Assembly (NCBI RefSeq): GCF_000024405.1
Contig: NC_013517.1
Span: 1,612,001 to 1,676,000, forward strand
Direction: 5' to 3'
Length of the DNA: 64,000 nt
DNA from: Sebaldella termitidis ATCC 33386
GTDB taxonomy: Bacteria > Fusobacteriota > Fusobacteriia > Fusobacteriales > Leptotrichiaceae
Part shown: piece by piece, positions 1 through 64,000 of the stretch
Position numbering within the stretch: position 1 is the first letter of the stretch
How the letters are laid out: the number at the start of each line of letters is the position of its first letter
Program-made: the position numbers and the translations under genes
The notes under the pieces: model-generated
The model's input: only the letters and a program-made list of their open reading frames with translations
Databases searched by the model: none
Told to the model about the DNA's origin: nothing

Positions 1-2363
1 GTACAGGAATAAAATCTGCCGGTTCTATAATAGCAAATAAAAATACAGGCGAAATATCTGTAGTTAAAGGAACTAATATAGAAGCAAGTGATTCACTGGT
101 AACAAATAATGCAGTTTTGAGCAATAAAGACGGAACAGGAATACTTGGCAGAAATACAGAGATAATAAATAATGGAAATTTACAGATAGAAAAAGGTACA
201 GGTATTTCTGCATTGAGTAATAGTCTGTTGACAAATAGCGCAGAAATAAATGTAACAACAGAAGGAGCAGGAATAAAAGCTTCAAATTCAGAGATAAATA
301 ATAATAGTAACGGAACAATAACTGTCACAAAAGGAGTTAATATTGATTTATCAGAATCAGTTTTGGAAAATGCTGCGTTATTAAGTAATTCAGATGGTAT
401 AGGAATAAAAGCTGATAATTCAACAGTGAAGAATACAGGAAATATAGATATAACAAACGGAACAGCCATAGAAGCTTTGAATAACAGCAGTATTTTGAAT
501 ACAGCTTATTTGAAGAGCGGCAATACCGGAATAAATACTTCGAATTCAATACTATTAAATGAAGGAAAAATCGATGCAGCAGAAACTGGAATTTATGCAT
601 CGGATAACATAAAAACTGTAAATACAGGAGAAATAAAAGGTAAAACTGGTGTAGAAATAATTTCCGGGACAGAAGAATACAGCGGCCACTTTTTGAATAC
701 AGGAAAGATCACAGGTACAGATTATGCCGTGAAATTTGATAATAATAATAGTGTATTTGAACTGGGGAGCGGAAGTATCATAAACGGAAAAATTGATGCC
801 TCAGGCGGAGAAAATGTATTAATAGTAAATGGAACTGTAAATATAGACAGTGCTGATAATTTTAATAAAATAGTAAGCAGAGGGGATTCTGTTATTTCCG
901 GAATCGTTAATTTGAATCCTGCTGCAGATGACAGTTATTATACAGAAGCTTTTTCTGCGAAAAAGAGTATGGCGGATATGGCATCTGAAACAGAGCTGGG
1001 AGAATTAACAGTATCAGGAGTGGTAAATGTAGGCGTAAATTATGACGGCATAGTTGATGAAACAGATAAAACAGGAAAAATTATAGCAGCAAGTCTAAAT
1101 TTACAAAACGGAAAAATAGTTTTGAATAATGCAGGAAGTACGGTAAATGATATTGCTAAAGAATCAGGACTGACTAATTACGGAGACCAGATCAGAGTAA
1201 AAAGTATAGTAGTATCAAATAAACAACAGGCAGTAGACCCGTCTTTCCAATTTCAGTCAACTGGCGGAATGAATGAAGCAGAAGGGTGGACAAGAGAAAC
1301 AGTAGCAAGGATAGAAAACGGCGTTACAGTATTAGATGCATTATATACTAATCTTAATAAAGAAGTTCCTGTAACACCTACACCAGAACCTGCACCAGAA
1401 CCGACACCGGATCCCGCACCTGTACCAAATCCCAAACCCACAGCGGCTGAAAAAACAAATGCGGTTCCCAGAAACAGGATTGATCTTGATAATCTAAACA
1501 GACTGGACAGTATATCGGGAAGTTTTCTTTCAATGGAAGCAGACAGTATGAATGCCGGTGAAAGAAGACAGTCAGTGGAATATACGGGAACAAAAGCAGG
1601 ATCAAATTTCAAGGCAAGCAACAGCCTTAATTATGACTATGATGCTGATTCTGACGGAATAGCAGGAACAACTCTTTATAAACATACAGACAGCTTATAC
1701 AGCGGATTTACTTTAGGATATTCAGATAATAAGGTAAATTATGATAACGGAGATGATGAAAAAATAAGTTCGGCAGGAATAAATATATTTGGAAGATATA
1801 AAACAGGGAACTGGAATTTTGACGGGCATTTTGGATACAGCTATAATGAACATGAGCTGAATGCAGACTGGCTTATGGCAGGAAGAAAAGAGAGCAATTA
1901 TAATTCACATGTAATAAAAACAGGAGTATCGGCAAGCTATGACCAGAATCTGGGAAATACAGGACTGGTATTGACTCCGTCAATAGGTGCAGATTATATA
2001 ATGGTGAATGAGGAAACAATAAGAACAGACGGAATGGCAAATATAGAAGGTGCACACGGGAACGGTGCAGCAGGGAAAATAGGACTTCATCTCGGCAATA
2101 CTGCCGGAAATTTCAGATGGTTAGCCGGAATAGGGTATGAACAGAATTTTACAGATACTTTTCACAAAGAGAGAAAAATGCTGAATAATTATACAATGGA
2201 AGAACTGCATTATGGAAAAGGAACTTTCAATGCTAATTTAAATATGGATTTTAAAGTAACTGATAAATTTACTCTGAAAACAGGCTATGAATACGAAAAT
2301 AACAGTAATTATGAAAATCATAAAATTAATGCAGGTATTTCGTTTATACTTGGTGAAAAATAA
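1..2363 (+). CDS. Autotransporter adhesin, 3' portion (gene starts before the window)
   Basis: The reading frame is open from base 3 to the TAA at 2361-2363, so this is the C-terminal part of a longer gene. The first ~450 residues are a passenger built of short degenerate repeats rich in Asn, Gly, Thr and Ile ('NTGNI', 'GIKA', 'NNGNL' types), typical of a right-handed beta-helix. A Pro-rich linker of P-T-P-E-P-A-P type lies at about 1366-1442. From about 1500 to the end alternating hydrophobic/polar strands with many Tyr, Asn and Gly ('YKTGNWNFDGHFGYSY') form the autotransporter beta-barrel (type Va secretion) in the outer membrane. The last strand is followed by Gly-Glu-Lys, so the usual terminal aromatic residue is not at the very end. 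The cargo's function cannot be told; adhesion is a guess from the family. Confidence 0.9.
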   Translation, partial: TGIKSAGSIIANKNTGEISVVKGTNIEASDSLVTNNAVLSNKDGTGILGRNTEIINNGNLQIEKGTGISALSNSLLTNSAEINVTTEGAGIKASNSEINNNSNGTITVTKGVNIDLSESVLENAALLSNSDGIGIKADNSTVKNTGNIDITNGTAIEALNNSSILNTAYLKSGNTGINTSNSILLNEGKIDAAETGIYASDNIKTVNTGEIKGKTGVEIISGTEEYSGHFLNTGKITGTDYAVKFDNNNSVFELGSGSIINGKIDASGGENVLIVNGTVNIDSADNFNKIVSRGDSVISGIVNLNPAADDSYYTEAFSAKKSMADMASETELGELTVSGVVNVGVNYDGIVDETDKTGKIIAASLNLQNGKIVLNNAGSTVNDIAKESGLTNYGDQIRVKSIVVSNKQQAVDPSFQFQSTGGMNEAEGWTRETVARIENGVTVLDALYTNLNKEVPVTPTPEPAPEPTPDPAPVPNPKPTAAEKTNAVPRNRIDLDNLNRLDSISGSFLSMEADSMNAGERRQSVEYTGTKAGSNFKASNSLNYDYDADSDGIAGTTLYKHTDSLYSGFTLGYSDNKVNYDNGDDEKISSAGINIFGRYKTGNWNFDGHFGYSYNEHELNADWLMAGRKESNYNSHVIKTGVSASYDQNLGNTGLVLTPSIGADYIMVNEETIRTDGMANIEGAHGNGAAGKIGLHLGNTAGNFRWLAGIGYEQNFTDTFHKERKMLNNYTMEELHYGKGTFNANLNMDFKVTDKFTLKTGYEYENNSNYENHKINAGISFILGEK

Positions 2364-2378
2364 ATATTTATACTCAAT

Positions 2379-2415
2379 AAAAAAGAACTGTGTGTTACAA
2401 AACAGTTCTTTTTTT
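2379..2415 (+). terminator. Rho-independent terminator, probably bidirectional
   Basis: The arms AAAAAAGAACTGT (2379-2391) and ACAGTTCTTTTTTT (2402-2415) pair around a short loop. An A-run on one side and a T-run on the other let it serve both the autotransporter gene and the convergent gene ending at 2430. Confidence 0.85.
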
Positions 2416-2429
2416 CGTGCTTAAGAGTA

Positions 2430-2978
2430 TTATTTCAGATAAATATCAGATTTTTTTATGAAGTATTCCCAATTATCCGCCATTTTATTTGAAAGATTAA
2501 TAAATTTCAGAAGTCCTTTTGCAGGATTTTCTTTTGACCAGACTGAAGAAGCTTCCAGAAATTCCAGTTTATATTTATACGCAGTCACAGCATCCTGATG
2601 AAGCTCTTTTACTGCTTTATTAAAGTTTTCATCGTCGGTATTTCCCCAGTTTTGAGCTTCCAGATCTTTTAATATCGCATTTATCTCTTTGATGCCTTCA
2701 CGGGATTGGGCATTAACCAGCGGAGTATCAGTATCTTCGAGTGCCTTAGCTATAATTTTTAGTCTGGGGATATGCATATCTTCATATTCGATCAGCTTTT
2801 CCTTTATTAATTTTTTTTCTTCCAGTACCTGCGGTGTGTTTTTAAAAACAGGTTTTTCTATTTTCTGATTCTTAAGGGAAGAAGCGGTTACTAGATGTTT
2901 AGCAGCAACAGAACCTAATGCAAGAATTATAAAAATAAGAATTCCTGTGATCAGAGTAATTTTTTTCTTTTTTGTCAT
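2430..2978 (-). CDS. Small protein with one N-terminal membrane anchor, unknown function
   Basis: This 182-residue protein starts with Lys-rich residues followed by one hydrophobic segment (about 8-28), so it is probably anchored in the inner membrane or exported. The remainder is charged and predicted helical, with Trp residues near the C-terminus ('NWGNTDDENF', 'DNWEYFIKK'). The start has a purine-rich SD (AAGGAG) about 6 bases upstream on the minus strand. I recognise no family. It is a single-gene unit converging on the autotransporter gene and separated from the lacI-type gene by about 180 bases. Confidence 0.7.
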   Translation of the reverse strand: MTKKKKITLITGILIFIILALGSVAAKHLVTASSLKNQKIEKPVFKNTPQVLEEKKLIKEKLIEYEDMHIPRLKIIAKALEDTDTPLVNAQSREGIKEINAILKDLEAQNWGNTDDENFNKAVKELHQDAVTAYKYKLEFLEASSVWSKENPAKGLLKFINLSNKMADNWEYFIKKSDIYLK

Positions 2979-3158
2979 GTGAACTCCTTAATGAAATTTT
3001 ATGATATTTTATCATGAAGAAAAAAATAATGCAATTTTGCAGAAAAAAATTCTAAAAACAGAAAAAAATATCTGAAGGCTAAAAAAATAAAACTGCAGAA
3101 TAATCAGATAAATACCAGTATTCCAAATAACAGAGAGGAAAATAGAATTGTTGAAATA

Positions 3159-3187
3159 TTGACACAAAATAGAATTTATGCTAACAT
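3159..3187 (+). promoter_or_regulatory. Promoter of the LacI-type regulator gene
   Basis: TTGACA (3159-3164), a 17-base spacer and TAACAT (3182-3187) form a good sigma-70 promoter. Transcription would begin near 3194, inside the palindrome that follows. Because the -35 box begins at 3159, translation cannot plausibly start there although the frame is open. Confidence 0.75.
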
Positions 3188-3203
3188 AGAAAAAACGTTT
3201 TCT
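3188..3203. promoter_or_regulatory. Probable operator for the LacI-type regulator (autorepression)
   Basis: AGAAAAAACGTTTTCT contains the perfect palindrome AAAACGTTTT (3192-3201) with the central CG step usual for LacI-family sites. It overlaps the expected transcription start and ends three bases before the SD. A similar site sits in front of the operon at 4374-4387. Confidence 0.6.
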
Positions 3204-3215
3204 GTAAGGAGAATT

Positions 3216-4244
3216 ATGAGTAAAATAACAATAAAGGATGTGGCAAAAGAAGCCGGAGTTTCTGTTTCTACAGTTTCACGCGCTTTGTCCAAACCTGAAA
3301 ATGTAAAAAAAGAATATGTAAAAAAAGTTTTGAAAGCTGCGGAAAAGCTTAATTATACACCAAGCATAACTGCTCAAAACCTAAAGGGAAAGCTTAATAA
3401 TATAGGTGTCATACTGAATGCGAATACTGACGAGTCTTTTCTTTCTCCTTATCTCTCGGAGGTTTTGCGGGGAATAATGACTATAACTCAGCAAAAGCAT
3501 TATTTTATACAGCTTTTATCATGTGAAAGAAGCGCAGAAAAAACCAAAGAACTGATTTCACTTTATAACAGCGGAAGAGTGGACGGATTTATACTTTTAA
3601 GCAGTAAGCTGGATGATATGTTTATAAAAAGCTTTGTAGAAAATGACGTGAAATTCATAATAAACGGAAATGTATATGATGAAAATCTGATAAATAAGGT
3701 CTATACAGTGGATACATTAAATGAAGAGGATTCTTTTCTTGCAGTAAGCTATCTGATTAAGCTGGGACACAGAAAAATAGCAATGGTAAATTCTTCTGCT
3801 GAATTCACTGTAAATTATGAAAGATATATGGGATATAAAAGAGCATTGAGTGAAAATAACATAGAGGAAGATAAGGAAATAATACTGGAGACAGGGGACA
3901 GCATAGAAAGTATAACGAGTATTGTAAGAGGGCTTTTACTGAAAAGAGGAGATATCACGGCAATATTTTGCAAAAATGATATAAAAGCAAGAATAGTAAT
4001 GAATATTGCTGACGAGCTCGGTATAAAAATTCCCGAAGAGCTGTCAATAGTGGGGCATAATGATACATATATGTCAGAAATAGCAAAACCGAAGCTGACT
4101 ACCGTAAAAGTACCGATTTATGAGATGGGAGTAGAGCTTGCCGAAAGATTAATGCTTCTTTTGAACGGAACAGAGGTAGAAAAAAGAAAAATATTTGAAA
4201 CGGAATTAAAATTAAAAGATTCATGTGCAAAGATAAAATTATAG
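3216..4244 (+). CDS. ycjW: LacI-family transcriptional regulator of the ycj-like operon
   Basis: A 342-residue LacI/GalR repressor. Residues 5-24 (TIKDVAKEAGVSVSTVSRAL) are the classic helix-turn-helix, followed by the hinge helix and a periplasmic-binding-protein-like effector domain. I choose ATG 3216 because AAGGAG (3206-3211) lies four bases upstream and the frame upstream is occupied by the promoter. The gene precedes the operon in the same direction but is separated by a terminator and a second promoter; matching palindromes at both promoters suggest it controls itself and the operon. Gene content around it matches the E. coli ycj cluster, whose LacI-type regulator is YcjW; the symbol is given on synteny. 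The inducer is unknown, presumably a glucoside or derivative. Confidence 0.88.
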   Translation: MSKITIKDVAKEAGVSVSTVSRALSKPENVKKEYVKKVLKAAEKLNYTPSITAQNLKGKLNNIGVILNANTDESFLSPYLSEVLRGIMTITQQKHYFIQLLSCERSAEKTKELISLYNSGRVDGFILLSSKLDDMFIKSFVENDVKFIINGNVYDENLINKVYTVDTLNEEDSFLAVSYLIKLGHRKIAMVNSSAEFTVNYERYMGYKRALSENNIEEDKEIILETGDSIESITSIVRGLLLKRGDITAIFCKNDIKARIVMNIADELGIKIPEELSIVGHNDTYMSEIAKPKLTTVKVPIYEMGVELAERLMLLLNGTEVEKRKIFETELKLKDSCAKIKL

Positions 4245-4278
4245 AGTTGCTTTTGTTATAAAAGCAGCTCTTTTTTTA
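4244..4278 (+). terminator. Rho-independent terminator after the LacI-type gene
   Basis: AGTTGCTTTT (4245-4254) pairs with AAAAGCAGCT (4260-4269) with one G-T pair, followed by CTTTTTTT. It uncouples the repressor gene from the operon. Confidence 0.8.
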
Positions 4279-4308
4279 GTTTTTATAAAAATAAGATGAT
4301 TTTTTCTA

Positions 4309-4337
4309 TTGACAGAATAAAAAACTTGAGGTATTAT
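4309..4337 (+). promoter_or_regulatory. Main promoter of the ycj-like operon
   Basis: TTGACA (4309-4314), a 17-base spacer and TATTAT (4332-4337). The expected start near 4344 gives a leader of about 100 bases before the ATPase gene. Confidence 0.8.
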
Positions 4338-4343
4338 CATATT

Positions 4344-4387
4344 GAAAACAATTTCTCTAATAAGGCTTAATTTAGAAAATGTTTTCT
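4344..4387. promoter_or_regulatory. Two candidate LacI-type operators in the operon leader
   Basis: AGAAAATGTTTTCT (4374-4387) has perfect six-base arms and closely resembles the site before the repressor gene. A weaker copy, GAAAACAATTTC, lies at 4344-4355 on the expected start of transcription. Their centres are 31 bases apart, about three helical turns. Confidence 0.55.
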
Positions 4388-4444
4388 CATAAAATTTTAG
4401 ATTCATAAAAAAGATTAATAAATAAAGTAGCTGGAGGAGTTAAA

Positions 4445-5539
4445 ATGGCCAAAGTAACATTAAAAGGGGTAGAAAAACAGTATCCAAATGGATTTAAAGC
4501 AGTACACGGGATAAATCTTGATATTAAAGACGGGGAGTTTATGGTCTTTGTCGGTCCCTCGGGATGTGCTAAATCAACTACGCTTAGAATGGTAGCAGGT
4601 CTTGAAGAGATCACGGGAGGGGAAATATATATCGGTGATAAGCTCGTTAATGATGTGGCACCAAAAGATAGAGGAATAGCAATGGTTTTCCAGAACTATG
4701 CCCTTTATCCGCATATGAGCGTTTATGATAATATGGCTTTCGGGCTGAAGCTAAAGAAAACACCGAAAGCAGAAATAGACAAAAGAGTAAGGGATGCAGC
4801 AGAAAAGCTTGAAATAACAGATCTGCTGGACAGAAAACCAAAGGATATGTCAGGAGGACAAAGACAAAGGGTAGCACTTGGAAGAGCAATAGTAAGAGAG
4901 CCGGAAGTATTCCTTTTTGACGAGCCTTTAAGTAATCTTGATGCAAAGCTGAGAGTATCCATGAGGGTAAGAATAAGCCAGCTTCATAAAGAGCTGGGGT
5001 CTACAATGATTTATGTAACACATGATCAGGTTGAGGCAATGACAATGGGAGACAGAATATGTGTCTTAAGAGAAGGAAAGATCATGCAGGTGGATACACC
5101 GTTAAATCTGCATAACCATCCAGCGAATAAGTTCGTAGCAGGCTTTATAGGATCACCGACAATGAATTTTTTGAACGGAGTAATAGAAGAAAAAGACGGG
5201 AAGCTGTTAATGAAGGTAAAGGGGACAGAGCTGGAATTTCCAGAGAGCATGAGAGAGAAGATAAAAGGACATACAGGAAAAGAGGTGTCATTTGGAATAA
5301 GACCGGAACATATCTCACTGGGAAAAGAAGGAGAGCAGAATGCACTGAGAGGGAATATACTGGTAAAAGAACAGATGGGAAATGAAGAGATAGTGTATTT
5401 TGAGAGTGAAGGAAACCAGATAACGGCAAGACTGACGCTGAATCAGGAGGAAAGTCTGAGCCTGAAGGAGAGCGGAATATTTAAGATAGATATGGAAAAA
5501 TGTCATTTATTTGATACAGATACTGAAAAGGTACTCTGA
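4445..5539 (+). CDS. ycjV: Sugar ABC transporter ATP-binding protein (MsmK/UgpC/MalK type)
   Basis: A 364-residue ATPase that energises carbohydrate import. The nucleotide-binding domain (about 1-235) has Walker A GPSGCAKST at residues 37-45, with Ala where Gly is usual before the Lys, the signature MSGGQRQRVALGRA, Walker B 'VFLFDEPLSNLDA' and the switch 'YVTHD'. A C-terminal OB-type regulatory domain (about 240-364, 'FGIRPEHI') is typical of MalK/UgpC. The SD GGAGGAG precedes ATG. It is the first gene of the operon. Its partners are the binding protein (7315) and permeases (8777, 9642), which lack their own ATPase. In E. coli the counterpart YcjV lies at the other end of the cluster. Confidence 0.92.
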   Translation: MAKVTLKGVEKQYPNGFKAVHGINLDIKDGEFMVFVGPSGCAKSTTLRMVAGLEEITGGEIYIGDKLVNDVAPKDRGIAMVFQNYALYPHMSVYDNMAFGLKLKKTPKAEIDKRVRDAAEKLEITDLLDRKPKDMSGGQRQRVALGRAIVREPEVFLFDEPLSNLDAKLRVSMRVRISQLHKELGSTMIYVTHDQVEAMTMGDRICVLREGKIMQVDTPLNLHNHPANKFVAGFIGSPTMNFLNGVIEEKDGKLLMKVKGTELEFPESMREKIKGHTGKEVSFGIRPEHISLGKEGEQNALRGNILVKEQMGNEEIVYFESEGNQITARLTLNQEESLSLKESGIFKIDMEKCHLFDTDTEKVL

Positions 5540-5605
5540 ATATCATACTTAAAAAAATAAGTTTATAGAAAAATAAAATATTTAAACAGAAGGGAGCATA
5601 TTAAA

Positions 5606-7291
5606 TTGGCAGCGATTAGAGAAAGACTGATAAAAGTGTACGGAGAAGAAACGGCCGGAAAATATACAGAAATAATAGAAACCATGATAAATAATGCCCA
5701 GAAAAAACAAAAGGAACAGAAAAAAGTGAAATGGGATGAAAAGGATGTAGTTTTGATAACATACGGAGACCAGATATACAAAACAGGCGAAAAAACACTG
5801 AAAACATTTGATGACTTTTCAGAGAAATATTTTAAAAATGTATTTGAATTGGTGCATTTTCTTCCATTTTTTCCATATTCATCAGATGACGGATTTTCTG
5901 TAATTGATTATAAAAAAATACATGAAAATATGGGAGATTGGGCTGATATAGAAAAAATCAGGAAGAATTTCAGATTAATGTTTGATTTTGTATGCAATCA
6001 TATATCTGCGAAAAGTGAGTGGTTTCAGGAATATTTGAAATGTAATCCCGAGTATGATAATTTTTTCATAGCAATAGATAAGAATACTGATCTTAGTCTG
6101 GTTACAAGACCCAGAACACTTCCGCTGCTTTCGGAATTTGATACTGCCTGCGGTAAAAAATATATCTGGACAACATTTAGTGATGATCAGATAGATTTGA
6201 ATTTCGAAAATCCTGAGGTTCTGATAAAAATGCTTGATGTATTACTCTTTTATCTGGAAAAAGGTGCAGACTGGATAAGACTGGATGCTGTGGGATTTAT
6301 GTGGAAGGAAGCGGGGACTACCTGCATACACCATGAAAAGACACATGAAATAATAAAGCTTTTCAGGGATGCAGCGGAACAAACTGCTCCGGGAACTGTA
6401 ATAATAACTGAGACAAATGTTCCTCATAAAGATAATATTTCATATTTCGGGAACGGAAGAGACGAAGCACAGATGGTATATCAGTTTCCGCTTCCTCCGC
6501 TGGTGATTTACACATTTATGCACGGGGACAGCTCGGCAATCAGCAGATGGGCTTCGAATCTGGAAGTTCCAGGTGATGAAGTGACATATTTTAATTTTCT
6601 TGCTTCGCATGACGGAATAGGGATAAATCCTGTAAGAGGTATTATTGAAGAAGAAGAAATTTTGGAAATGGTAAGAAATCTTGAAAAAGAAGGTGCATTG
6701 GTTTCTTATAAAAAAAATACAGACGGGACATTAAGCCCTTACGAAATAAATTCTTCATACATAAATGCAGTATCAAGAAAGAATGATACAGATGAGATGA
6801 AAACAGGGAAATTTTTAAATGCACAGGCTGTTTTACTTGCATTTAAGGGTGTACCCGCAATATATGTACATAGTATACTCGGTTCCGAGAATTACTATGA
6901 GGGTGTAAAAATTACTGGAATGAACCGTACAATAAACAGGGAAAAGCTGGAATACGGAAAAATTACTTCGGAACTGGAAAATAAAAACGGAATCAGAAGC
7001 AGAATTTATAACCGTCTAAAAGAACTGATAAAAGCAAGAAAGACCGAAAAATCTTTTAATCCTGATGCGGAACAAATAATTCAGAATTTTGGCAGTGAGG
7101 TATTTTCTTTTATCAGAATATCTGTGGATAAAGAGGAAAAAATTCTGATTATCAATAATATTTCAGATAAAGAGATCACATTGAAAATTCCTTATGAAAT
7201 AAAACGTACAGTGATCGCTGAAAATTCTCTGACTGATGAAAATCATATCAGGCTTGCATCTTATGGATTTACATGGCTGGAAATTAAATAA
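5606..7291 (+). CDS. ycjM: GH13 subfamily 18 alpha-glucoside phosphorylase (YcjM-like, glucosylglycerate phosphorylase candidate)
   Basis: A 561-residue retaining glycoside phosphorylase of the sucrose phosphorylase group: it cleaves an alpha-glucoside with phosphate to give alpha-glucose 1-phosphate. The GH13 motifs are 'DFVCNHIS', 'RLDAVGF' with nucleophile D227, 'ITETNVPH' with acid/base E269, and 'LASHDGIG' with D336. The stretch 'YFGNGRDEAQMVYQFPLPP' is diagnostic of this subfamily. The start is TTG 5606 with AAGGGAG about nine bases upstream. E. coli YcjM, of nearly the same length, acts on glucosylglycerate; sucrose, sucrose 6-phosphate and glucosylglycerol are substrates of other subfamily members, so specificity rests on operon context. 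There is no signal peptide; the enzyme is cytoplasmic. Confidence 0.9.
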   Translation: MAAIRERLIKVYGEETAGKYTEIIETMINNAQKKQKEQKKVKWDEKDVVLITYGDQIYKTGEKTLKTFDDFSEKYFKNVFELVHFLPFFPYSSDDGFSVIDYKKIHENMGDWADIEKIRKNFRLMFDFVCNHISAKSEWFQEYLKCNPEYDNFFIAIDKNTDLSLVTRPRTLPLLSEFDTACGKKYIWTTFSDDQIDLNFENPEVLIKMLDVLLFYLEKGADWIRLDAVGFMWKEAGTTCIHHEKTHEIIKLFRDAAEQTAPGTVIITETNVPHKDNISYFGNGRDEAQMVYQFPLPPLVIYTFMHGDSSAISRWASNLEVPGDEVTYFNFLASHDGIGINPVRGIIEEEEILEMVRNLEKEGALVSYKKNTDGTLSPYEINSSYINAVSRKNDTDEMKTGKFLNAQAVLLAFKGVPAIYVHSILGSENYYEGVKITGMNRTINREKLEYGKITSELENKNGIRSRIYNRLKELIKARKTEKSFNPDAEQIIQNFGSEVFSFIRISVDKEEKILIINNISDKEITLKIPYEIKRTVIAENSLTDENHIRLASYGFTWLEIK

Positions 7292-7314
7292 TATTTAGAT
7301 AAAGGAGAGAGATT

Positions 7315-8634
7315 ATGAAAAAAATAAGTATGAGGTTAATGATTTTAATTACTGGAATTATTTTTCTGACTGCCTGCGGAAAAAAAGATGATACAGGAAC
7401 AACTGAAACAGGTGCAGCAGCCGGCGGGCAGGTAACTGTGGAATTTATGCATTCAATGGTAGAACAGGAAAGACTTGATCAGATAAATGAAATAATAGCA
7501 GAATTTGAGAAAGAAAATCCGGATATAAAAATAAAACAAATACCGGTAGATGAAGACTCTTACCAGACTAAAGTAACTACACTCGGATCAAGCGGAAAGC
7601 TTCCGGCAATAATAGAAGTGAGCAATGATTATGCAAAAGTAATGGCTAAAAATGAGTTTGTAGATTATGAGGCAGTAAATAAAGTAATACAGGATAAAGG
7701 TGCTGACAGTTTTTATGACGGGGCATTAAGAGTATTAAAGACAGAAGACGGGGCTAATTATGCAGCTGTTCCTATCAGCGGATGGGTTCAGGGTGTATGG
7801 TATAACAAAAAAGCCTTTCAGGAAAAAGGACTAAAAGAGCCTGAAACATGGGAAGATATTCTGGCAGCAGCCAAAGCATTCAATGATCCTGCGAATAAAA
7901 AATACGGGATAGCACTTGCTACTGCAAAAAGTGTAATGACAGAACAGGTATTTTCACAGTTTGCATTATCAAACGGGGCAAATGTACTGAACGGAGAAGG
8001 AAAAGCAGCACTTGACACTCCTGAAATGAAAGAAGCGATAGAATATTACCAGGAGCTTGCAAAATATACAATGCCCGGATCAAATGACGTATCACAGGTA
8101 AAGGATGCGTTTTTAAACGGATCGGCTCCTATGGTGATTTATTCTACTTATATACTTCCGGCTGCATATAAAGAAGGAATAACAGATGATCTTGGGTATG
8201 CTGTTCCTACAAAAAAACAAGGAGCGGCTTTCGGGGTAGTTTCTGCACTTACTATTACAAATGGTCTTGATGATAATCAAAAGGCAGCGGCAGAAAAATT
8301 TGTAGCATTTATGTTAAAAGATCAGTCTAATGCAAAATGGATACTTATGTCTCCGGGCGGATTACAGCCTGTAATAAAATCTGTAGCTACGAGTCCTGAA
8401 TATACATCTAACGAAGTAATAAAAACATTTTCGGCATTCAGTAGTGATCTGACATCTTCATTTAATAACCTTCAGATGTTTGGTGTAGTGGACGGGAAAA
8501 ATTTCATAGTAATGGGAGATATTACCAATGCAGGAATTATAGGCGGAATGATTAATGAAATAGTGGTAAATAACAAGGATATAGCTGCCGGTATGAAAGC
8601 AGCACAGGAGCAGATAGCTGAAATTGCACAATAA
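7315..8634 (+). CDS. ycjN: Sugar ABC transporter substrate-binding lipoprotein
   Basis: A 439-residue family 1 extracellular solute-binding protein. The signal peptide ends in the lipobox L-T-A-C (Cys at about residue 21), so the mature protein is a lipoprotein. The body has features of carbohydrate binders: 'VEFMHSMVEQERLDQINEII', 'NPDIKIKQIPVDEDSYQTK', 'GWVQGVWYNKKAFQEKGLKE' and 'PETWEDILAAAKAF'. The SD AAGGAGAG is close to ATG. It lies between the phosphorylase and permease genes and is followed by a strong intercistronic hairpin, which may keep its transcript level above that of the permeases. The ligand is probably a glucoside or guloside, by context. Confidence 0.9.
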   Translation: MKKISMRLMILITGIIFLTACGKKDDTGTTETGAAAGGQVTVEFMHSMVEQERLDQINEIIAEFEKENPDIKIKQIPVDEDSYQTKVTTLGSSGKLPAIIEVSNDYAKVMAKNEFVDYEAVNKVIQDKGADSFYDGALRVLKTEDGANYAAVPISGWVQGVWYNKKAFQEKGLKEPETWEDILAAAKAFNDPANKKYGIALATAKSVMTEQVFSQFALSNGANVLNGEGKAALDTPEMKEAIEYYQELAKYTMPGSNDVSQVKDAFLNGSAPMVIYSTYILPAAYKEGITDDLGYAVPTKKQGAAFGVVSALTITNGLDDNQKAAAEKFVAFMLKDQSNAKWILMSPGGLQPVIKSVATSPEYTSNEVIKTFSAFSSDLTSSFNNLQMFGVVDGKNFIVMGDITNAGIIGGMINEIVVNNKDIAAGMKAAQEQIAEIAQ

Positions 8635-8672
8635 AAAAATAACAGAATTAGGATAAAATTTACATTTTATAT

Positions 8673-8723
8673 TAGTGTTGTGAACCTGACAGTTTAATTA
8701 AAAATAAACAGGTCACAGCACTA
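8673..8723 (+). promoter_or_regulatory. Intercistronic stem-loop between binding protein and permease genes
   Basis: Arms at 8673-8688 and 8709-8723 pair over about 15 bases (TAGTGTTGTG... with ...CACAGCACTA) with one bulged A and one G-T pair. No T-run follows, so it is more likely a transcript-protecting or processing structure, or a leaky attenuator, than a full terminator. Confidence 0.6.
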
Positions 8724-8776
8724 GTTCTGTGTTTATATAAAAACAGCGGCAATAAATAAAAAAATAGGAGAAAATT

Positions 8777-9655
8777 ATGAAAAAACATAAAGTTTATAAG
8801 GATACAAAGCTGGCTGTGGCACTTCTTGCTCCAAGCATATTATTAATAGTTCTTTTGATAGGTTATCCTATGATTTATAACTTTATAATAAGTTTTCAAA
8901 AAATTCCTTTAAATCCAAGACTGACACCTAAATTAGTGGGATTAAAAAATTATTCTACGGTTATAACAGATATAAATTTTTATAAATCACTGCTTCTTAC
9001 TATTTTGTATACATTTTTTTCTGTAGCGGGAAGTACTGTGGTAGGATTAGGAGCAGCCATTTTTGTAAACAGAAACTTCAAATTTAAAGGAACAGCAAGA
9101 TCATTGATAATACTTCCTTATATAGTTCCTTCAATATCTCTGGTATTTGCATGGAAATATATGTTTAATAATATATACGGAATCATAAATTATATGCTTG
9201 TAGATAAACTGCATATTTTGAAAGAGGCTCCGCTATGGTTTGATAATCCCACAAGTGCCTTTATACTGGTAGTATTATTTTCAGTATGGAAATTTTTCCC
9301 GTATGCATTTTTATCATTTCTGGCGATATTACAGACACTGGACAGTACACTGTATGAAGCGGCAGAAATAGACGGGGCAAATAAATGGCAGCAATTTCTG
9401 GCTATTACCATTCCGTGTATAAAGCCTGTGCTTATGGTAGTAATAACACTGAGAACCATCTGGGTATTTTATATGTTTGCGGATGTATATCTGCTTACCA
9501 AAAAAGTAAATATACTGGGAGTATATCTATATGAAATGGCCTTTGCAAGAAATGATCTCGGTAAAGCGGCGGCAATTTCCATACTGCTCTTTGTAATAAT
9601 ATTCTCATTTATAATATTTATAAGAAAGAAGGTGGATATAAATGAACAGAAATAG
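8777..9655 (+). CDS. ycjO: Sugar ABC transporter permease (MalF/UgpA type)
   Basis: A 292-residue inner-membrane permease with six predicted membrane segments; the first is at about residues 13-35 ('LAVALLAPSILLIVLLIGYP'). The EAA cytoplasmic loop that docks the ATPase is visible as 'EAAEIDGANKWQQFLAITIP'. The N-terminal 'LAPSILLIVLLIGYPMIYNF' is characteristic of MalF-like subunits. The SD AGGAGA is close to ATG. The stop overlaps the next permease gene by 14 bases, which indicates translational coupling. In E. coli the same position is held by YcjO, of nearly the same length. Confidence 0.9.
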   Translation: MKKHKVYKDTKLAVALLAPSILLIVLLIGYPMIYNFIISFQKIPLNPRLTPKLVGLKNYSTVITDINFYKSLLLTILYTFFSVAGSTVVGLGAAIFVNRNFKFKGTARSLIILPYIVPSISLVFAWKYMFNNIYGIINYMLVDKLHILKEAPLWFDNPTSAFILVVLFSVWKFFPYAFLSFLAILQTLDSTLYEAAEIDGANKWQQFLAITIPCIKPVLMVVITLRTIWVFYMFADVYLLTKKVNILGVYLYEMAFARNDLGKAAAISILLFVIIFSFIIFIRKKVDINEQK

Positions 9656-10493
9656 TAAAACAGCGAGAAGAATAAATAAAATAGTGTTTTATGTATCACT
9701 GGTATTTATGCTTTTTATAATTTTATTTCCTTTTATAATTATGCTGTCTACATCTCTAAAAGGAGCGAAAGAAGCAATACAGTATCCGCCGACTATAATA
9801 CCCAAAAATATAACATTTGAGCATTACAGGGATATATTTAATCCGAAAATATTTCCGTTTCTGAATTATTTTAAGAACAGTCTTTATGTGGCGGTATTTA
9901 CAGCAATAATATCTGTAGCTGCGGGAATTTTCGGAGGATACAGCTTGTCAAAGCTGAATTTTATGGGAAAAACAGTTATAAATGACAGTTTTTATACTGT
10001 CTATATGTTTTCGGGAATTCTTCTGGTAGTACCGCTGTTCAGAATAATGTCAAAGCTCGGGCTGCATGATACGAAGACAGCATTGATAATAACACTGGTG
10101 GTACAAACACTGCCGACATCAATTTATATGCTGAAAAGTTACTTTGATACAATACCTAAGGATCTGGAAGAAGCCGGAATGATAGACGGGCTGAACAGAA
10201 TACAGATTATTTTCAAAATAATAATACCACTTTCCCTTGCAGGGATTGCATCTGTATTTATATATTGTTTTATGATTGCATGGAATGATTATTTATTTGC
10301 AGTGGTATTCATATCATCACCGGAATATTTTACACTCCCTATAGGGCTTAATGCATTATTTAATACACCTGATTATATTTGGGGAAGAATGATGGCAGCA
10401 TCATTAGTAACAGCACTTCCTGTAGTAATAATGTATGCTGTATCGGAAAAATTCATAAGGGGAAATATGGTAGCCGGCGGAGTAAAGGGATAA
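9642..10493 (+). CDS. ycjP: Sugar ABC transporter permease (MalG/UgpE type)
   Basis: A 283-residue second permease with six membrane segments and the EAA loop 'EEAGMIDGLNRIQIIFKIIIPLS'-like at about residues 175-197. The SD AAGGTGG lies inside the 3' end of the previous gene and the ATG at 9642 overlaps it by 14 bases. The C-terminus 'FIRGNMVAGGVKG' is the usual end of MalG-family proteins. It forms the heterodimeric channel with the 8777 gene product and uses the ATPase at 4445. Confidence 0.9.
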   Translation: MNRNSKTARRINKIVFYVSLVFMLFIILFPFIIMLSTSLKGAKEAIQYPPTIIPKNITFEHYRDIFNPKIFPFLNYFKNSLYVAVFTAIISVAAGIFGGYSLSKLNFMGKTVINDSFYTVYMFSGILLVVPLFRIMSKLGLHDTKTALIITLVVQTLPTSIYMLKSYFDTIPKDLEEAGMIDGLNRIQIIFKIIIPLSLAGIASVFIYCFMIAWNDYLFAVVFISSPEYFTLPIGLNALFNTPDYIWGRMMAASLVTALPVVIMYAVSEKFIRGNMVAGGVKG

Positions 10494-10557
10494 TATTCAC
10501 TGGCTTAATAAATACAAAAAACAAATTTTATAAGATAACAAACAGGAGGAAAAAATC

Positions 10558-11628
10558 ATGAAGGCATTAATTGCTACAGCACCCAGAAAGGCTGAATTAC
10601 TGGATTATGAAGACAGAGAAATGGCAGAGAACGAAGTAAAGGTAAAAGTGGAATTCGCTTCGCCGAAGCACGGTACAGAGGTAGTGGATTTCAGAGGACT
10701 TAGTCCTTTTATAGATGAAGACTATGATACTGAATGGCAGATTTTCAAAAAAAGGGGTGATGATGAAGCAAGAGGTGTAGTATTTGGGGAATTTAACCTA
10801 GGTAATATGTTTGTAGGGAAAATTACTGAAAAGGGCAAGAATGTTACAGAATATGAAATAGGGGATACTGTATGCTCATATGGTTCTATAAGAGAAACAC
10901 AAATAGTAAATGCAGTGGATAACTATAAATTAAGAAAGCTTCCCGAAGGAGTATCATGGAAAAATGCAGTCTGCTATGATCCGGCACAGTTTGCCATGAG
11001 CGGGTTTCGTGATGCTAATGTAAGAGCCGGGGATTATGTGGTAATAATAGGTCTTGGAGCAATAGGGCAGATATTAATACAGCTTGCTAAAAAAGCAGGA
11101 GCCGGAATAGTAATAGGTGTAGATCCCATAAAAATAAGAAGAGATATAGCAGAAAAACACGGTGCTGATTATTGTTATGATCCTACAGCATGTGATGTAG
11201 GATTGGAAATAAAAAAAGCAACAAACAAGATGGGCGCGGATTCTGTCATAGAAACGAGCGGAAGTGCACAGGCTCTTCAGGCTGCATTAAAGGGAATAGC
11301 TTACGGAGGGACAATATCGTATGTAGCTTTTGCAAAGCCGTTTCCCGAAGGTTTGAATTTTGGACGTGAGGCACATTTCAGCAATGCAAAAATAGTATTT
11401 TCAAGAGCATCAAATGAACCAAACCCTGATTATCCAAGATGGAACAGAAAAAGAATAGAGGATACATGCTGGAATCTACTGATGAGTAATTATATCGACT
11501 GTGAAGATATTATAGATCCGGTGGTAAATTTTGCGGACTCAGCAGAAGCATATGAAAAATACGTAGACCAGCATCCCGATTTAAGCATAAAAATGGGAAT
11601 AATAGTAGGAGGGGAACAAGATGTTTAA
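10558..11628 (+). CDS. ycjQ: Medium-chain (zinc-type) dehydrogenase, YcjQ-like guloside 3-dehydrogenase candidate
   Basis: A 356-residue MDR-superfamily dehydrogenase. The GroES-like N-terminal domain (to about 150) is followed by a Rossmann fold with 'VVIIGLGAIGQILIQLAKKAGA'-type GxGxxG. The usual zinc motif G-I-C-G-S-D is replaced by P-K-H-G-T-E, putting His where the catalytic Cys normally sits, and I see no four-Cys structural zinc lobe. E. coli YcjQ oxidises or reduces C3 of gulosides and works with YcjR and YcjS. The SD AGGAGG precedes ATG; the stop overlaps the next gene by eight bases. Confidence 0.85.
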   Translation: MKALIATAPRKAELLDYEDREMAENEVKVKVEFASPKHGTEVVDFRGLSPFIDEDYDTEWQIFKKRGDDEARGVVFGEFNLGNMFVGKITEKGKNVTEYEIGDTVCSYGSIRETQIVNAVDNYKLRKLPEGVSWKNAVCYDPAQFAMSGFRDANVRAGDYVVIIGLGAIGQILIQLAKKAGAGIVIGVDPIKIRRDIAEKHGADYCYDPTACDVGLEIKKATNKMGADSVIETSGSAQALQAALKGIAYGGTISYVAFAKPFPEGLNFGREAHFSNAKIVFSRASNEPNPDYPRWNRKRIEDTCWNLLMSNYIDCEDIIDPVVNFADSAEAYEKYVDQHPDLSIKMGIIVGGEQDV

Positions 11629-12415
11629 AATTTGTACACAGGATCAGGCTTTTTTGCCGAGAGAGCTGAAAGAAAGATTTCAAAAAGTACAGGATATGGG
11701 GTTTGACGGTTATGAAATAGACGGAGCATTATTGCTTAATAATCTTGATGAAGTAAAAGAAGCCATAAAGGAAACCGGACTTCCCGTAGTAAGTGCATGC
11801 GGAGGATACAGAGGCTGGATAGGCGATTTTATAGAAGAAAGAAGATTAAATGGGATAGAGGATATACAAAAAATACTGGAAGCTCTGCAGGAGATAGGTG
11901 GAAAAGGAATTGTAGTTCCGGCAGCATGGGGAATGTTTACTTTCAGACTGCCTCCGATGCAGTCTCCGAGAAGTGCAGAGGGTGACAGAAAGGCAATACT
12001 GGATTCATTAAAAATATTGGATAAAAAGGCAGGAGAAACAAATACTGTCATATTTCTTGAGCCTCTTAACAGATATCAGGATCATATGATAAATACTCTT
12101 GCAGCAGCAAGAAGTATAATAGAAGAAGGAAAATTTCAGAATGTAAAATTAATAGCTGATGCATATCATATGAACATAGATGAGGATAATATGTTTCAGT
12201 CACTTATAGATAATAAGGATATGGTAAAACATATACATATTGCGGAAAATCACAGATTTCAGCCGGGATCGGGAAGCATGGATTTTAAAAAGCTGTTTAA
12301 GACTCTGAAAGATATAAATTATGACGGATATGTGGTCTATGAATGCAGAATAAGGGGTGAAAATCCTGAAAAAGAATATCAGAAATCACTGGAATATCTA
12401 AAAAGCTGTGAATAG
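11621..12415 (+). CDS. ycjR: TIM-barrel sugar epimerase/isomerase (YcjR-like)
   Basis: A 264-residue xylose-isomerase-like TIM barrel. Putative metal ligands are the Glu in 'IFLEPLNRY', the Asp/His of 'LIADAYHMNIDED', the His of 'KHIHIAENHR' and the Glu in 'VYECRI'. E. coli YcjR epimerises the C4 centre of 3-keto-glucosides/3-keto-gulosides, linking the YcjQ and YcjS dehydrogenases; that role is inferred here. ATG 11621 overlaps the upstream gene by eight bases with AGGAGG inside it, so the two are translationally coupled. Length matches the E. coli protein. Confidence 0.87.
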   Translation: MFKICTQDQAFLPRELKERFQKVQDMGFDGYEIDGALLLNNLDEVKEAIKETGLPVVSACGGYRGWIGDFIEERRLNGIEDIQKILEALQEIGGKGIVVPAAWGMFTFRLPPMQSPRSAEGDRKAILDSLKILDKKAGETNTVIFLEPLNRYQDHMINTLAAARSIIEEGKFQNVKLIADAYHMNIDEDNMFQSLIDNKDMVKHIHIAENHRFQPGSGSMDFKKLFKTLKDINYDGYVVYECRIRGENPEKEYQKSLEYLKSCE

Positions 12416-12424
12416 GAGATTTTT

Positions 12425-13471
12425 ATGTCTAAATTAAAAGCCGGAATAATAGGAGCGGGACAGATAGCAGAAACGGTACATATAGCAAATTATCAAAAAT
12501 ATCCGGAAGAAGTGGAAGTAACGGCAATCGTAGATACTATTCCTGAAAAGGCTCGTGCAATAGCAGAAAAATATAATATCCCGTATTATTTTTCCTCTGC
12601 AAAAAAGATGTTTGAGGCTCTGGACTTAGATATTGCAAGTATATGCACTCCTAATAAATTTCATTATGAGAATGTGATGCTTGCACTAAAAAATAACTGC
12701 AATGTTTTTTGCGAAAAGCCGCCTGGGATAAAGGCAAAAGAAGCATTGGAAATGCTTAATCTGTCAAAGGAAAAAAACAAAGTTCTTGCTTATAACTTTC
12801 ACCACAGACACTCTACAGATGTGGAATATATGAAAAAATCAATGGATTCAGGGCAGCTTGGTGATATTTATTACGGCAGGATAAAGGCTCTGAGAAGAAG
12901 AGGGATCCCCGGATGGGGAGTTTTTACCAATAAAGAGCTGCAGGGAGGAGGTCCGCTCATTGATCTAGGGGTTCATATGCTTGATGCAGCATTATATCTC
13001 GCAGGATTCCCGAAAATAAAATCAGTTTCTGCTTTTTCATATACTAAAATAGGAAATGTGAAAAATAAAGGGACTTTAGGTGAATGGAATCCAGAAAAAT
13101 TTCAAGTGGAGGATTTTCTTACAGGTTATATAAAATTTGAAAACGGCAGTGTCTGGAATCTGGAAACATCATTTGCCCTGAACATAAAAGAAAAAAACAC
13201 AATAATGAATGTCGAGCTGTTTGGAACAGAGGGCGGAATGAATCTTGCAGATATGGAAATATATACAGAGGCAAACGGTGAACTGACTGATATAAAAAAA
13301 GCCGCTTTGGCAGCTGAAGATAAGCAGGAAAAAAGTGTAAGAGACTTTATAAATGTGTGTAAGGGAGATAAAAATGCCCTTATTACAAACGCCGAAGAAG
13401 GCTATGAAATTCAAAGACTGGTGGAAGCTCTGTATACTTCAGCTGAAACAGGAAAAGAGATAGAGCTATGA
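12425..13471 (+). CDS. ycjS: Gfo/Idh/MocA-family oxidoreductase (YcjS-like glucoside 3-dehydrogenase)
   Basis: A 348-residue NAD-dependent oxidoreductase. The N-terminal Rossmann motif is 'AGIIGAGQIAETVHIANY', the family's E-K-P motif is 'VFCEKPPG' (catalytic Lys), and the substrate/catalytic segment 'GGGPLIDLGVHMLDAALYL' contains the conserved Asp and His. In E. coli YcjS oxidises C3 of glucose/glucosides. The spacing of nine bases from the previous stop and the four-base overlap (ATGA) with the GH65 gene show tight coupling. Confidence 0.88.
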   Translation: MSKLKAGIIGAGQIAETVHIANYQKYPEEVEVTAIVDTIPEKARAIAEKYNIPYYFSSAKKMFEALDLDIASICTPNKFHYENVMLALKNNCNVFCEKPPGIKAKEALEMLNLSKEKNKVLAYNFHHRHSTDVEYMKKSMDSGQLGDIYYGRIKALRRRGIPGWGVFTNKELQGGGPLIDLGVHMLDAALYLAGFPKIKSVSAFSYTKIGNVKNKGTLGEWNPEKFQVEDFLTGYIKFENGSVWNLETSFALNIKEKNTIMNVELFGTEGGMNLADMEIYTEANGELTDIKKAALAAEDKQEKSVRDFINVCKGDKNALITNAEEGYEIQRLVEALYTSAETGKEIEL

Positions 13472-15747
13472 TAGATAAATGGAGAATAGAAGAGAATGTA
13501 TTTTCAGAAAAAACATCAGGAAAGCATGAGGCATTGATGACTCTGGGAAATGGTTATATGGGAATCAGAGCAGGATTTGAGGAAGAATATGCCGGTCAGA
13601 AGAGGGGCTTTTTTATAGCCGGAACTTATAACAGGGCGGGTCTGAATGAAGTCGCCGAGCTTCCTAATGCTGCTGATATAACAGCATTTGAAATAATTAT
13701 TGATAATGAAAGATTCAGTCTTTTGAAAGGGAAAATACATGAATATAATTTTACTCTTGATATGAAAACAGGAGAACTGAAAAGAGAGCTTGTATGGGAA
13801 AATACAGGAAATAAGAAATTTAAAATGATTTTCAGGCGTTTTGTATCCTTGGAAAACAGACATCTTGTATGTTCGAAGGTGAGTATAGAGGCTCTTGATG
13901 AAGACAGTAATGTAAAAATAAAAACCGGCGTTGACGGAAGACAGACTAATTCAGGCGTACAGCATTTTCATGAAATGGAGAAGAGAGTGTATGATGATAA
14001 ATTTATCCAATATGTACAGAGGACAACTGAAAGCAATATAGATATGTACCTTAATACATTTTTGCATATAAATCCGGTTTTAGAGAAGTCTTTTACAATA
14101 GAACGGCGGAAGCTTCTGGCAGAAATCACAGGAGTTATAAGGAAAAAAGAAATTTTAGAAATAGAAAAAATTTCTTTGGTTTATACATCTGTTGATAAGG
14201 AATTCATTAATAAAGATATTAATATCGGAGAATATTCTCTGGATAAGATAAGAGAACTGAAGGACAGCAGATATAACGAGCTGTTTCATAGCAGCTCGGA
14301 AAGCTGGAATAATTTTTGGGAAAAAAGCGAAATTAATATAGAAAGCAGTGATGAATTCGATAATTTTGCAGTAAATTTTTCATTATACCATATGCAGATT
14401 ATGACCCCGTTTCATGATAACAGATTCAGCGTAGGCGCAAAGGGTCTGACTGGCGAAGGATATAAAGGGCATGTTTTTTGGGATACAGAAATATTTATGC
14501 TTCCGTTTTTTCTTTATACTAACCCTGAAACAGCAAAACAGCTTTTGGAGTACAGATATGGAAATCTTGATGAAGCACGTAAAAAAGCAGCTTCCAAAAA
14601 CTGCAGAGGGGCATTGTTTCCTTGGGAAAGTGCTTTTGACGGAAAAGAAGAAACACCTGAATTTGCAGCAATAAATATAAAAACAGGAAAAGCAAACAGA
14701 GTATGGTCTGCGGAAAAAGAGATACATATAGTGGCAGACATAGCCTATGCAGTCATAGAATACTTTCATGTAACAGGGGATACAGAATTTATGAAAAGTG
14801 CAGGTCTGGAAATACTGGCTGAATGTTCTGAATTCTGGGTAAGCAGAGCAGAGATCGATTCTAAAACAGGTAAATATGTAATAAAGGATGTAATAGGGCC
14901 TGATGAGTATACAGAGCATATTGATAATAATACGTATACTAATTATATGGCAGAATATACAGTTTCTGAAACTGCAAAATTATTAGAAAGCTTTGAGAAT
15001 AAAAAAGATAAAATATATTTGAAGCTGGCTGAAAAACTCGGCTTAGAAGAAAAAATACCATTATTCAGGGATTTTGCCGCGAATATCTATCTTCCTGAGC
15101 CTGCTGAAACGGGTATAATTCCTCAGGACGATACTTTTCTTTCAAAAAAAATAATAGATATAAGCAGATATGCGGACAGTGATTCAAAACAGGGGATACT
15201 AAAAGATTATACACGTGATGAGGTAGTGGATATGCAGGTATTAAAACAGGCAGATCTTGTGATGTTTTTATACTTCTTTAAAGATAAATTCGATAAGGAT
15301 ATTATCAGAAAAAACTGGAATTATTATGAAAGCAAAACAATTCATGATTCATCGCTAAGTATGGCTATCCATGCGATAACAGCTTTATATTTCGGAGAAA
15401 AGGAAACTGCTTACAAGTGTTTTCAAAAAGCCTGTCTTATAGATCTCGGTCCAAATCCGCATTCTTCGGATGACGGAATACATGCTGCCTCTCTTGGTGC
15501 TGTATGGCTCACATGTATAAAGGGCTTTGGGGGAATAAGTGAAAATGGCGGAATGCTGAATATAGAGCCTGTACTTCCTGATAACTGGGAAAAACTTGAA
15601 TTTCCTCTGGTTTTTAGAAAAAAAGCATTCAGGATAAAAATAGATAAAAAATCTGTAGAATTATTTTCAGAAAGTAATGATATTCTGGAAATATTTATTA
15701 ATAAGCAAAAGTATGAATTAAAAGATTATCTCAGGGTTTTATATTAA
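13468..15747 (+). CDS. ycjT: GH65 inverting phosphorylase (YcjT-like, kojibiose phosphorylase candidate)
   Basis: A 759-residue glycoside hydrolase family 65 enzyme, which splits an alpha-linked glucose disaccharide with phosphate to give beta-glucose 1-phosphate. The N-terminal beta-sandwich begins 'SGKHEALMTLGNGYMGIRAG'; the (alpha/alpha)6 barrel includes 'GYKGHVFWDTEIFMLPFF' and the catalytic acid E480 in 'IGPDEYTEHIDNNTYTN'. Maltose, trehalose, nigerose and kojibiose enzymes share these motifs; the ycj-like context favours kojibiose. The direct neighbour beta-phosphoglucomutase handles its product. The start overlaps the preceding stop by four bases. Confidence 0.92.
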   Translation: MIDKWRIEENVFSEKTSGKHEALMTLGNGYMGIRAGFEEEYAGQKRGFFIAGTYNRAGLNEVAELPNAADITAFEIIIDNERFSLLKGKIHEYNFTLDMKTGELKRELVWENTGNKKFKMIFRRFVSLENRHLVCSKVSIEALDEDSNVKIKTGVDGRQTNSGVQHFHEMEKRVYDDKFIQYVQRTTESNIDMYLNTFLHINPVLEKSFTIERRKLLAEITGVIRKKEILEIEKISLVYTSVDKEFINKDINIGEYSLDKIRELKDSRYNELFHSSSESWNNFWEKSEINIESSDEFDNFAVNFSLYHMQIMTPFHDNRFSVGAKGLTGEGYKGHVFWDTEIFMLPFFLYTNPETAKQLLEYRYGNLDEARKKAASKNCRGALFPWESAFDGKEETPEFAAINIKTGKANRVWSAEKEIHIVADIAYAVIEYFHVTGDTEFMKSAGLEILAECSEFWVSRAEIDSKTGKYVIKDVIGPDEYTEHIDNNTYTNYMAEYTVSETAKLLESFENKKDKIYLKLAEKLGLEEKIPLFRDFAANIYLPEPAETGIIPQDDTFLSKKIIDISRYADSDSKQGILKDYTRDEVVDMQVLKQADLVMFLYFFKDKFDKDIIRKNWNYYESKTIHDSSLSMAIHAITALYFGEKETAYKCFQKACLIDLGPNPHSSDDGIHAASLGAVWLTCIKGFGGISENGGMLNIEPVLPDNWEKLEFPLVFRKKAFRIKIDKKSVELFSESNDILEIFINKQKYELKDYLRVLY

Positions 15748-15824
15748 CAAAAAGCTTTATAATTAAAATAACAAAAAGAAAAATGACAGTTTGGCGGCTG
15801 TTTTTAGAAAGAGAGAAATAAAAG

Positions 15825-16469
15825 ATGAAAAAAGGAGTAATATTTGATCTTGACGGAGTTATAGTAGATACAGCACCGTTTCATTATCTTGCATGGAAAG
15901 AAACAGCAGATAAGCTGGGAATACAGATAGATGAAGAATTCAATGAAAGTCTAAAAGGAATTGACAGATATAATTCACTTCAAAAAATACTTGAGTTTGG
16001 TAATGTAGCTTTGGAAGAAGAGGAAAAAGAAAGACTGATGAAGGAAAAAAATGACAGATATCTGGAATTGCTGGAAAAATTAAATGAAGAAAGTATTCTG
16101 CCGGGAATAGAGAGCTTTATATTTGAGTTAAAAAAGAACGGGTATAAGCTTGCTTTAGCCTCTGCTTCAAAAAATGCACCCCTGATTTTGAAAAAAACCG
16201 GATTATATGAATATTTTGATAATATAGCGGAGCCGGGATCTGTACGAGCAAAGCCGTTTCCGGACATTTTTCTGAAAGGTGCTGAACTGTTGGGACTAGA
16301 AGTGTCAGAGTGTGTGGGAATAGAAGATTCCTATGCCGGAATTCAGGCTATTAATGATGCGGATATTTTTTCAATAGGGATTGGAGATTTTGAAATTTTA
16401 TCGGATGCAGATTTGAATCTAAAATCTACGGATTTTCTAACTTTGGAATTAATAAATAATATTGTTTAA
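15825..16469 (+). CDS. ycjU: Beta-phosphoglucomutase (HAD family)
   Basis: A 214-residue HAD-superfamily mutase that converts beta-glucose 1-phosphate to glucose 6-phosphate. 'FDLDGVIVDTA' holds nucleophile D8 and acid/base D10; the cap contains 'WKETADKLG' and 'GIDRYNSL', and motif III is 'EDSYAGIQAI'. Length and spacing match known beta-phosphoglucomutases. It is the last gene of the operon, 77 bases after the GH65 gene, and completes the route from the phosphorylase into glycolysis. A strong terminator follows. Confidence 0.92.
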   Translation: MKKGVIFDLDGVIVDTAPFHYLAWKETADKLGIQIDEEFNESLKGIDRYNSLQKILEFGNVALEEEEKERLMKEKNDRYLELLEKLNEESILPGIESFIFELKKNGYKLALASASKNAPLILKKTGLYEYFDNIAEPGSVRAKPFPDIFLKGAELLGLEVSECVGIEDSYAGIQAINDADIFSIGIGDFEILSDADLNLKSTDFLTLELINNIV

Positions 16470-16483
16470 AACAATAGATAATC

Positions 16484-16535
16484 TGTCGATCTCTGGTAAG
16501 GATCAAAATGCCGGAGATCGACAATTTTATATTTT
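16484..16535 (+). terminator. Terminator of the ycj-like operon
   Basis: A 13-base stem TGTCGATCTCTGG (16484-16496) / CCGGAGATCGACA (16511-16523) with one G-T pair is followed by ATTTTATATTTTAT. The T-run is interrupted, but the stem is the strongest in this part of the window. Confidence 0.75.
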
Positions 16536-16565
16536 ATAGGTATTAGAGTTCAGAATTTGATGAAC

Positions 16566-16585
16566 TATGACATGATTATGTCATA
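16566..16585. promoter_or_regulatory. Perfect 8-base inverted repeat, candidate operator
   Basis: TATGACAT and ATGTCATA flank GATT. The dyad centre is about 70 bases upstream of the start expected from the promoter at 16610-16638, a position where CRP/FNR-type activators often bind. No regulator gene lies next to it. Confidence 0.4.
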
Positions 16586-16609
16586 ATTTCGGCAGACGAA
16601 AAAAAGTGA

Positions 16610-16638
16610 TCGACAGAAATGTTTATTTGAGGTATAAT
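16610..16638 (+). promoter_or_regulatory. Promoter in the CRISPR leader
   Basis: TCGACA (16610-16615), a 17-base spacer and TATAAT (16633-16638). Transcription would start near 16645, about 20 bases before the first repeat and in the orientation deduced for the array. Confidence 0.6.
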
Positions 16639-16663
16639 AAATAGAGGTTTTTTTCATACAAGA

Positions 16664-16826
16664 CTATTAATATAACTATCTTAGAATGTAAATTTAAAGG
16701 GAAGAAGACTAAATAAAATAGTTAATAGTCTATTAATATAACTATCTTAGAATGTAAATTCTGAAATATGATCTGAAGCAGTGCTTGTTCCAGTTACTAT
16801 TAATATAACTATCTTAGAACACAACA
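16664..16826 (+). CRISPR. Orphan mini CRISPR array, three repeats and two spacers
   Basis: A 30-base repeat beginning CTATTAATATAA and ending GAATGTAAAT occurs at 16664-16693 and 16730-16759 without a mismatch. A third copy at 16797-16826 keeps the first 23 bases and has a diverged end. Spacing is 66 and 67 bases, giving spacers of 36 (16694-16729) and 37 (16760-16796) bases. The 3' end ATGTAAAT is typical of clostridial and fusobacterial type I-B repeats and would become the crRNA 5' handle; degeneration at the last repeat marks the trailer end. No cas gene is in the window, so it may be served in trans or be a relic. Confidence 0.82.
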
Positions 16827-16989
16827 GTCTATCAAAAGATTCCATATAGTCACAATATTGGTTAATTACACATAAGATTTGGTTTATATGTTTAATCCTT
16901 TTATTTTTTACTTCCTTATTTTCTATATATCTGTTATAATGATTTATAATTGTATAAACAAATTAATTTGGAAAGTGAGGGTAATTATA

Positions 16990-18114
16990 ATGAAAGAAAA
17001 GTATAAAAATCTATTTATTCCAATAACTTTAAAGAATGGTGCAGAAGTGCGGAACAGAATAGTAATGGCACCAATGACAACATTTTCCGGAAATTCTGAC
17101 GGAACGGTTTCCGAACAGGAGCTTAAATATTATAAAAGAAGAGCAAAAGGATTAGGAATGCTCATTACTGCATGTATAGGAGTTTCTCTTGACGGAATAG
17201 CATTTCCCGGACAGTTTACAGCATTTGCAGAAAATGCAGATGAGAATTTGAAAAAGCTGTCTGAAATAATCAGAAATGAAGGAACAAAAGCTATATTGCA
17301 AATACATCACGGAGGAAGAATGGCTGTGCCGGCTTTGATTCCCGGCGGTCAGGCAGTAAGTGCCGGAAATATACCAAGTCCCAGAACTCCTGATGTAATT
17401 CCGCGTGAATTACACGAAGCGGAAATAGACAGAATTATAGAAGATTTTGGAAAGGCAACTAAAAAGGCTATAGATACAGGTTTTGACGGTGTGGAAATAC
17501 ACGGAGCCAATACTTATCTGATACAGCAGTTTTTTTCACCGCACTCAAACAGAAGAACAGACAGATGGGGCGGAGATATACAGAAAAGAATGCTTTTCCC
17601 GATGAAAGTAATAGATAAAGTAAAAAGAGTAGCAGAAGAATACGGGAAAAAAGATTTTATTGTAGGCTACAGATTTTCACCTGAAGAAATAGAGACACCG
17701 GGAATAAGAATAGAAGATACACTGGTTTTAGTAGAAAATCTGATAAGCAAAGAGCTGGATTATATCCATATATCTCTTCAGGATATACATGCTAAGCCGA
17801 GCATGGGTTCAGGATACGATAAGTCAATGGTAGAAATGATAATAGATAAAGTAAACGGAAGAATACCGGTAATAGCTGTAGGAGGCATTCATACACCGGA
17901 TGAGGCTCTGAAAATAGTTGAGGATGGTGCAGATATGATAGCATTGGGCAGAGAACTGATAATGGAGCCTGACTGGGTAAAAAAGGCAGAAGAAGATCAG
18001 GAGGATGAAATAGCTGTAAAAATGAGCCGTGGTTCTAAGGATAAATTGGTTATACCCGATGCTTTATATAAGCAGATAGAAAATACAGACGGCTGGTTTC
18101 CATTTGAAAAATAA
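16990..18114 (+). CDS. Old Yellow Enzyme-family NADH:flavin oxidoreductase
   Basis: A 374-residue FMN-dependent TIM-barrel enzyme that typically reduces activated C=C bonds such as enones. The N-terminus 'NRIVMAPMTTFSGNSDGTVS' is the family's FMN-binding start; 'LQIHHGGR' and 'GVEIHGANTYLIQQFFSP' with 'SNRRTDRWGG' provide the His/Asn substrate pair and flavin contacts; 'GGIHTPDEALKIVEDGADM' binds the FMN phosphate. There is no C-terminal FeS/FAD extension as in 2,4-dienoyl-CoA reductase. I choose ATG 16990 because GTGAGGG lies just upstream; an upstream in-frame ATG at 16879 would add a hydrophobic tail absent from the family. A TATAAT at 16935-16940 probably drives it. Substrate unknown. Confidence 0.9.
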   Translation: MKEKYKNLFIPITLKNGAEVRNRIVMAPMTTFSGNSDGTVSEQELKYYKRRAKGLGMLITACIGVSLDGIAFPGQFTAFAENADENLKKLSEIIRNEGTKAILQIHHGGRMAVPALIPGGQAVSAGNIPSPRTPDVIPRELHEAEIDRIIEDFGKATKKAIDTGFDGVEIHGANTYLIQQFFSPHSNRRTDRWGGDIQKRMLFPMKVIDKVKRVAEEYGKKDFIVGYRFSPEEIETPGIRIEDTLVLVENLISKELDYIHISLQDIHAKPSMGSGYDKSMVEMIIDKVNGRIPVIAVGGIHTPDEALKIVEDGADMIALGRELIMEPDWVKKAEEDQEDEIAVKMSRGSKDKLVIPDALYKQIENTDGWFPFEK

Positions 18115-18150
18115 TTTATTATTTAAATAAAGATTTATAAAAACATATAT

Positions 18151-18195
18151 AAAGATTATGAGATATATAATAATACTCATGATCTTTTTATTTTA
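18151..18195 (+). terminator. Terminator after the flavin oxidoreductase gene
   Basis: AAAGATTATGAG (18151-18162) pairs with CTCATGATCTTT (18176-18187) with one G-T pair, followed by TTATTTTAT. Confidence 0.75.
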
Positions 18196-18242
18196 TAGTG
18201 TTTATAAAATATATTGCAAATATTGCAAATCTTAGAAAATGA

Positions 18243-18272
18243 TTTTAATGTAACAGAATGGTAACATTAAAA
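18243..18272. promoter_or_regulatory. Inverted repeat upstream of the autotransporter promoter
   Basis: TTTTAATGT (18243-18251) and ACATTAAAA (18264-18272) are perfect nine-base arms, centred about 90 bases before the expected start of the autotransporter mRNA. It could be an operator; no regulator is identified. Confidence 0.35.
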
Positions 18273-18314
18273 TTAATGAAAAATTTCTATATGATTGTTT
18301 TTTGTATAATTAAG

Positions 18315-18343
18315 TTGCTATGCTGAATTATGAGTGTTATAAT
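18315..18343 (+). promoter_or_regulatory. Promoter of the 1251-residue autotransporter gene
   Basis: TTGCTA (18315-18320), a 17-base spacer and TATAAT (18338-18343). The start near 18350 leaves a leader of about 57 bases. Confidence 0.6.
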
Positions 18344-18406
18344 TAAAATATAGGACAGTAATATGTTAAAGATTGCTGTATAAATAAAAACAGGAAGTGA
18401 GTTTAA

Positions 18407-21400
18407 ATGAAAGAAAAACCAAAAAAACTGATGAATACGATCTTTTTACTATTGGCAATAAATTCCGTTTCTATGGCCAAAGAGGTAAAAGAGGAAAACG
18501 AATTCATTATCTTAGGGACAGAATATAAAATGTCTGATAAAAATAAAAAGTTAAAGAAATTATCTAATACAAACAATGAAAAACCGGAAAATTTGTCTGA
18601 TGATACTGAAGGCTCTGATGAACCGTCTGATGATTCTGCAGGTACTAAGGACTCAGATAGCGAAACAGAAAAAATAACTGTGATAAAAGAAAATGGCGTA
18701 GTTAAAGCAGAAAAAACAGCTTTTGGAAGTTCGCTGAGCTATGAAACTACGGGAAATATTCTGGGAAATGACAATACAGGGTTATGGGCGGCGGATAATA
18801 ATACAAGTGTAGCAAATAAATATATTATAGAATCATATTATACAAATAATGAGGCTAAGAATTTTTCAGCAGAAATAGTAAAAAATGCAAATTTTATAAA
18901 TGAAGGAACAATAGGCGGGAACAGAGGCGGGGTGCTTCTCCAGTCCGGTGCTGTAATGTCAAATGAAGGAACAATTAATAATACAGGAGATTACGGGATA
19001 TATCTGGAAGATTCCGGAACTGTACTGAATAATTATTCTGCTGGGAAAATAGAGAATTATGGGAATTATGGAATTTTTCTTAATGAAGGAACTAAAGCAG
19101 AGAATAACGGTCTTATAGCAAACAGAGGAAAATTCGGGATATACATTAATAACGGCGAGGCTGTTAACAGCGGAGTGATAGAGAATAATGATGATTTTGG
19201 TATATATGCTCTAGGCAGTGAGTCTGTTATTGAAAATAATGGGACAGTAAAAAATACCGGGAATTACGGCTTGTATGCTGGAAATGAAGCGAAAACCGCA
19301 AATAATGCAGAAGGAATAATAGAAAATACCGGTGATTATGGAATATACACAGAAGGTAACAAAAGTATAGCTGAAAATTTCGGGATTGTCAGTAATGAAA
19401 AAGCATATGGAATGATAGCAAAAAACGGCGGAACAATTGTAAATACAAAAAATGGAATTGTAAACAACGGAACTGATTATGGAATGTATGTTGATGGTAC
19501 AGGAAGTACAGCTCAAAATAACGGTAAAATAAAAAATGACGGTAATAGTGGAATACATGCAGTTTCAGGCAGTGAAGGAATAAACAGTGAAACCGGAATA
19601 ATACAGAACACTGGTAATGTAGGAATGTATTCAGAATCAGGAAGCAAAACATTAAATTATGGGAGAATAGAAAATAGCGGATTATATGGTATGTTTACAG
19701 CAGATAACAGTCAAGGCTATAATTATGGAGAGATAAAAAATAATTCTAGTAATGGTGCATATGTGACTGGTTCAGGTTCTGTTTTTATAAATGAAGAAAC
19801 AGGAATTATATCAAATAATGGAAAAGACGGTATACATATAAGCTCTTCTGCAGAAGGTATAAATAAAGGAATAATAGCTAATAATGGAACAGAGGGCATG
19901 TATGTGGAAAGTCAGGGGCAGGGGAGAAATTTTGGAGAAATAAGAAATACATCAGATAATGGTGTATATATAAATGGAGCTGGTTCCAGATTTGTAAATG
20001 AAGAAACAGGTGTTATATCAAATGCAGGAACAGGAGGAATTTATGCGACTTTTGGAGGAACGGTAGAAAATAAAGGAGTTATATCAAATAATGGAAAAAC
20101 TGGAGTATTTATAACCAATAACAGTCGTGGATATAACTACGGAGAGATAAGCAATACCTCAGGTTATGGTGCATATGTAATAGATGCAGGCTCTGTTTTT
20201 ATAAATGAAGAGACTGGGATTATATCTAATGCCGGATCAATAGGAATTTATGTACTGGAAGGAGGAAGAGCAGAAAATAAAGGACTTATATCAAATACTG
20301 ATACAGATGGTATGTATATAGCTAGTGAAGGTCAGGGATATAATTACGGTGAAATTAGGAATAGTTCAGATAATGGTGTATATATAACAGGAACAGGCTC
20401 GATTTTTGTGAATAAAGAAACAGGAATAATAGCTAATGAAGGTAATTACGGGATATATTCAAAAATGCTTTATTCAGGTATTCAGCCGATAGTAATAAAT
20501 GACGGAACCATACACTTAACAGGTGATAATAAAACAGGGGTATATATAAATAATACTAATTTTACAAATAACGGGATAATACGTATAGATGGAGAGAATG
20601 CAACAGGAATAAAAGCAGAAAATAACAGTACAGTAAGAATAGGACAGAATTCACAGATAATTCTTGACGGGAACAGTCCTGTAACTCAGACAAATACTGA
20701 TTATGAAGATACTGCGAGTATAGGGGCAAACAATAGCAATTCCGGCGGCAGAGCCTATGTTCTGGATAGTACATCTACATTAGTAAATGCGGGAACTATA
20801 ACAAGTTCTGGAAAATTCACAGTAGAAAGTGAAGGAAAATTTGTGCTGGATACACAAACAGGAGAGATAGAGGCTTCTACACTGAATTTAGAGGGAGATA
20901 TGTATCTAAATGCTGAGGGAACTCTGGATTCATCAGAAGACAGCTATCTTTTGAAAAGTGTAAAAGTAAATGATGTAACAGGTACAGGAAGTATAGTATC
21001 GGATTCATATTTATTCACGGCTTCTGCGGAAAAAGACGGAGACAATTACAGCATGGTAATGAAAAGAAAAGATTTTAGCGATGTGTTTAGCGGAGATTTG
21101 GGCGAAGTGCTTGAAAATAATTATTCAGGTTCTGAAAATAATAATGTTCAGAATGCTTTGTATAATTCATTAAAGAAAAATGTGACTTCAGAAGCTTTAG
21201 CCAAAACAGCACAGGAAGAAATAACAGGTGAAAGTATAACAGCAAATTTGACATATCAGCAGCTTCAGCAGAACAAAATACTCGAAGATGGTATATTTCA
21301 ATTATTAGATAAAAAATCAGATGTTAATCAGGGATTTTATCTCAATTTTCTTGGCGGAAATACAAAGGCAGATACTAAAGAAAATGCCCTTGGTTATGAT

Positions 21401-22162
21401 GAAGACAGCTATGGCTTTACAGCCGGAATAATGAAAAAAGCCGGAGATAAAACATCTGTCGGCGGATTTGTCGGCTATCTTAATTCTGATGTAGATTACA
21501 GAGATGACAGTAAATCCAGCCAGACTACAGATACATGGACAATAAAAGGAGCTGTAGAACAGATAATAACAGATAAACTGACATGGACAAGTACTCTTGG
21601 TTATAATATCTCATCAACTGACACAAGCAGAAAAATAACTTATGATAATACAAACCGAGAAGTAAATGGAGATTTTGATTCATGGTCTGTAAATGCTAAA
21701 ACACAATTGAAATACACTTATGATATAACAGACAGAATAAATTTACGGCCAATGGCAGGGATAAGCGTGGATTACTTATCACAGGACGGCTATACAGAAA
21801 AAGGAAACGGATACAGCATGGACGTAAAAGCAGCAGATGCTTTTTCAGTAAGACCTGAAATTGGACTGGAATCAGAAATGACAGTATTTAATAATAATAC
21901 TTCAAGCTTTAAAGTAATACCAAAAGTAAAATATTCTTATGAAGTGGGAAATCCTTATAAAGACAGAGATATAAATCTTGCAGGATTTAGTGATGCAGTA
22001 TCTGTAGATTCAAGAGAGACAGGAAGAAATGATCTGAATCTCGGTCTTGGAATAGAATATGGATTTAAAGATAAAATAAAATTATATGGAGAATATAATA
22101 AAGGAATAGCAGACGGTAATGATAATCAGGTCATAAGAGCAGGATTTAAAATAGCATGGTAA
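18407..22162 (+). CDS. Complete autotransporter with 69-residue passenger super-repeats
   Basis: A 1251-residue type Va autotransporter. A Lys-rich start and hydrophobic stretch ending 'SVSMA-KE' form the signal peptide (about residues 1-24), followed by an acidic Ser/Asp-rich segment (about 60-85). The passenger (about 100-880) consists of Asn/Gly-rich beta-helix repeats; residues 437-690 form long super-repeats. A linker and a beta-barrel of about 280 residues follow ('GFYLNFLGGNTKADTKE' onward), ending in the aromatic 'FKIAW'. SD AGGAAGTGAG precedes ATG. It is monocistronic between a promoter and a terminator. The first autotransporter (1-2363) shares style but not obvious sequence. Ligand unknown; adhesion is the family's usual role. 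Confidence 0.92.
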   Translation: MKEKPKKLMNTIFLLLAINSVSMAKEVKEENEFIILGTEYKMSDKNKKLKKLSNTNNEKPENLSDDTEGSDEPSDDSAGTKDSDSETEKITVIKENGVVKAEKTAFGSSLSYETTGNILGNDNTGLWAADNNTSVANKYIIESYYTNNEAKNFSAEIVKNANFINEGTIGGNRGGVLLQSGAVMSNEGTINNTGDYGIYLEDSGTVLNNYSAGKIENYGNYGIFLNEGTKAENNGLIANRGKFGIYINNGEAVNSGVIENNDDFGIYALGSESVIENNGTVKNTGNYGLYAGNEAKTANNAEGIIENTGDYGIYTEGNKSIAENFGIVSNEKAYGMIAKNGGTIVNTKNGIVNNGTDYGMYVDGTGSTAQNNGKIKNDGNSGIHAVSGSEGINSETGIIQNTGNVGMYSESGSKTLNYGRIENSGLYGMFTADNSQGYNYGEIKNNSSNGAYVTGSGSVFINEETGIISNNGKDGIHISSSAEGINKGIIANNGTEGMYVESQGQGRNFGEIRNTSDNGVYINGAGSRFVNEETGVISNAGTGGIYATFGGTVENKGVISNNGKTGVFITNNSRGYNYGEISNTSGYGAYVIDAGSVFINEETGIISNAGSIGIYVLEGGRAENKGLISNTDTDGMYIASEGQGYNYGEIRNSSDNGVYITGTGSIFVNKETGIIANEGNYGIYSKMLYSGIQPIVINDGTIHLTGDNKTGVYINNTNFTNNGIIRIDGENATGIKAENNSTVRIGQNSQIILDGNSPVTQTNTDYEDTASIGANNSNSGGRAYVLDSTSTLVNAGTITSSGKFTVESEGKFVLDTQTGEIEASTLNLEGDMYLNAEGTLDSSEDSYLLKSVKVNDVTGTGSIVSDSYLFTASAEKDGDNYSMVMKRKDFSDVFSGDLGEVLENNYSGSENNNVQNALYNSLKKNVTSEALAKTAQEEITGESITANLTYQQLQQNKILEDGIFQLLDKKSDVNQGFYLNFLGGNTKADTKENALGYDEDSYGFTAGIMKKAGDKTSVGGFVGYLNSDVDYRDDSKSSQTTDTWTIKGAVEQIITDKLTWTSTLGYNISSTDTSRKITYDNTNREVNGDFDSWSVNAKTQLKYTYDITDRINLRPMAGISVDYLSQDGYTEKGNGYSMDVKAADAFSVRPEIGLESEMTVFNNNTSSFKVIPKVKYSYEVGNPYKDRDINLAGFSDAVSVDSRETGRNDLNLGLGIEYGFKDKIKLYGEYNKGIADGNDNQVIRAGFKIAW
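19715..20470 (+). repeat. Tandem 207-base (69-codon) repeats within the autotransporter gene
   Basis: Three full units at 19715-19921, 19922-20128 and 20129-20335 and a partial fourth from 20336 are in exact 69-codon register. Each starts G-[YR]-N-[YF]-G-E-I, carries V-[YF]-[IV]-N-x-E-T-G-[IV]-I in the middle and ends with a G-M-Y- or G-V-F-type turn. Each unit looks like three 23-residue coils. Confidence 0.8.
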
Positions 22163-22168
22163 AATAAC

Positions 22169-22213
22169 AGGGTCTATATCAAGAGGGTTTAACTTTTTTG
22201 ATACAGACCCTTT
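22169..22213 (+). terminator. Terminator after the autotransporter gene
   Basis: AGGGTCT-A-TATCAA (22169-22182) pairs with TTGATA-C-AGACCCT (22198-22211), interrupted by one A/C mismatch. The following T-run is short; it lies between convergent genes. Confidence 0.7.
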
Positions 22214-22222
22214 ATAATTACT

Positions 22223-22957
22223 TTATTTATTTGTATTTTTTTTAGCAGATTTTTTTTTCTTGGTACTAAAAGTCACTAAATTTTCCAAAGTAGCAGCAGA
22301 TTGATCATCTATATGAAGAAATTCCTTCAGGTCTTCCATATTATTAAAGAGAATTCCGGATTTTCTATTTTCAACAGCTTCTTCTGCAAAACTTGAATTG
22401 AAAAAAGGAAGAGCTGATAATTCTTCATATTTAATAGTATTAATTGATATTTTAGGCTTATCGGATACCTGTGTTTTTACTTCAAGTGAGTTATTTTCAT
22501 TAAGAGAAATATCTTTTACAGTAATTGAAGATACAGCATCTTTTAGTGCCTGCGGGTTTTGCTCAATAACAAAGTTTTTGAGCTCTTCATTGCTCATAGC
22601 ATAAAAATCTTTATTTTTAACAGTAAAATCATCAAGGTATTTAAAAAATGAAAGTCTTTTATAGGCATCATATGAGCAAACACAAATTGCAAGAAATCCA
22701 ATAATATATGATGCAATAATTAAAATGCAATAAACAAACAGTATCAGCGGATGAAGAATTTTATCAAATACTTCAAACAAAGATAAAAGAACAAAACCAA
22801 CCAAGTAAAAATGACCAAGTAATGTACTGGTCTTATATTTTCCTCTGGCTCCTAATATATAAAATATTATAAAATTAAAAATTCCGCCAAGAGAGAGAAA
22901 AATTAAAAGGATTCCCAAAGCATCATTATCTTTATTATTAGTATTTTCAGTATTCAT
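22223..22957 (-). CDS. Membrane protein with C-terminal helix-hairpin-helix domain (paralogue family, member D)
   Basis: A 244-residue protein whose N-terminal half (about 10-110) holds about four membrane segments and the family core F-x-x-F-Y-x-x-G-x-[RK]-x-K-Y followed by G-H-F-Y. The cytoplasmic C-terminal part contains 'INTIKYEELSALPFFNSSFA' and 'NMEDLKEFLHI', the pattern of ComEA-type helix-hairpin-helix repeats (PF12836-like), then a Lys-rich tail. I prefer ATG 22957 over a GTG at 22966 because AAGGGGTGA lies five bases before it. It is the last gene of a five-gene minus-strand operon with three paralogues. A DNA-binding or membrane-tethering role is conceivable, but the function is unknown. 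Confidence 0.75.
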   Translation of the reverse strand: MNTENTNNKDNDALGILLIFLSLGGIFNFIIFYILGARGKYKTSTLLGHFYLVGFVLLSLFEVFDKILHPLILFVYCILIIASYIIGFLAICVCSYDAYKRLSFFKYLDDFTVKNKDFYAMSNEELKNFVIEQNPQALKDAVSSITVKDISLNENNSLEVKTQVSDKPKISINTIKYEELSALPFFNSSFAEEAVENRKSGILFNNMEDLKEFLHIDDQSAATLENLVTFSTKKKKSAKKNTNK

Positions 22958-22996
22958 ATATGTCACCCCTTATTTTAATATTATTAGTGTTATTAG

Positions 22997-23407
22997 CTAT
23001 TCAAAAACAGAACCTGGCTGGGGAACTGTTGAATTAATCAGATAATAAAGATCATAATTGTCAGTTACAGTAATTTTTTGATTTATCAAATTTAAAGAAG
23101 CTGCTTCTTTAAGTAAAATAAGACGGTAACTATAATATTTTCTTGAAGAAAATCCGAGATATATTCCAGCCGGATAAGAAAACATATATATTAAAGGTAT
23201 AATAGAGCTAAATGAATTGTCTTTAATTATAAGTGAGAATATATATAACAGCCATATAAATGTATAAAAGTGACCAAATTGAATATATCTCCGATATTTA
23301 GACCTTATACCTATATAATAAAATATAAAATTATTGAAAATTCCAAAAAATAAGAATAATAACCAGAAATTAAAATTTCGTGTTTCTTTTAATGTATTAT
23401 TTTCCAT
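22997..23407 (-). CDS. Short membrane protein of the same paralogue family (member C, no HHH domain)
   Basis: A 136-residue version of the family with the membrane core only: 'FNNFIFYYIGIRSKYRRYIQ' then G-H-F-Y and two to three further hydrophobic segments. It stops after about 30 soluble residues, so the HHH part found in members B and D is missing. The SD GAGGAG and the spacing of 23 and 30 bases to its neighbours show it is an expressed operon gene, not obviously a relic. Function unknown. Confidence 0.7.
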   Translation of the reverse strand: MENNTLKETRNFNFWLLFLFFGIFNNFIFYYIGIRSKYRRYIQFGHFYTFIWLLYIFSLIIKDNSFSSIIPLIYMFSYPAGIYLGFSSRKYYSYRLILLKEAASLNLINQKITVTDNYDLYYLINSTVPQPGSVFE

Positions 23408-23430
23408 AAAAACTCCTCTGTTTAATATAG

Positions 23431-24378
23431 TTATATAACTCCAAAGCTCTTGAAAAGATAAATTCCCAGAGTATTGGTAAAAGCTGTGATAATTGTAGAA
23501 AATATAACAATGCTGGCTGCAAGATCACTGTCCCCGTCCATGATAACGCTGAGAATATATGAACTGATAGCTGTGGGAGCAGCTGCCATAACAAATATGA
23601 TAATAAGGTCCCCTCCTGTAAAACCTGATAATACAGCAAAAAATATCACAAGGGAAGGAATTATAGTAGTTTTTAACAAGGCTGCCAAAACTGCAGGCTT
23701 TAATTTTGTTCCTGCACTCCTAAAACTGAAAGACCCTCCGATAACAATAAGTGCAAGCGGAGTGGAAATAGTTCCGAGAGACTCAAGAGGCTTATCCAGA
23801 AGATACGGTATTTTTATATTCAAAAGTGAAAAAACTATACCGGACATAATAGATATAATCAGCGGATTTTTCAGAACATCTATTAGTATTCTTTTTATTT
23901 TCAGTTTTTTCTTTTTTGAGGAACGTACAGAAAGTATGAAAACAGAAAGAATATTATATATGGGAACGACAAACATAACTACGAGTGATGTTTTTGCCGC
24001 ATCTTCACTTCCCAGGATACTTATAACCATAGGAATTCCAATGAAAGCAAAATTTCCCCTGAAAGAGCCCTGAACAAAAGTTCCTATAACAGCCTTATTT
24101 TTAAATAAAAATTCAGCTCCGATCCAGACAGCTAAAAAACTAAATGAAGTTGCTGCAACAATAAAAAAGATGAACTTTAAATCCATAATTTCATGAAAAT
24201 CAGTTCTAGCAGTGGAACGAAATAAATATGCCGTAATGGCAGCCATATAAACGAATTTATTGGCAGTGCTGATGAAATTTTCATTGATAAGATTTATACG
24301 CTTAAAAATATAACCCAGTGAAATCATTATGAAAACAGGGAGAACAGCATTTATTGTAAATATAAAATTATCAATCAT
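23431..24378 (-). CDS. AEC-family (auxin efflux carrier type) permease
   Basis: A 315-residue inner-membrane carrier with about ten membrane segments. The start 'VLPVFIMISLGYIFKRINLI', the 'NKFVYMAAITAYLF' segment, 'RGNFAFIGIPMVISILG' and the C-terminal 'AAAPTAISSYILSVIMDGD' match PF03547. Family members move organic acids such as malate or other small anions; the substrate cannot be told. It sits in the middle of the paralogous HHH-membrane genes with gaps of 26 and 23 bases, so it is co-transcribed with them. Confidence 0.88.
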   Translation of the reverse strand: MIDNFIFTINAVLPVFIMISLGYIFKRINLINENFISTANKFVYMAAITAYLFRSTARTDFHEIMDLKFIFFIVAATSFSFLAVWIGAEFLFKNKAVIGTFVQGSFRGNFAFIGIPMVISILGSEDAAKTSLVVMFVVPIYNILSVFILSVRSSKKKKLKIKRILIDVLKNPLIISIMSGIVFSLLNIKIPYLLDKPLESLGTISTPLALIVIGGSFSFRSAGTKLKPAVLAALLKTTIIPSLVIFFAVLSGFTGGDLIIIFVMAAAPTAISSYILSVIMDGDSDLAASIVIFSTIITAFTNTLGIYLFKSFGVI

Positions 24379-24404
24379 AAAGCCCCTTTGTCAGTAAGAA
24401 TATT

Positions 24405-25100
24405 TTATTTTTTATTTTTAAATGAGAAGTCGATTCTTTGTGCAAGTATTCTGGCATTACGATCACTGAGTCCGAGCTTATTACACAGATCATCAGTATT
24501 TCTAAATCCGCTTCCCAGCTCTCTTTCTAATATAATTTTTCTGACAAGCTGCTTTGTTATAAAAGGAAGAGCAGACAGCTTTTCTTCAGGATCTATATTT
24601 ATTTTAGTTTTTATACCAAGATATTTTGGATATTCATCTTCACTGTTTTCCGAGAAAATAACAGGATCAAAGCTTTTTGAATCAGTAAAAACAGATGTTT
24701 TTATATTATTTTCCAAAGGAACAGGTGAATTATTTTTTATTAGATTTTCCAGACTTTGGTTATCCAACAGATATATTTTTTTGCTGTTTAAAGTACTGCT
24801 GTCCGCATATTCCAGCATAGTAAGTCTTTTTCTGTATGCGGGCAAGGTTTTTAGAGCAAAAACCAGTCCGAAAATATAACCGCCTAAATATAAATAAGAT
24901 AAAATATTTGTAATAAAAGGAATACTTGAATTTACGAAAAACGTAAGAAAAATCAGAAATAAATAAAAATGACCTACTTTTATATATTTTCCGGATTTTG
25001 ATTTTATACCGGCATAATAAAAAAGTACGGCATTAAAAACACCAAAAGCTGTAAGAATAGCCCAAAAAGCATGTATAGATTTTTTATTATCTGAACTCAT
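24405..25100 (-). CDS. Membrane protein with C-terminal helix-hairpin-helix domain (paralogue family, member B)
   Basis: A 231-residue paralogue of the 22223 gene. The core 'FNAVLFYYAGIKSKSGKYIK' and G-H-F-Y are followed by two to three membrane segments and 'YRKRLTMLEYADSSTLNSKK'. The C-terminal segment 'EEKLSALPFITKQLVRKIIL' with 'GFRNTDDLCNKLGLSDRNA' reads as a ComEA-like helix-hairpin-helix. AAGGAG lies seven bases before ATG. The gene is 83 bases after member A and 26 before the AEC gene. Confidence 0.75.
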   Translation of the reverse strand: MSSDNKKSIHAFWAILTAFGVFNAVLFYYAGIKSKSGKYIKVGHFYLFLIFLTFFVNSSIPFITNILSYLYLGGYIFGLVFALKTLPAYRKRLTMLEYADSSTLNSKKIYLLDNQSLENLIKNNSPVPLENNIKTSVFTDSKSFDPVIFSENSEDEYPKYLGIKTKINIDPEEKLSALPFITKQLVRKIILERELGSGFRNTDDLCNKLGLSDRNARILAQRIDFSFKNKK

Positions 25101-25183
25101 AAATTCTCCTTTTAAAAATAATTTATTAAAATGAAAAGCTTTAATTTATACTTGGAAATAAGCAGCTATAATATTAGCTAAAT

Positions 25184-26086
25184 TTATTTTTTCTTCTTCA
25201 TTTTAGTTTTAGAACTAAAAGTAACCATATTTTCAGAATCTTCAAAAGTATATTTTATTTCTTTCTCAATATCAGTAACAGCTTTCTTTATAATTTCTTT
25301 TGTAATATCAGTAATATCAATCGAATCTTCTAAATCAATATTATCAATATTCATTCTGCGGCTTTCTTTTTTATTTCCACGCTCATCAATAATATTGACT
25401 ATAATATCTATATCGCTGTCATCGCTGATATCAGATGCCAGTTCCGAAGCCGGTTCATTTTCATCTGTAATATCAGTAATATCAATCGAATCTTCTAAAT
25501 CAATATTATCAATATTCATTCTGTGAATTTCTTTTTTATTCCCGCTCTCATCAATAATATTGACTATAATATCTATATTGGCGTCATCGTTGATATCAGA
25601 TGCTAGTTCCGGAGCCGGTTCATTTTCATCAGCTTTGGATACATACGGCTGTGAATAACTGTTGTTTTTGGTTGCAGCATCTGAAAATGGTTTTGTCTGT
25701 TCAAAAAAATGTTCATTTTCTTTGACAAATTCATCTAATGCCTGATTATCTAAGGTATATATCATTTTTATTTTAGAATTCAATATAAGAGGATCTAGTA
25801 AATCCAAAAGTTTCAATCTTTTATAAAAAGCTTTTATAGTAGCAAAAGCAAAAATTATTCCGAAAAAATATCCTGCTATTGACAAAAAAGAAATCAGCGA
25901 ACTGAAAAAGCGTAGTTTGATTACAGCGGAAGCCAGTTTTAATACTAAATATATATGTCCGATGAAAATATATTTTTTTGATTTTGATTTATAACCGGCG
26001 TAGTAAAAAGCCAGAAAATTAGCAAAGCCAAATAAAGTGACAAGGCACCATGCTCCGCTTATTATACTGAAATGTTTTTTCTTCAT
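25184..26086 (-). CDS. Membrane protein of the paralogue family with acidic tandem repeat (member A)
   Basis: A 300-residue protein and the first gene of the operon. Its N-terminal membrane half matches the family ('ANFLAFYYAGYKSKSKKYIF', G-H-I-Y, 'YKRLKLLDLLDPLILNSKIK'). Residues about 150-265 are very acidic and contain two nearly identical 55-residue units ('DIIVNIIDE', 'MNIDNIDLEDSIDITDIT'). The tail 'MVTFSSKTKMKKKK' resembles that of member D ('LVTFSTKKKK'), so the repeat region seems to stand where the HHH domain sits in B and D. AAGGAG precedes ATG. Function unknown. Confidence 0.75.
   Translation of the reverse strand: MKKKHFSIISGAWCLVTLFGFANFLAFYYAGYKSKSKKYIFIGHIYLVLKLASAVIKLRFFSSLISFLSIAGYFFGIIFAFATIKAFYKRLKLLDLLDPLILNSKIKMIYTLDNQALDEFVKENEHFFEQTKPFSDAATKNNSYSQPYVSKADENEPAPELASDINDDANIDIIVNIIDESGNKKEIHRMNIDNIDLEDSIDITDITDENEPASELASDISDDSDIDIIVNIIDERGNKKESRRMNIDNIDLEDSIDITDITKEIIKKAVTDIEKEIKYTFEDSENMVTFSSKTKMKKKK
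25301..25630 (-). repeat. 165-base tandem duplication (55 codons) in member A
   Basis: Units 25301-25465 and 25466-25630 are adjacent, the same length and differ at only scattered bases. The period is a multiple of three, so the frame is kept. The high identity points to a recent duplication. Confidence 0.9.
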
Positions 26087-26160
26087 AGCTACTCCTTTAG
26101 ATACAGATATTGCGAACCTGATATTATTCTATTATTAAAAGAATTAATTGTCAAGGGGCT

Positions 26161-26193
26161 AAAAAATAAGACCCTGAAATAATCAAGGTCTTA
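26161..26193 (-). terminator. Terminator of the amino-acid ABC operon
   Basis: Read on the minus strand TAAGACC...GGTCTTA form a seven-base stem, extended by TGA/TCA past a mismatch, and are followed by TTTTTT (26161-26166). Confidence 0.75.
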
Positions 26194-26214
26194 GATATTA
26201 TATTTTGAAAAGAG

Positions 26215-27066
26215 TTACTTTAATATACCGCCCTCAGTAACGACTTCATCAGGGGAGCTTACTGCTGCTCCGAAGATATCTTTTAGTTTCTCATCATAAA
26301 TTTTATGAAGATAGTTTTGTTTTCCTAATTCTGTCAGTTCATTATTGATCCACTCTCTCAGCTCATTGTTTCCTTTCTTTACGGCTGGAGCAATAGGAGA
26401 TGGTTCTTCAAGCTTTTCGTTAACTATAGTAAAGCCCGGATTAGTCTGTGCCCATGCATAAAGAAGAAGACTGTCATGTGCAAGAGCAACACCTCTGCCG
26501 TCTTTCAGAGCCTGAAAAGCTTCTGTATTATGGTCAAAACGAAGAAGCTCTATATCAGGATAATTTTTAGTGAAAAATATATCAGCTGTTGTACCTTTAT
26601 TAACAATTAATTTTTTACCTTTCAGGTCATTTAAAGATTTTATATTATCTTTATCGTTTCCCAAGATTTGTATAGCGACTTTCATATACGGATTTGCAAA
26701 ATCTACGACTTTTTCCCTGTCAGGGGTAACAGTCATATTAGCCATAATAATATCTACTTTGTCTGACTGCAGAAAAGGAACTCTGCTTGCAGCCTCCACG
26801 GGAACAAATTCTATTTTGTTTTCATCACCAAGAAGATCTTTTGCAAATTGTTTTGCCAGTGCGATATCAAAGCCGTCATTTTCATTTTTTTCATTGATAA
26901 AACCAAAGGGCGGTTTGTCTGTGAAAACCCCTACAATCAGTTTTCCTCTTTTTTGAATTTTTTCTATTTCTCCGCTAGTTTTGGCATTATTATCATCGGT
27001 ATTTTTGTTTCCGCATGATACAAATAAAACTAAAACCATCAGACTTAAAAACAATAATTTTTTCAT
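26215..27066 (-). CDS. Polar amino-acid ABC transporter substrate-binding lipoprotein
   Basis: A 283-residue family 3 solute-binding protein. The signal peptide ends in L-F-V-S-C, a lipobox variant, so it is probably a lipoprotein. The mature part has 'RGKLIVGVFTDKPPFGFINE', 'GFDIALAKQFAKDLLGDENK', 'TVTPDREKVVDFANPYM' and 'LKGKKLIVNKGTTADIFF', typical of GlnH/PEB1-like amino-acid binders. The specificity is not readable from this; glutamate, glutamine, aspartate or cystine are all possible. AAGGAGAG precedes ATG. Last gene of the four-gene operon. Confidence 0.9.
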   Translation of the reverse strand: MKKLLFLSLMVLVLFVSCGNKNTDDNNAKTSGEIEKIQKRGKLIVGVFTDKPPFGFINEKNENDGFDIALAKQFAKDLLGDENKIEFVPVEAASRVPFLQSDKVDIIMANMTVTPDREKVVDFANPYMKVAIQILGNDKDNIKSLNDLKGKKLIVNKGTTADIFFTKNYPDIELLRFDHNTEAFQALKDGRGVALAHDSLLLYAWAQTNPGFTIVNEKLEEPSPIAPAVKKGNNELREWINNELTELGKQNYLHKIYDEKLKDIFGAAVSSPDEVVTEGGILK

Positions 27067-27068
27067 GA

Positions 27069-27839
27069 TTAATCTCTCCTTTTCATATTTTCGATATATG
27101 TAAATTTATTTAAAAATAATTTTGCACGTTCTGTTTCAGGATTTGTAAAAAAAGTCTCAGGATCTTTCATCTCACATATTTTTCCTTCATCCATAAAAAT
27201 AATTTTGTCGGCAATTGCTCTGGCAAATCTCATTTCGTGAGTAACAATTACCATTGTTATTCCTTGTCCTGCTAAATTCAGCATAACCTCCAGAACCTCC
27301 ATTACCATTTCCGGATCAAGAGCAGCAGTTACTTCATCGAAAAGCATTATTTCCGGATTCATGCAAAGTGCTCTTACAATTGCGATTCTTTGTTTCTGAC
27401 CGCCTGACAGTTCTTTGGGATAAGAATTTTTTCTGTCTGCAAGTCCGACTTTCTCCAAAAGTTCCTCAGCCTGAGCCAGTACTTCGCTTTTATCACGTTT
27501 TTGTACTTTTAGAGGGCCAAGAAGTATATTTTCAATGACAGTCATATTAGGAAACAAATCATAGCTTTGAAAAACCATGCCTATTCTTTGTCTTATTTTT
27601 TCCCATTTTATTTTTTTATCATTTAAGTTTATTCCTGAAAATACGATATTTCCTTCCTGTATAGGCTCGAGTCCGTTCAGACAGCGAAGGAGCGTGCTTT
27701 TTCCGCATCCGCTCGGACCGAGAATGACATTAACACTGCCTTTTTTTATTTTCAGGCTTATATTGTCCAGGACTTTCTTTTTATCATAATATTTTGAAAC
27801 ATTACTTAGTTCCAATATTAATTCTGTAATTGTTCTCAC
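27069..27839 (-). CDS. Polar amino-acid ABC transporter ATP-binding protein (GlnQ type)
   Basis: A 256-residue ATPase with Walker A 'LGPSGCGKSTLL', signature 'LSGGQKQRIAIVRA', Walker B 'IMLFDEVTAALDPE' and switch 'IVTHEM'. 'GMVFQSYDLFPNMTVIENI' is characteristic of the polar amino-acid subgroup. The start is uncertain: GTG 27839 gives a short extra N-terminus, while TTG 27812 would give M-E-L-S-N-V, the usual family start, but without a well-placed SD. It lies two bases from the binding-protein gene and 12 from the permease gene. Confidence 0.9.
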   Translation of the reverse strand: MRTITELILELSNVSKYYDKKKVLDNISLKIKKGSVNVILGPSGCGKSTLLRCLNGLEPIQEGNIVFSGINLNDKKIKWEKIRQRIGMVFQSYDLFPNMTVIENILLGPLKVQKRDKSEVLAQAEELLEKVGLADRKNSYPKELSGGQKQRIAIVRALCMNPEIMLFDEVTAALDPEMVMEVLEVMLNLAGQGITMVIVTHEMRFARAIADKIIFMDEGKICEMKDPETFFTNPETERAKLFLNKFTYIENMKRRD

Positions 27840-27851
27840 CTCGCAATAATA

Positions 27852-28508
27852 TTATTTTTCTCGTGATTTTTCCAGCTTTCTGGAATAATAGGACAATGGA
27901 TAGCAAATTATAAAATATATTAAGAATAACAGAGCATATATAAAGAATGCACTTTTTGTCCTTTCAATTATCTGCTGTCCTTTTTTTACCACATCAACTA
28001 CTCCTATAAGAACAACAAGGGAAGTAGTTTTGATAACTCTGGTACTCAGATTTATGGCAGAGGGAATAACCCTTTTCAAGGCCTGCGGTATAAGAACATA
28101 ATAGTATATCTGTATTTTATTCAATCCTATGGATTTAGCCGATTCAGACTGTATCTTCGGAAGGGACTCTATTGCTCCTCTTACAAGATCACCCATTTCA
28201 GCACTTCCCCACATTGAAAATACTAAAACAGCGGCACCTTCGCCTGTAATATTAAGGCCGGTTCCCATAGGGATCCAGAAAAATACTATAAAAAGCCATA
28301 CAATAACAGGTATAATTCTGAAAAATTCAAGATATATTCTGGTAATCACACGAACAAGAATATTCTTTGAATTCATAATAATTCCCAGAATGATTCCGAA
28401 AATAACGGAAAAAATTATCGAAAGCAAAGCAATTCTCAAAGTAACCCATAATCCCTCGAGCAAAGCAGAAAAAATCTGAGCAAGACTGCCGTAATCTAAA
28501 TTAATCAT
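27852..28508 (-). CDS. Polar amino-acid ABC transporter permease (second subunit)
   Basis: A 218-residue inner-membrane permease of the HisM/GlnP family with about five membrane segments. The docking loop is 'KSIGLNKIQIYYYVLIPQAL' and 'YLEFFRIIPVIVWLFIVFFW' is the usual second-helix region. ATG 28508 overlaps the end of the first permease gene by eight bases, indicating translational coupling. Confidence 0.9.
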   Translation of the reverse strand: MINLDYGSLAQIFSALLEGLWVTLRIALLSIIFSVIFGIILGIIMNSKNILVRVITRIYLEFFRIIPVIVWLFIVFFWIPMGTGLNITGEGAAVLVFSMWGSAEMGDLVRGAIESLPKIQSESAKSIGLNKIQIYYYVLIPQALKRVIPSAINLSTRVIKTTSLVVLIGVVDVVKKGQQIIERTKSAFFIYALLFLIYFIICYPLSYYSRKLEKSREK

Positions 28509-29154
28509 ATTTCATCCTTCTTTCTGTGATATATAAAATAAAAGAGAGAGGGCCTATAAGGATAAAGTATGAAATAACAAGTAAAAACAGCATTTCATAA
28601 GTTTTGTAATATATCGCAATAAGGCTGTTTGTAGTGTATAAAAGCTCTGCCACGGAAATTGCAGAAACAACCGAAGTTTCTTTTAAGAGAAAAATAAAGT
28701 TTGCTCCTGTGGCAGGCAGTGCAATACGAAATGCCTGCGGAAATATTACATAACGCATAAGCTGTCTTCTGGAAAGCCCTATGCTGAGTCCGGATTCTAT
28801 CTGGACTTTTTCTATGGATTCCAGCCCGGCTCTGAAAGCTTCTGTCATATAGCTTCCTCCGAGAAAAATTATTCCGGTTAGAGCACAGGTATAGTTGCTT
28901 AATTTTATGCCGAGTGCCGGAAGACCGAAATATAAAAAGAAAATCTGTATTAACAGCGGTGTATTTCTTGAAACCTCTACATATACAGCAACAACTTTAT
29001 TAAGTATTTTTATTTTGTAATAAAGTATGATACTGTTTACTATGCCTAAAAGAACAGAGCCGGCTATTCCGAGTAAAGCTATCTGAAGAGTCAGTATAGA
29101 AGCTTTTACAAATAACGGGATCTGTTCTTTCATAAAGATAAAATCTAATTCCAT
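28501..29154 (-). CDS. Polar amino-acid ABC transporter permease (first subunit)
   Basis: A 217-residue permease paralogous to the next gene: 'YVEVSRNTPLLIQIFFLYFG' and the loop 'LSIGLSRRQLMRYVIFPQAF' are diagnostic of the polar amino-acid family. AGGAGAGG precedes ATG. As first gene of the operon it is divergent from an Rrf2 regulator, with both promoters in the 210-base gap. Confidence 0.9.
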   Translation of the reverse strand: MELDFIFMKEQIPLFVKASILTLQIALLGIAGSVLLGIVNSIILYYKIKILNKVVAVYVEVSRNTPLLIQIFFLYFGLPALGIKLSNYTCALTGIIFLGGSYMTEAFRAGLESIEKVQIESGLSIGLSRRQLMRYVIFPQAFRIALPATGANFIFLLKETSVVSAISVAELLYTTNSLIAIYYKTYEMLFLLVISYFILIGPLSFILYITERRMKYD

Positions 29155-29194
29155 AACCTCTCCTGTTTCAATTCATAGTTTTTTAGTATGATTT

Positions 29195-29223
29195 ATTTTA
29201 TATGATTGTATATAAAAAGTCAA
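29195..29223 (-). promoter_or_regulatory. Promoter of the amino-acid ABC operon
   Basis: On the minus strand TTGACT (29218-29223), a 17-base spacer and TAAAAT (29195-29200). The leader is about 35 bases. Confidence 0.7.
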
Positions 29224-29282
29224 TTTAAAAATATATATTATAGAATATAATTGATAAATGCATTGAAAAAAATCCTAGTAAT

Positions 29283-29311
29283 TTGATATGAATTATAAAA
29301 TGTGATATAAT
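29283..29311 (+). promoter_or_regulatory. Promoter of the Rrf2-type regulator gene
   Basis: TTGATA (29283-29288), a 17-base spacer and TATAAT (29306-29311), about 54 bases before the ATG. Confidence 0.75.
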
Positions 29312-29364
29312 ATTTCGCGTAGTAAATAAATATATTTTATATAACTAAATAAAGGTGATAATAA

Positions 29365-29799
29365 ATGAGAATATCCACTAAAGGAAGATACGGTCTGTAT
29401 CTTATGATGGAACTCGCAGGAAACTGCACAAAAAGCAGATGTATATCATTAAAAAATATAGCAGCCAGTCAGGGTGTTTCTGAAAAATATCTGGAACAGA
29501 TAGTTCAGATACTGAATAAGGAAAAACTGCTCATCAGTACAAGAGGAGCATACGGGGGATATAAGCTGGCCAGTAAACCGTCGGAAATATCTGTGGGAAC
29601 TATATTAAGATGTCTGGAAAAAACCATAGATATACCTGAATGTGAAGAAACTGCCGATAAATCAGTTTTTGTATCAATAGTCTGTAAAGAGGTATATGAA
29701 AAAATAGATGAAGTAGTAAATAATCTGTTGAATAATATAACTCTTGAAGATCTTTTGAATAAATATGATGAAAATTATGTGCTTGATTATATAATATAG
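29365..29799 (+). CDS. Rrf2-family transcriptional regulator (CymR/IscR-like)
   Basis: A 144-residue winged-helix regulator. 'MRISTKGRYGLYLMMELA' and 'LKNIAASQGVSEKYLEQIV' followed by 'RGAYGGYKLA' are hallmark Rrf2 segments. In the region where IscR binds its FeS cluster only two Cys (in 'PECEE' and 'IVCKE') are present, so it resembles non-cluster members such as CymR more than IscR. It is divergent from the amino-acid ABC operon, which makes that operon a likely target; in Firmicutes CymR controls cystine uptake, so sulfur amino-acid transport is a fair but unproven guess. Confidence 0.85.
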   Translation: MRISTKGRYGLYLMMELAGNCTKSRCISLKNIAASQGVSEKYLEQIVQILNKEKLLISTRGAYGGYKLASKPSEISVGTILRCLEKTIDIPECEETADKSVFVSIVCKEVYEKIDEVVNNLLNNITLEDLLNKYDENYVLDYII

Positions 29800-29826
29800 A
29801 CTGCCTTTTTTAGGGCAGTTTTTTAT
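29800..29826 (+). terminator. Terminator after the Rrf2 gene
   Basis: ACTGCC (29800-29805) and GGCAGT (29814-29819) pair, followed by TTTTTAT. Confidence 0.7.
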
Positions 29827-29956
29827 GCATTTCAAAAAAGCCCTGAAAGCAGAGTAATTATAAAGTATGTTAAAAATATACAGTAATAATCTGTAAAAAT
29901 AAATAATATTGAATATATCAGAGTATTCTTAATCCTGTCCTGTTTTTATTATAGTA

Positions 29957-30157
29957 TCAGAGGATCTTTTTCATTTTGTCAGGATCTTCTATGATAAAGT
30001 TATAAAATGGAGTAGTTTTCTTTACGCTGTTACATTCACATTCCTCTTCGTGAATTTCTTCGTCCTGAGTTCTTTCAAAAAGGCACATTCCTGCAGCAGC
30101 AAGTAATATAAGCAGTCCGCCTTCCAATAAAATCTCTATGAATTCTTTTATAAACAT
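29957..30157 (-). CDS. Tiny membrane protein, unknown function
   Basis: A 66-residue protein with one hydrophobic segment (about 6-27) and a soluble tail holding the acidic, Cys-containing stretch 'DEEIHEEECECNSVKK'. A consensus AGGAGGT lies about six bases before the ATG, which is the main reason to believe it is a gene. The Glu/Cys cluster could bind a metal; that is speculation. It stands alone between the Rrf2 and recQ genes. Confidence 0.6.
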   Translation of the reverse strand: MFIKEFIEILLEGGLLILLAAAGMCLFERTQDEEIHEEECECNSVKKTTPFYNFIIEDPDKMKKIL

Positions 30158-30387
30158 AATTACCTCCTATGTTTCTTTCTTATTTTATATGGTAATTTTA
30201 TCATTAGAAATAGAAAAATCCCATTTGGATATCGACAGATTAGAGGTGATTTTGAAAGTGAAGGTATATTGAAAATTTGGCATTTAAAACAATATTTTTA
30301 AAAAATCTTAGATTTTCTAGTGTTTTTGGGAAATGGATTTTAGGAGTGTTTTGATCCATTTTGATTGCGATCTTGATTTTGTTTAAG

Positions 30388-30590
30388 TAATTATTTGTTG
30401 TCCCTCGAAAGGGATGGGAAATAGAGTATCACTTTATCGCGGTTTAACACTTAGTAACCTTTCATAAATTTGTTTATGGTAAGAGGAATTATGTGAATGA
30501 AAGCCGACTAACTGTAAAACCCCGATTCTGCTCAACTAATTATTTCTTGTCCCTTTCGAGGGACAAGAAATAAAGTTTCGCTTTATTAAA
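30388..30590. repeat. Hairpin element: two related stem-loops flanking a long inverted repeat
   Basis: TAATTATTT[GC]TTGTCCCT occurs at 30388-30405 and 30537-30554. The second copy folds into a perfect 14-base stem closed by TTCG (30541-30572); the first into an imperfect stem closed by CGAA (30392-30423). Both run on into similar sequence ending in CTTTAT. Between them ATCGCGGTTTAAC (30436-30448) pairs imperfectly with GTAAAACCCCGAT (30514-30526), enclosing TTAGT/ACTAA and a small hairpin CATAAA-TTTG-TTTATG. I see no open reading frame. From 30180 to 30387 nothing is recognisable. It may be a small mobile element or a structured RNA. Confidence 0.6.
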
Positions 30591-30646
30591 TACCCCAAAA
30601 ATGTTATTATTTAGAATAGGAATAAAAAAACAGACAAGGAGTTCTT

Positions 30647-32425
30647 ATGAATAAAGCAATTTCCATTTTAAATAAATATTTCGGATACGACTCTTTCAGA
30701 AGAGGTCAGGAAGAAATAATAAATACCGTAAATGATAAAAAAGATGTACTTGCCGTTATGCCAACCGGAGGTGGGAAGTCTATATGCTATCAGATTCCCG
30801 CTCTTATGCTCGAGGGAATAACAATTGTTATTTCTCCTTTGATATCACTAATGAAGGATCAGGTAGATACGTTAAACGAACTCGAAATAAAAGCGGCATA
30901 TATAAACAGCAGTCTCAGTGATAATGAAATATTCTATATACTTACCGATGTGAAAAATAAAAAAACTAAAATACTTTATATTGCTCCAGAAAGATTAAAC
31001 TCCATGAGCTTTGTCAATCTGATGAAAAATCTGGATGTATCGATGATAGCAATAGATGAGGCACATTGTGTATCTCAGTGGGGGCATGATTTTAGAAAAA
31101 GTTACCGTAATATTCCCGATTTTATAAATATATTTCCCAAAAGACCTGTAGTAGCATGTTTTACTGCAACTGCCACAAAGGAAGTAAGAGATGATATTGT
31201 AAGTGTTCTGGAATTAAGGAATCCCAAAGTCTTTATTACAGGGTTTAACAGAGAGAATCTGAAAATCAAGGTTATTAAAGGCGAAGTGAAAAAAAAATAT
31301 ATTCTGGATTATGTAGGTAAAAACAGCGGACAATCCGGTATTGTTTATTGTTCTACACGAAAGGAAGTAGACAGCGTCTATGAACTTTTATTTGGGAAAT
31401 TCCGTACTGTTACAAGATATCACGGCGGTCTTAGTGATGAAGAAAGAAAACGCAATCAGGAAAATTTTATTTATGATAAATCTAATATTATAGTAGCAAC
31501 TAACGCTTTTGGTATGGGAATAGACAAACCCAATGTAAGATACGTTATTCACTATAATATGCCCCGTAATATTGAGAACTATTATCAGGAAATAGGACGT
31601 GCGGGCAGGGACGGACTGAACAGCGAGTGTATAATGCTTTATTCGCCGAGAGATGTTCAGATTCAGAAATTTTTAATAGAAAACAGTACTGAATCAGAAG
31701 AAAGAAAAGCTCACGAATATAAGAAACTAAGAACAATTACTGATTTTATCCATACCGATAACTGTCTGAGAAATTATATTCTGGATTATTTTGAGGAGAA
31801 ATATGAAGGAGAATGCGGAACATGCAGTAATTGCAGCGGTAATTACGAGATGACCGACAGAACTATAGATGCACAGAAGGTGCTTTCGTGTGTTTACAGA
31901 ATGAAACGGCCATATGGAATAAACATGATAGTAGATGTATTAAAAGGATCAAAAAATCAAAAGGTTCTGGGATTTAAGCTAAACGAGCTTACTACATACG
32001 GGATCATGAAAGAATATACAAAAGAGGATCTGAAAAGCTTTGTAAATACTTTGATTGCCCATAATTATCTGGATTATATCGACGGCGAGTTTCCTGTGGT
32101 TACAGGCAATGAAAAATCTGTCAGGGTATTAAAGTCACAGGAAAAGGTTCTGTTTAAAAATGTCAAGAAATCAGCACCTGTATTTGAGCATAATGAATTG
32201 TTTGACAGACTGAGAAACTTGAGAAAGCAGATAGCTCAGGCGGAAAATGTTCCGGGATATATAGTTTTCGGTGATAACTCGCTGAAAGAGATGAGTGTAA
32301 AATATCCCCGTACATTTGAACAGTTTCTTGAAATCAGCGGTGTAGGAGAAGCGAAGCTGAAAAAATACGGAATGGAATTCTTGAGCATGATAAATGAATA
32401 TGTAATAGAAAAAGGAATAGGATAA
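30647..32425 (+). CDS. recQ: ATP-dependent DNA helicase RecQ
   Basis: A 592-residue superfamily 2 helicase for recombination and repair. The helicase core has 'RRGQEEIINT', Walker A 'MPTGGGKSICYQ', the D-E-A-H box 'AIDEAHCVSQWGHDFR', 'FTATAT' and motif VI 'QEIGRAGRDG'. The RQC zinc site is the Cys cluster around 'CGTCSNCSG' (about residue 393), and residues from about 515 form an HRDC domain ('RLRNLRKQIAQAENVPGYIV'). Size is that of complete bacterial RecQ. SD AAGGAG precedes ATG. The gene stands alone and converges on glmS across a shared terminator. Confidence 0.95.
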   Translation: MNKAISILNKYFGYDSFRRGQEEIINTVNDKKDVLAVMPTGGGKSICYQIPALMLEGITIVISPLISLMKDQVDTLNELEIKAAYINSSLSDNEIFYILTDVKNKKTKILYIAPERLNSMSFVNLMKNLDVSMIAIDEAHCVSQWGHDFRKSYRNIPDFINIFPKRPVVACFTATATKEVRDDIVSVLELRNPKVFITGFNRENLKIKVIKGEVKKKYILDYVGKNSGQSGIVYCSTRKEVDSVYELLFGKFRTVTRYHGGLSDEERKRNQENFIYDKSNIIVATNAFGMGIDKPNVRYVIHYNMPRNIENYYQEIGRAGRDGLNSECIMLYSPRDVQIQKFLIENSTESEERKAHEYKKLRTITDFIHTDNCLRNYILDYFEEKYEGECGTCSNCSGNYEMTDRTIDAQKVLSCVYRMKRPYGINMIVDVLKGSKNQKVLGFKLNELTTYGIMKEYTKEDLKSFVNTLIAHNYLDYIDGEFPVVTGNEKSVRVLKSQEKVLFKNVKKSAPVFEHNELFDRLRNLRKQIAQAENVPGYIVFGDNSLKEMSVKYPRTFEQFLEISGVGEAKLKKYGMEFLSMINEYVIEKGIG

Positions 32426-32441
32426 ATAATATTATAGAATA

Positions 32442-32494
32442 AAAAAACCGGAGAAAGAGGAACATGTAAAATGCTCTTAAACTCCGGTTTTTGT
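32442..32494. terminator. Bidirectional terminator between recQ and glmS
   Basis: AAAAACCGGAG (32443-32453) pairs with CTCCGGTTTTT (32483-32493); the A-run and T-run outside make it work for both convergent genes. Confidence 0.85.
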
Positions 32495-32532
32495 TTTTTG
32501 AAATATAGATATTAATTTTAAAAATAAAATTA

Positions 32533-34362
32533 TTATTCCACGGTAACCGATTTTGCCAGATTTCTAGGTTTATCGACATCATTGCCTTTGGCAACAGCCA
32601 GATGATAAGCAAATAACTGATGGATAATAATACTTAGAAAACATGCAAGATCATCATTTACTTTTGGTATGTAGAATACTTTGTCGCATACTTCCTCGAT
32701 ATTTTCCGCTCCTTCTTTGGCAATAGCAATAACATAGGCACCTCTTGCTTTTACTTCCTTTATATTGGAAACGGATTTATCAAGCAGTGAATCCTGTGTA
32801 ACATTAATGACTACAGGCACTCCGTCGTCAATAAGGGCAATGGTACCATGCTTCAGCTCTCCGGAAGGAAAAGCTTCTGAATGTATATATGATATTTCTT
32901 TAGACTTTAATGAGCCTTCCAGTGCAGTAAGATAATCAAGACCTCTTCCAAGATAAAACATACTGTGCTGTTTAATAATGTGCTTTGAAATCTCTTCAAG
33001 CTCTTTTTCATATAATAAAGTCTTAGCTACTTTTTCTTCCAGTCCGAATAATTCTTTTACAAATTCCTTTGCATTTTCAGAAGAAAGCTTTCCTACTTTT
33101 TGTGCATAATCTATTGCGATTAAGTACAGTATAACAAGCTGTGTAGTGTATGCCTTAGTAGAAGCTACGGCAATTTCGGGACCTGCCCAAGTATAAACCA
33201 CACTGTCAGCTTCTCTTGAAATAGAAGAACCCACGACATTTGTAATTGCCAGTACTTTTGCACCTGATTTTTTCGACTCTTTCAAAGCTTCGAATGTATC
33301 AAGAGTTTCACCAGACTGGCTCAAAACGATAACAAGAGTTTTATCATCAATAATAGGATTTCTATATCTGAATTCAGAAGCAATATCTACTTCCACTCTT
33401 ATTCTTGTGAGCTTTTCAAGGATATATTTTCCGATAAGTCCCGCATTATAAGCTGTTCCGCATGCTACAATATATATTTTATTTATATTTTCAAGAAGTT
33501 CTTTTGTAAGTCCTATATCTTCGAATTTAATATTATAATTTTCATCAACTCTGCTTTTCAAAGTTTTTGTGATAACTTCAGGCTGTTCGTATATCTCTTT
33601 AAGCATAAAGAAATCATAACCGCCCTTTGAAGCAGCCTCGATATCCCATTCTACATGAAAAACATCTCTGTTAATGGGATTTCCGTCCTGATCCATGATT
33701 TTGATACTGTCTTTTTTTATTTCTACAATTTCCCCGTTTTCAATAAGATACATATCTCTTGTATATTTAAGGATAGCAGGAATATCAGATGCAAGATAAT
33801 TTTCTCCTTTTCCGATTCCTACAATAAGCGGGCTTTCTTTTCTCACTGCTATAATTCTGTCAGGATCTTTAGTAGACATAACACCGAGAGCATATGCCCC
33901 CTTAAGGGATTTCAATGATTTTCTTACAGCTTCAAGTATATCTCCGTCAAAATTCATATCCAGAAGATGAGCAATAACCTCAGTATCTGTTTCCGATAAA
34001 AATTCATAGCCTTTTGAAATCAGATCCTTTTTTAATTCAAGATAATTCTCTATAATACCGTTATGTACTACAACGATTGTTTTGTCTTTATTAAAGTGTG
34101 GGTGTGAATTTGTATCAGACGGCTTTCCGTGTGTAGCCCATCTTGTATGTCCTATACCTATTGTACCTTCGATTGGGTTAGTGTGTAATTCATCTGCGAG
34201 TCTCTGCAGTCTTCCTTCCTTTTTGGTAACAGCAAATTTACCGTTTCCTGTGTTAACTGCTATTCCTGCAGAGTCATACCCTCTGTATTCCAATTTTTCT
34301 AATCCGTCCATCACAAAATCTTGGGCTCTTTTAGTCCCAATATAACCAACTATTCCGCACAT
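32533..34362 (-). CDS. glmS: Glutamine-fructose-6-phosphate aminotransferase (isomerising)
   Basis: A 609-residue enzyme that makes glucosamine 6-phosphate for cell-wall synthesis. The Ntn-type glutaminase domain starts at Met-Cys ('MCGIVGYIG'), the Cys becoming the N-terminal nucleophile, so ATG 34362 is the start; AGGAGG lies just upstream. Later motifs are 'HTRWATHG' and 'YDFFMLKEIYEQP', two SIS sugar-binding domains ('IVACGTAYNAGLIGKY', 'SQSGETLDT') and the C-terminal 'KPRNLAKSVTVE' end. It is a single gene controlled by the self-cleaving ribozyme in its leader. Confidence 0.97.
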   Translation of the reverse strand: MCGIVGYIGTKRAQDFVMDGLEKLEYRGYDSAGIAVNTGNGKFAVTKKEGRLQRLADELHTNPIEGTIGIGHTRWATHGKPSDTNSHPHFNKDKTIVVVHNGIIENYLELKKDLISKGYEFLSETDTEVIAHLLDMNFDGDILEAVRKSLKSLKGAYALGVMSTKDPDRIIAVRKESPLIVGIGKGENYLASDIPAILKYTRDMYLIENGEIVEIKKDSIKIMDQDGNPINRDVFHVEWDIEAASKGGYDFFMLKEIYEQPEVITKTLKSRVDENYNIKFEDIGLTKELLENINKIYIVACGTAYNAGLIGKYILEKLTRIRVEVDIASEFRYRNPIIDDKTLVIVLSQSGETLDTFEALKESKKSGAKVLAITNVVGSSISREADSVVYTWAGPEIAVASTKAYTTQLVILYLIAIDYAQKVGKLSSENAKEFVKELFGLEEKVAKTLLYEKELEEISKHIIKQHSMFYLGRGLDYLTALEGSLKSKEISYIHSEAFPSGELKHGTIALIDDGVPVVINVTQDSLLDKSVSNIKEVKARGAYVIAIAKEGAENIEEVCDKVFYIPKVNDDLACFLSIIIHQLFAYHLAVAKGNDVDKPRNLAKSVTVE

Positions 34363-34399
34363 AATATGCCTCCTCAAAATATTTAATTTTCAAGGAAGA

Positions 34400-34627
34400 T
34401 TGTCACTGCAGTAATTTTGTATCTGTAATTGCTTACAGGATTTGTTTACTGCTGGGGTTGTGACCACCCTAAGAGTACCCGCCGAAATATTCGATAACTC
34501 TTAACTCCTCGTCACCTTTATTTTCAGAACTAATATAAATTTTATGTGATTAATGAAACAACTTTTTTCAAAAATCAGGTGTTATTTATTTATATTGTAA
34601 AGCTCTAAAAATTAAAGGTCTGGCGCT
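34400..34627 (-). ncRNA. glmS ribozyme-riboswitch in the glmS leader
   Basis: On the minus strand the conserved cleavage site A|GCGCCAGA lies at 34627/34626. The P1 stem (CCTTTA.../...TAAAGG), then GTGACGAGGAG, TTATCGAA, TTTCGGCGGGTA and GGTGGTCAC match the catalytic core, and a P4 hairpin (GCAGTAA.../...TTACTGC, containing CTGTAA-GCAA-TTACAG) closes the 3' side. The family cleaves itself when bound to glucosamine 6-phosphate and so lowers glmS expression. Compared with the usual short P1 loop, the insert between the P1 strands is long (about 85 bases) and AT-rich. Confidence 0.92.
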
Positions 34628-34658
34628 TGTATGATGTTTTTAACCTTCCATAGAAAGC

Positions 34659-34687
34659 ATTGTATCAGAAATAGAAAAAATAAGCAA
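34659..34687 (-). promoter_or_regulatory. Promoter of the glmS leader
   Basis: On the minus strand TTGCTT (34682-34687), a 17-base spacer and TACAAT (34659-34664). Transcription would start about 25 bases before the ribozyme cleavage site. Confidence 0.75.
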
Positions 34688-34856
34688 TACTTTTTTGAAT
34701 GAAAAATGAATTATTAATTTTTTTGTTTTTTTAAGCGGTTTGAAAGCTTTGAAATTACTAATGTTTATAAATTTTGAAAATTCATTTTTAATGAATTTAA
34801 TTCATAAGGTGCAAATTGCCGGAAGAAAATCGGAAATAAAAAAACCATTCAGAAGC

Positions 34857-34886
34857 TGGACATTAAGATTAAATATCTGATATAAT
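34857..34886 (+). promoter_or_regulatory. Promoter of the transketolase gene
   Basis: TGGACA (34857-34862), an 18-base spacer and TATAAT (34881-34886), about 70 bases before the ATG. Confidence 0.6.
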
Positions 34887-34961
34887 AAATAAACGTTGTA
34901 AAAAATAAAAAGTTTCAAAGTCACTATGATTCAAAATAAATGTGAAAGAGGAGATGTAGAA

Positions 34962-36941
34962 ATGGAAAAAAATGTAAAACAATTGTCAGTAGATGCAATA
35001 AGAATGCTGGGAGTGGATGCGATAGAGAAGTCAAAGTCAGGACATCCGGGAATAGTATTAGGTGCGGCACCTATGGCGTACACACTTTGGAGCGAACACC
35101 TTAACGTGAATCCAAAAGAACCTGAATGGCTGAACAGAGACAGATTTGTACTGTCAGCTGGACACGGATCGATGTTAATATATTCATTATTACATTTAAG
35201 CGGTTTTGATGTGTCTATGGAAGACATAAAGAATTTCAGACAGTGGGGCTCTAAGACACCGGGACATCCTGAGTTCGGACATACAAAAGGAGTGGACACG
35301 ACAACAGGTCCCCTTGGACAGGGAATCGCCACAGCGGTGGGAATGGCACTGGCAGAAACACATCTTGCGAAAAAATATAATAAAGAAGATATGAATATAA
35401 TAGATCACTTTACATATGTAATCTGCGGAGACGGAGATCTTATGGAAGGTGTGAGCGGAGAGGCAAGTTCATTTGCAGGAGTACAGAAGCTGGGGAAGCT
35501 GGTAGTACTTTATGATTCCAATGATATATGTCTTGACGGTGAAACAAGAGAAACATTTACAGAAGATGTGGCTAAGAGATATGAAGCTTACGGCTGGCAA
35601 GTACTAACGGTAAAAGACGGCAATGATCTTGGAGCAATAGATGCGGCAATAAAAGAAGCAAAGAAAGATGTAACAAAGCCGACATTAATAGAGATAAAAA
35701 CAGTAATAGGATACGGAGCACCAACAAAAGCAGGAAAGAACAGTTCACACGGGGCACCTTTGGGAGCAGAGGAAACAAAAGGATTAAGAGAATATCTGAA
35801 ATGGGACTATGAAGCATTTGAAGTTCCGGCAGAGGTATATGAGGACTATAAGAAATCAGTAGCAGAAAGAGGAGCGGCAAAGTCAGAGGAATGGAAAGCC
35901 CTTGTAGGAAAGTATAAGGAAAAATATCCTGAGCTGGGAAAAGAGATAGAAGAAATAGCAGCAGGAACATTATTTGATAATATAAAGATAGAATTCCCGG
36001 CATATGAAGCAGGACATTCACAGGCAACAAGAAATGCATCAAATGATGCGATAAATGCAATAGCAGGACAGATACCGAATTTCATAGGAGGCTCGGCAGA
36101 CTTAGCACATTCAAATATGACAATGATAAAAGGAGAAGGACTGTTTGACGCAGAGCACAGAGAAAACAGAAATATTCAGTTTGGAGTAAGAGAATTTGCA
36201 ATGGGAGCGATACTGAACGGAATGGTATTACACGGAGGACTGAAGACATTCGGGGGAACATTCTTTGTATTCAGTGACTATGTGAAGGCAGCAATAAGAT
36301 TATCAGCATTAATGGGATTACCGGTAACTTATGTACTTACCCATGACAGTATAGCAGTAGGAGAAGACGGTCCGACACATGAACCGATAGAACAGCTTGC
36401 AGGTTTAAGAGCAATTCCGAACATAAATGTAATAAGACCAGCAGACAGCAGAGAAACACAGGGAGCATGGAAGGTAGCTGCAGAAAGTAAGAAGACACCG
36501 ACACTTTTAGTATTAAGCAGACAGAATCTGGATGTAACAGAAGGTTCGTCAATGGAAGATGTAGCAAAGGGAGCATATGTATCTTACGAGACAAACAAAG
36601 ATTTTGGAAGAATAATAATAGCAACAGGATCAGAAGTATCTCTGGCAGTGGGAGCAGCAAAGGAACTGGAAAAATCAGGAGAATCAGTAAGGGTAGTAAG
36701 TATGCCGAGTATGGAGCTTTTTGAAAGACAGAGCTGTGAGTATAAGGAAAGTATCCTTCCAAAAGGAGTAAGAAGCAGAGTATCACTTGAGATGGGATCG
36801 ACATTCGGATGGCATAAATATGTAGGAATGGACGGACTGGCAATAGGAATAGATACATTCGGAGCATCAGCACCGGCAGGAAAAGTAATAGAAGAATACG
36901 GATTTACAGTAGAAAAAATCGTTAATAAAATAAAAGGATAA
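34962..36941 (+). CDS. tkt: Transketolase
   Basis: A 659-residue thiamine-diphosphate enzyme of the non-oxidative pentose phosphate pathway that moves two-carbon ketol units. '[19 protein letters not shown]' and '[17 protein letters not shown]' are the family N-terminal segments, '[19 protein letters not shown]' is the cofactor/metal motif, '[11 protein letters not shown]' supplies the catalytic Glu and '[16 protein letters not shown]' the substrate loop. ATG 34962 has GAGGAG eight bases upstream; the frame is open from an ATG at 34926 without a good SD. Codon use is strongly biased, fitting a highly expressed gene. Single gene, divergent from glmS. Confidence 0.97.
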
Positions 36942-36967
36942 ATCTGGTATTTTATAAAAATGTTGAT

Positions 36968-37001
36968 TAAACGGCACAGAAAAATCTGTGTCGTTTTTTT
37001 A
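36968..37001 (+). terminator. Terminator after transketolase
   Basis: ACGGCACAGA (36971-36980) pairs with TCTGTGTCGT (36984-36993) with one G-T pair, followed by TTTTTT. Confidence 0.85.
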
Positions 37002-37301
37002 ATCTGACATATTGGCAGTAACTATGGAGATACTGTCATTACGAGGAATATGTTAAATTCCTTGATATTGATATATTGCTATAAATAACAACAGAATTTT
37101 GATTTTACTTAACTGATCAGAGATACTTATTTGGTAGAATATAATCAGGTATGCTAAGATAATAATGATTCATCAAAAATACTTATTTGAAATTGTAAAA
37201 TTTTGTAATATTAAAAAATAAATTTGCTAATAATCAGGATTTTTTCGGCAGATTTTACTGCTGACAAAACAGAGCAAAAAAATGATAGAAGGTGGTCTGG
37301 G
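37002..37301. other. Intergenic region without recognised genes
   Basis: AT-rich spacer between the tkt terminator and the next gene. A similar stretch (ATACTTATTTG) occurs twice, near 37126 and 37180. I see no RNA gene or convincing promoter pair. Confidence 0.5.
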
Positions 37302-37691
37302 ATGATATCAGCTTTGATTGGAAGTTTTTTATTCGGTATGGTAATTGTGCTGTATATTTTAATTGTACTGGGATTCCCACTTGGGGAATATGCAATGGGC
37401 GGCAAATATAAAATTTTACCGAAACACATGCGGATTGTTTTTGTGTTTTCTATAATACTGCAATTAGCAGGAGTTCTGGTATTGCTGCAAACGGGAGGTT
37501 ATCTGAAATTAATGCTTCCCGCCGGAATTACCAGAGGAATGTGTTTTTTCTATGCTTTTTACTTAACATTAAATGTAATAATGAATTTTATGTCGCAGAG
37601 TAAAAAAGAAAAGCTGGTTATGACACCTCTTTCAGCAATAACAGCAGCATGCTTTTGGATAACTGCCATGAATAGCTGTGTAATTACGTAG
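37302..37691 (+). CDS. Small four-helix membrane protein, unknown function
   Basis: A 129-residue protein with four predicted membrane segments. The first loop carries 'GFPLGEYAMGGKYKILPKHM', a pattern I have seen in uncharacterised membrane proteins of Firmicutes but cannot name with certainty. ATG 37302 is chosen because AAGGTGG ends six bases before it; an upstream ATG at 37224 would add a charged, non-membrane extension with no SD. It is monocistronic and ends before a shared terminator. Confidence 0.65.
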   Translation: MISALIGSFLFGMVIVLYILIVLGFPLGEYAMGGKYKILPKHMRIVFVFSIILQLAGVLVLLQTGGYLKLMLPAGITRGMCFFYAFYLTLNVIMNFMSQSKKEKLVMTPLSAITAACFWITAMNSCVIT

Positions 37692-37781
37692 TTTTTTTGG
37701 TATTATTTTAGATTAAAAAAATTCTTCTTGGTACTGTAGTTTGTACAATGGAAAACATACTAAATTAACTGATATAAATAT

Positions 37782-37814
37782 AAAAAATGCATATATTTTC
37801 AGACATGCATTTTT
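37782..37814. terminator. Bidirectional terminator overlapping the end of the TPR gene
   Basis: AAAAAATGCAT (37782-37792) and ATGCATTTTT (37805-37814) pair. The stop codon and last three sense codons of the minus-strand TPR gene (37799) lie inside the structure. Confidence 0.7.
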
Positions 37815-38596
37815 ATATTTAATGTTTTATTTTTTAGCCTTTTCAGCAGATATTCGGCAGGCTTATAATCTTCATTAATTGCCATCTGATAATATTTCTT
37901 TGCTAAATCCAATTTTTCCTTTGACTGGTAAAATTTTCCCAAATGAACCATAGATCTGGGATGTTTATTATATTCTATGCCCATTTTGTAATATTGTACA
38001 GCCGGTTCATTCATACCCTGTTTTTCATATAAAATTCCCAGATTACACATTGCTTCAGATTTATAAAATTTTTCTCCAAAATCTTTAGGCTCGGATTTAA
38101 TAGATTCTTTATAATATTTTTCCGAAAGGTCATATTTTTTCATTTTAAAATATAAAAATCCGAGACTGTTTAATGCAGGATTATATTTCAGCTTTACAGC
38201 ATGTTCCAAAAATTTCAAGGCAAGGTCATATTTTCCTTCATTTACGGAGATAACGCCCAAAGCATTTACTGCACGAATGTTCCCGTTTTTAGCAGCACTT
38301 ATATAATATTTTTTTGCAGTTCTGCTTTTTCCCAGCAAGGAATATGAAAAACCTATAGAATACATTTCCTTTCCTCTTTTTTCAGGATCAGTTTCCAAGG
38401 CAGCAATAATTTTGTTACATTTTATTGAAAGACAGATTTTTCTGTCCATAAGAAAATCATTACTCAAATATTTTATTTCCTGTTTTGACTTTTTTAGTAT
38501 TTTCTCGGCATTTTTATAATTTCTCTTTTTCAATTTTAATATCTTTTCCTCCAGAGAAAATTTTCTAATTTTGTTTTTTATAATTACTGTATACAT
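37799..38596 (-). CDS. Tetratricopeptide / Sel1-like repeat protein
   Basis: A 265-residue protein made of at least five helical repeats of about 34-36 residues, visible as 'AKKYYISAAKNGNIRAVNAL', 'ALKFLEHAVKLKYNPALNSL', 'SEKYYKESIKSEPKDFGEKF', 'AVQYYKMGIEYNKHPRSMVH' and 'AKKYYQMAINEDYKPAEYLL'. There is no signal peptide, so it is cytoplasmic. Such repeats mediate protein contacts; the partner is unknown. AGGAGGA precedes the ATG. The 84-base gap to the hemolysin III gene contains that gene's terminator, so this gene has its own transcription. Confidence 0.85.
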   Translation of the reverse strand: MYTVIIKNKIRKFSLEEKILKLKKRNYKNAEKILKKSKQEIKYLSNDFLMDRKICLSIKCNKIIAALETDPEKRGKEMYSIGFSYSLLGKSRTAKKYYISAAKNGNIRAVNALGVISVNEGKYDLALKFLEHAVKLKYNPALNSLGFLYFKMKKYDLSEKYYKESIKSEPKDFGEKFYKSEAMCNLGILYEKQGMNEPAVQYYKMGIEYNKHPRSMVHLGKFYQSKEKLDLAKKYYQMAINEDYKPAEYLLKRLKNKTLNIKMHV

Positions 38597-38639
38597 TAAC
38601 TTTGTCCTCCTGATTAATTATAACACATAAAAATTAATA

Positions 38640-38673
38640 ATAAAAAAAGCACACTTATTAAATATGCTTTTTT
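38640..38673 (-). terminator. Terminator after the hemolysin III-family gene
   Basis: AAAAAAAGCA and TGCTTTTTT (38643-38672) pair around an AT-rich loop; read on the minus strand a T-run follows. Confidence 0.65.
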
Positions 38674-38680
38674 AATATCT

Positions 38681-39316
38681 TTAAAGAATGAAATAAACTG
38701 AAAAAAAATGTGCGATGCTGCCGAAAATAACAAAGATATGCCATACAAGATGATGATATTTGAACAGTCTCCACATATAAAACAATGTGCCGATAGTATA
38801 AAAAAGACCGCCGAGTATGAGAAAAACCAAAGAAAGATTACTGATGTTTGCCAGAAGGTCATACCATACGAAGACAACAAGCCAGCCCATTATAATATAT
38901 AAAAGTGTAGAAAAAACGACAAATTTTTGTACAAAAAAGGATTTGAACACTATACCTAAAATACATATAAGCCATTCAATAACCAAAAGAGTAATACCTT
39001 CTTTTCCGCCGACTACAATAAGGAGAAAAGGAGTATATGTAGAGGCAATAAGGACATAAATAACTGAATGATCCAAAATTTCAAATATTTCCTTTGCTTT
39101 ATTCCATTTTAAAGCATGAAAAATACTGGAGGTGGTATACATAAGAACAAGAGCAGCTCCGAAAATGGTAAATGAAACTATATCTAAAGTGTTTCCCAGA
39201 GAAACAGCACGGATTATCAAAATTACAAGTGCAGCAACTGAAAGGACTCCGCCTGCGGCATGACTTATAAAATTAGCCAGTTCTTCCCCAAAGGGAAATT
39301 TATTAATTATTTTCAT
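38681..39316 (-). CDS. Hemolysin III / PAQR-family membrane protein
   Basis: A 211-residue protein with seven membrane segments. 'EELANFISHAAGGVLSVAAL' near the N-terminus, 'TSSIFHALKWNKAKEIFEIL' followed by 'DHSVIYVLIASTYTPFLLI', and the C-terminal 'FKYHHLVWHIFVIFGSIAHF' contain the conserved Ser/His/Asp/His residues that bind zinc in the family. Bacterial members are called hemolysin III or TrhA; proposed roles concern membrane energetics, and lysis is not their likely function. AAGGAG precedes ATG. Monocistronic, divergent from the phosphodiesterase gene. Confidence 0.9.
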   Translation of the reverse strand: MKIINKFPFGEELANFISHAAGGVLSVAALVILIIRAVSLGNTLDIVSFTIFGAALVLMYTTSSIFHALKWNKAKEIFEILDHSVIYVLIASTYTPFLLIVVGGKEGITLLVIEWLICILGIVFKSFFVQKFVVFSTLLYIIMGWLVVFVWYDLLANISNLSLVFLILGGLFYTIGTLFYMWRLFKYHHLVWHIFVIFGSIAHFFSVYFIL

Positions 39317-39397
39317 ATATGCTCCTTAATTAATGTGATATAATAAATTGTAGAATAAAATGAGGAAAAATGCAAATTATTTAAAGGAGGGTAAAGT

Positions 39398-40402
39398 ATG
39401 AAAAAAATTTTAACTGTTATGATTTTATTTTCAATTACGGTTTTTGGAAATGCAGTAGTCATTGCCCACAGAGGAAACAGCGGGGAATACCCCGAGAATA
39501 CTCTGGAATCCTTTAACAGTGCAAAATATTTTGCCGATTATCTGGAACAGGATCTTCAGATGACGAAAGATGATAAGCTGGTAGTTTTTCATGATACTGT
39601 CCTTGATAATGTTACTAATGTGAAACAGGTTTTTCCAAAGGAAAGAGCCAGAAAAAACGGCAGTTATTATGTTATTGATTTTACTATGGATGAGCTGAAA
39701 ACATTACAGGTAACAAACCGTTATTTTATTCTGTGGAAATTCAAATTTGAACAGTTTAAAAACAGAAAATACAGTACTGATGATACTGCGAAAATAGCTT
39801 CTTTTGAAGAAGTACTGGATTTAGTAGAAGAATATAATAAAGAAAATAATACCAGACTGGGTATTTATCCTGAGCTGAAAGATGTGTGGTTTTATAAAAG
39901 TGAAGGAAAGGATACTACAGTTGCATTGTTTGATATATTAAAAAAATACAGTTATGATAATAAACAGGATGAAATTTTTATACAGTCATATGACAGTGCA
40001 GAGCTGCAAAGGGTAAAAAATATAATAAATCCTGAGTATAATGTTAATTATAAGCTGGTACAGCTGATACCAAAGAGAAAAAGCGGTGATATAAAAGTAT
40101 TTCGTGACGGTAAAAAGGAAAAGTATGACTATAAGTACTTTTATACAAAAAACGGACTGGATGAAATAAGACAGTATGCGGATGCCATAGGGCCGGATAA
40201 GAGTCTTATCCATGGAAATAAATCAAAAGAAGATTATTATAAATATGCTAAAGAAATAGGTTTTTTGGTTCATGCTTATACATTTAATATCGAAAGAGTA
40301 GGGAAAGGCTTTAAGAGCTATCAGGATGAAGTAAAATATTACAGGGATGTATTAAAGGTTGACGGTTATTTTACCGATTATCCGGCTGTGGAGACAAAGT
40401 AG
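39398..40402 (+). CDS. glpQ: Exported glycerophosphodiester phosphodiesterase
   Basis: A 334-residue GDPD-family TIM barrel that hydrolyses glycerophosphodiesters to glycerol 3-phosphate and an alcohol. A signal peptide (about 1-19, 'ILTVMILFSITVFGNA') is followed directly by 'VVIAHRGNSGEYPENTLESF' with the conserved His-Arg and Glu, 'LEQDLQMTKDDKLVVFHD' with a metal-binding Glu/Asp and the second His, and 'ELKDV'. The C-terminal 'DGYFTDYP' is the usual end of the family. Location is periplasmic or secreted. AAGGAGGG precedes ATG. The symbol reflects the exported GlpQ type and similar length. Confidence 0.9.
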   Translation: MKKILTVMILFSITVFGNAVVIAHRGNSGEYPENTLESFNSAKYFADYLEQDLQMTKDDKLVVFHDTVLDNVTNVKQVFPKERARKNGSYYVIDFTMDELKTLQVTNRYFILWKFKFEQFKNRKYSTDDTAKIASFEEVLDLVEEYNKENNTRLGIYPELKDVWFYKSEGKDTTVALFDILKKYSYDNKQDEIFIQSYDSAELQRVKNIINPEYNVNYKLVQLIPKRKSGDIKVFRDGKKEKYDYKYFYTKNGLDEIRQYADAIGPDKSLIHGNKSKEDYYKYAKEIGFLVHAYTFNIERVGKGFKSYQDEVKYYRDVLKVDGYFTDYPAVETK

Positions 40403-40440
40403 AGTTATTACGAAAAGATAAGGGTTTAAAAAAGAATATA

Positions 40441-40498
40441 AAAAGGAGCTGTGCAGAATAGAATTTTTAAATAAATCCTTTTTGGACAGCTCTTTTTG
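40441..40498 (+). terminator. Terminator after the phosphodiesterase gene
   Basis: GGAGCTGT (40445-40452) and ACAGCTC (40486-40492) pair across a longer AT-rich loop, followed by TTTTTG; the A-run on the other side may serve the convergent gene. Confidence 0.7.
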
Positions 40499-40508
40499 TT
40501 AAATAGAT

Positions 40509-40805
40509 TTATGAGAAGAATTTCGCAAATAAATTATCCTGTTGCGGGTTATGTACTACATAACCAATTGCTATTTTTCCTTCGGTAAGCGTAATAAGCT
40601 CATCTGCAAGCTCAGAACCGAAAGCACCGCAAAGTTCAATAGCACCATATCCTTTATTAGCCAGCTCTGTTACTTTTGTTTTGGCTTCTTCAGGATTACG
40701 GACTGTATACAGGCAGGAAATAAGCTTTTCTGTTTCAAAACAAACCTGATCCTTTGTAATGTCAAAATCTGCTCCCATAAGTAAAAATGCATATTTTTTT
40801 TTCAT
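40509..40805 (-). CDS. Small cytoplasmic protein, DUF6506-like
   Basis: A 98-residue protein without membrane segments. 'KYAFLLMGADFDITKDQ' and 'ELANKGYGAIELCGAFGSEL' followed by 'GKIAIGYVVHNPQQDN' resemble a small family of uncharacterised proteins I remember as DUF6506; that assignment is from memory. An AGGAGGA SD lies just before the ATG, and TATAAT with TTATCA 17 bases away sits upstream on the minus strand. It stands alone. Confidence 0.65.
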   Translation of the reverse strand: MKKKYAFLLMGADFDITKDQVCFETEKLISCLYTVRNPEEAKTKVTELANKGYGAIELCGAFGSELADELITLTEGKIAIGYVVHNPQQDNLFAKFFS

Positions 40806-41109
40806 GTATTATTCCTCCTGATTTTATATTTATTGTTTATTATACCATATTTTATAAACTATGATAAATTAAGAAACTGTATGTTAAGCTGGTTTAGAAT
40901 ATTGTTATAAAAATTATATATGAAATATCCGCATCTAAGTGAAAAGGAAAAGATAAAGCTCAGAATTTTTATTTATTAATTAAATGTTTTAAGATAAAAT
41001 AAAGAGAAGTCATTTATCAGCAAAAAATTTCATATTAGAACCAATATGCTGAATTGATATAATGAAATAAAGTTAAATTAAGAATAATATTAAATAAGGA
41101 GGCAGAATA
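40806..41109. other. Divergent intergenic region with two promoters
   Basis: On the minus strand a -10 (TATAAT, near 40839-40844) with TTATCA upstream serves the small gene at 40509. On the plus strand TTAGAA (about 41036) with TATAAT near 41056 fits the gene at 41110. Nothing else is recognisable. Confidence 0.45.
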
Positions 41110-42498
41110 TTGAAGAAATTAGTTTTTATTTTTATTTCACTGGTATTTTTTGCATATGGAGATGAATTTATAAGAGAATACGGAACATATGAGCTTGTAA
41201 AATGTGAACGGAAAGCTCATGACAGATGTATTAAAGTTTCAGATTATACTCCGATAAAAATAACAGATTTTGACAGAGATAAAGAAAAAAAATTTGTCAG
41301 TGACGGGAAGAATATTTATTATCAGAATGAAAATAATTATTCAGACAGCACAAAGTATTATTCTGTATTTCAGACAGCAGATGCCAAAACCTTTTCTGTT
41401 ATAAATGACTTACTGGCAAAGGATAAGAATAATGTATATTATATAACAAAGTGGAAAAATATACCTTTAAAGGATGCTGATCCAAAAACTTTTGAATATA
41501 TAGGCGAATCTTATCCCTTTGTTTATGTCAGGGATAAAAAGAGAGTATATGCAGTTGAAAAACTTGGTGATCCTATCTATATTATAAAAAATGCCGATCC
41601 GGCTACATTTATGGTACTGAAAGAAAATTATTCCAAGGATAAAAATAATGTATATTTTCAGGAAAAGTCCGCAAAAGGGATAGATGCCAAGACCTTTGAA
41701 GTTTTGGGATATTTTCATGTAAAGGACAAAAATAATATATATGTAAGAGAACACTATGATTATAAACCTATCAGAGGTGCAGATATGAAAACATTTGAAA
41801 TACTGACATCTCTGTATACAAAGGATAAGAATTATGTTTATTATGACAGTAAAATTATTAATGGTGCCGATTCTTTGACTTTTATGATGATGAAAGAGAT
41901 AAAAGAAAATGAACATGAATATGCAAAAGATAAAAAAAGAGTATATTACAGAGGAAGAGAAATAGCCGGATCTGATTCTGCAACATTTGAAATAATAAAC
42001 AGGAATTTTTCTAAAGACAGAAATAATGTGTATTATAAAAGTAACACTAATACTGCAATTTCAGGAATATGTGAAAATAATTTTTCAGAAGAGAAAATCT
42101 CTGCAGATATACTTGAAACTCAAGTATCTGAGGAATTAACGGGACAATTTCTAAGAGGGTATCCTGCAGAAGAAAAATCTTATTATGAAATAAAAGAGAT
42201 AAATAAACCTTTATTCGGAAGGTCATCAGAAGCAGTAAAAATATCACGCTGCGAGACCGAAGCAAAAGATTCATGGAAAAAACTTGAAAATGCCAATCCG
42301 TCTACATTTGAAGTTAATTATGAAATAAGACGGATTATACCCGCAGGTAAGTATTCTTCATCTGGGATTCCGCGTATTTCAGAATCGTATATATCTAATG
42401 ACGGTAAAAATTACTATATCGATTTTTACCGTGTAGATGAACAGCTGTGGAGAAAAATAATTGCCAAATACACAAATATTTCAGAGAATAAAAAGTAA
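41110..42498 (+). CDS. Exported DKNYY-repeat protein
   Basis: A 462-residue protein with a signal peptide (about 1-17, 'KLVFIFISLVFFAYG'). The body has at least six copies of the DKNYY module: 'AKDKNNVYYITKWKNIP', 'SKDKNNVYFQEKSAKGIDAK', 'VKDKNNIYVREHYDYKPIRG', 'TKDKNYVYYDSKIINGADS', 'AKDKKRVYYRGREIAGSDS' and 'SKDRNNVYYKSNTN', each followed by 'A-D-x-x-T-F-x-x-[IL]'. The start is TTG 41110 with AAGGAGG seven bases upstream. The family is widespread in host-associated Gram-negatives; no activity is established that I know of. Periplasmic or outer-membrane location is inferred. Confidence 0.85.
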   Translation: MKKLVFIFISLVFFAYGDEFIREYGTYELVKCERKAHDRCIKVSDYTPIKITDFDRDKEKKFVSDGKNIYYQNENNYSDSTKYYSVFQTADAKTFSVINDLLAKDKNNVYYITKWKNIPLKDADPKTFEYIGESYPFVYVRDKKRVYAVEKLGDPIYIIKNADPATFMVLKENYSKDKNNVYFQEKSAKGIDAKTFEVLGYFHVKDKNNIYVREHYDYKPIRGADMKTFEILTSLYTKDKNYVYYDSKIINGADSLTFMMMKEIKENEHEYAKDKKRVYYRGREIAGSDSATFEIINRNFSKDRNNVYYKSNTNTAISGICENNFSEEKISADILETQVSEELTGQFLRGYPAEEKSYYEIKEINKPLFGRSSEAVKISRCETEAKDSWKKLENANPSTFEVNYEIRRIIPAGKYSSSGIPRISESYISNDGKNYYIDFYRVDEQLWRKIIAKYTNISENKK

Positions 42499-42505
42499 TA
42501 TAATA

Positions 42506-42556
42506 AAAAATGTATCTTAAAATTAGTATTGTGAATTAATTGAAAGATACATTTTT
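42506..42556. terminator. Bidirectional terminator between convergent genes
   Basis: AAAAATGTATCTT (42506-42518) pairs perfectly with AAGATACATTTTT (42544-42556). Confidence 0.85.
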
Positions 42557-42609
42557 ATATTGTATAAATTTATTTACAGTTTTATATATACGCAATCAGC
42601 CATCGGTAT

Positions 42610-43620
42610 TTATACTATTTGATTGATAAGCATATCTTCATCAATAAAGATAGTAACAGGTTCATTGTCTTTGTCACTGGTTTGTGCTGTTAAAATATTT
42701 CCTGTCCGGTCAAAATACACAATACGGGAGCAGAGAGTATGCTCGTCTTTCAAATTCTTATAAATTTGATTTGCCGGTACAGGTTCATATCCTTGAAAGG
42801 CAATTTCATCAATCCTTTTTAATTTTACAGGATCAAAGAGAAAATGACGATAGTTCATATTTTGAACAATTGCAAGCCCGTTTTTGAGATAAATCATATT
42901 ATAACCGGGCATTAAGTCTTCATCATCAAAATCCATATCTTCCTGTTCTCCAAGCAATTCATACTGCGGACAGGAAAAATGAGCATAAACCTGGGCATCA
43001 TTTTCAAGAGTAATTATTTTAGTTCCGTCAGGCAACCATGCAGGTGTTATATATGAATTGTGCGGAAATAATTCTGTTAGTTCGATTTTATCTGTATATC
43101 TGCATTCAAATAAACATATGCCGTCCTGTCCTGCTGCCAGCTCTAGAATAATGTTATCAGAGTCCGGAATATCTGAAATATGGGGATCACTATCATATAA
43201 TGTGTCTTTTATTTCAAGAGAATTCAACAGAGAACCGTTATTAGCATCAAATATTGAAATACGCAGATAGTTCCTGCTTAATTTTTCAACAGTCCAAATA
43301 TAATTCCCGTTCTTAGTATAAGCCTGGCACACAAATAAACCTGATTTTTGCCAAAGGACATCAGCATTAAAATCATATACGGCAAGGGAGCTATCCTGCA
43401 AAATTACGGCAGCTTTTTTATCTGAAGGATGAAAAGATACAGTATTATGTTTTAATTGTGCTTCAGAGCTTAGTCTGCCGGCATTTTTCAGTTCACAGCC
43501 GGGCTCAAGACTATAAATACTGTAATTTTTATCATAAAGAAAAGTAAAGTCGGCAAAATTATTGCGGGAAATATATTTATATATTCCTTTGCAGATTTTT
43601 GTTGGTTCAATCAATATCAT
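42610..43620 (-). CDS. Beta-propeller-like cytoplasmic protein, unknown function
   Basis: A 336-residue protein without signal peptide or membrane segments. Short beta-rich blocks recur: 'HNTVSFHPSDKKAAVILQDS', 'LAVYDFNADVLWQKSG', 'AYTKNGNYIWTVEK', 'ISIFDANNGSLLNSLEIK' and 'TPAWLPDGTKIITLENDAQV'. These are typical of WD40/quinoprotein-like propellers. The region around residue 225 is acidic. I cannot name a family. A GAGGTG SD lies six bases before the ATG. It is monocistronic between ade and a terminator. Confidence 0.7.
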   Translation of the reverse strand: MILIEPTKICKGIYKYISRNNFADFTFLYDKNYSIYSLEPGCELKNAGRLSSEAQLKHNTVSFHPSDKKAAVILQDSSLAVYDFNADVLWQKSGLFVCQAYTKNGNYIWTVEKLSRNYLRISIFDANNGSLLNSLEIKDTLYDSDPHISDIPDSDNIILELAAGQDGICLFECRYTDKIELTELFPHNSYITPAWLPDGTKIITLENDAQVYAHFSCPQYELLGEQEDMDFDDEDLMPGYNMIYLKNGLAIVQNMNYRHFLFDPVKLKRIDEIAFQGYEPVPANQIYKNLKDEHTLCSRIVYFDRTGNILTAQTSDKDNEPVTIFIDEDMLINQIV

Positions 43621-43699
43621 AGCAGCACCTCAAAATATAAATTTTCAGATATTGTTAATATAAATGTTTACTGACTATATTTTACAATAAAATCAGGAT

Positions 43700-45406
43700 T
43701 TAAACCTCAATATTTACAAATCCGAATTTTTCAACATCAAAAAGTCCCATATCAGTTATTTTCAATTTTGGAATAACAGGGAGCGATAAAAATGACAAAG
43801 ATAAAAACGGACTAAAGTCACCGGTAAATCCAATCTGAATCAAAGCCTTATTCAGTTCTTCCAGTTTCTCAAGCACTTCAGCAACAGGCCGGGAAGTCAT
43901 GAGTCCGGCAGTTTCCAGCGGAAGCACGGCAAGAACATTGCCGTCGGCAACTACAGTAATACCTCCGTTCAGCTCTTTCAGTGTTTTTAATGCAAGTGAA
44001 AAATCTTCGTTATTATATCCTGCCATAATAAGATTATGTGAATCATGCCCTATAGTAGTGGCAATAACGCCCTTTTTTATTTTTAGGCCGTGTAATATAC
44101 CTCTGCCTACATTATTATTCTGCGGACTATGTCTTTCAACGATAAAAAGCTTTACTGCATCTTTTTTGCTGTCAGGAACAAAATTTCCGTTTTTATCAGT
44201 TTCTACATTCATAATATATTCATTGGTAAAAAGATTATTGGGAACAAGCCCTACAGCACGTATTTTATCTGAATTCAGCTTTATGTCCCAGCTTATATCT
44301 TCGGAAATAAAGATTTTATGGTCATTTATTTTCAAAAAATCTGATTTTGGATTTTCGTCTATTAATTTTCCATCTTTATAAACAGCTGAAACAGTAAAAT
44401 TCTCAAGATCATCCAGAATAACAAGATCAGCTTTCTTTCCCGGGGCTATTGCTCCTCTGTCATATAATTTATGAGCCTTTGCAGCATTATACGATCCCAT
44501 TTTTATGGCAAGAAGAGGATCAAGTCCGAAACTGACAGCCTTTCTTACACAATAGTCGATACTTCCTTCTTTTTCTATATCTATTATTTCCTTGTCATCA
44601 GTGCAGAAGCATATCAGATCATTATTTTTGTAATTGACATATTTTATGAGAGCCTCAAGATTTTTTGCAGCAGTGCCTTCTCTTATAAAAACATACATTC
44701 CCCGTTCTAATCGCAATTTCATCTCTTCATAAGTTTCGCACTCATGATCAGTTGTGATTCCGGCAGAAATGTAGGCATTTAATCCCTGAGCGCTGATAGA
44801 CGGTGCATGTCCGTCCACAGAAAGATTAAATGATTTGGCATCAAGTATTTTCTGTAAAAGATCAGCATCTGAGTCCAAAAGTCCCGGGTAATTCATTAGC
44901 TCTCCAAGCCCTAAAACTCTCGGATGTGAATAAAAATTCTTTAAATCGGCTGCTCTGAGAACTGCTCCCGAGCTTTCATAAGGAGTAGAGGGAACACATG
45001 AAGGAAGCATGACGAAAATATCAAGCTCAGTATTTTCAGTAGAATCTATCATATAACGGATTCCGTCAATTCCCATTACATTGGCTATTTCATGCGGATC
45101 TATGACAGCAGTGGTAATTCCGTGTTTCAAAAGTACAGTAGAAAAATTTTCCGGAATAATAAGAGAAGATTCTATATGTACATGTGCTTCGATCAAACCC
45201 GGAGAAACAAATTTTCCTTTAAGATCAATGACTTTTTTTGCATTATGGTACTTTCCGATACCGATAATCATATCGCCAAGAACAGCTATGTCGCCGTCAA
45301 TTACTTCAAGTGAAAAAACATCTATGATTTTTGCATTTTTAAATACTAAATCAGGAAGCTCTTTTTCAATTGCAGCATTGATTATTTCCGAGATATTCTT
45401 ATTCAT
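43700..45406 (-). CDS. ade: Adenine deaminase
   Basis: A 568-residue amidohydrolase that converts adenine to hypoxanthine and ammonia. The metal-binding motif 'SPGLIEAHVHIESSLI', 'TTAVIDPHEIANVMG', 'VDGHAPSISAQGLNAYISAG' with 'TTDHECETYEE', and 'CFCTDDKE' are those of the AdeC family; a C-terminal domain carries 'IATTIGHDSHNLIMAGYN' and 'MTSRPVAEV'. AGGAGGA precedes ATG. It lies 140 bases downstream of guaB in the same direction but after a terminator. With guaB and guaA it forms a purine conversion cluster (adenine to hypoxanthine; IMP to XMP to GMP). Confidence 0.95.
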   Translation of the reverse strand: MNKNISEIINAAIEKELPDLVFKNAKIIDVFSLEVIDGDIAVLGDMIIGIGKYHNAKKVIDLKGKFVSPGLIEAHVHIESSLIIPENFSTVLLKHGITTAVIDPHEIANVMGIDGIRYMIDSTENTELDIFVMLPSCVPSTPYESSGAVLRAADLKNFYSHPRVLGLGELMNYPGLLDSDADLLQKILDAKSFNLSVDGHAPSISAQGLNAYISAGITTDHECETYEEMKLRLERGMYVFIREGTAAKNLEALIKYVNYKNNDLICFCTDDKEIIDIEKEGSIDYCVRKAVSFGLDPLLAIKMGSYNAAKAHKLYDRGAIAPGKKADLVILDDLENFTVSAVYKDGKLIDENPKSDFLKINDHKIFISEDISWDIKLNSDKIRAVGLVPNNLFTNEYIMNVETDKNGNFVPDSKKDAVKLFIVERHSPQNNNVGRGILHGLKIKKGVIATTIGHDSHNLIMAGYNNEDFSLALKTLKELNGGITVVADGNVLAVLPLETAGLMTSRPVAEVLEKLEELNKALIQIGFTGDFSPFLSLSFLSLPVIPKLKITDMGLFDVEKFGFVNIEV

Positions 45407-45498
45407 ATTTCCTCCTACAGAATTTGCAGCTTTATAAGTACTGCGAAAAATTCAAAATATAAGTTTATTATAATCAAAAATTTTTATAAAAATTTTAT

Positions 45499-45535
45499 AA
45501 AAAAATATCTCTTTTTATTTTAGAGATATTTTTTT
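45499..45535 (-). terminator. Terminator of guaB
   Basis: AAAAAAATATCTC (45499-45511) and GAGATATTTTTTT (45523-45535) form a 13-base stem with tails suited to either direction; guaB ends 11 bases away. Confidence 0.85.
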
Positions 45536-45545
45536 GTGTGCATTA

Positions 45546-47006
45546 TTATTTTGAAGCCTGATAATTTGGGGCTTCCTTAGTAACTATTACATCATGAGGA
45601 TGACTTTCTTTTAATCCTGCATTGGTTATTTTTATGAATTTTGATTTGCTTTTCAGAGATTCGATATCCGGTGTGCCGCAATATCCCATACCTGAACGCA
45701 GTCCGCCGCAAAGCTGATAGATAGTATCTTTCAGTCTTCCTTTGAACGGTACCATAGATTCTATTCCTTCGGGAACCAGTTTTTCTGTGGCAGATTCCAG
45801 CTGAAAATAACGGTCTTTGCTTCCCCTTTTCATGGCAACCAAAGATCCCATACCAACATAAGTCTTGAATTTTCTTCCGTTAAAAAGAACTTCCTCACCC
45901 GGAGCTTCTTCTGTTCCGGCAAGAAGACTACCGAGCATAACACAATCAGCACCTGAAGCTATAGCTTTTACGATATCGCCTGAAAGTGTTATTCCTCCGT
46001 CTGCAATTACAGAAACTTCATGTTTTTTACAGTAATCATAAACCTCCATAACAGCGGAAACCTGAGGAACACCGACACCTGAAACCACTCTTGTAGTACA
46101 GATGGAACCGGGACCTATTCCTACTTTTACAGCATCTACCCCGGCCTTGATAAGATCAGCAGCAGCTTCTTTGGTAACAATATTTCCGCCGATAAGATCA
46201 AGCTTCGGGAATTTTTTTCTGATTTTCTTGATAGCTTCTACGACACCTTTTGAGTGACCGTGTGCAGAATCAACAGTAACCACATCCACACCTGCTTTTA
46301 CAAGGGCAGATATTCTGTCAACAGTGTCTTTTCCTATTCCTACCGCAGCACCCACTCTTAATCTTCCGTGTTCATCCTTTGCAGCATTGGGATAATTTAT
46401 TATATTATCAATATCTTTTATGGTAATAAGACCTTTCAGCTTATTATTCTTAACAATCGGAAGTTTTTCGATTCTGTGTTCAAGAAGAATTTGTTTTGCT
46501 TCCTCAAGGGTAGTTCCTACAGGAGCAGTAACAAGGTTTTCCTTTGTCATAATATCTTTTACTTTTATAGTAAGGTCATCTCTGTATTTTAGATCACGGT
46601 TAGTAATAATCCCAATAAGAGAACCGTCTTTTTCTATAACAGGAAGACCGGAAATTTTGTAATGTTTCAAAAGCTCGTTTGCTTCACGAAGAGTAGCATT
46701 TTTTGTTAGTGTGACAGGATTGGCTATCATTCCGCTTTCATATCTCTTTACTTTTTCTACTTCCTCTGCCTGTCTTTCTATAGTCATATTTTTGTGTATA
46801 AAACCTATTCCGCCTTCACGTGCAATAGCTATTGCCAGTTCTGACTCAGTAACAGTATCCATTGCGGCACTGAGGATCGGAACGTTAAGCTCTATGTTTT
46901 TAGTAAGTCTAGTTTTTAGTGAAACTTCATGGGGCAGAACTGAGGAAGCCTGCGGAACCAGTAATACATCATCAAATGTTAAGCCTTCGCCAATAATTGT
47001 AGCCAT
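45546..47006 (-). CDS. guaB: Inosine-5'-monophosphate dehydrogenase
   Basis: A 486-residue enzyme that oxidises IMP to XMP with NAD, the committed step of GMP synthesis. '[20 protein letters not shown]' starts the TIM barrel; two CBS domains are inserted at about residues 93-205 ('[13 protein letters not shown]', '[12 protein letters not shown]'); '[20 protein letters not shown]' carries the catalytic Cys; 'YRGMGS'-type flap is '[20 protein letters not shown]'. AGGAGGT precedes ATG. It follows guaA by 142 bases that contain hairpins, so it may be partly co-transcribed. Confidence 0.97.
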
Positions 47007-47109
47007 TTTTTATTACCTCCTAGAATATAATATTTTTTGTTTTAATTTGATTTGGCGAACTGTATAAAATATAACAGTTCAAAAGCCCCCAATTTATCTG
47101 ATTTAAACA

Positions 47110-47141
47110 ATCAGAAGGCAGCTTTTCCGGCTCCTTCTGAT
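47110..47141 (-). terminator. Hairpin behind guaA, probable terminator
   Basis: ATCAGAAGG (47110-47118) and CCTTCTGAT (47133-47141) form a nine-base stem extended by AGC/GCT. On the minus strand the following TTGTTTAAAT is a weak T-run, so termination may be partial. A second hairpin, GAACTGT/ACAGTTC, lies at about 47053-47076. Confidence 0.6.
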
Positions 47142-47148
47142 ATTTACA

Positions 47149-48687
47149 TTACTCCCACTCAATTGTCGCAGGCGGCTTAGATGAGATATCATAAACTACC
47201 CTGTTAATTCCGTTTACCTTATTTATAATTTTATTTGAAATATTTTCCAAAAATTCATATGGAAGCTTTGACCATGTAGCTGTCATAAAATCAGTAGTAT
47301 TTACGGATCTTATAACTGCCGTGTATTCATATGTTCTCTGATCTCCCATAACTCCTACGGACTTCACCGGAAGAAGGGCAACGAATGCCTGGCTTACTTT
47401 TCCGTAATAATCCTTGGCAATAAGCTCCTCAATAAAAATATTATCAGCTTCCTGAAGTATTTTTACCTTTTCTTCCGTTACTTCGCCAATAACTCTTATT
47501 CCAAGTCCCGGTCCCGGAAAAGGATGTCTGTTTACTACAAAATGCGGAAGTCCGAGCTCAGCACCTACTTTTCTTACTTCGTCTTTAAAAAGCTCTTTCA
47601 GAGGCTCTAAAAGCTCGAAAGCAAGGTCTTCAGGAAGTCCGCCTACATTATGATGAGATTTTATAGTATGTGACGGTCCTTTTATAGACTGTGATTCTAT
47701 TACATCAGGATAGATCGTCCCCTGTGCAAGAAACTTGGCACCTTTTAGCTTATATGTTTCTTCATTGAAAATCTCTATAAATTCATGACCGATTATTTTT
47801 CTTTTTTGTTCAGGCTCGTCAGCGCCCTTTAATTTTTCAAAAAATCTATTTTTAGCATCTACAAATTTAATGTCAAGATCAAAGTGTTCCTTATAATATT
47901 CCAGAACTTTTTTAGCTTCATCTTTTCTTAGGAGCCCTGTATCCACGAAAATGCATGTAAGCTGTTTTCCTATGGCATTATTAATCAGGACAGCAGCAAC
48001 AGATGAATCAACACCGCCGGATAATCCCAGTATAACTTTGTCGTCTTTTACAATTTGTTTTATTTTTTCTGTTTCTTCCTCTATGAAGCTTTTTATTATC
48101 CAGTTTTTTTCACATTTACAAATGTTAAAAATAAAATTTTCTAAAATTTCTTTTCCAAAAATTGAATGTGATACCTCGGGATGGAATTGGAGCGCATAAA
48201 TATTATTATCATTCATTATTGCAGCTGAACATGAAGATGTTCTGGCTATTTCCCTGAATCCTTCGGGAAGCTTAGTAATGTGGTCGCCGTGACTCATCCA
48301 GATCTGCGAATTCTGCTTTACGTTTTTGAATAAAGGATTTTTTTCATCCAGAATTTCAAGCGACGCTTTTCCGAATTCTTTAGTTTCGGCTCTTTCCACA
48401 CTTCCTCCGTTCAGATGGGCGATCAGCTGCATTCCGTAACAGATACCTAGGACAGGAAGACCGGCAAAGAACAGTTCTTTTTCTACAGCAGGTGAATTTT
48501 CCTCATAGACAGATTCAGGACCGCCTGAGAGTATAACACCCGTGATAAAATCTTTTTCCTCGGATATTTGTTTTAGAACCTGCGAATGATGTACAATTTC
48601 ACAGTAAACTTCCATTTCTCTGATTCTTCTGGCAATCAGCTGACTGTACTGAGAACCGAAGTCAACAATCAAAATTTTCTTTTTCAT
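47149..48687 (-). CDS. guaA: GMP synthase (glutamine-hydrolysing)
   Basis: A 512-residue enzyme that aminates XMP to GMP. The class I glutamine amidotransferase domain (about 1-190) has 'VLGICYGMQLIAH' with the nucleophilic Cys and 'ALQFHPEVSHS' with the His; the ATP pyrophosphatase domain has the P-loop 'VILGLSGGVDSSVAAVLI', and the dimerisation domain ends in 'DISSKPPATIEWE'. An AAGGAGA SD is present. Its leader carries a guanine riboswitch with a terminator, so guanine excess should shut it off. Confidence 0.97.
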   Translation of the reverse strand: MKKKILIVDFGSQYSQLIARRIREMEVYCEIVHHSQVLKQISEEKDFITGVILSGGPESVYEENSPAVEKELFFAGLPVLGICYGMQLIAHLNGGSVERAETKEFGKASLEILDEKNPLFKNVKQNSQIWMSHGDHITKLPEGFREIARTSSCSAAIMNDNNIYALQFHPEVSHSIFGKEILENFIFNICKCEKNWIIKSFIEEETEKIKQIVKDDKVILGLSGGVDSSVAAVLINNAIGKQLTCIFVDTGLLRKDEAKKVLEYYKEHFDLDIKFVDAKNRFFEKLKGADEPEQKRKIIGHEFIEIFNEETYKLKGAKFLAQGTIYPDVIESQSIKGPSHTIKSHHNVGGLPEDLAFELLEPLKELFKDEVRKVGAELGLPHFVVNRHPFPGPGLGIRVIGEVTEEKVKILQEADNIFIEELIAKDYYGKVSQAFVALLPVKSVGVMGDQRTYEYTAVIRSVNTTDFMTATWSKLPYEFLENISNKIINKVNGINRVVYDISSKPPATIEWE

Positions 48688-48710
48688 TTAATATCTCCTT
48701 TCGCATATAT

Positions 48711-48840
48711 AAAAAAACTTACACTTAAATTAAAAAAACTTTTAAGAGTGTAAGCTAAAAAAAACAATTTAGTTTCACCCATAGCAGCTGATTTCAGGTC
48801 AGCTATAGAGACACCGGACCATATTACCGGCTTATATGGC
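48711..48840 (-). promoter_or_regulatory. Guanine riboswitch with terminator, upstream of guaA
   Basis: On the minus strand (48840 to 48778) P1 CCATA/TATGG encloses two hairpins. Loop 2 holds ATATGG, loop 3 CCTGAAA, J2/3 reads TCTCTAT and J3/1 GCTATGG, matching the purine aptamer. A C at the base-pairing position of J3/1 predicts guanine rather than adenine specificity; the only notable change is C for U at the flipped-out J2/3 position. The expression platform is CTTACACT...AGTGTAAG (48718-48754) followed by seven T's, a terminator just before the guaA SD. Confidence 0.9.
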
Positions 48841-49195
48841 TTTCAAATTTTGTATATTTGAGTTATTATATATAATTTATATGGGTAAGTCAAATAAATT
48901 ATATATTAATTTTCAAATATTGGCAAATACTATTTATAGAGGTAATATAAAACAGATGTTATATAAACAGATTACAGTATAATAAATCATATCTAAGAAT
49001 AAGTTACATTAATCATTAAATGTTTGGAACCAAGTTTTTATATATACAGTAGAGCGTACAATAACTCTAAAGCCCCTAAAAAAAGAAAAAATTTTTTTTA
49101 AAGTCAAAGTTTTTAAAGTAATTGTTAACATTGAAGTTGACATAGTGACAATTAATCACATATATAATAAATGGGGGCGAAAATAATAAAAAAAC
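48841..49195. other. Intergenic region between guaA leader and hup
   Basis: It should hold the guaA promoter on the minus strand. On the plus strand a second possible hup promoter has TTGACA at 49137-49142 and TATAAT at 49163-49168, but a 20-base spacer. An imperfect GTGA/TCAC dyad lies at 49146-49160. No gene is seen. Confidence 0.4.
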
Positions 49196-49223
49196 TTGAC
49201 AAAATCTGAAAAATGGCTAAAAT
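49196..49223 (+). promoter_or_regulatory. Promoter of the HU gene
   Basis: TTGACA (49196-49201), a 16-base spacer and TAAAAT (49218-49223), about 35 bases before the ATG. Confidence 0.7.
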
Positions 49224-49261
49224 AGTAGTGATATTATATTTGTTTATTAAGGAGGAAAAAA

Positions 49262-49537
49262 ATGTCAAAAAAAGAATTTATTGAGGCTTACGCAAAATCA
49301 ACAGGTGAAACTAAAAAAAGATCTGAGGAGTTAGTAAACGCTTTCTTAGAAACTGTAGAAAAAACTTTAGTTAAAGGGAATCCTGTACAATTCGTAGGAT
49401 GGGGAACTTTTGGAGTTCAAAAAAGAGCTGCAAGAAAAGGAAGAAACCCACAAACTGGAAAAGAAATCAAAATTGCTGCTAAAAAAGTAGTAAAATTCAA
49501 AGTTGGAAAAAAATTAGCTGATAAAGTTGCAAAATAG
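49262..49537 (+). CDS. hup: DNA-binding protein HU
   Basis: A 91-residue histone-like protein that bends DNA and compacts the nucleoid. 'MSKKEFIEAYAKSTGETKKR' forms the helical dimer part, and the beta-arm region 'GWGTFGVQKRAARKGRNPQT' followed by 'GKEIKIAAKKVVKFKVGKKL' is the HU/IHF signature. AAGGAGG lies six bases before the ATG. Codon use is biased toward a few codons, as expected for an abundant protein. Monocistronic with a strong promoter and terminator. Confidence 0.97.
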   Translation: MSKKEFIEAYAKSTGETKKRSEELVNAFLETVEKTLVKGNPVQFVGWGTFGVQKRAARKGRNPQTGKEIKIAAKKVVKFKVGKKLADKVAK

Positions 49538-49566
49538 TAAAAAATATTAGTATAGTGTTCAAGAAG

Positions 49567-49597
49567 ACTGTAGATTAATACTCTACAGTTTTTTTTG
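49567..49597 (+). terminator. Terminator of hup
   Basis: ACTGTAGA (49567-49574) and TCTACAGT (49582-49589) pair and are followed by TTTTTTT. Confidence 0.85.
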
Positions 49598-49636
49598 TAT
49601 AACTAAAGTTGGTTTTTTAACTATTTTTAATTATAA

Positions 49637-49677
49637 AAAGGACTGTATCAAAAAAATTTAATACAATCCCTTTTAGA
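49637..49677 (-). terminator. Terminator of the alcohol dehydrogenase gene
   Basis: AAAAGGACTGTAT and ATACAATCCCTTTT (about 49637-49676) form an imperfect stem just beyond the minus-strand stop codon. Confidence 0.55.
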
Positions 49678-49683
49678 TTCTGG

Positions 49684-50856
49684 TCATGCTTTCATACTTT
49701 CTTTTAAAATACTGATAATTTCCTCATGATTAAGTACCTTGTAACCGCCCTCCAGAATAAAAGAACTCTTTGCAATACCATCAAGCATATCTTCAGTAAC
49801 ACCTAATTCTTTGATACTCATCACAAGACCTATTTCCTTCATCCATTTTTCCATACAGGCAAGACCTTCATTGGCAATCTGTACGTCACTTTTACCTTCT
49901 GCATTAATATTCCATACATTTACAGCAAAACGCTTAAATTTTTCAATACCGTAAGGCATAATGTATTTATAATAAGGAATTGATATTGCTGAAAGTGTCA
50001 TTCCATGCGTTGCATCAGTATAGGCACCCACTGACTGACCAATCATATGTACCATCCAGTCAGTAGATTTTCCTTTGGCAATAAGAGTATTTAATGCCCA
50101 TGTAGAAATCCACATAATATTGCTCCTTGCTTCATAATCATCAGGCTTTTTCACCGCAATTTCTGAAGAATGAATAAGCGATTTCAGCAGACCCTCCATA
50201 ATATAATCAGAGGTATTATCATCAGTACCGGAAAAATACTGCTCAAGAATATGAGACATAATATCAAAAAATCCCGCAGTCATTTGATATTTTGGCAGAG
50301 TAAATGTGTAAACCGGATTCATAATAGAAAATTTTGGAAATACATTCTCGCCAAATACATGACCTATTTTCAGCTTACTGTCATGGTTGGTGATAACAGT
50401 ACCGCCGTTCATTTCAGAGCCTGTTCCTGCCATTGTCAAAACACAGCCCACAGGAATAATTTTGTTATCAACATCTTCCATACGAAGAAAAAATTTCTCC
50501 CACGGATCATCCTCGCAGTAAACAGAAACAGAAACAGCCTTTGCATAATCACAGACAGAGCCGCCGCCCACTGCCAAAATAAAATCAACATTACCTTTTT
50601 TTGCTCTTAACCAGCCCTCGTATAGTTTTTCAACGGTAGGATTAGGCATAACCCCGGCATCTTCAAAAATCTCTTTATTATTAGCTTTAAGAATTTTTAT
50701 AACTTCATCATAAATGCCGTTTTTTTTGATCGACCCGCTGCCATAAACCAGCAGTACATTCTTTCCATATTTAGGAAGCTCTTCATTTAGACCATTAAGA
50801 GAATCTTTTCCAAAATAGAGTTTTGTCGGGTTTGAATAAGTAAAATTTCCTAACAT
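49684..50856 (-). CDS. Iron-containing alcohol dehydrogenase (YqhD/BDH type)
   Basis: A 390-residue group III alcohol dehydrogenase. 'YSNPTKLYFGKDSLNGL' is the usual N-terminus of the YqhD/butanol dehydrogenase branch, 'ILAVGGGSVCDYAKA' is the cofactor motif G-G-G-S, 'TMAGTGSEMNGGTVITN' follows, and the metal ligands are the Asp/His of 'GFFDIMSHILEQYFSG' and the His of 'DATHGMTLSAISIPYY'. The branch reduces aldehydes with NADPH. AGGAGGA precedes ATG. It is divergent from a MerR-family gene and its promoter has the 19-base spacer and dyad of MerR-activated promoters, pointing to induction by reactive aldehydes or related electrophiles. Confidence 0.92.
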   Translation of the reverse strand: MLGNFTYSNPTKLYFGKDSLNGLNEELPKYGKNVLLVYGSGSIKKNGIYDEVIKILKANNKEIFEDAGVMPNPTVEKLYEGWLRAKKGNVDFILAVGGGSVCDYAKAVSVSVYCEDDPWEKFFLRMEDVDNKIIPVGCVLTMAGTGSEMNGGTVITNHDSKLKIGHVFGENVFPKFSIMNPVYTFTLPKYQMTAGFFDIMSHILEQYFSGTDDNTSDYIMEGLLKSLIHSSEIAVKKPDDYEARSNIMWISTWALNTLIAKGKSTDWMVHMIGQSVGAYTDATHGMTLSAISIPYYKYIMPYGIEKFKRFAVNVWNINAEGKSDVQIANEGLACMEKWMKEIGLVMSIKELGVTEDMLDGIAKSSFILEGGYKVLNHEEIISILKESMKA

Positions 50857-50945
50857 AATATTTTTTCCTCCTGATTTTTCTTTATTGACGCTTTCTTGTT
50901 TGTAGCATTTACTTAAATATGCTACAATATTTGAAGCTTGATATA

Positions 50946-50992
50946 ATTGTACAACTTAAAGTTAACTTTAAGTCAACAAAATTTTTTATAAT
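50946..50992. promoter_or_regulatory. MerR-type operator and divergent promoters
   Basis: For the dehydrogenase (minus strand) TTGACT (50971-50976) and TACAAT (50946-50951) are separated by 19 bases, the overlong spacer of MerR-activated promoters. The spacer is filled by the palindrome CTTAAAGTTAACTTTAAG (50955-50972). For the regulator (plus strand) TATAAT (50987-50992) lies 14 bases beyond the dyad, so binding would also repress the regulator gene. The half-site CTTAAAG agrees with what I remember of the Bacillus AdhR site. Confidence 0.85.
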
Positions 50993-51014
50993 TTGTATAA
51001 GGAGGTAAATTAGC

Positions 51015-51470
51015 ATGTCATATAGTATAGGGGAAATATCAAAAATGATGAATGTTGCACCTTCAACACTTCGTTATTATGAAAAAGAAGGGTTACTTCC
51101 GTTTATAAAACGCTCTGAGAGCGGCATTCGTGTATTTGGAGAATCGGATTTCGGATGGTTTTCTATTATACATTGTCTGAAACAAGCCGGAATGTCTATA
51201 AAAGATATTAAAAAATATATGGATATGATAGCAGAAGGAGATTCAAGCATTGGAGAACGTCTGGATATTTTTGAAAAGCAGCGTGTAAAAGTAGAAAGAC
51301 AAATAAAGGAATTGAACCAAATTCGCGAAGTATTGGAATATAAGTGCTGGTATTATGAAACAGCAAAAGAAATCGGGTCAGTTGATGCAGTTGAGAATAT
51401 GAAAACAGAGGATATGCCTGATAAATATGCACGTATAAAAGAAAAATTAAGCGGTTTGAAACTAAAATGA
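51015..51470 (+). CDS. MerR-family regulator (AdhR/NmlR-like)
   Basis: A 151-residue MerR regulator. 'SIGEISKMMNVAPSTLRYYE' with 'KEGLLPFIKRSESGIRVFGE' is the winged helix-turn-helix; 'LKQAGMSIKDIKKYMDMIAE' and a long coiled coil ('KQRVKVERQIKELNQIREVL') form the dimer helix. A single Cys lies in 'EYKCWYYETAKE', close to the place where AdhR/NmlR proteins have their redox-active Cys. AAGGAGGT precedes ATG. Divergence from the alcohol dehydrogenase and the shared operator make that gene the obvious target. Confidence 0.9.
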   Translation: MSYSIGEISKMMNVAPSTLRYYEKEGLLPFIKRSESGIRVFGESDFGWFSIIHCLKQAGMSIKDIKKYMDMIAEGDSSIGERLDIFEKQRVKVERQIKELNQIREVLEYKCWYYETAKEIGSVDAVENMKTEDMPDKYARIKEKLSGLKLK

Positions 51471-51499
51471 TTTTTTATAATAAATTTTTCATAAGAATT

Positions 51500-51525
51500 G
51501 ACTGGTATATTTCCGGTCTTTTTTC
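51500..51525 (+). terminator. Terminator of the MerR gene
   Basis: GACTGG (51500-51505) and CCGGTC (51513-51518) pair with one G-T pair, followed by TTTTTTC. Confidence 0.6.
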
Positions 51526-51607
51526 ATATATTACTGCTAAACGTATTTTTTTCTCTTTTGACATGTTTGTTTCTGTACTGATCATTCCAGAGAATACAGC
51601 ATAAAAA

Positions 51608-51637
51608 TTGGACAATTCCTTCTGAATATATTATAAT
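51608..51637 (+). promoter_or_regulatory. Promoter of the RNase-inhibitor-lol operon
   Basis: TTGGAC (51608-51613), an 18-base spacer and TATAAT (51632-51637), giving a leader of about 90 bases. Confidence 0.55.
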
Positions 51638-51736
51638 TTATAATATTTAAATATTTCGGTGCCGGAAAATTAAGACTGCCGGAATAAGAAAAAAAATTCA
51701 GAAAAAGGACAAAATTCATTATATTGAGGAGATAAA

Positions 51737-52324
51737 ATGAAAAAGTTAATTTTAGTTATAAGTGCACTGCTTCTTTTACTTATAGGAGGTTTTTATTTTT
51801 GGGATTTGAGAAATGAAGTGTCTGAAATAAAAGCAGCAGTAACAGAGCAGGCTGAAAATACCAATGCTGAAAAGAAGAATATCAAAGAAACAGCGGAGGA
51901 GAGTAAAGAGGAGATAAAAGAAAATATAAAAAGAGAAACTGAGCCAAAAAACAATATGGCAGAAAAAAAGAGCATACAGAATAACCAAAGCATAGATGCT
52001 CTTACAGAAGAAAAAATAGTAACGGATTATCTGAAAGAAAACGGAGAGCTTCCTGAATATTATATAACAAAAAAAGAAGCACAGAGAGAAGGCTGGGTTG
52101 CCAAAGAGGGAAATTTATGCGATGTGCTTCCGGGAAGGGCAATCGGCGGTGACATCTTTACTAACAGAGAAAAAACTCTTCCTGTAAAAAAGGGAAGAAT
52201 CTGGTATGAAGCAGATATAAACTACGACTGCGGAAGAAGAAATGCCCGAAGAGTTGTTTATTCAAATGACGGATTAATATTTGTTACCCATGATCATTAC
52301 AAAAATTTTGAAGAAATAAAATAG
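51737..52324 (+). CDS. Barnase-like guanyl-specific ribonuclease with export/anchor segment
   Basis: A 195-residue protein. Residues 3-21 are a hydrophobic signal or membrane anchor; residues 25-85 are a charged helical, probably coiled-coil linker; residues about 88-195 are a microbial RNase domain close to barnase: 'DYLKENGELPEYYITKKEAQ', 'EGWVAKEGNLCDVLPGRAIG', 'GDIFTNREKTLP', 'IWYEADINYDCG' and 'ARRVVYSNDGLIFVTHDHYK'. The barnase catalytic residues K27, E73, R87 and H102 correspond to K112, E158, R172 and H187, so it should be active. There is no lipobox; whether the anchor is cleaved is unclear. The gene is immediately followed by a barstar-like inhibitor gene. Confidence 0.9.
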   Translation: MKKLILVISALLLLLIGGFYFWDLRNEVSEIKAAVTEQAENTNAEKKNIKETAEESKEEIKENIKRETEPKNNMAEKKSIQNNQSIDALTEEKIVTDYLKENGELPEYYITKKEAQREGWVAKEGNLCDVLPGRAIGGDIFTNREKTLPVKKGRIWYEADINYDCGRRNARRVVYSNDGLIFVTHDHYKNFEEIK

Positions 52325-52349
52325 CTTAATAAAAGTGCAGGTTTTGAAT

Positions 52350-52637
52350 ATGAATAATATAGTTATTGATTTTAAAAATATAAACAGCAGAAAAGATTTT
52401 TATCTGCAGTTAAGAAAAAAATGTGAGCTTCCCGAATATTTTGGCGATAATCTTGATGCATTGTGGGATGTACTTACAAGCGGGGAACTGGACTTTCCTC
52501 TTACGATTTCATTTACCAATTTTAATAAAAATAAAAACGGGTTTTACAGGGATCTTTATGAGCTTCTGAAAGATGCTGAAAAGGAAACAGAAAAAAACAT
52601 TATTTTTAAAATAAACAGAGGAGAAAATAAATGGTAG
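52350..52637 (+). CDS. Barstar-like ribonuclease inhibitor
   Basis: A 95-residue cytoplasmic inhibitor. 'LPEYFGDNLDALWDVLTSG' is the barnase-binding helix of the barstar family; D36, W39 and D40 correspond to barstar D35, W38 and D39, which plug the RNase active site. ATG 52350 is preferred because GCAGG lies eight bases upstream and the barstar N-terminus aligns from there; a GTG at 52335 is possible. It lies 25 bases after the RNase gene, and its 3' end overlaps the lolC/E gene by seven bases, so inhibitor and transporter are translationally linked. Confidence 0.9.
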   Translation: MNNIVIDFKNINSRKDFYLQLRKKCELPEYFGDNLDALWDVLTSGELDFPLTISFTNFNKNKNGFYRDLYELLKDAEKETEKNIIFKINRGENKW

Positions 52638-53788
52638 AGTTATTTATAGCGGTCAGACACTTAAAGGAGAGAAAATTTCAAAGTATATTTTCAATACTGG
52701 GAGTAGCAATATCGGTAACGGTGCTTATGGTTTCACTTACAGTGTCAAACGGACTGGAGAAAAATATGCTGAAATCCCTGCTTACTCTGAATCCGCATAT
52801 TGTTCTTACTAAAGGAAACGGGGATGTTTCCGAAGATTACATGGATGTAAAAAAGAAAATAGAGGAGATAAACGGGGTAAAAGGTGTTATTCCCAAGTAT
52901 ACAGCACAGTCTATCATAAAGACCGATGAGTATGCCAAAGGAGTGCTGGCAAACGGAATACCCAATGAAGATCTGGAAAAAACCATTGATCTGAAAATGG
53001 TGGCAGGGAAGAAATCTCTTCCTGAACTGGATTCCGCAATAATAGGTGAGGAAATGGCTTATGAATTCGGCGGACTGAAGGTAGGGGACGATATAAAAGT
53101 TATTACAACGGAAAATAAGGAAGTAAGATTCAAAATAAGCGGAATATTTAAAACCGGTTATTATGAATATGACAGAAATCTTCTTTTGATACCGCTGCAG
53201 ACTATGCAGATATTACAGGAAAGAGGAGAAGTTATTTCCGAAATAGATGTCATGCTGAATAATCCCAAAGATGCAGAGGCCGTAAAACAGAAAATAGAAA
53301 AGCTGGGCTTTAATTATCAGGTAAATACATGGGGAGAGCAGAATCAGCAGCTGCTTAATGCAGTAAAATTCGAGAAATTCGTACTTGTGTCATTATTGCT
53401 GCTTATAGTGATAATAGCATGTTTCGCAGTCTCGGTAATATTGAATATGGTAGTAAGAGAAAAAATAAGAGATATAGGGATATTGCGTTCTATAGGATAC
53501 AGCGGAAAAATGGTGAAAAAGATTTTTACTATAGAAGGTCTGATAATAGGAGTTTTGGGGATTATTTCCACATTTGCGCTGGTGCCGCTTGTACTGTTTG
53601 TACTGGACAAGCTCTTTAATAAAGTAGTGTCAAATACTTATTATCTTGATAAACTTCCGCTTTCTATTACATTAAAGGAAATAGGGATTATTTATCTGGT
53701 AACAATTATAATTGTATATTTATCGACACTTTATCCTTCTTACAGAGCTTCAAAACTAAATCCTGTGGAGGCGCTAAAACATGACTAG
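52631..53788 (+). CDS. Lipoprotein-releasing ABC transporter permease (LolC/LolE family)
   Basis: A 385-residue inner-membrane protein of the FtsX/MacB type. One membrane segment near residue 20 ('FQSIFSILGVAISVTVLMVS') is followed by a large periplasmic domain (about 45-255) and three C-terminal segments, with 'NMVVREKIRDIGILRSIGYS' as the cytoplasmic coupling region and 'YRASKLNPVEALKHD' as the conserved end. It extracts lipoproteins for transfer to the outer membrane. Only one permease gene is present, so it probably works as a homodimer. The stop overlaps lolD by eight bases. Confidence 0.9.
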   Translation: MVELFIAVRHLKERKFQSIFSILGVAISVTVLMVSLTVSNGLEKNMLKSLLTLNPHIVLTKGNGDVSEDYMDVKKKIEEINGVKGVIPKYTAQSIIKTDEYAKGVLANGIPNEDLEKTIDLKMVAGKKSLPELDSAIIGEEMAYEFGGLKVGDDIKVITTENKEVRFKISGIFKTGYYEYDRNLLLIPLQTMQILQERGEVISEIDVMLNNPKDAEAVKQKIEKLGFNYQVNTWGEQNQQLLNAVKFEKFVLVSLLLLIVIIACFAVSVILNMVVREKIRDIGILRSIGYSGKMVKKIFTIEGLIIGVLGIISTFALVPLVLFVLDKLFNKVVSNTYYLDKLPLSITLKEIGIIYLVTIIIVYLSTLYPSYRASKLNPVEALKHD

Positions 53789-54461
53789 AATTTTAGATTT
53801 AAAAAATATAAATAAAATATATGAAACAAAGGTAGAAAAGCTGGAAATACTGAAAAACATTAATTTGGAGCTGAATACCGGAGACTTTATTTCTATACAG
53901 GGAAAGTCAGGAAGCGGAAAAACAACACTCTTGAATATTCTGGGGCTTCTTGATTCACCTACAAGCGGTGAGGTTATTTATGACGGCATAAATGTTGATT
54001 TTAAAAAAGAAAATCTGAAAAATACTTTGAGAAATGAGAAAATAGGTTTTGTATTCCAGTTTCATTATCTGCTTCCGGAATTTTCAGCTTTGGAAAATGT
54101 GATGCTTCCTGCACTTGTAAGAAAAAAAGCAGACAAGGAAATCGTAAGAAAAAAAGCAGAGGATTATCTGAATATGGTAGGACTCGGCGGAAGACTTACG
54201 CATAAGCCGTCGGAGCTTTCAGGCGGGGAAAAGCAGAGAGTAGCAATAGCAAGAGCAATGATAAATGATCCTGCAGTGATACTCGCGGATGAACCCACAG
54301 GAAATCTCGATGTGGACACAAGTCAGACAATACATGATCTTTTTTTTAAGATAAATAAAGAAAAGAGTCAGGCTATTATTATAGTTACACATAGTCTGGA
54401 ACTGGCAGGGATTACAAAGGAAAAATTTGAAATAAAAAAGGGGAAATTAGAAAAGTTATAA
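53781..54461 (+). CDS. lolD: Lipoprotein-releasing ABC transporter ATPase LolD
   Basis: A 226-residue ATPase with Walker A 'GKSGSGKTTLLNILGLLD', signature 'LSGGEKQRVAIARAMINDPA', Walker B 'VILADEPTGNLDVDTS' and 'IVTHSLELA'. 'IGFVFQFHYLLPEFSALENV' is the characteristic LolD/MacB Q-loop region. ATG 53781 overlaps the permease gene, so the pair is coupled. Together they supply the energy for lipoprotein release in this Gram-negative envelope. Confidence 0.93.
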   Translation: MTRILDLKNINKIYETKVEKLEILKNINLELNTGDFISIQGKSGSGKTTLLNILGLLDSPTSGEVIYDGINVDFKKENLKNTLRNEKIGFVFQFHYLLPEFSALENVMLPALVRKKADKEIVRKKAEDYLNMVGLGGRLTHKPSELSGGEKQRVAIARAMINDPAVILADEPTGNLDVDTSQTIHDLFFKINKEKSQAIIIVTHSLELAGITKEKFEIKKGKLEKL

Positions 54462-54462
54462 G

Positions 54463-54490
54463 TTGACTTTTTCATTAATAAGGTTATAAT
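54463..54490 (+). promoter_or_regulatory. Promoter of hpf
   Basis: TTGACT (54463-54468), a 16-base spacer and TATAAT (54485-54490), starting two bases after the lolD stop codon. Confidence 0.7.
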
Positions 54491-54522
54491 ATAATTAGAA
54501 TACACAGGGAGGAAGTGGTTAC

Positions 54523-54843
54523 ATGAATATAATAATCAGTGGAAGACGCCTTGAGGTCACTGAACCTATCAAAAAATATGCTGAAGAAAAAATCGGAAGG
54601 GTGAATAAGTATTTTGATCATATTACTGAAATTGACGTTACGCTTTCAGTAGAAAAAAGTAAAGTGGAAGGGGAGATCCATAGAGCAGATGTGTTATTGT
54701 TCGGTAACGGACTAAAATTAAAAGTGGAAATGGAAGACAAAGATTTGTATGCGGCAATAGATAAAGCGACTGATGTATTGGAGCGAAAAGTGAGACAGCA
54801 TAAAGAAAAATTAAAAGACCATAATAAAAAAGGAACACATTAA
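54523..54843 (+). CDS. hpf: Ribosome hibernation promoting factor, short form (HPF/RaiA family)
   Basis: A 106-residue protein with the beta-alpha-beta-beta-beta-alpha fold of the family: 'MNIIISGRRLEVTEPIKKYA', 'DVTLSVEKSKVEGEIHRADV' and 'EDKDLYAAIDKATDVLERKV' with a basic tail 'RQHKEKLKDHNKKG'. It lacks the C-terminal dimerisation domain of long HPF. The family binds the 30S subunit and silences ribosomes in stationary phase. GGGAGGA precedes ATG. Own promoter and terminator. Confidence 0.93.
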   Translation: MNIIISGRRLEVTEPIKKYAEEKIGRVNKYFDHITEIDVTLSVEKSKVEGEIHRADVLLFGNGLKLKVEMEDKDLYAAIDKATDVLERKVRQHKEKLKDHNKKGTH

Positions 54844-54859
54844 ATAGAAGAAGTAACTT

Positions 54860-54889
54860 AAAATCCGCCTCTGGAAGGGGCGGATTTTT
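54860..54889 (+). terminator. Terminator of hpf
   Basis: AAAATCCGCC (54860-54869) and GGCGGATTTT (54879-54888) form a perfect ten-base stem with T-run. Confidence 0.9.
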
Positions 54890-54957
54890 CATAGTTTAGT
54901 TTACGGAAATTATGAATTAATGTATTGCAGTTTTTAGAAAGAAATGAGGGATTTATT

Positions 54958-55932
54958 TTGTCAAAGGAATTATTAGCGGAACAAATTGCCGGCTGGCATG
55001 CAGCAGGAGAGCATAATAAAATCTGTGAGGCTGTTCTTGCCCTGCCGGAGCAGGAACAGACAGACGAGCTGATCTGTCTTCTTGCACGGGCTTTGAATAA
55101 TAAGGATGATTTTTGCGGTGCTTTGGAAGTACTTGACAGCATTCGGAACAGATATTCCGATAATCCGTTTTTCTGCGTGCGTTACGGCTTTGCTCTTTAT
55201 CAGCTTCACAGAGAGCATGAAGCACTTGACTGGTTTAGAAAGGCTCAGGCAGGAGGGCTTGAAGAGATTAATGAGACTCCCGGTACATATCATCCTAAAA
55301 GTATAGCAAAATGGATAATATTTGCAGAACGCTGGGCACCGCGGCGTATCGAAAAAAATGCATTTGAAGCAGAGTGCAGGATAAAAAGAAGCAGGGAGCC
55401 GCAGCATGCTGATTTTACGGATTTTGATTTTTCCGGTTTTTGGGATGATTGCGATTATTCTCTTGAAAAATATACAGGGAATACACCTGCTGATACAGAG
55501 ATTGAAGAAGCGGAAGCAGAACTAGGCTACCGCCTGCCGGAATCTTATAAAGCACTTGTCAGACTTCATAACGGCGGTCTGCTTCTCGATAAATATTTTG
55601 AAAATCCTTTGCAAAGAGAATGGGAACCGCAAATTTTCGGGATCAGCAGTATTTATGGAATCAGCAGTGATAAAATGTATTCTTTGACTGGAGACAGAGG
55701 AAGCAGATTTTGGATTACAGAATGGGGCTATCCCGATATCGGGGTAGCGGTTTGTGACTGCCCAAGCGGCGGACATGATATGATTTTTCTGGATTATTCC
55801 GACTGTGGACCTGAGGGAGAGCCATGTGTTGTTCATATTCATCAGGAAGGGGATTATGAGAGAACTTATCTGGCTGATAATTTTGAGGATTTTGTAAGAG
55901 GGCTGATTTCCATGGACGAAGACGGGGAATAA
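54958..55932 (+). CDS. TPR plus SMI1/KNR4 (SUKH) domain protein
   Basis: A 324-residue cytoplasmic protein. Residues about 1-110 form TPR-like helices ('LICLLARALNNKDDFCGALE', 'RYGFALYQLHREHEALDWFR'). Residues about 180-320 are an SMI1/KNR4 domain: 'IEEAEAELGYRLPESYKALV' then 'LHNGG', 'GISSIYGIS', 'ITEWGYPDIGVAVCDCPSGG' and 'DMIFLDYSDCGPEGEPCVVH'. SUKH domains are often immunity proteins against contact-delivered toxins, but many are not. TTG 54958 is chosen because GAGGG lies seven bases upstream; TTG 54925 is an alternative. The gene is visibly richer in G+C (CTG, GCC, GGC codons) than its neighbours, which suggests transfer from a Firmicute-like source. Confidence 0.85.
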   Translation: MSKELLAEQIAGWHAAGEHNKICEAVLALPEQEQTDELICLLARALNNKDDFCGALEVLDSIRNRYSDNPFFCVRYGFALYQLHREHEALDWFRKAQAGGLEEINETPGTYHPKSIAKWIIFAERWAPRRIEKNAFEAECRIKRSREPQHADFTDFDFSGFWDDCDYSLEKYTGNTPADTEIEEAEAELGYRLPESYKALVRLHNGGLLLDKYFENPLQREWEPQIFGISSIYGISSDKMYSLTGDRGSRFWITEWGYPDIGVAVCDCPSGGHDMIFLDYSDCGPEGEPCVVHIHQEGDYERTYLADNFEDFVRGLISMDEDGE

Positions 55933-55964
55933 GGAATGTTTTATATATAATACAGAATGTAAAT

Positions 55965-56008
55965 GGGAATATATCAAAATACAAAAAAATTGATACATTC
56001 CCTTTTTT
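55965..56008 (+). terminator. Terminator after the SMI1/KNR4 gene
   Basis: GGGAATATATCAA (55965-55977) and TTGATACATTCCC (55990-56002) pair with one G-T pair, followed by TTTTTT. Confidence 0.85.
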
Positions 56009-56096
56009 GCTTGGAAAGCAATAAACAGTAAAAATGAATCTGCTGTTTATCAATCAAAATAATAAAAGACAGGGGTAAAAATTCCTGAATATATTA

Positions 56097-56180
56097 TTAT
56101 TTAAGACCTTTGATATATTTGTCCATTACTGCTAATGCTCCGTTTTCATTGTAATATGTTTAGCTGCTTTTAATATACAT
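56097..56180 (-). pseudogene. C-terminal relic of a HAD (Cof-type) phosphatase gene
   Basis: On the minus strand the bases before a TAA at 56097-56099 read N-G-A-L-A-V-M-D-K-Y-I-K-G-L-K, and just upstream in another frame A-A-K-H-I-T. Together, across a frameshift, they resemble the C-terminal end of Cof-type hydrolases. Only about 25 codons are visible and no start is present. The remainder of 55933-56211 holds nothing else recognisable apart from a terminator. Low confidence because of shortness. Confidence 0.35.
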
Positions 56181-56211
56181 TTTGATTTTATTCGGCGTAA
56201 AAACTTAATTC

Positions 56212-56240
56212 TTGACATTGTCACTAATTAGTGGTATTTT
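56212..56240 (+). promoter_or_regulatory. MarR gene promoter with operator in the spacer
   Basis: TTGACA (56212-56217), a 17-base spacer and TATTTT (56235-56240). The spacer contains the perfect 12-base palindrome CACTAATTAGTG (56222-56233), ideally placed for autorepression. Confidence 0.75.
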
Positions 56241-56324
56241 TTAAGTATGAAGTTTTGATGATTAGTGTAAATCTGGGAACTGAAAAGGAATAAGTGTTTT
56301 ATAAACACTGGTAAGGAGAAATTT

Positions 56325-56750
56325 ATGTATAGTGAGGAAGAACAGCTGGATTTGAGAATGGTAATAGCTCTCAGCAGAACAATGCAGGTAATTAACAGGA
56401 AGCAGTCCAGACTAATAAACGAATACGGGCTGACTATGCCGCAGTTTGGAGTTTTGGAAGCCTTGTATCATAAGGGGCCTTTGTGTATTAATGATATAAT
56501 TGAAAAAACATTATCCACAAGCGGGAATATGACAGTAGTAATAGAAAATCTTAGAAAAGACGGATATATCAAAAAAGAAAAATCAGGGATAGATCAGAGA
56601 AAGTATATGATATCCCTTACAGATAAAGGAACTGGGATTATCAGCAGGATTTTTCCGTTTCATTTAAAAAATATAGGGGAAATATTCAGCAGATATTCCG
56701 TAAATGAAAAGGAGGAACTGCTGAGTCTGCTTGAAAAATTCAGAAAATAG
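56325..56750 (+). CDS. MarR-family transcriptional regulator
   Basis: A 141-residue winged-helix regulator. 'YGLTMPQFGVLEALYHKGPL' leads into the recognition region 'TLSTSGNMTVVIENLRKDGY' and the wing 'IKKEKSGIDQRKYMISLTDK'. The N- and C-terminal helices form the dimer. The type with S-T-S-G-N-M-T-V-V resembles MhqR/OhrR-like regulators, but there is no Cys near the N-terminus as in OhrR. AAGGAG precedes ATG. The gene seems monocistronic, so apart from its own promoter its target is not evident here. Confidence 0.9.
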   Translation: MYSEEEQLDLRMVIALSRTMQVINRKQSRLINEYGLTMPQFGVLEALYHKGPLCINDIIEKTLSTSGNMTVVIENLRKDGYIKKEKSGIDQRKYMISLTDKGTGIISRIFPFHLKNIGEIFSRYSVNEKEELLSLLEKFRK

Positions 56751-56756
56751 CTGTTT

Positions 56757-56785
56757 TTGACAAAATTTATTAGAGAAAATAAGAT
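56757..56785 (+). promoter_or_regulatory. Promoter upstream of yvcK
   Basis: TTGACA (56757-56762), a 17-base spacer and TAAGAT (56780-56785). A second candidate is the extended -10 TGATATAAT at 56793-56801. Either gives a leader of about 90-100 bases containing the GC-rich segment. Confidence 0.6.
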
Positions 56786-56816
56786 GATAATGTGATATAA
56801 TTTTTTTAGGCATAAT

Positions 56817-56870
56817 TTAGTGCGGTGGACTCTTCGGCTGACGGCGGATAGATCACTGCATCAGGCAAAT
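56817..56870 (+). promoter_or_regulatory. GC-rich, possibly structured leader of yvcK
   Basis: Bases 56821-56865 are nearly 60% G+C in an AT-rich surrounding. GTGCGGTG (56820-56827) can pair with CACTGCAT (56854-56861) using G-T pairs, enclosing a 26-base interior that contains CTTCGG. I do not recognise a known riboswitch class. Confidence 0.4.
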
Positions 56871-56893
56871 AATATTCAGAGGTGAGATTAAAT

Positions 56894-57970
56894 ATGTCTA
56901 TTACTTTGGAAGTACTGATAATCATAGTGTTACTGGCAAATATAATGACTTTGTACTATATATACCGACAAAACAGAAGACTGAAAAAAAATAAAAAAGG
57001 GCCGAGAATTGTAGTAATAGGCGGAGGAACAGGGCAGTCCATGCTGCTTCGGGGATTAAAGCAGTATACTGACAATATTACGGCAATAGTAACCATGGCA
57101 GATGACGGCGGAAGTTCCGGTATACTCAGGGAAGAAATGGGAATGCTTCCTCCAGGAGATATAAGGAACTGTATAATAGCTCTTTCCAATGCAGAGCCCG
57201 AAATGCAGAAAATAATGCAGTACAGATTCAAGGAAGGGAGTCTGAAGGATCAGAGCTTCGGGAATCTTTTTCTTGCAGCTTTAAACGGTACATATGAGGA
57301 TTTCGAGCTCGCTGTTACGAAGATATCTAATATACTGGCAGTAAAAGGACGTGTACTGCCTGTGACTCTTGAAGATGTGAATATAGTAGCAGAACTGGAA
57401 AACGGCGAAAAAATAACTGGAGAATCCAAGATAGCCCCTGTAGTGCTGAAAACCAAGAGCAGAATAAAAAAAATACATCTGCAGCCAGAAAATGTGGAGC
57501 CGTATGAGGATGTCATATCTGCACTGGGAAGTGCGGATCTTATAGTAATAGGTCCGGGCAGTCTTTATACCAGTATAATTCCGAATCTGCTTACTGACAG
57601 GGTAAGTGAGGCAGTTGCGAAATCAAAGGCAAAGAAAATGTATATTGCCAACGTGATGACTCAGGAAGGCGAAACTGACGGATTAAATATAGCAGATCAT
57701 GTAAAAGCTATATTAAATCACTGTAATGACAGAAAAATAGTGGATCTGGTAATAGTAAACAAAGAAAAAATACCAGATTACCTGATTCAGAAATATGCAA
57801 AGCAAAATTCTGAGTCGCTTTATCTGACTAAAGATCAGAGAAATGAGCTTGAGAAAATGAAAATAAAAATTATAGAAGGTAATTTTCTTAAATTTAACGG
57901 TGAATATGTTCGGCATAATGAAGAAAAACTGGCAAAAGTGATAATCGACAATTATAATTATTTATTTTAG
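56894..57970 (+). CDS. yvcK: YvcK/CofD-like gluconeogenesis factor
   Basis: A 358-residue protein of the CofD/YvcK family. An N-terminal membrane segment (about 5-24) precedes the nucleotide-sugar-binding fold: 'RIVVIGGGTGQSMLLRGLKQ', 'VTMADDGGSSGILREEMGML', 'PPGDIRNCIIALSN', 'SFGNLFLAALN' and 'DLIVIGPGSLYTSIIPNLL'. Bacillus YvcK binds UDP-sugars and is needed for cell shape and peptidoglycan growth on gluconeogenic carbon. ATG 56894 is preferred because AGAGGTGAG lies seven bases upstream; GTG 56882 is within that SD. Here it is not linked to whiA or rapZ, its usual neighbours in Firmicutes. Confidence 0.92.
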   Translation: MSITLEVLIIIVLLANIMTLYYIYRQNRRLKKNKKGPRIVVIGGGTGQSMLLRGLKQYTDNITAIVTMADDGGSSGILREEMGMLPPGDIRNCIIALSNAEPEMQKIMQYRFKEGSLKDQSFGNLFLAALNGTYEDFELAVTKISNILAVKGRVLPVTLEDVNIVAELENGEKITGESKIAPVVLKTKSRIKKIHLQPENVEPYEDVISALGSADLIVIGPGSLYTSIIPNLLTDRVSEAVAKSKAKKMYIANVMTQEGETDGLNIADHVKAILNHCNDRKIVDLVIVNKEKIPDYLIQKYAKQNSESLYLTKDQRNELEKMKIKIIEGNFLKFNGEYVRHNEEKLAKVIIDNYNYLF

Positions 57971-57980
57971 AATTTTTTTT

Positions 57981-58025
57981 AAATATCTGTATTAAGAGCA
58001 ATACCCTGATACAGATATTTTTTAT
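57981..58025 (+). terminator. Terminator of yvcK
   Basis: AAATATCTGTA (57981-57991) and TACAGATATTT (58010-58020) pair, followed by TTTATT. Confidence 0.8.
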
Positions 58026-58035
58026 TAAATATAAC

Positions 58036-58131
58036 AAAAAAACTGCTTTAAGAGAGTAATAAAAATCTGACGGAAAAATACCGGAATAATTTTCTGCTGT
58101 CAGAGAAATATGAGTCTTAAAACAGTTTTTA
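58036..58131 (-). terminator. Branched terminator of hydF
   Basis: AAAAACTG-CTTTAAGA (near 58038-58053) and TCTTAAAA-CAGTTTTT (58116-58131) pair as outer arms; inside, TCTGAC and GTCAGA form a second stem. It lies directly beyond the hydF stop. Confidence 0.6.
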
Positions 58132-58148
58132 AAAATATAAAAATAGTT

Positions 58149-59372
58149 TCAGCTTATCCAGATATCAAAAGCTTCTTTGAAGGGCTTTACCGCCCTGTCC
58201 AGAATTCCGTTGACAAAAGCAATTGTCAGACCGTAGTTTACTATGGGAACTCCCTGTTCATAGCTCATATCTATTCTTGTAAGCATCTCTTTTCTGTTAA
58301 TCATACATCCGCCGCAGTGAATAACTGCCTTGTATTCTTTCAGATTAGCGGGATAATCACGTCCGTTGCAGAAATCGAAGTGTATATTTTCGTTTATATG
58401 CTGTCTGATCCAGCGCGGAATTTTTACTGTTCCTATATCATCACACTGCTGATGGTGTGTGCAGGCTTCGGCAATAAGAACTTTATCATTGTCGGTAAGA
58501 TTTTTCAGAGCCTTTACTCCTTCTATGAGCTTTGGCAGATCACCTTTGTACCTTGCAAACAGGATTGAAAATGATGTCAGATCAATATCTTCGGGAATAA
58601 TTGCCGATACTTCCTCAAAAGCCTGTGAATCAGTGATTACAAGCTTCGGCTTTTTTACCAGATTCTTTAGGGTATTATCTAATTCCTCCACTTTACATGC
58701 AGTGAAAACAGCATTATTATCCAATATATCTCTCATTACCTGTACCTGCGGCAGAATAAGCCTTCCCTTAGGCATTCCTGTATCTACAGGAATTACAAGG
58801 ACAATATGATCACCGGACTGAATAAGATCAGTGAGTATTCCGGGCTGTTCGAATTCTTTCGGAGAATATTTTATTATCATATCTTTCAGCTTATCAATAT
58901 TTGTCTTATTTTTGGCAGAAACCTCAAGATAATGATAGTTTTTATTTTTTAGGTCAAGTATTGCTTTTTCCGTATCGCCGGATAAATCAATCTTATTGAT
59001 TATAATAATAAAAGGAATTTTTGATTTATTAAGCAGTTCTATTACAGAATTATCAAAGCTGCTCAGACCGTCAGCATCTGTAATAACAAGAGCGATATCG
59101 GTTTTCCTTATGATGGTCAGTGTTTTTTCCACACGTAATTTTCCGAGGCTTCCCTCATCATCTATTCCGGCTGTATCAATAAGGGTAACAGGACCTATAG
59201 GCAGTATTTCCATTGCTTTATATACAGGATCTGTGGTAGTTCCTGCGAATTCAGAAACAATTGCCAGCTCCTGTCCTGTTATTGCATTTATAAGAGAAGA
59301 CTTTCCCATATTTCTCTTCCCGAAGATAGCTATGTGAAGACGGTTTGAACTGGGTGTTTTTTGTAAGCTCAT
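58149..59372 (-). CDS. hydF: [FeFe]-hydrogenase maturation GTPase HydF
   Basis: A 407-residue scaffold protein on which the 2Fe subcluster of [FeFe]-hydrogenase is assembled. The Era-like GTPase domain has the P-loop 'FGKRNMGKSSLI' (G18-S25), 'EFAGTTTDPV', 'LIDTAGIDDEG' and 'IIINKIDL'; the dimerisation domain follows, and the C-terminal domain carries the FeS ligands in 'LIAEACTHHQQCDDIG' and 'AVIHCGGCMINRKEM'. hydE and hydG and the hydrogenase are not in the window, so they must lie elsewhere. The SD before ATG is weak. Confidence 0.93.
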   Translation of the reverse strand: MSLQKTPSSNRLHIAIFGKRNMGKSSLINAITGQELAIVSEFAGTTTDPVYKAMEILPIGPVTLIDTAGIDDEGSLGKLRVEKTLTIIRKTDIALVITDADGLSSFDNSVIELLNKSKIPFIIIINKIDLSGDTEKAILDLKNKNYHYLEVSAKNKTNIDKLKDMIIKYSPKEFEQPGILTDLIQSGDHIVLVIPVDTGMPKGRLILPQVQVMRDILDNNAVFTACKVEELDNTLKNLVKKPKLVITDSQAFEEVSAIIPEDIDLTSFSILFARYKGDLPKLIEGVKALKNLTDNDKVLIAEACTHHQQCDDIGTVKIPRWIRQHINENIHFDFCNGRDYPANLKEYKAVIHCGGCMINRKEMLTRIDMSYEQGVPIVNYGLTIAFVNGILDRAVKPFKEAFDIWIS

Positions 59373-59615
59373 AATTTCAAGACATTCCTTTTTTATTTAA
59401 ATTTTATCACAAAAGGTGAAGTATGTTCAATATATAGAAAAATTTTCTTTTGTCAAAGGATTCATATATGTTTTTATATGAAAAAGGCTTGATTTTAATG
59501 CTAAAAACAAGAATGAATAATCATTTGATATATAAAAAATAATATAATTTTTAAATTTGAAAATAAAATGATATTCAAAATGCTGAAAAAATGCTGGATT
59601 TATTGAGAAATTTAA

Positions 59616-59644
59616 TTTACAAATTTGTTATTATAGTGTATAAT
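59616..59644 (+). promoter_or_regulatory. Promoter of the mreC operon
   Basis: TTTACA (59616-59621), a 17-base spacer and TATAAT (59639-59644), about 36 bases before the GTG start. Confidence 0.7.
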
Positions 59645-59679
59645 TGATGAAAGTTTAAAAAAACATCGAGGAGAGAAAT

Positions 59680-60558
59680 GTGAAAAGTTTTCGAATAAAA
59701 AAAAGTGTTCTTTTTATTATTTTGTTAGTTATATTTCTCATTTTCAAGGGTCAGAACATACTTAGACTCGGCGACAGCGCAAGGGAGTTTATTAACTTCA
59801 AGCTGGTTAAGGTAAAGTCAAAGGTTTATGTATATTCTGAATATATAAAAAGCAGTTTTAATGATATGTTATATGTGAAAAGGTTTATTAATAAGTCCAG
59901 AGAGGATAACCTGGATCTGCAGATACTCAGACTAAAGCTTATAGAACTAGAACAGGAAAAAGCTGAGAATGTAAGATTAAGGGAATTGTTGGAATTAGCA
60001 CCGCAGGAAGGCGTGAAATATATTATTTCGGAAGTAATACTTCTTGAGAGTGTTAATGCAAATGAAAAAATATATATAAATAAAGGTACCAATCAGGGAC
60101 TTGATGCAGATATGCCTGTATTAAGCCAGGGTGTACTTATCGGGAGAATAGTCAAGGCTGACGCCAATTACTCCGAAGTAATGCTCCTCACAAGCAAAAA
60201 GTCAAATGTGAGTGTGCTTATAGACGGACAGGAAACGGGGATTCTCAGAGGTACAGGTACTGATAAGCTTATTGTGGAAAATTATAACGGAGATGTAGAC
60301 GGAACAGAAGGAAAACAGCTGAGAATAACTACTTCGGGAATAAGCGATATTTTTCCAAAAGATATTTATATAGGGACATATAATGTAGTTAATCCTATGG
60401 TCTTGAAAAAGACAAAGGAGATAAGTACAAAACCGTCATTTAATGTTTATAACCTGAGAGAAGTGATAGTATATAAGGTGGATCGGGACAGGCTTCTGCA
60501 TGAAGAGATCAAAGAGCAGGAAAGAGCAGATACACAAAACATACAAAATAATAATTAA
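59680..60558 (+). CDS. mreC: Cell shape-determining protein MreC
   Basis: A 292-residue bitopic protein of the elongation machinery. A short cytoplasmic N-terminus, one membrane segment (about 9-26), a coiled coil ('LDLQILRLKLIELEQEKAEN' onward) and the periplasmic beta domain ('INKGTNQGLDADMPVLSQGV', 'LIGRIVKADANYSEVMLLTS', 'VSVLIDGQETGILRGTGTD') are in the usual order. The start is GTG 59680, preceded by GAGGAGAG. mreB and mreD are not next to it, which is unusual. Confidence 0.92.
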   Translation: MKSFRIKKSVLFIILLVIFLIFKGQNILRLGDSAREFINFKLVKVKSKVYVYSEYIKSSFNDMLYVKRFINKSREDNLDLQILRLKLIELEQEKAENVRLRELLELAPQEGVKYIISEVILLESVNANEKIYINKGTNQGLDADMPVLSQGVLIGRIVKADANYSEVMLLTSKKSNVSVLIDGQETGILRGTGTDKLIVENYNGDVDGTEGKQLRITTSGISDIFPKDIYIGTYNVVNPMVLKKTKEISTKPSFNVYNLREVIVYKVDRDRLLHEEIKEQERADTQNIQNNN

Positions 60559-60592
60559 ATAAGAGCAGAATTAACTTTTGGAGGAAATCGAT

Positions 60593-61105
60593 ATGAAAAA
60601 AATAATACTGACAATGTTTTTTATGAGTATTTTAGCATTTTCAAAAGATTTTTGGGAGTTAAGTAATTTCAGCGTAAATGTAAATGAAACGACAAGCTCC
60701 GGAAAATCAAAAGCATATACAATGGTGTATAAAGGCGGGACACTAAAAGTAACAATCAATTCACCGTCTGTAAATAAGGGAGAGGTTTATACTTATTCGG
60801 GAAGCCAGAAAACAATATATTATCCGTCGCTGAAGCAGACGGTTACCCAGAATGTAGACAGTGACGAGGCGAATTTTCTGAATATAATAAACATGTTAAA
60901 ATCTATAAACGGAAAAAATACTGTTACCAAAGGAGATAATAAGTTCGTGTTCAGTGATTCCAAATTAGTTTCGATAGAAACAAAGGAATATACGGCATCC
61001 TTTTCGGGATATACAAGTTCAGGCGGGAATACATACCCCAAAACAGTAAGAATTTCTGAAAACGGCAAAACAAAAATTACTTTTAATCTTTCTAATTTTA
61101 AATAG
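60593..61105 (+). CDS. Small exported protein, possibly LolA-like
   Basis: A 170-residue protein with a signal peptide (about 1-17, 'IILTMFFMSILAFSKD'). The mature part is beta-rich: 'FSVNVNETTSSGKSKAYTMV', 'KGGTLKVTINSPSVNKGEVY', 'TIYYPSLKQTVTQNVDSDEA' and 'PKTVRISENGKTKITFNLSN'. That pattern of an unclosed beta-sheet with a late 'P-K-x-[IV]-x-[IV]' strand resembles LolA/periplasmic lipoprotein carriers, but similarity is weak and no motif is decisive. ATG 60593 has GGAGGA about eight bases upstream. It lies between mreC and recO in the same direction. Confidence 0.65.
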   Translation: MKKIILTMFFMSILAFSKDFWELSNFSVNVNETTSSGKSKAYTMVYKGGTLKVTINSPSVNKGEVYTYSGSQKTIYYPSLKQTVTQNVDSDEANFLNIINMLKSINGKNTVTKGDNKFVFSDSKLVSIETKEYTASFSGYTSSGGNTYPKTVRISENGKTKITFNLSNFK

Positions 61106-61108
61106 TTT

Positions 61109-61768
61109 ATGGATATACTAAAAACTGAAGGAATTGTAATAAAAAAGACAAATGTCAAGGAAGCAGACCTTGTACTGAAGGTATTTACAAAGGAATATGG
61201 AAAAATAGATATTTATATAAACGGAATAAGAAAATCAAAAAGAAGAGAGAAACTGGCTGTAGAATTAATGTCCGTAACGGATTTTCTGATATATGAGAAA
61301 AACTCGAAATATTCTTCGAATTCATTTACACTTACGGCTTTTTTCCCGAAAATACAGCTCAGTTTTCTCAAACTGAAATATTCTTATTACCTGCTTCACC
61401 TTATAGATAAAATTTATGAGCATAACTCGGAAGATATTGAATTTTACGAAAAGATAAAAAATTTATTTGGGTACATAAATACATTATCCGAGGATGAGAA
61501 AAAAACTGAAATCCTTCTCAGCTATCTGGTACTTTATCTTTTGAAGGATATTATACTTACACAGGGAATATATGAACATGAGAATATTCTGAATCTTACT
61601 GAAAAAGATAACAGGGAAAAGCTTCTGAATATTTTGAACAGCTCGGCTAAAGAAGTAATAAACAGCAGCTTATATACAATAGATGAAATAACAGAAATGA
61701 TAATTTCTCTGGAAAAATATATAAATTATAATTTAAACAGAAATTTGAACTACAAATTTTTTGTTTAG
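61109..61768 (+). CDS. recO: DNA repair protein RecO
   Basis: A 219-residue protein with the RecO N-terminal OB fold: 'KTEGIVIKKTNVKEADLVLK', 'FTKEYGKIDIYINGIRKSKR' and 'LMSVTDFLIYEKN'. The helical C-terminal part is present, but I see no four-Cys zinc site. RecO loads RecA with RecR. ATG 61109 is three bases after the previous stop without a strong SD, so translation probably depends on the upstream gene. Confidence 0.87.
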   Translation: MDILKTEGIVIKKTNVKEADLVLKVFTKEYGKIDIYINGIRKSKRREKLAVELMSVTDFLIYEKNSKYSSNSFTLTAFFPKIQLSFLKLKYSYYLLHLIDKIYEHNSEDIEFYEKIKNLFGYINTLSEDEKKTEILLSYLVLYLLKDIILTQGIYEHENILNLTEKDNREKLLNILNSSAKEVINSSLYTIDEITEMIISLEKYINYNLNRNLNYKFFV

Positions 61769-61779
61769 GAGGGAATGAT

Positions 61780-62241
61780 ATGAGTATAAAAATAATAGAT
61801 TACCTTGATAAAGATTTGATAAATCTGAATCTGAAATCAAAAACAAAAAATGAAGTAATAAAAGAATTAATGAAAACAATGCAGGAGTCTGAAAAAGTAA
61901 CAGCCCCTGAACGTGCATTAAGCGGTCTTTTTGCAAGGGAAGAACTGGGTACGACTGGAATAGGGAAAGGTGTGGCAATTCCCCATGCTAAGACTGACGC
62001 TGTAACAGATCTTCTTGTAGGCTTTGGTATTTCAAGGGAGGGAATAAATTACGGTTCTATGGATGAGGAGCCTGTAAAAATATTCTTTATATTCCTTTCT
62101 CCTCTTAGCGGTAATCAGGAATATCTGAAAATTCTGGCTAGAATATCAAGATTAATAAGAGAAGATAAGTTTAGAAACAGTCTTTTAGCAGCAGATACAC
62201 CGGAAAAAATTATAGAGATAATAAATAACGAAGAAAGTTAA
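61780..62241 (+). CDS. ptsN: PTS EIIA domain protein, fructose/nitrogen-regulatory type (PtsN-like)
   Basis: A 153-residue single EIIA domain of the mannitol/fructose/Ntr class. 'GIGKGVAIPHAKTDAV' contains the phosphorylated His (H69), and 'EEPVKIFFIFLSPLSGNQEY' followed by 'LKILARISRLIREDKF' is the family's second half. No EIIB or EIIC is adjacent, so a regulatory role as in PtsN is more likely than sugar uptake; the symbol is a best guess. AGGAGGG precedes ATG. Member of the mreC-recO-nrdR cluster. Confidence 0.85.
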   Translation: MSIKIIDYLDKDLINLNLKSKTKNEVIKELMKTMQESEKVTAPERALSGLFAREELGTTGIGKGVAIPHAKTDAVTDLLVGFGISREGINYGSMDEEPVKIFFIFLSPLSGNQEYLKILARISRLIREDKFRNSLLAADTPEKIIEIINNEES

Positions 62242-62252
62242 GAGGTGTTCTT

Positions 62253-62717
62253 ATGAAATGTCCATTTTGTGGTAGCGATAATACAAAAGTAGTTGATAGT
62301 CGTAATCATCTTGATGGAACTACAATAAAGAGAAGAAGAGAATGCGAAAACTGTGAAAAAAGATTTACAACCTATGAAAAAATAGGTGATCTTTCTCTGC
62401 GGGTAGAAAAAAAGAGCGGTTTTGTAGAGCTTTATTCTAGAGAAAAAGTATTTAACGGTATCATGAGAGCTCTTGAAAAAAGATCTGTAGACATGGAAAA
62501 AGTGGAAGAAATACTGGAAAAAATAGAGCGTGATATTTTGACTAAATACAGCGGTCTTGTGAAGTCAAGCGAGCTGGGAGATATGACCCTGTCTTATCTT
62601 TTGGATTTGGACGAGGTAGCATACGTAAGATTTGCATCAGTATATAAAAAGTTTAACAGCCTGGAAAATTTTTTGAAGGAAATAGAAAAAATAAATTTTG
62701 AAAGTGGGAAAAAATGA
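62253..62717 (+). CDS. nrdR: Transcriptional repressor NrdR
   Basis: A 154-residue regulator of ribonucleotide reductase genes. The N-terminal zinc ribbon uses C3, C6, C31 and C34 ('MKCPFCGSDNTKVVDSR', 'RRRECENCEKRFTTYE'), followed by the ATP-cone ('KKSGFVELYSREKVFNGIMR', 'VAYVRFASVYKKF') that senses ATP/dATP. Complete length. AGAGGTG precedes ATG. It overlaps the next gene by four bases (ATGA). Confidence 0.96.
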   Translation: MKCPFCGSDNTKVVDSRNHLDGTTIKRRRECENCEKRFTTYEKIGDLSLRVEKKSGFVELYSREKVFNGIMRALEKRSVDMEKVEEILEKIERDILTKYSGLVKSSELGDMTLSYLLDLDEVAYVRFASVYKKFNSLENFLKEIEKINFESGKK

Positions 62718-63526
62718 AGGCGTTGGAAAATATACTAAATGGTTTCTTTATTGGTGTTTCTTGTGCTGTCCCCGGAGTTTCGGGCAGTACAATAGCTTTT
62801 TTGATGGGTATATATGAAAAATTTATAGATGCTCTTAGTAATATAGCAGATACTAAAAGTCCGAAATTTACAAAAAGACTTTATCTGCTTGCGGAAGTCG
62901 GGTTTGGAATTATCCTCGGCGTATTTGCCGCATTCAAAATTTTAGCAGTTTTTTTTGAAACTCAGGAGGAAATATTGAGATTTTTCTTTTTAGGTTTGAT
63001 ACTATTTTCAATACCGGGAATTCTAAATAAAAAAATGCAGAAGATAGAACCAAAAGACATTATATTTGGATTCTCAGGATTAATTATTATCTGGATAATA
63101 GGACTTCAAAATAAAAGTTTTAATATGCTCCCTGACTTAAGTAATATTTTTTACATAATAAAATTATTTCTGATTTCTTTTATTTCGGCAGGAGCAATGA
63201 TTTTACCGGGATTATCCGTAAGCTTTCTGCTGCTGATATTCGGAGAATACGGCAACATATCAAAATTTTTTGCAGAAACTAATTTTTTTGCGATATTCAT
63301 AATGATATTCGGGACAATAACTGGGATTTTACTTTTGTCTAAAGTCATGGACAGCTTTTTTAAAAGATACAGGGAAGAAACAATTTCTGCGGCAGTGGGA
63401 ATAATCATAGGTTCAACGGTAAGAATCATACCATCGCCGATAACTATAGGGAATTTATTTTTTGATATTCTCTTTTTTATAGCAGGCGGATTTTTGGTTT
63501 TGAAATTATCAGTAATAAAAAATTAG
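62714..63526 (+). CDS. DUF368-family membrane protein
   Basis: A 270-residue integral membrane protein with about eight segments. 'NGFFIGVSCAVPGVSGSTIA' and later 'FLISFISAGAMILPGLSVSF' are the paired P-G-[VL]-S motifs of DUF368 (PF04018), also present in the broader DUF368/DedA-like undecaprenyl-phosphate transporter discussion; DUF368 proteins have been linked to undecaprenyl phosphate recycling (PopT). That role would fit the neighbouring cell-envelope genes. ATG 62714 overlaps nrdR by four bases. Confidence 0.88.
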   Translation: MKALENILNGFFIGVSCAVPGVSGSTIAFLMGIYEKFIDALSNIADTKSPKFTKRLYLLAEVGFGIILGVFAAFKILAVFFETQEEILRFFFLGLILFSIPGILNKKMQKIEPKDIIFGFSGLIIIWIIGLQNKSFNMLPDLSNIFYIIKLFLISFISAGAMILPGLSVSFLLLIFGEYGNISKFFAETNFFAIFIMIFGTITGILLLSKVMDSFFKRYREETISAAVGIIIGSTVRIIPSPITIGNLFFDILFFIAGGFLVLKLSVIKN

Positions 63527-63598
63527 ATTATATGATATAATATTTTTCAGGAAGTTATTTTGAGTTTATAAAAAAAAGTTATAAAGGTTGAGAATTTT

Positions 63599-63880
63599 AT
63601 GATAAAGAGAAAGAACATATTTAAGGTATTTTTTAATATAATATTTTTATTTATTGTTTTAAACATATTAATTGAAGGAATACAGCTTAACATAAGAAGG
63701 AACGGGCTAAAAAGACAAGTCAGCGATGCACAGGTTAAGATAGATGAACTAGAGAAGAAAAGGAAGACTCTTGAGGAAGAAATAAAGAAAATAGAAGAAA
63801 ATGAAAAAATAGAGAGACTTGCAAGAGACAGGCTCGATTTACATAAAAAAGGAGAAACAGTATATAAAGTAGTAGAATAA
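63599..63880 (+). CDS. FtsB/DivIC-like septum formation protein
   Basis: A 93-residue bitopic protein: basic N-terminus, one membrane segment (about 8-27), then a coiled coil ('GLKRQVSDAQVKIDELEKKR', 'KTLEEEIKKIEENEKIERLA') and the conserved tail 'ARDRLDLHKKGETVYKVVE', where [AR]-R-[ED]-x-L-x-[LM]-x-K-x-G-E is typical of FtsB/DivIC. These proteins join FtsL and FtsQ/DivIB in the divisome. A TATAAT near 63535 suggests its own promoter; AAAGG lies upstream of ATG. Confidence 0.87.
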   Translation: MIKRKNIFKVFFNIIFLFIVLNILIEGIQLNIRRNGLKRQVSDAQVKIDELEKKRKTLEEEIKKIEENEKIERLARDRLDLHKKGETVYKVVE

Positions 63881-63890
63881 TCATAGATAT

Positions 63891-63915
63891 AAGCCACATT
63901 TTCATGTGGCTTTTA
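63891..63915 (+). terminator. Terminator after the FtsB/DivIC-like gene
   Basis: AAGCCACAT (63891-63899) and ATGTGGCTT (63904-63912) form a perfect nine-base stem followed by TTAC. Confidence 0.75.
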
Positions 63916-63972
63916 CAGGGTATAAAGACTGTTTATTTACAGTTAATTCTAAAATTTAGGACAGGTGATAAG

Positions 63973-64000
63973 ATGTATAACTGGAAAAATTACGTAAATG
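63973..64000 (+). CDS. Start of a gene cut off by the window end
   Basis: ATG 63973 is preceded by ACAGGTGAT and opens the frame M-Y-N-W-K-N-Y-V-N up to the last base. Too little is present to name it. Confidence 0.5.

Follow-up and report, generated by a model that had tools for sequence, protein, structure and literature searches.

A predicted membrane-anchored barnase and its barstar ahead of lolF-lolD in Sebaldella termitidis: probably an ordinary exported RNase-inhibitor pair in an old genomic position

The barnase-barstar pair of Bacillus amyloliquefaciens consists of an exported RNase of the N1/T1 family (PF00545), devoid of any disulfide in its wild-type form, and of an inhibitor (PF01337) that stays in the cytosol (PMC8625414). 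Simple pairs of this kind have been described as "widely distributed" (Zhang et al., 2012; PMC3482391). The RNase domains and inhibitors of the Tox-Barnase/Imm-Barstar couples of polymorphic toxin systems belong to these two families as well. As for lipoprotein release, the operon form in which a LolF permease gene is coupled to lolD has been described as the commonest one (PMC11784454). In the window analysed here, a stretch of 64,000 nucleotides of the Sebaldella termitidis ATCC 33386 genome, open reading frames and profile searches reveal the two kinds of genes side by side: between positions 51737 and 54461 of the forward strand, genes for a barnase-type RNase and a barstar are followed by those of a lipoprotein-releasing permease and its ATPase (Table 1).

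Table 1. Features of the barnase-barstar-lolF-lolD locus, in positions of the 64,000-nucleotide window.
Feature	Position	Strand	Evidence
Terminator-like hairpin with T run, 3' of the upstream merR-type gene	51500..51518	+	Pattern scan: 3 found against 2.9 expected by chance; weak alone
Promoter-like site (TGGACA-17-TATAAT) of the four-gene unit barnase-barstar-lolF-lolD	51609..51637	+	11/12 matches, pattern scan
Predicted membrane-anchored barnase-type RNase, 195 aa	51737..52324	+	PF00545, 1bne match, fold
N-terminal hydrophobic signal-anchor (predicted), residues 1-23	51737..51805	+	Hydropathy, alignment
Charged linker, residues 24-87 (~64 residues), fast-evolving	51806..51997	+	dN/dS, model confidence
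Barnase catalytic domain, residues 88-195	51998..52321	+	Catalytic equivalents, 82-sequence alignment
Cys128 (barnase position 43)	52118..52120	+	Cys in 82/82
Cys165 (barnase position 80)	52229..52231	+	Cys in 82/82
Barstar-type inhibitor, 95 aa, without signal peptide	52350..52637	+	PF01337, fold, interface residues
lolF, single-type lipoprotein-releasing permease (LolC/E-like)	52631..53788	+	TIGR02212, 250.9 bits (below equivalog cut-off)
lolD, ATPase	53781..54461	+	TIGR02211, 271.9 bits (below equivalog cut-off), best of 190 families

Profile, residues and fold together confirm that the RNase belongs to the barnase-type family, and RNase activity is predicted on this basis. The protein scores 58.9 bits against Pfam Ribonuclease (PF00545; cut-off 24), its residues 95-194 align with barnase 1bne (phmmer E 4e-38), and the Foldseek top match of its predicted structure is again 1bne, with a TM of 0.95 and an rmsd of 1.0. 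The protein has equivalents of K27, D54, E73, R83, R87, H102 and Y103 (barnase numbering), every one of them invariant across an alignment of 82 sequences, composed of the 80 best genomic loci, the S. termitidis RNase and that of its relative G089. The N-terminus shows a hydropathy peak of 2.5 at residues 4-22, and neither hydropathy nor alignment points clearly to a lipobox or a site of cleavage in the S. termitidis protein; it is therefore read as a signal-anchor, which could instead be a cleaved signal peptide. The model draws one continuous long helix over residues 2-63, of low confidence from about residue 50, and is confident for the barnase domain. These results agree with the earlier note, which had described, from the sequence, an exported or anchored RNase with barnase catalytic residues and a coiled linker of about 60 residues, followed by a barstar-like inhibitor. 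When S. termitidis is compared with two other Sebaldella genomes, dN/dS is 0.07 to one and 0.16 to the other for the barnase domain, indicating strong purifying selection, and 0.38 and 0.47 for residues 1-87, i.e., the anchor and the linker. Apart from anchor, linker and PF00545 domain, no delivery, repeat, trafficking, pre-toxin or processing domain was found in the 195 residues.

The downstream gene encodes a barstar-family protein (66.5 bits against PF01337; cut-off 23.4), and its model matches the barstar folds 2cx6, 5f4c and 1b3s (Foldseek E 8e-8 to 3e-7). Its best start is the ATG at 52350, which follows an SD-like AGG at a distance of 8 bases and agrees with the starts of its relatives; a longer frame of 100 residues from the GTG at 52335 was rejected, as it has no SD. 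The interface residues Y29, D35, W38 and D39 are kept and E76 is replaced by D. Among 80 aligned barstars, D35 and D39 are present in all, and position 76 is acidic (E or D) in 78. The protein is thus predicted to be the cognate inhibitor of the adjacent RNase. The S. termitidis genome also contains a second, orphan barstar-family gene (L042:1459-1764; near 3993035-3993265 of contig C1); the only PF00545 gene of the genome is the one described here, and none is paired with the orphan.

A scan of the genome collection kept 598 stretches, among which 431 relatives were confirmed and the best 80, all outside the S. termitidis genome, were analysed. Nearly all of them come from Bacteroidota and Enterobacterales, along with three from Leptotrichiaceae, at odds with the initial expectation that such enzymes are usually found in Firmicutes. 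Nearly all the enzymes among these 80 are short and begin with a hydrophobic segment, and a barstar gene lies at most 1.5 kb downstream in 78 of them. Since its best relatives are accompanied by a barstar and simple pairs had been described as widespread (PMC3482391), the pair itself is ordinary, an example of the membrane-anchored form of barnase-barstar that is common among Gram-negative bacteria. It shares with the simple pairs of Bacteroidota and Enterobacterales the hydrophobic N-terminus, the linker, the two cysteines and the immediately downstream barstar, and differs from them by genomic position alone, no lolF-lolD following outside Leptotrichiaceae. With the Bacillus amyloliquefaciens pair, it shares catalytic and hot-spot residues and similar folds (barnase TM about 0.95, barstar TM 0.8-0.9), and presumably also the export of the enzyme and the cytosolic location of the inhibitor. 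It differs from that pair by a probable anchor and long charged linker in place of a cleaved signal peptide, by the added cysteines, and by an inhibitor gene directly downstream of the RNase gene, followed by lolF-lolD.

The cysteines at positions 43 and 80 are present in 82/82 of the aligned stand-alone Gram-negative or fusobacterial enzymes, a proportion to be read with the selection in mind: the search patterns omitted both positions, but the ranking query carried both cysteines, so that the best 80 may be somewhat enriched. A Proteus enzyme (L136) has them too. The two Firmicutes enzymes recovered from the plasmid collection, those of Acetoanaerobium and Aerococcus, have W and G at these positions, and the four toxin-borne fusobacterial barnase domains (L007-L010) lack cysteine there. 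The structure 1bne is itself that of the A43C/S80C disulfide mutant of barnase, in which the pair was engineered at the same two positions; our literature search found no paper naming A43C/S80C or a 43-80 disulfide. The pair is consistent with folding in an oxidising compartment, where the two residues could form a disulfide. No match to the canonical disulfide machinery DSBA (PF01323) or VKOR (PF07884) was found in the genome of S. termitidis, an obligate anaerobe.

Both transporter genes score below the equivalog cut-offs, lolF with 250.9 bits (TIGR02212; cut-off 362) and lolD with 271.9 bits (TIGR02211; cut-off 307.75), so that their designation as LolF-LolD-like rests on best match and gene order. 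The LolCE and LolD equivalog models are presumably tuned to LolCDE systems. A permease match is found in 95/98 genomes of the phylum, nearly always as a single copy, and S. termitidis has one full-length copy, directly 5' of lolD, as expected of the LolF type; the permease was accordingly rejected as the LolC of a LolCDE set. LolA was not found by PF03548. The locus had first been seen as a pair built into a lolCD operon, with an inhibitor gene overlapping the permease gene and translationally tied to it. The operon-like unit with a lol permease and an ATPase stands, with a LolF in place of a LolC. The overlap stands as well, 7 bases in S. termitidis, but is found there only: the barstar-lolF spacing is -7 bases in S. 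termitidis, 0 and 0 in two Sebaldella relatives, and +22 in a fourth genome, G068. As the overlap is not conserved and lolF is preceded by a ribosome-binding site of its own in 4/4 genomes (SD-like GGAGA in Sebaldella, AAAGGA in G068), the translational tie is unsupported. The constant overlap across the four genomes is that of lolF and lolD, by 8 bases; a single permease type followed by an overlapping lolD is what the locus shares with LolF-LolD transporters elsewhere.

One promoter-like site (Table 1) lies ahead of the RNase gene. About 55 bases surrounding it form a block almost identical in G089, whereas the non-coding flanks have diverged, and it is plausible, from this conserved region, that the four genes share a transcript. 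Right after lolD, the ribosome hibernation gene (54523-54843) has a promoter-like site of its own, according to the pattern scan. Just beyond it, a gene at 54925-55932 encodes a SUKH-domain protein (SUKH_6, SMI1/KNR4) whose N-terminal part is long, a member of an immunity-type family without any obvious toxin adjoining. Elsewhere in the window, a 1251-residue autotransporter with a beta-domain (PF03797) is encoded at 18407-22162.

Among 98 genomes of the Fusobacteriota, eight contain PF00545; S. termitidis itself (G000), two more Sebaldella genomes (G089 and G088) and G068 have the four genes in the order barnase-barstar-lolF-lolD. The position ahead of lolFD is specific to Leptotrichiaceae, where it is found in Sebaldella and in one other early-branching lineage, that of G068. 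The start of this order was also found on contig C23 of G067, interrupted by the contig end; this contig was rejected as representing an independent genus, its lolF fragment joining G068 and contig C48 of the same bin carrying a different, full lolF. It is probably a contaminating contig closely matching G068. In the other Leptotrichiaceae inspected, the gene directly 5' of lolF encodes a trypsin/PDZ protease in most cases and a small membrane protein in the others, and none has the barnase-barstar pair. The earlier note had suggested checking whether relatives have the lol genes without the pair, which is the case of most Leptotrichiaceae inspected. In G068 the pair sits between the protease gene and lolF, which marks its point of insertion, and no lolF or lolD follows the pair in any of the non-fusobacterial loci examined. 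In G068-like contigs, the genes 5' of the protease and the pair encode an exported protein, recO, PTS EIIA and nrdR (L046:462-2623); in S. termitidis the same genes are found some 6 kb beyond lolD (60593-62717), which suggests a local rearrangement. The small exported-looking protein adjoining recO (60593-61105 in S. termitidis; L046:462-986) has no Pfam family, the one match being a sub-threshold LolB-like one in the relative (E 0.07).

In a tree of LolF and LolD rooted on Fusobacteriaceae, Sebaldella branches first and G068 second (split 98/98). In a tree of barnase and barstar, the five Leptotrichiaceae pairs form one clade (96/79), located on the Bacteroidota side. This tree was used in place of one based on barnase only (108 columns), which holds too little signal and scatters the Leptotrichiaceae among Bacteroidota with weak forks. 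We favour one acquisition of the pair at the base of the Leptotrichiaceae followed by one later loss, a scenario that fits both gene trees; two separate gains are a possible alternative, since the clade support of 96/79 is moderate.

Our results point quite strongly to an ordinary stand-alone exported pair, i.e., a tethered periplasmic scavenging RNase with a cytosolic barstar and no link to Lol function. The RNase would be inserted in the inner membrane by its uncleaved signal-anchor, and its catalytic domain, stabilised by the 43/80 cysteine pair, would hang in the periplasm on the flexible charged linker, cutting RNA that reaches this compartment, the most likely benefit being nucleotides and phosphate scavenged in the gut. 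The barstar would stay in the cytosol and block RNase molecules that have folded prior to export. Both genes would be transcribed together with lolF-lolD without the need for any functional link to lipoprotein transport, the pair owing its place ahead of lolF-lolD to a single early insertion in the Leptotrichiaceae. The scavenging role is proposed by analogy and from the lack of toxin-delivery features. Among the three roles initially considered, that of a periplasmic nutrient RNase thus fits best, whereas those of a delivered toxin and of a captured toxin-antitoxin module found no support, a single basal acquisition fitting best, delivery and repeat domains being absent, and no similar sequence being found in 50,697 phage records.

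That the barnase domain could be released and enter competitors, barstar protecting the producer, appears unlikely. The toxin-then-immunity gene order, the nearby SUKH-domain protein, and the barnase domains that end large proteins in other Fusobacteriota (L007-L010, in open frames of 385-2678 residues) would suit such an antibacterial toxin, but these toxin-borne domains lack the cysteine pair, and the 195-residue protein has an anchored N-terminus and no delivery, repeat or processing domain. Moreover, unlike in polymorphic toxin systems, the pair occupies a stable, conserved and apparently vertically inherited locus without any array of extra immunity genes, and PADLOC matches neither the pair nor the SUKH protein. 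We consider it highly improbable that the pair is coupled to LolFD, be it through barstar translation setting the LolF level or through barstar dependence keeping the essential lolFD genes expressed. The shared promoter-like site, the adjacency kept in two early-branching lineages and the 7-base overlap speak for this coupling; against it stand the variable spacing, the SD-like site proper to lolF, the loss of the pair from other Leptotrichiaceae while lolFD stays, and the absence of lol genes next to the pairs found elsewhere. Just as improbable is the reading that the pair has stayed ahead of lolFD from the origin of the family onwards as its partner in the envelope, whether through co-regulation of the RNase with lipoprotein export or because barstar dependence helps to keep lolFD expressed; its long persistence next to lolF in two lineages could nevertheless hint at some benefit of co-expression. 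Slightly less credible still is the capture, by the lol operon, of a toxin-antitoxin module that acts inside the cell and attacks its RNA once barstar drops. Bacillus barnase is lethal without barstar and the operon is tight, but the N-terminal membrane segment, present in S. termitidis and in nearly all relatives inspected, and the cysteine pair argue against such a module, as do the old, stable position, the lack of phage matches, and the four plasmid-collection matches, all located in replicons of 0.6-4.1 Mb.

In S. termitidis, what precedes lolF is thus a barnase-barstar pair, and not the protease or small membrane-protein gene of most other Leptotrichiaceae inspected, and this arrangement is a marker of early branching within the family. 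Our analysis removes a false lead and brings instead a modest, testable point. With cysteines exactly at the engineered A43C/S80C sites, this predicted anchored Gram-negative barnase would allow a natural version of the bond to be tested.
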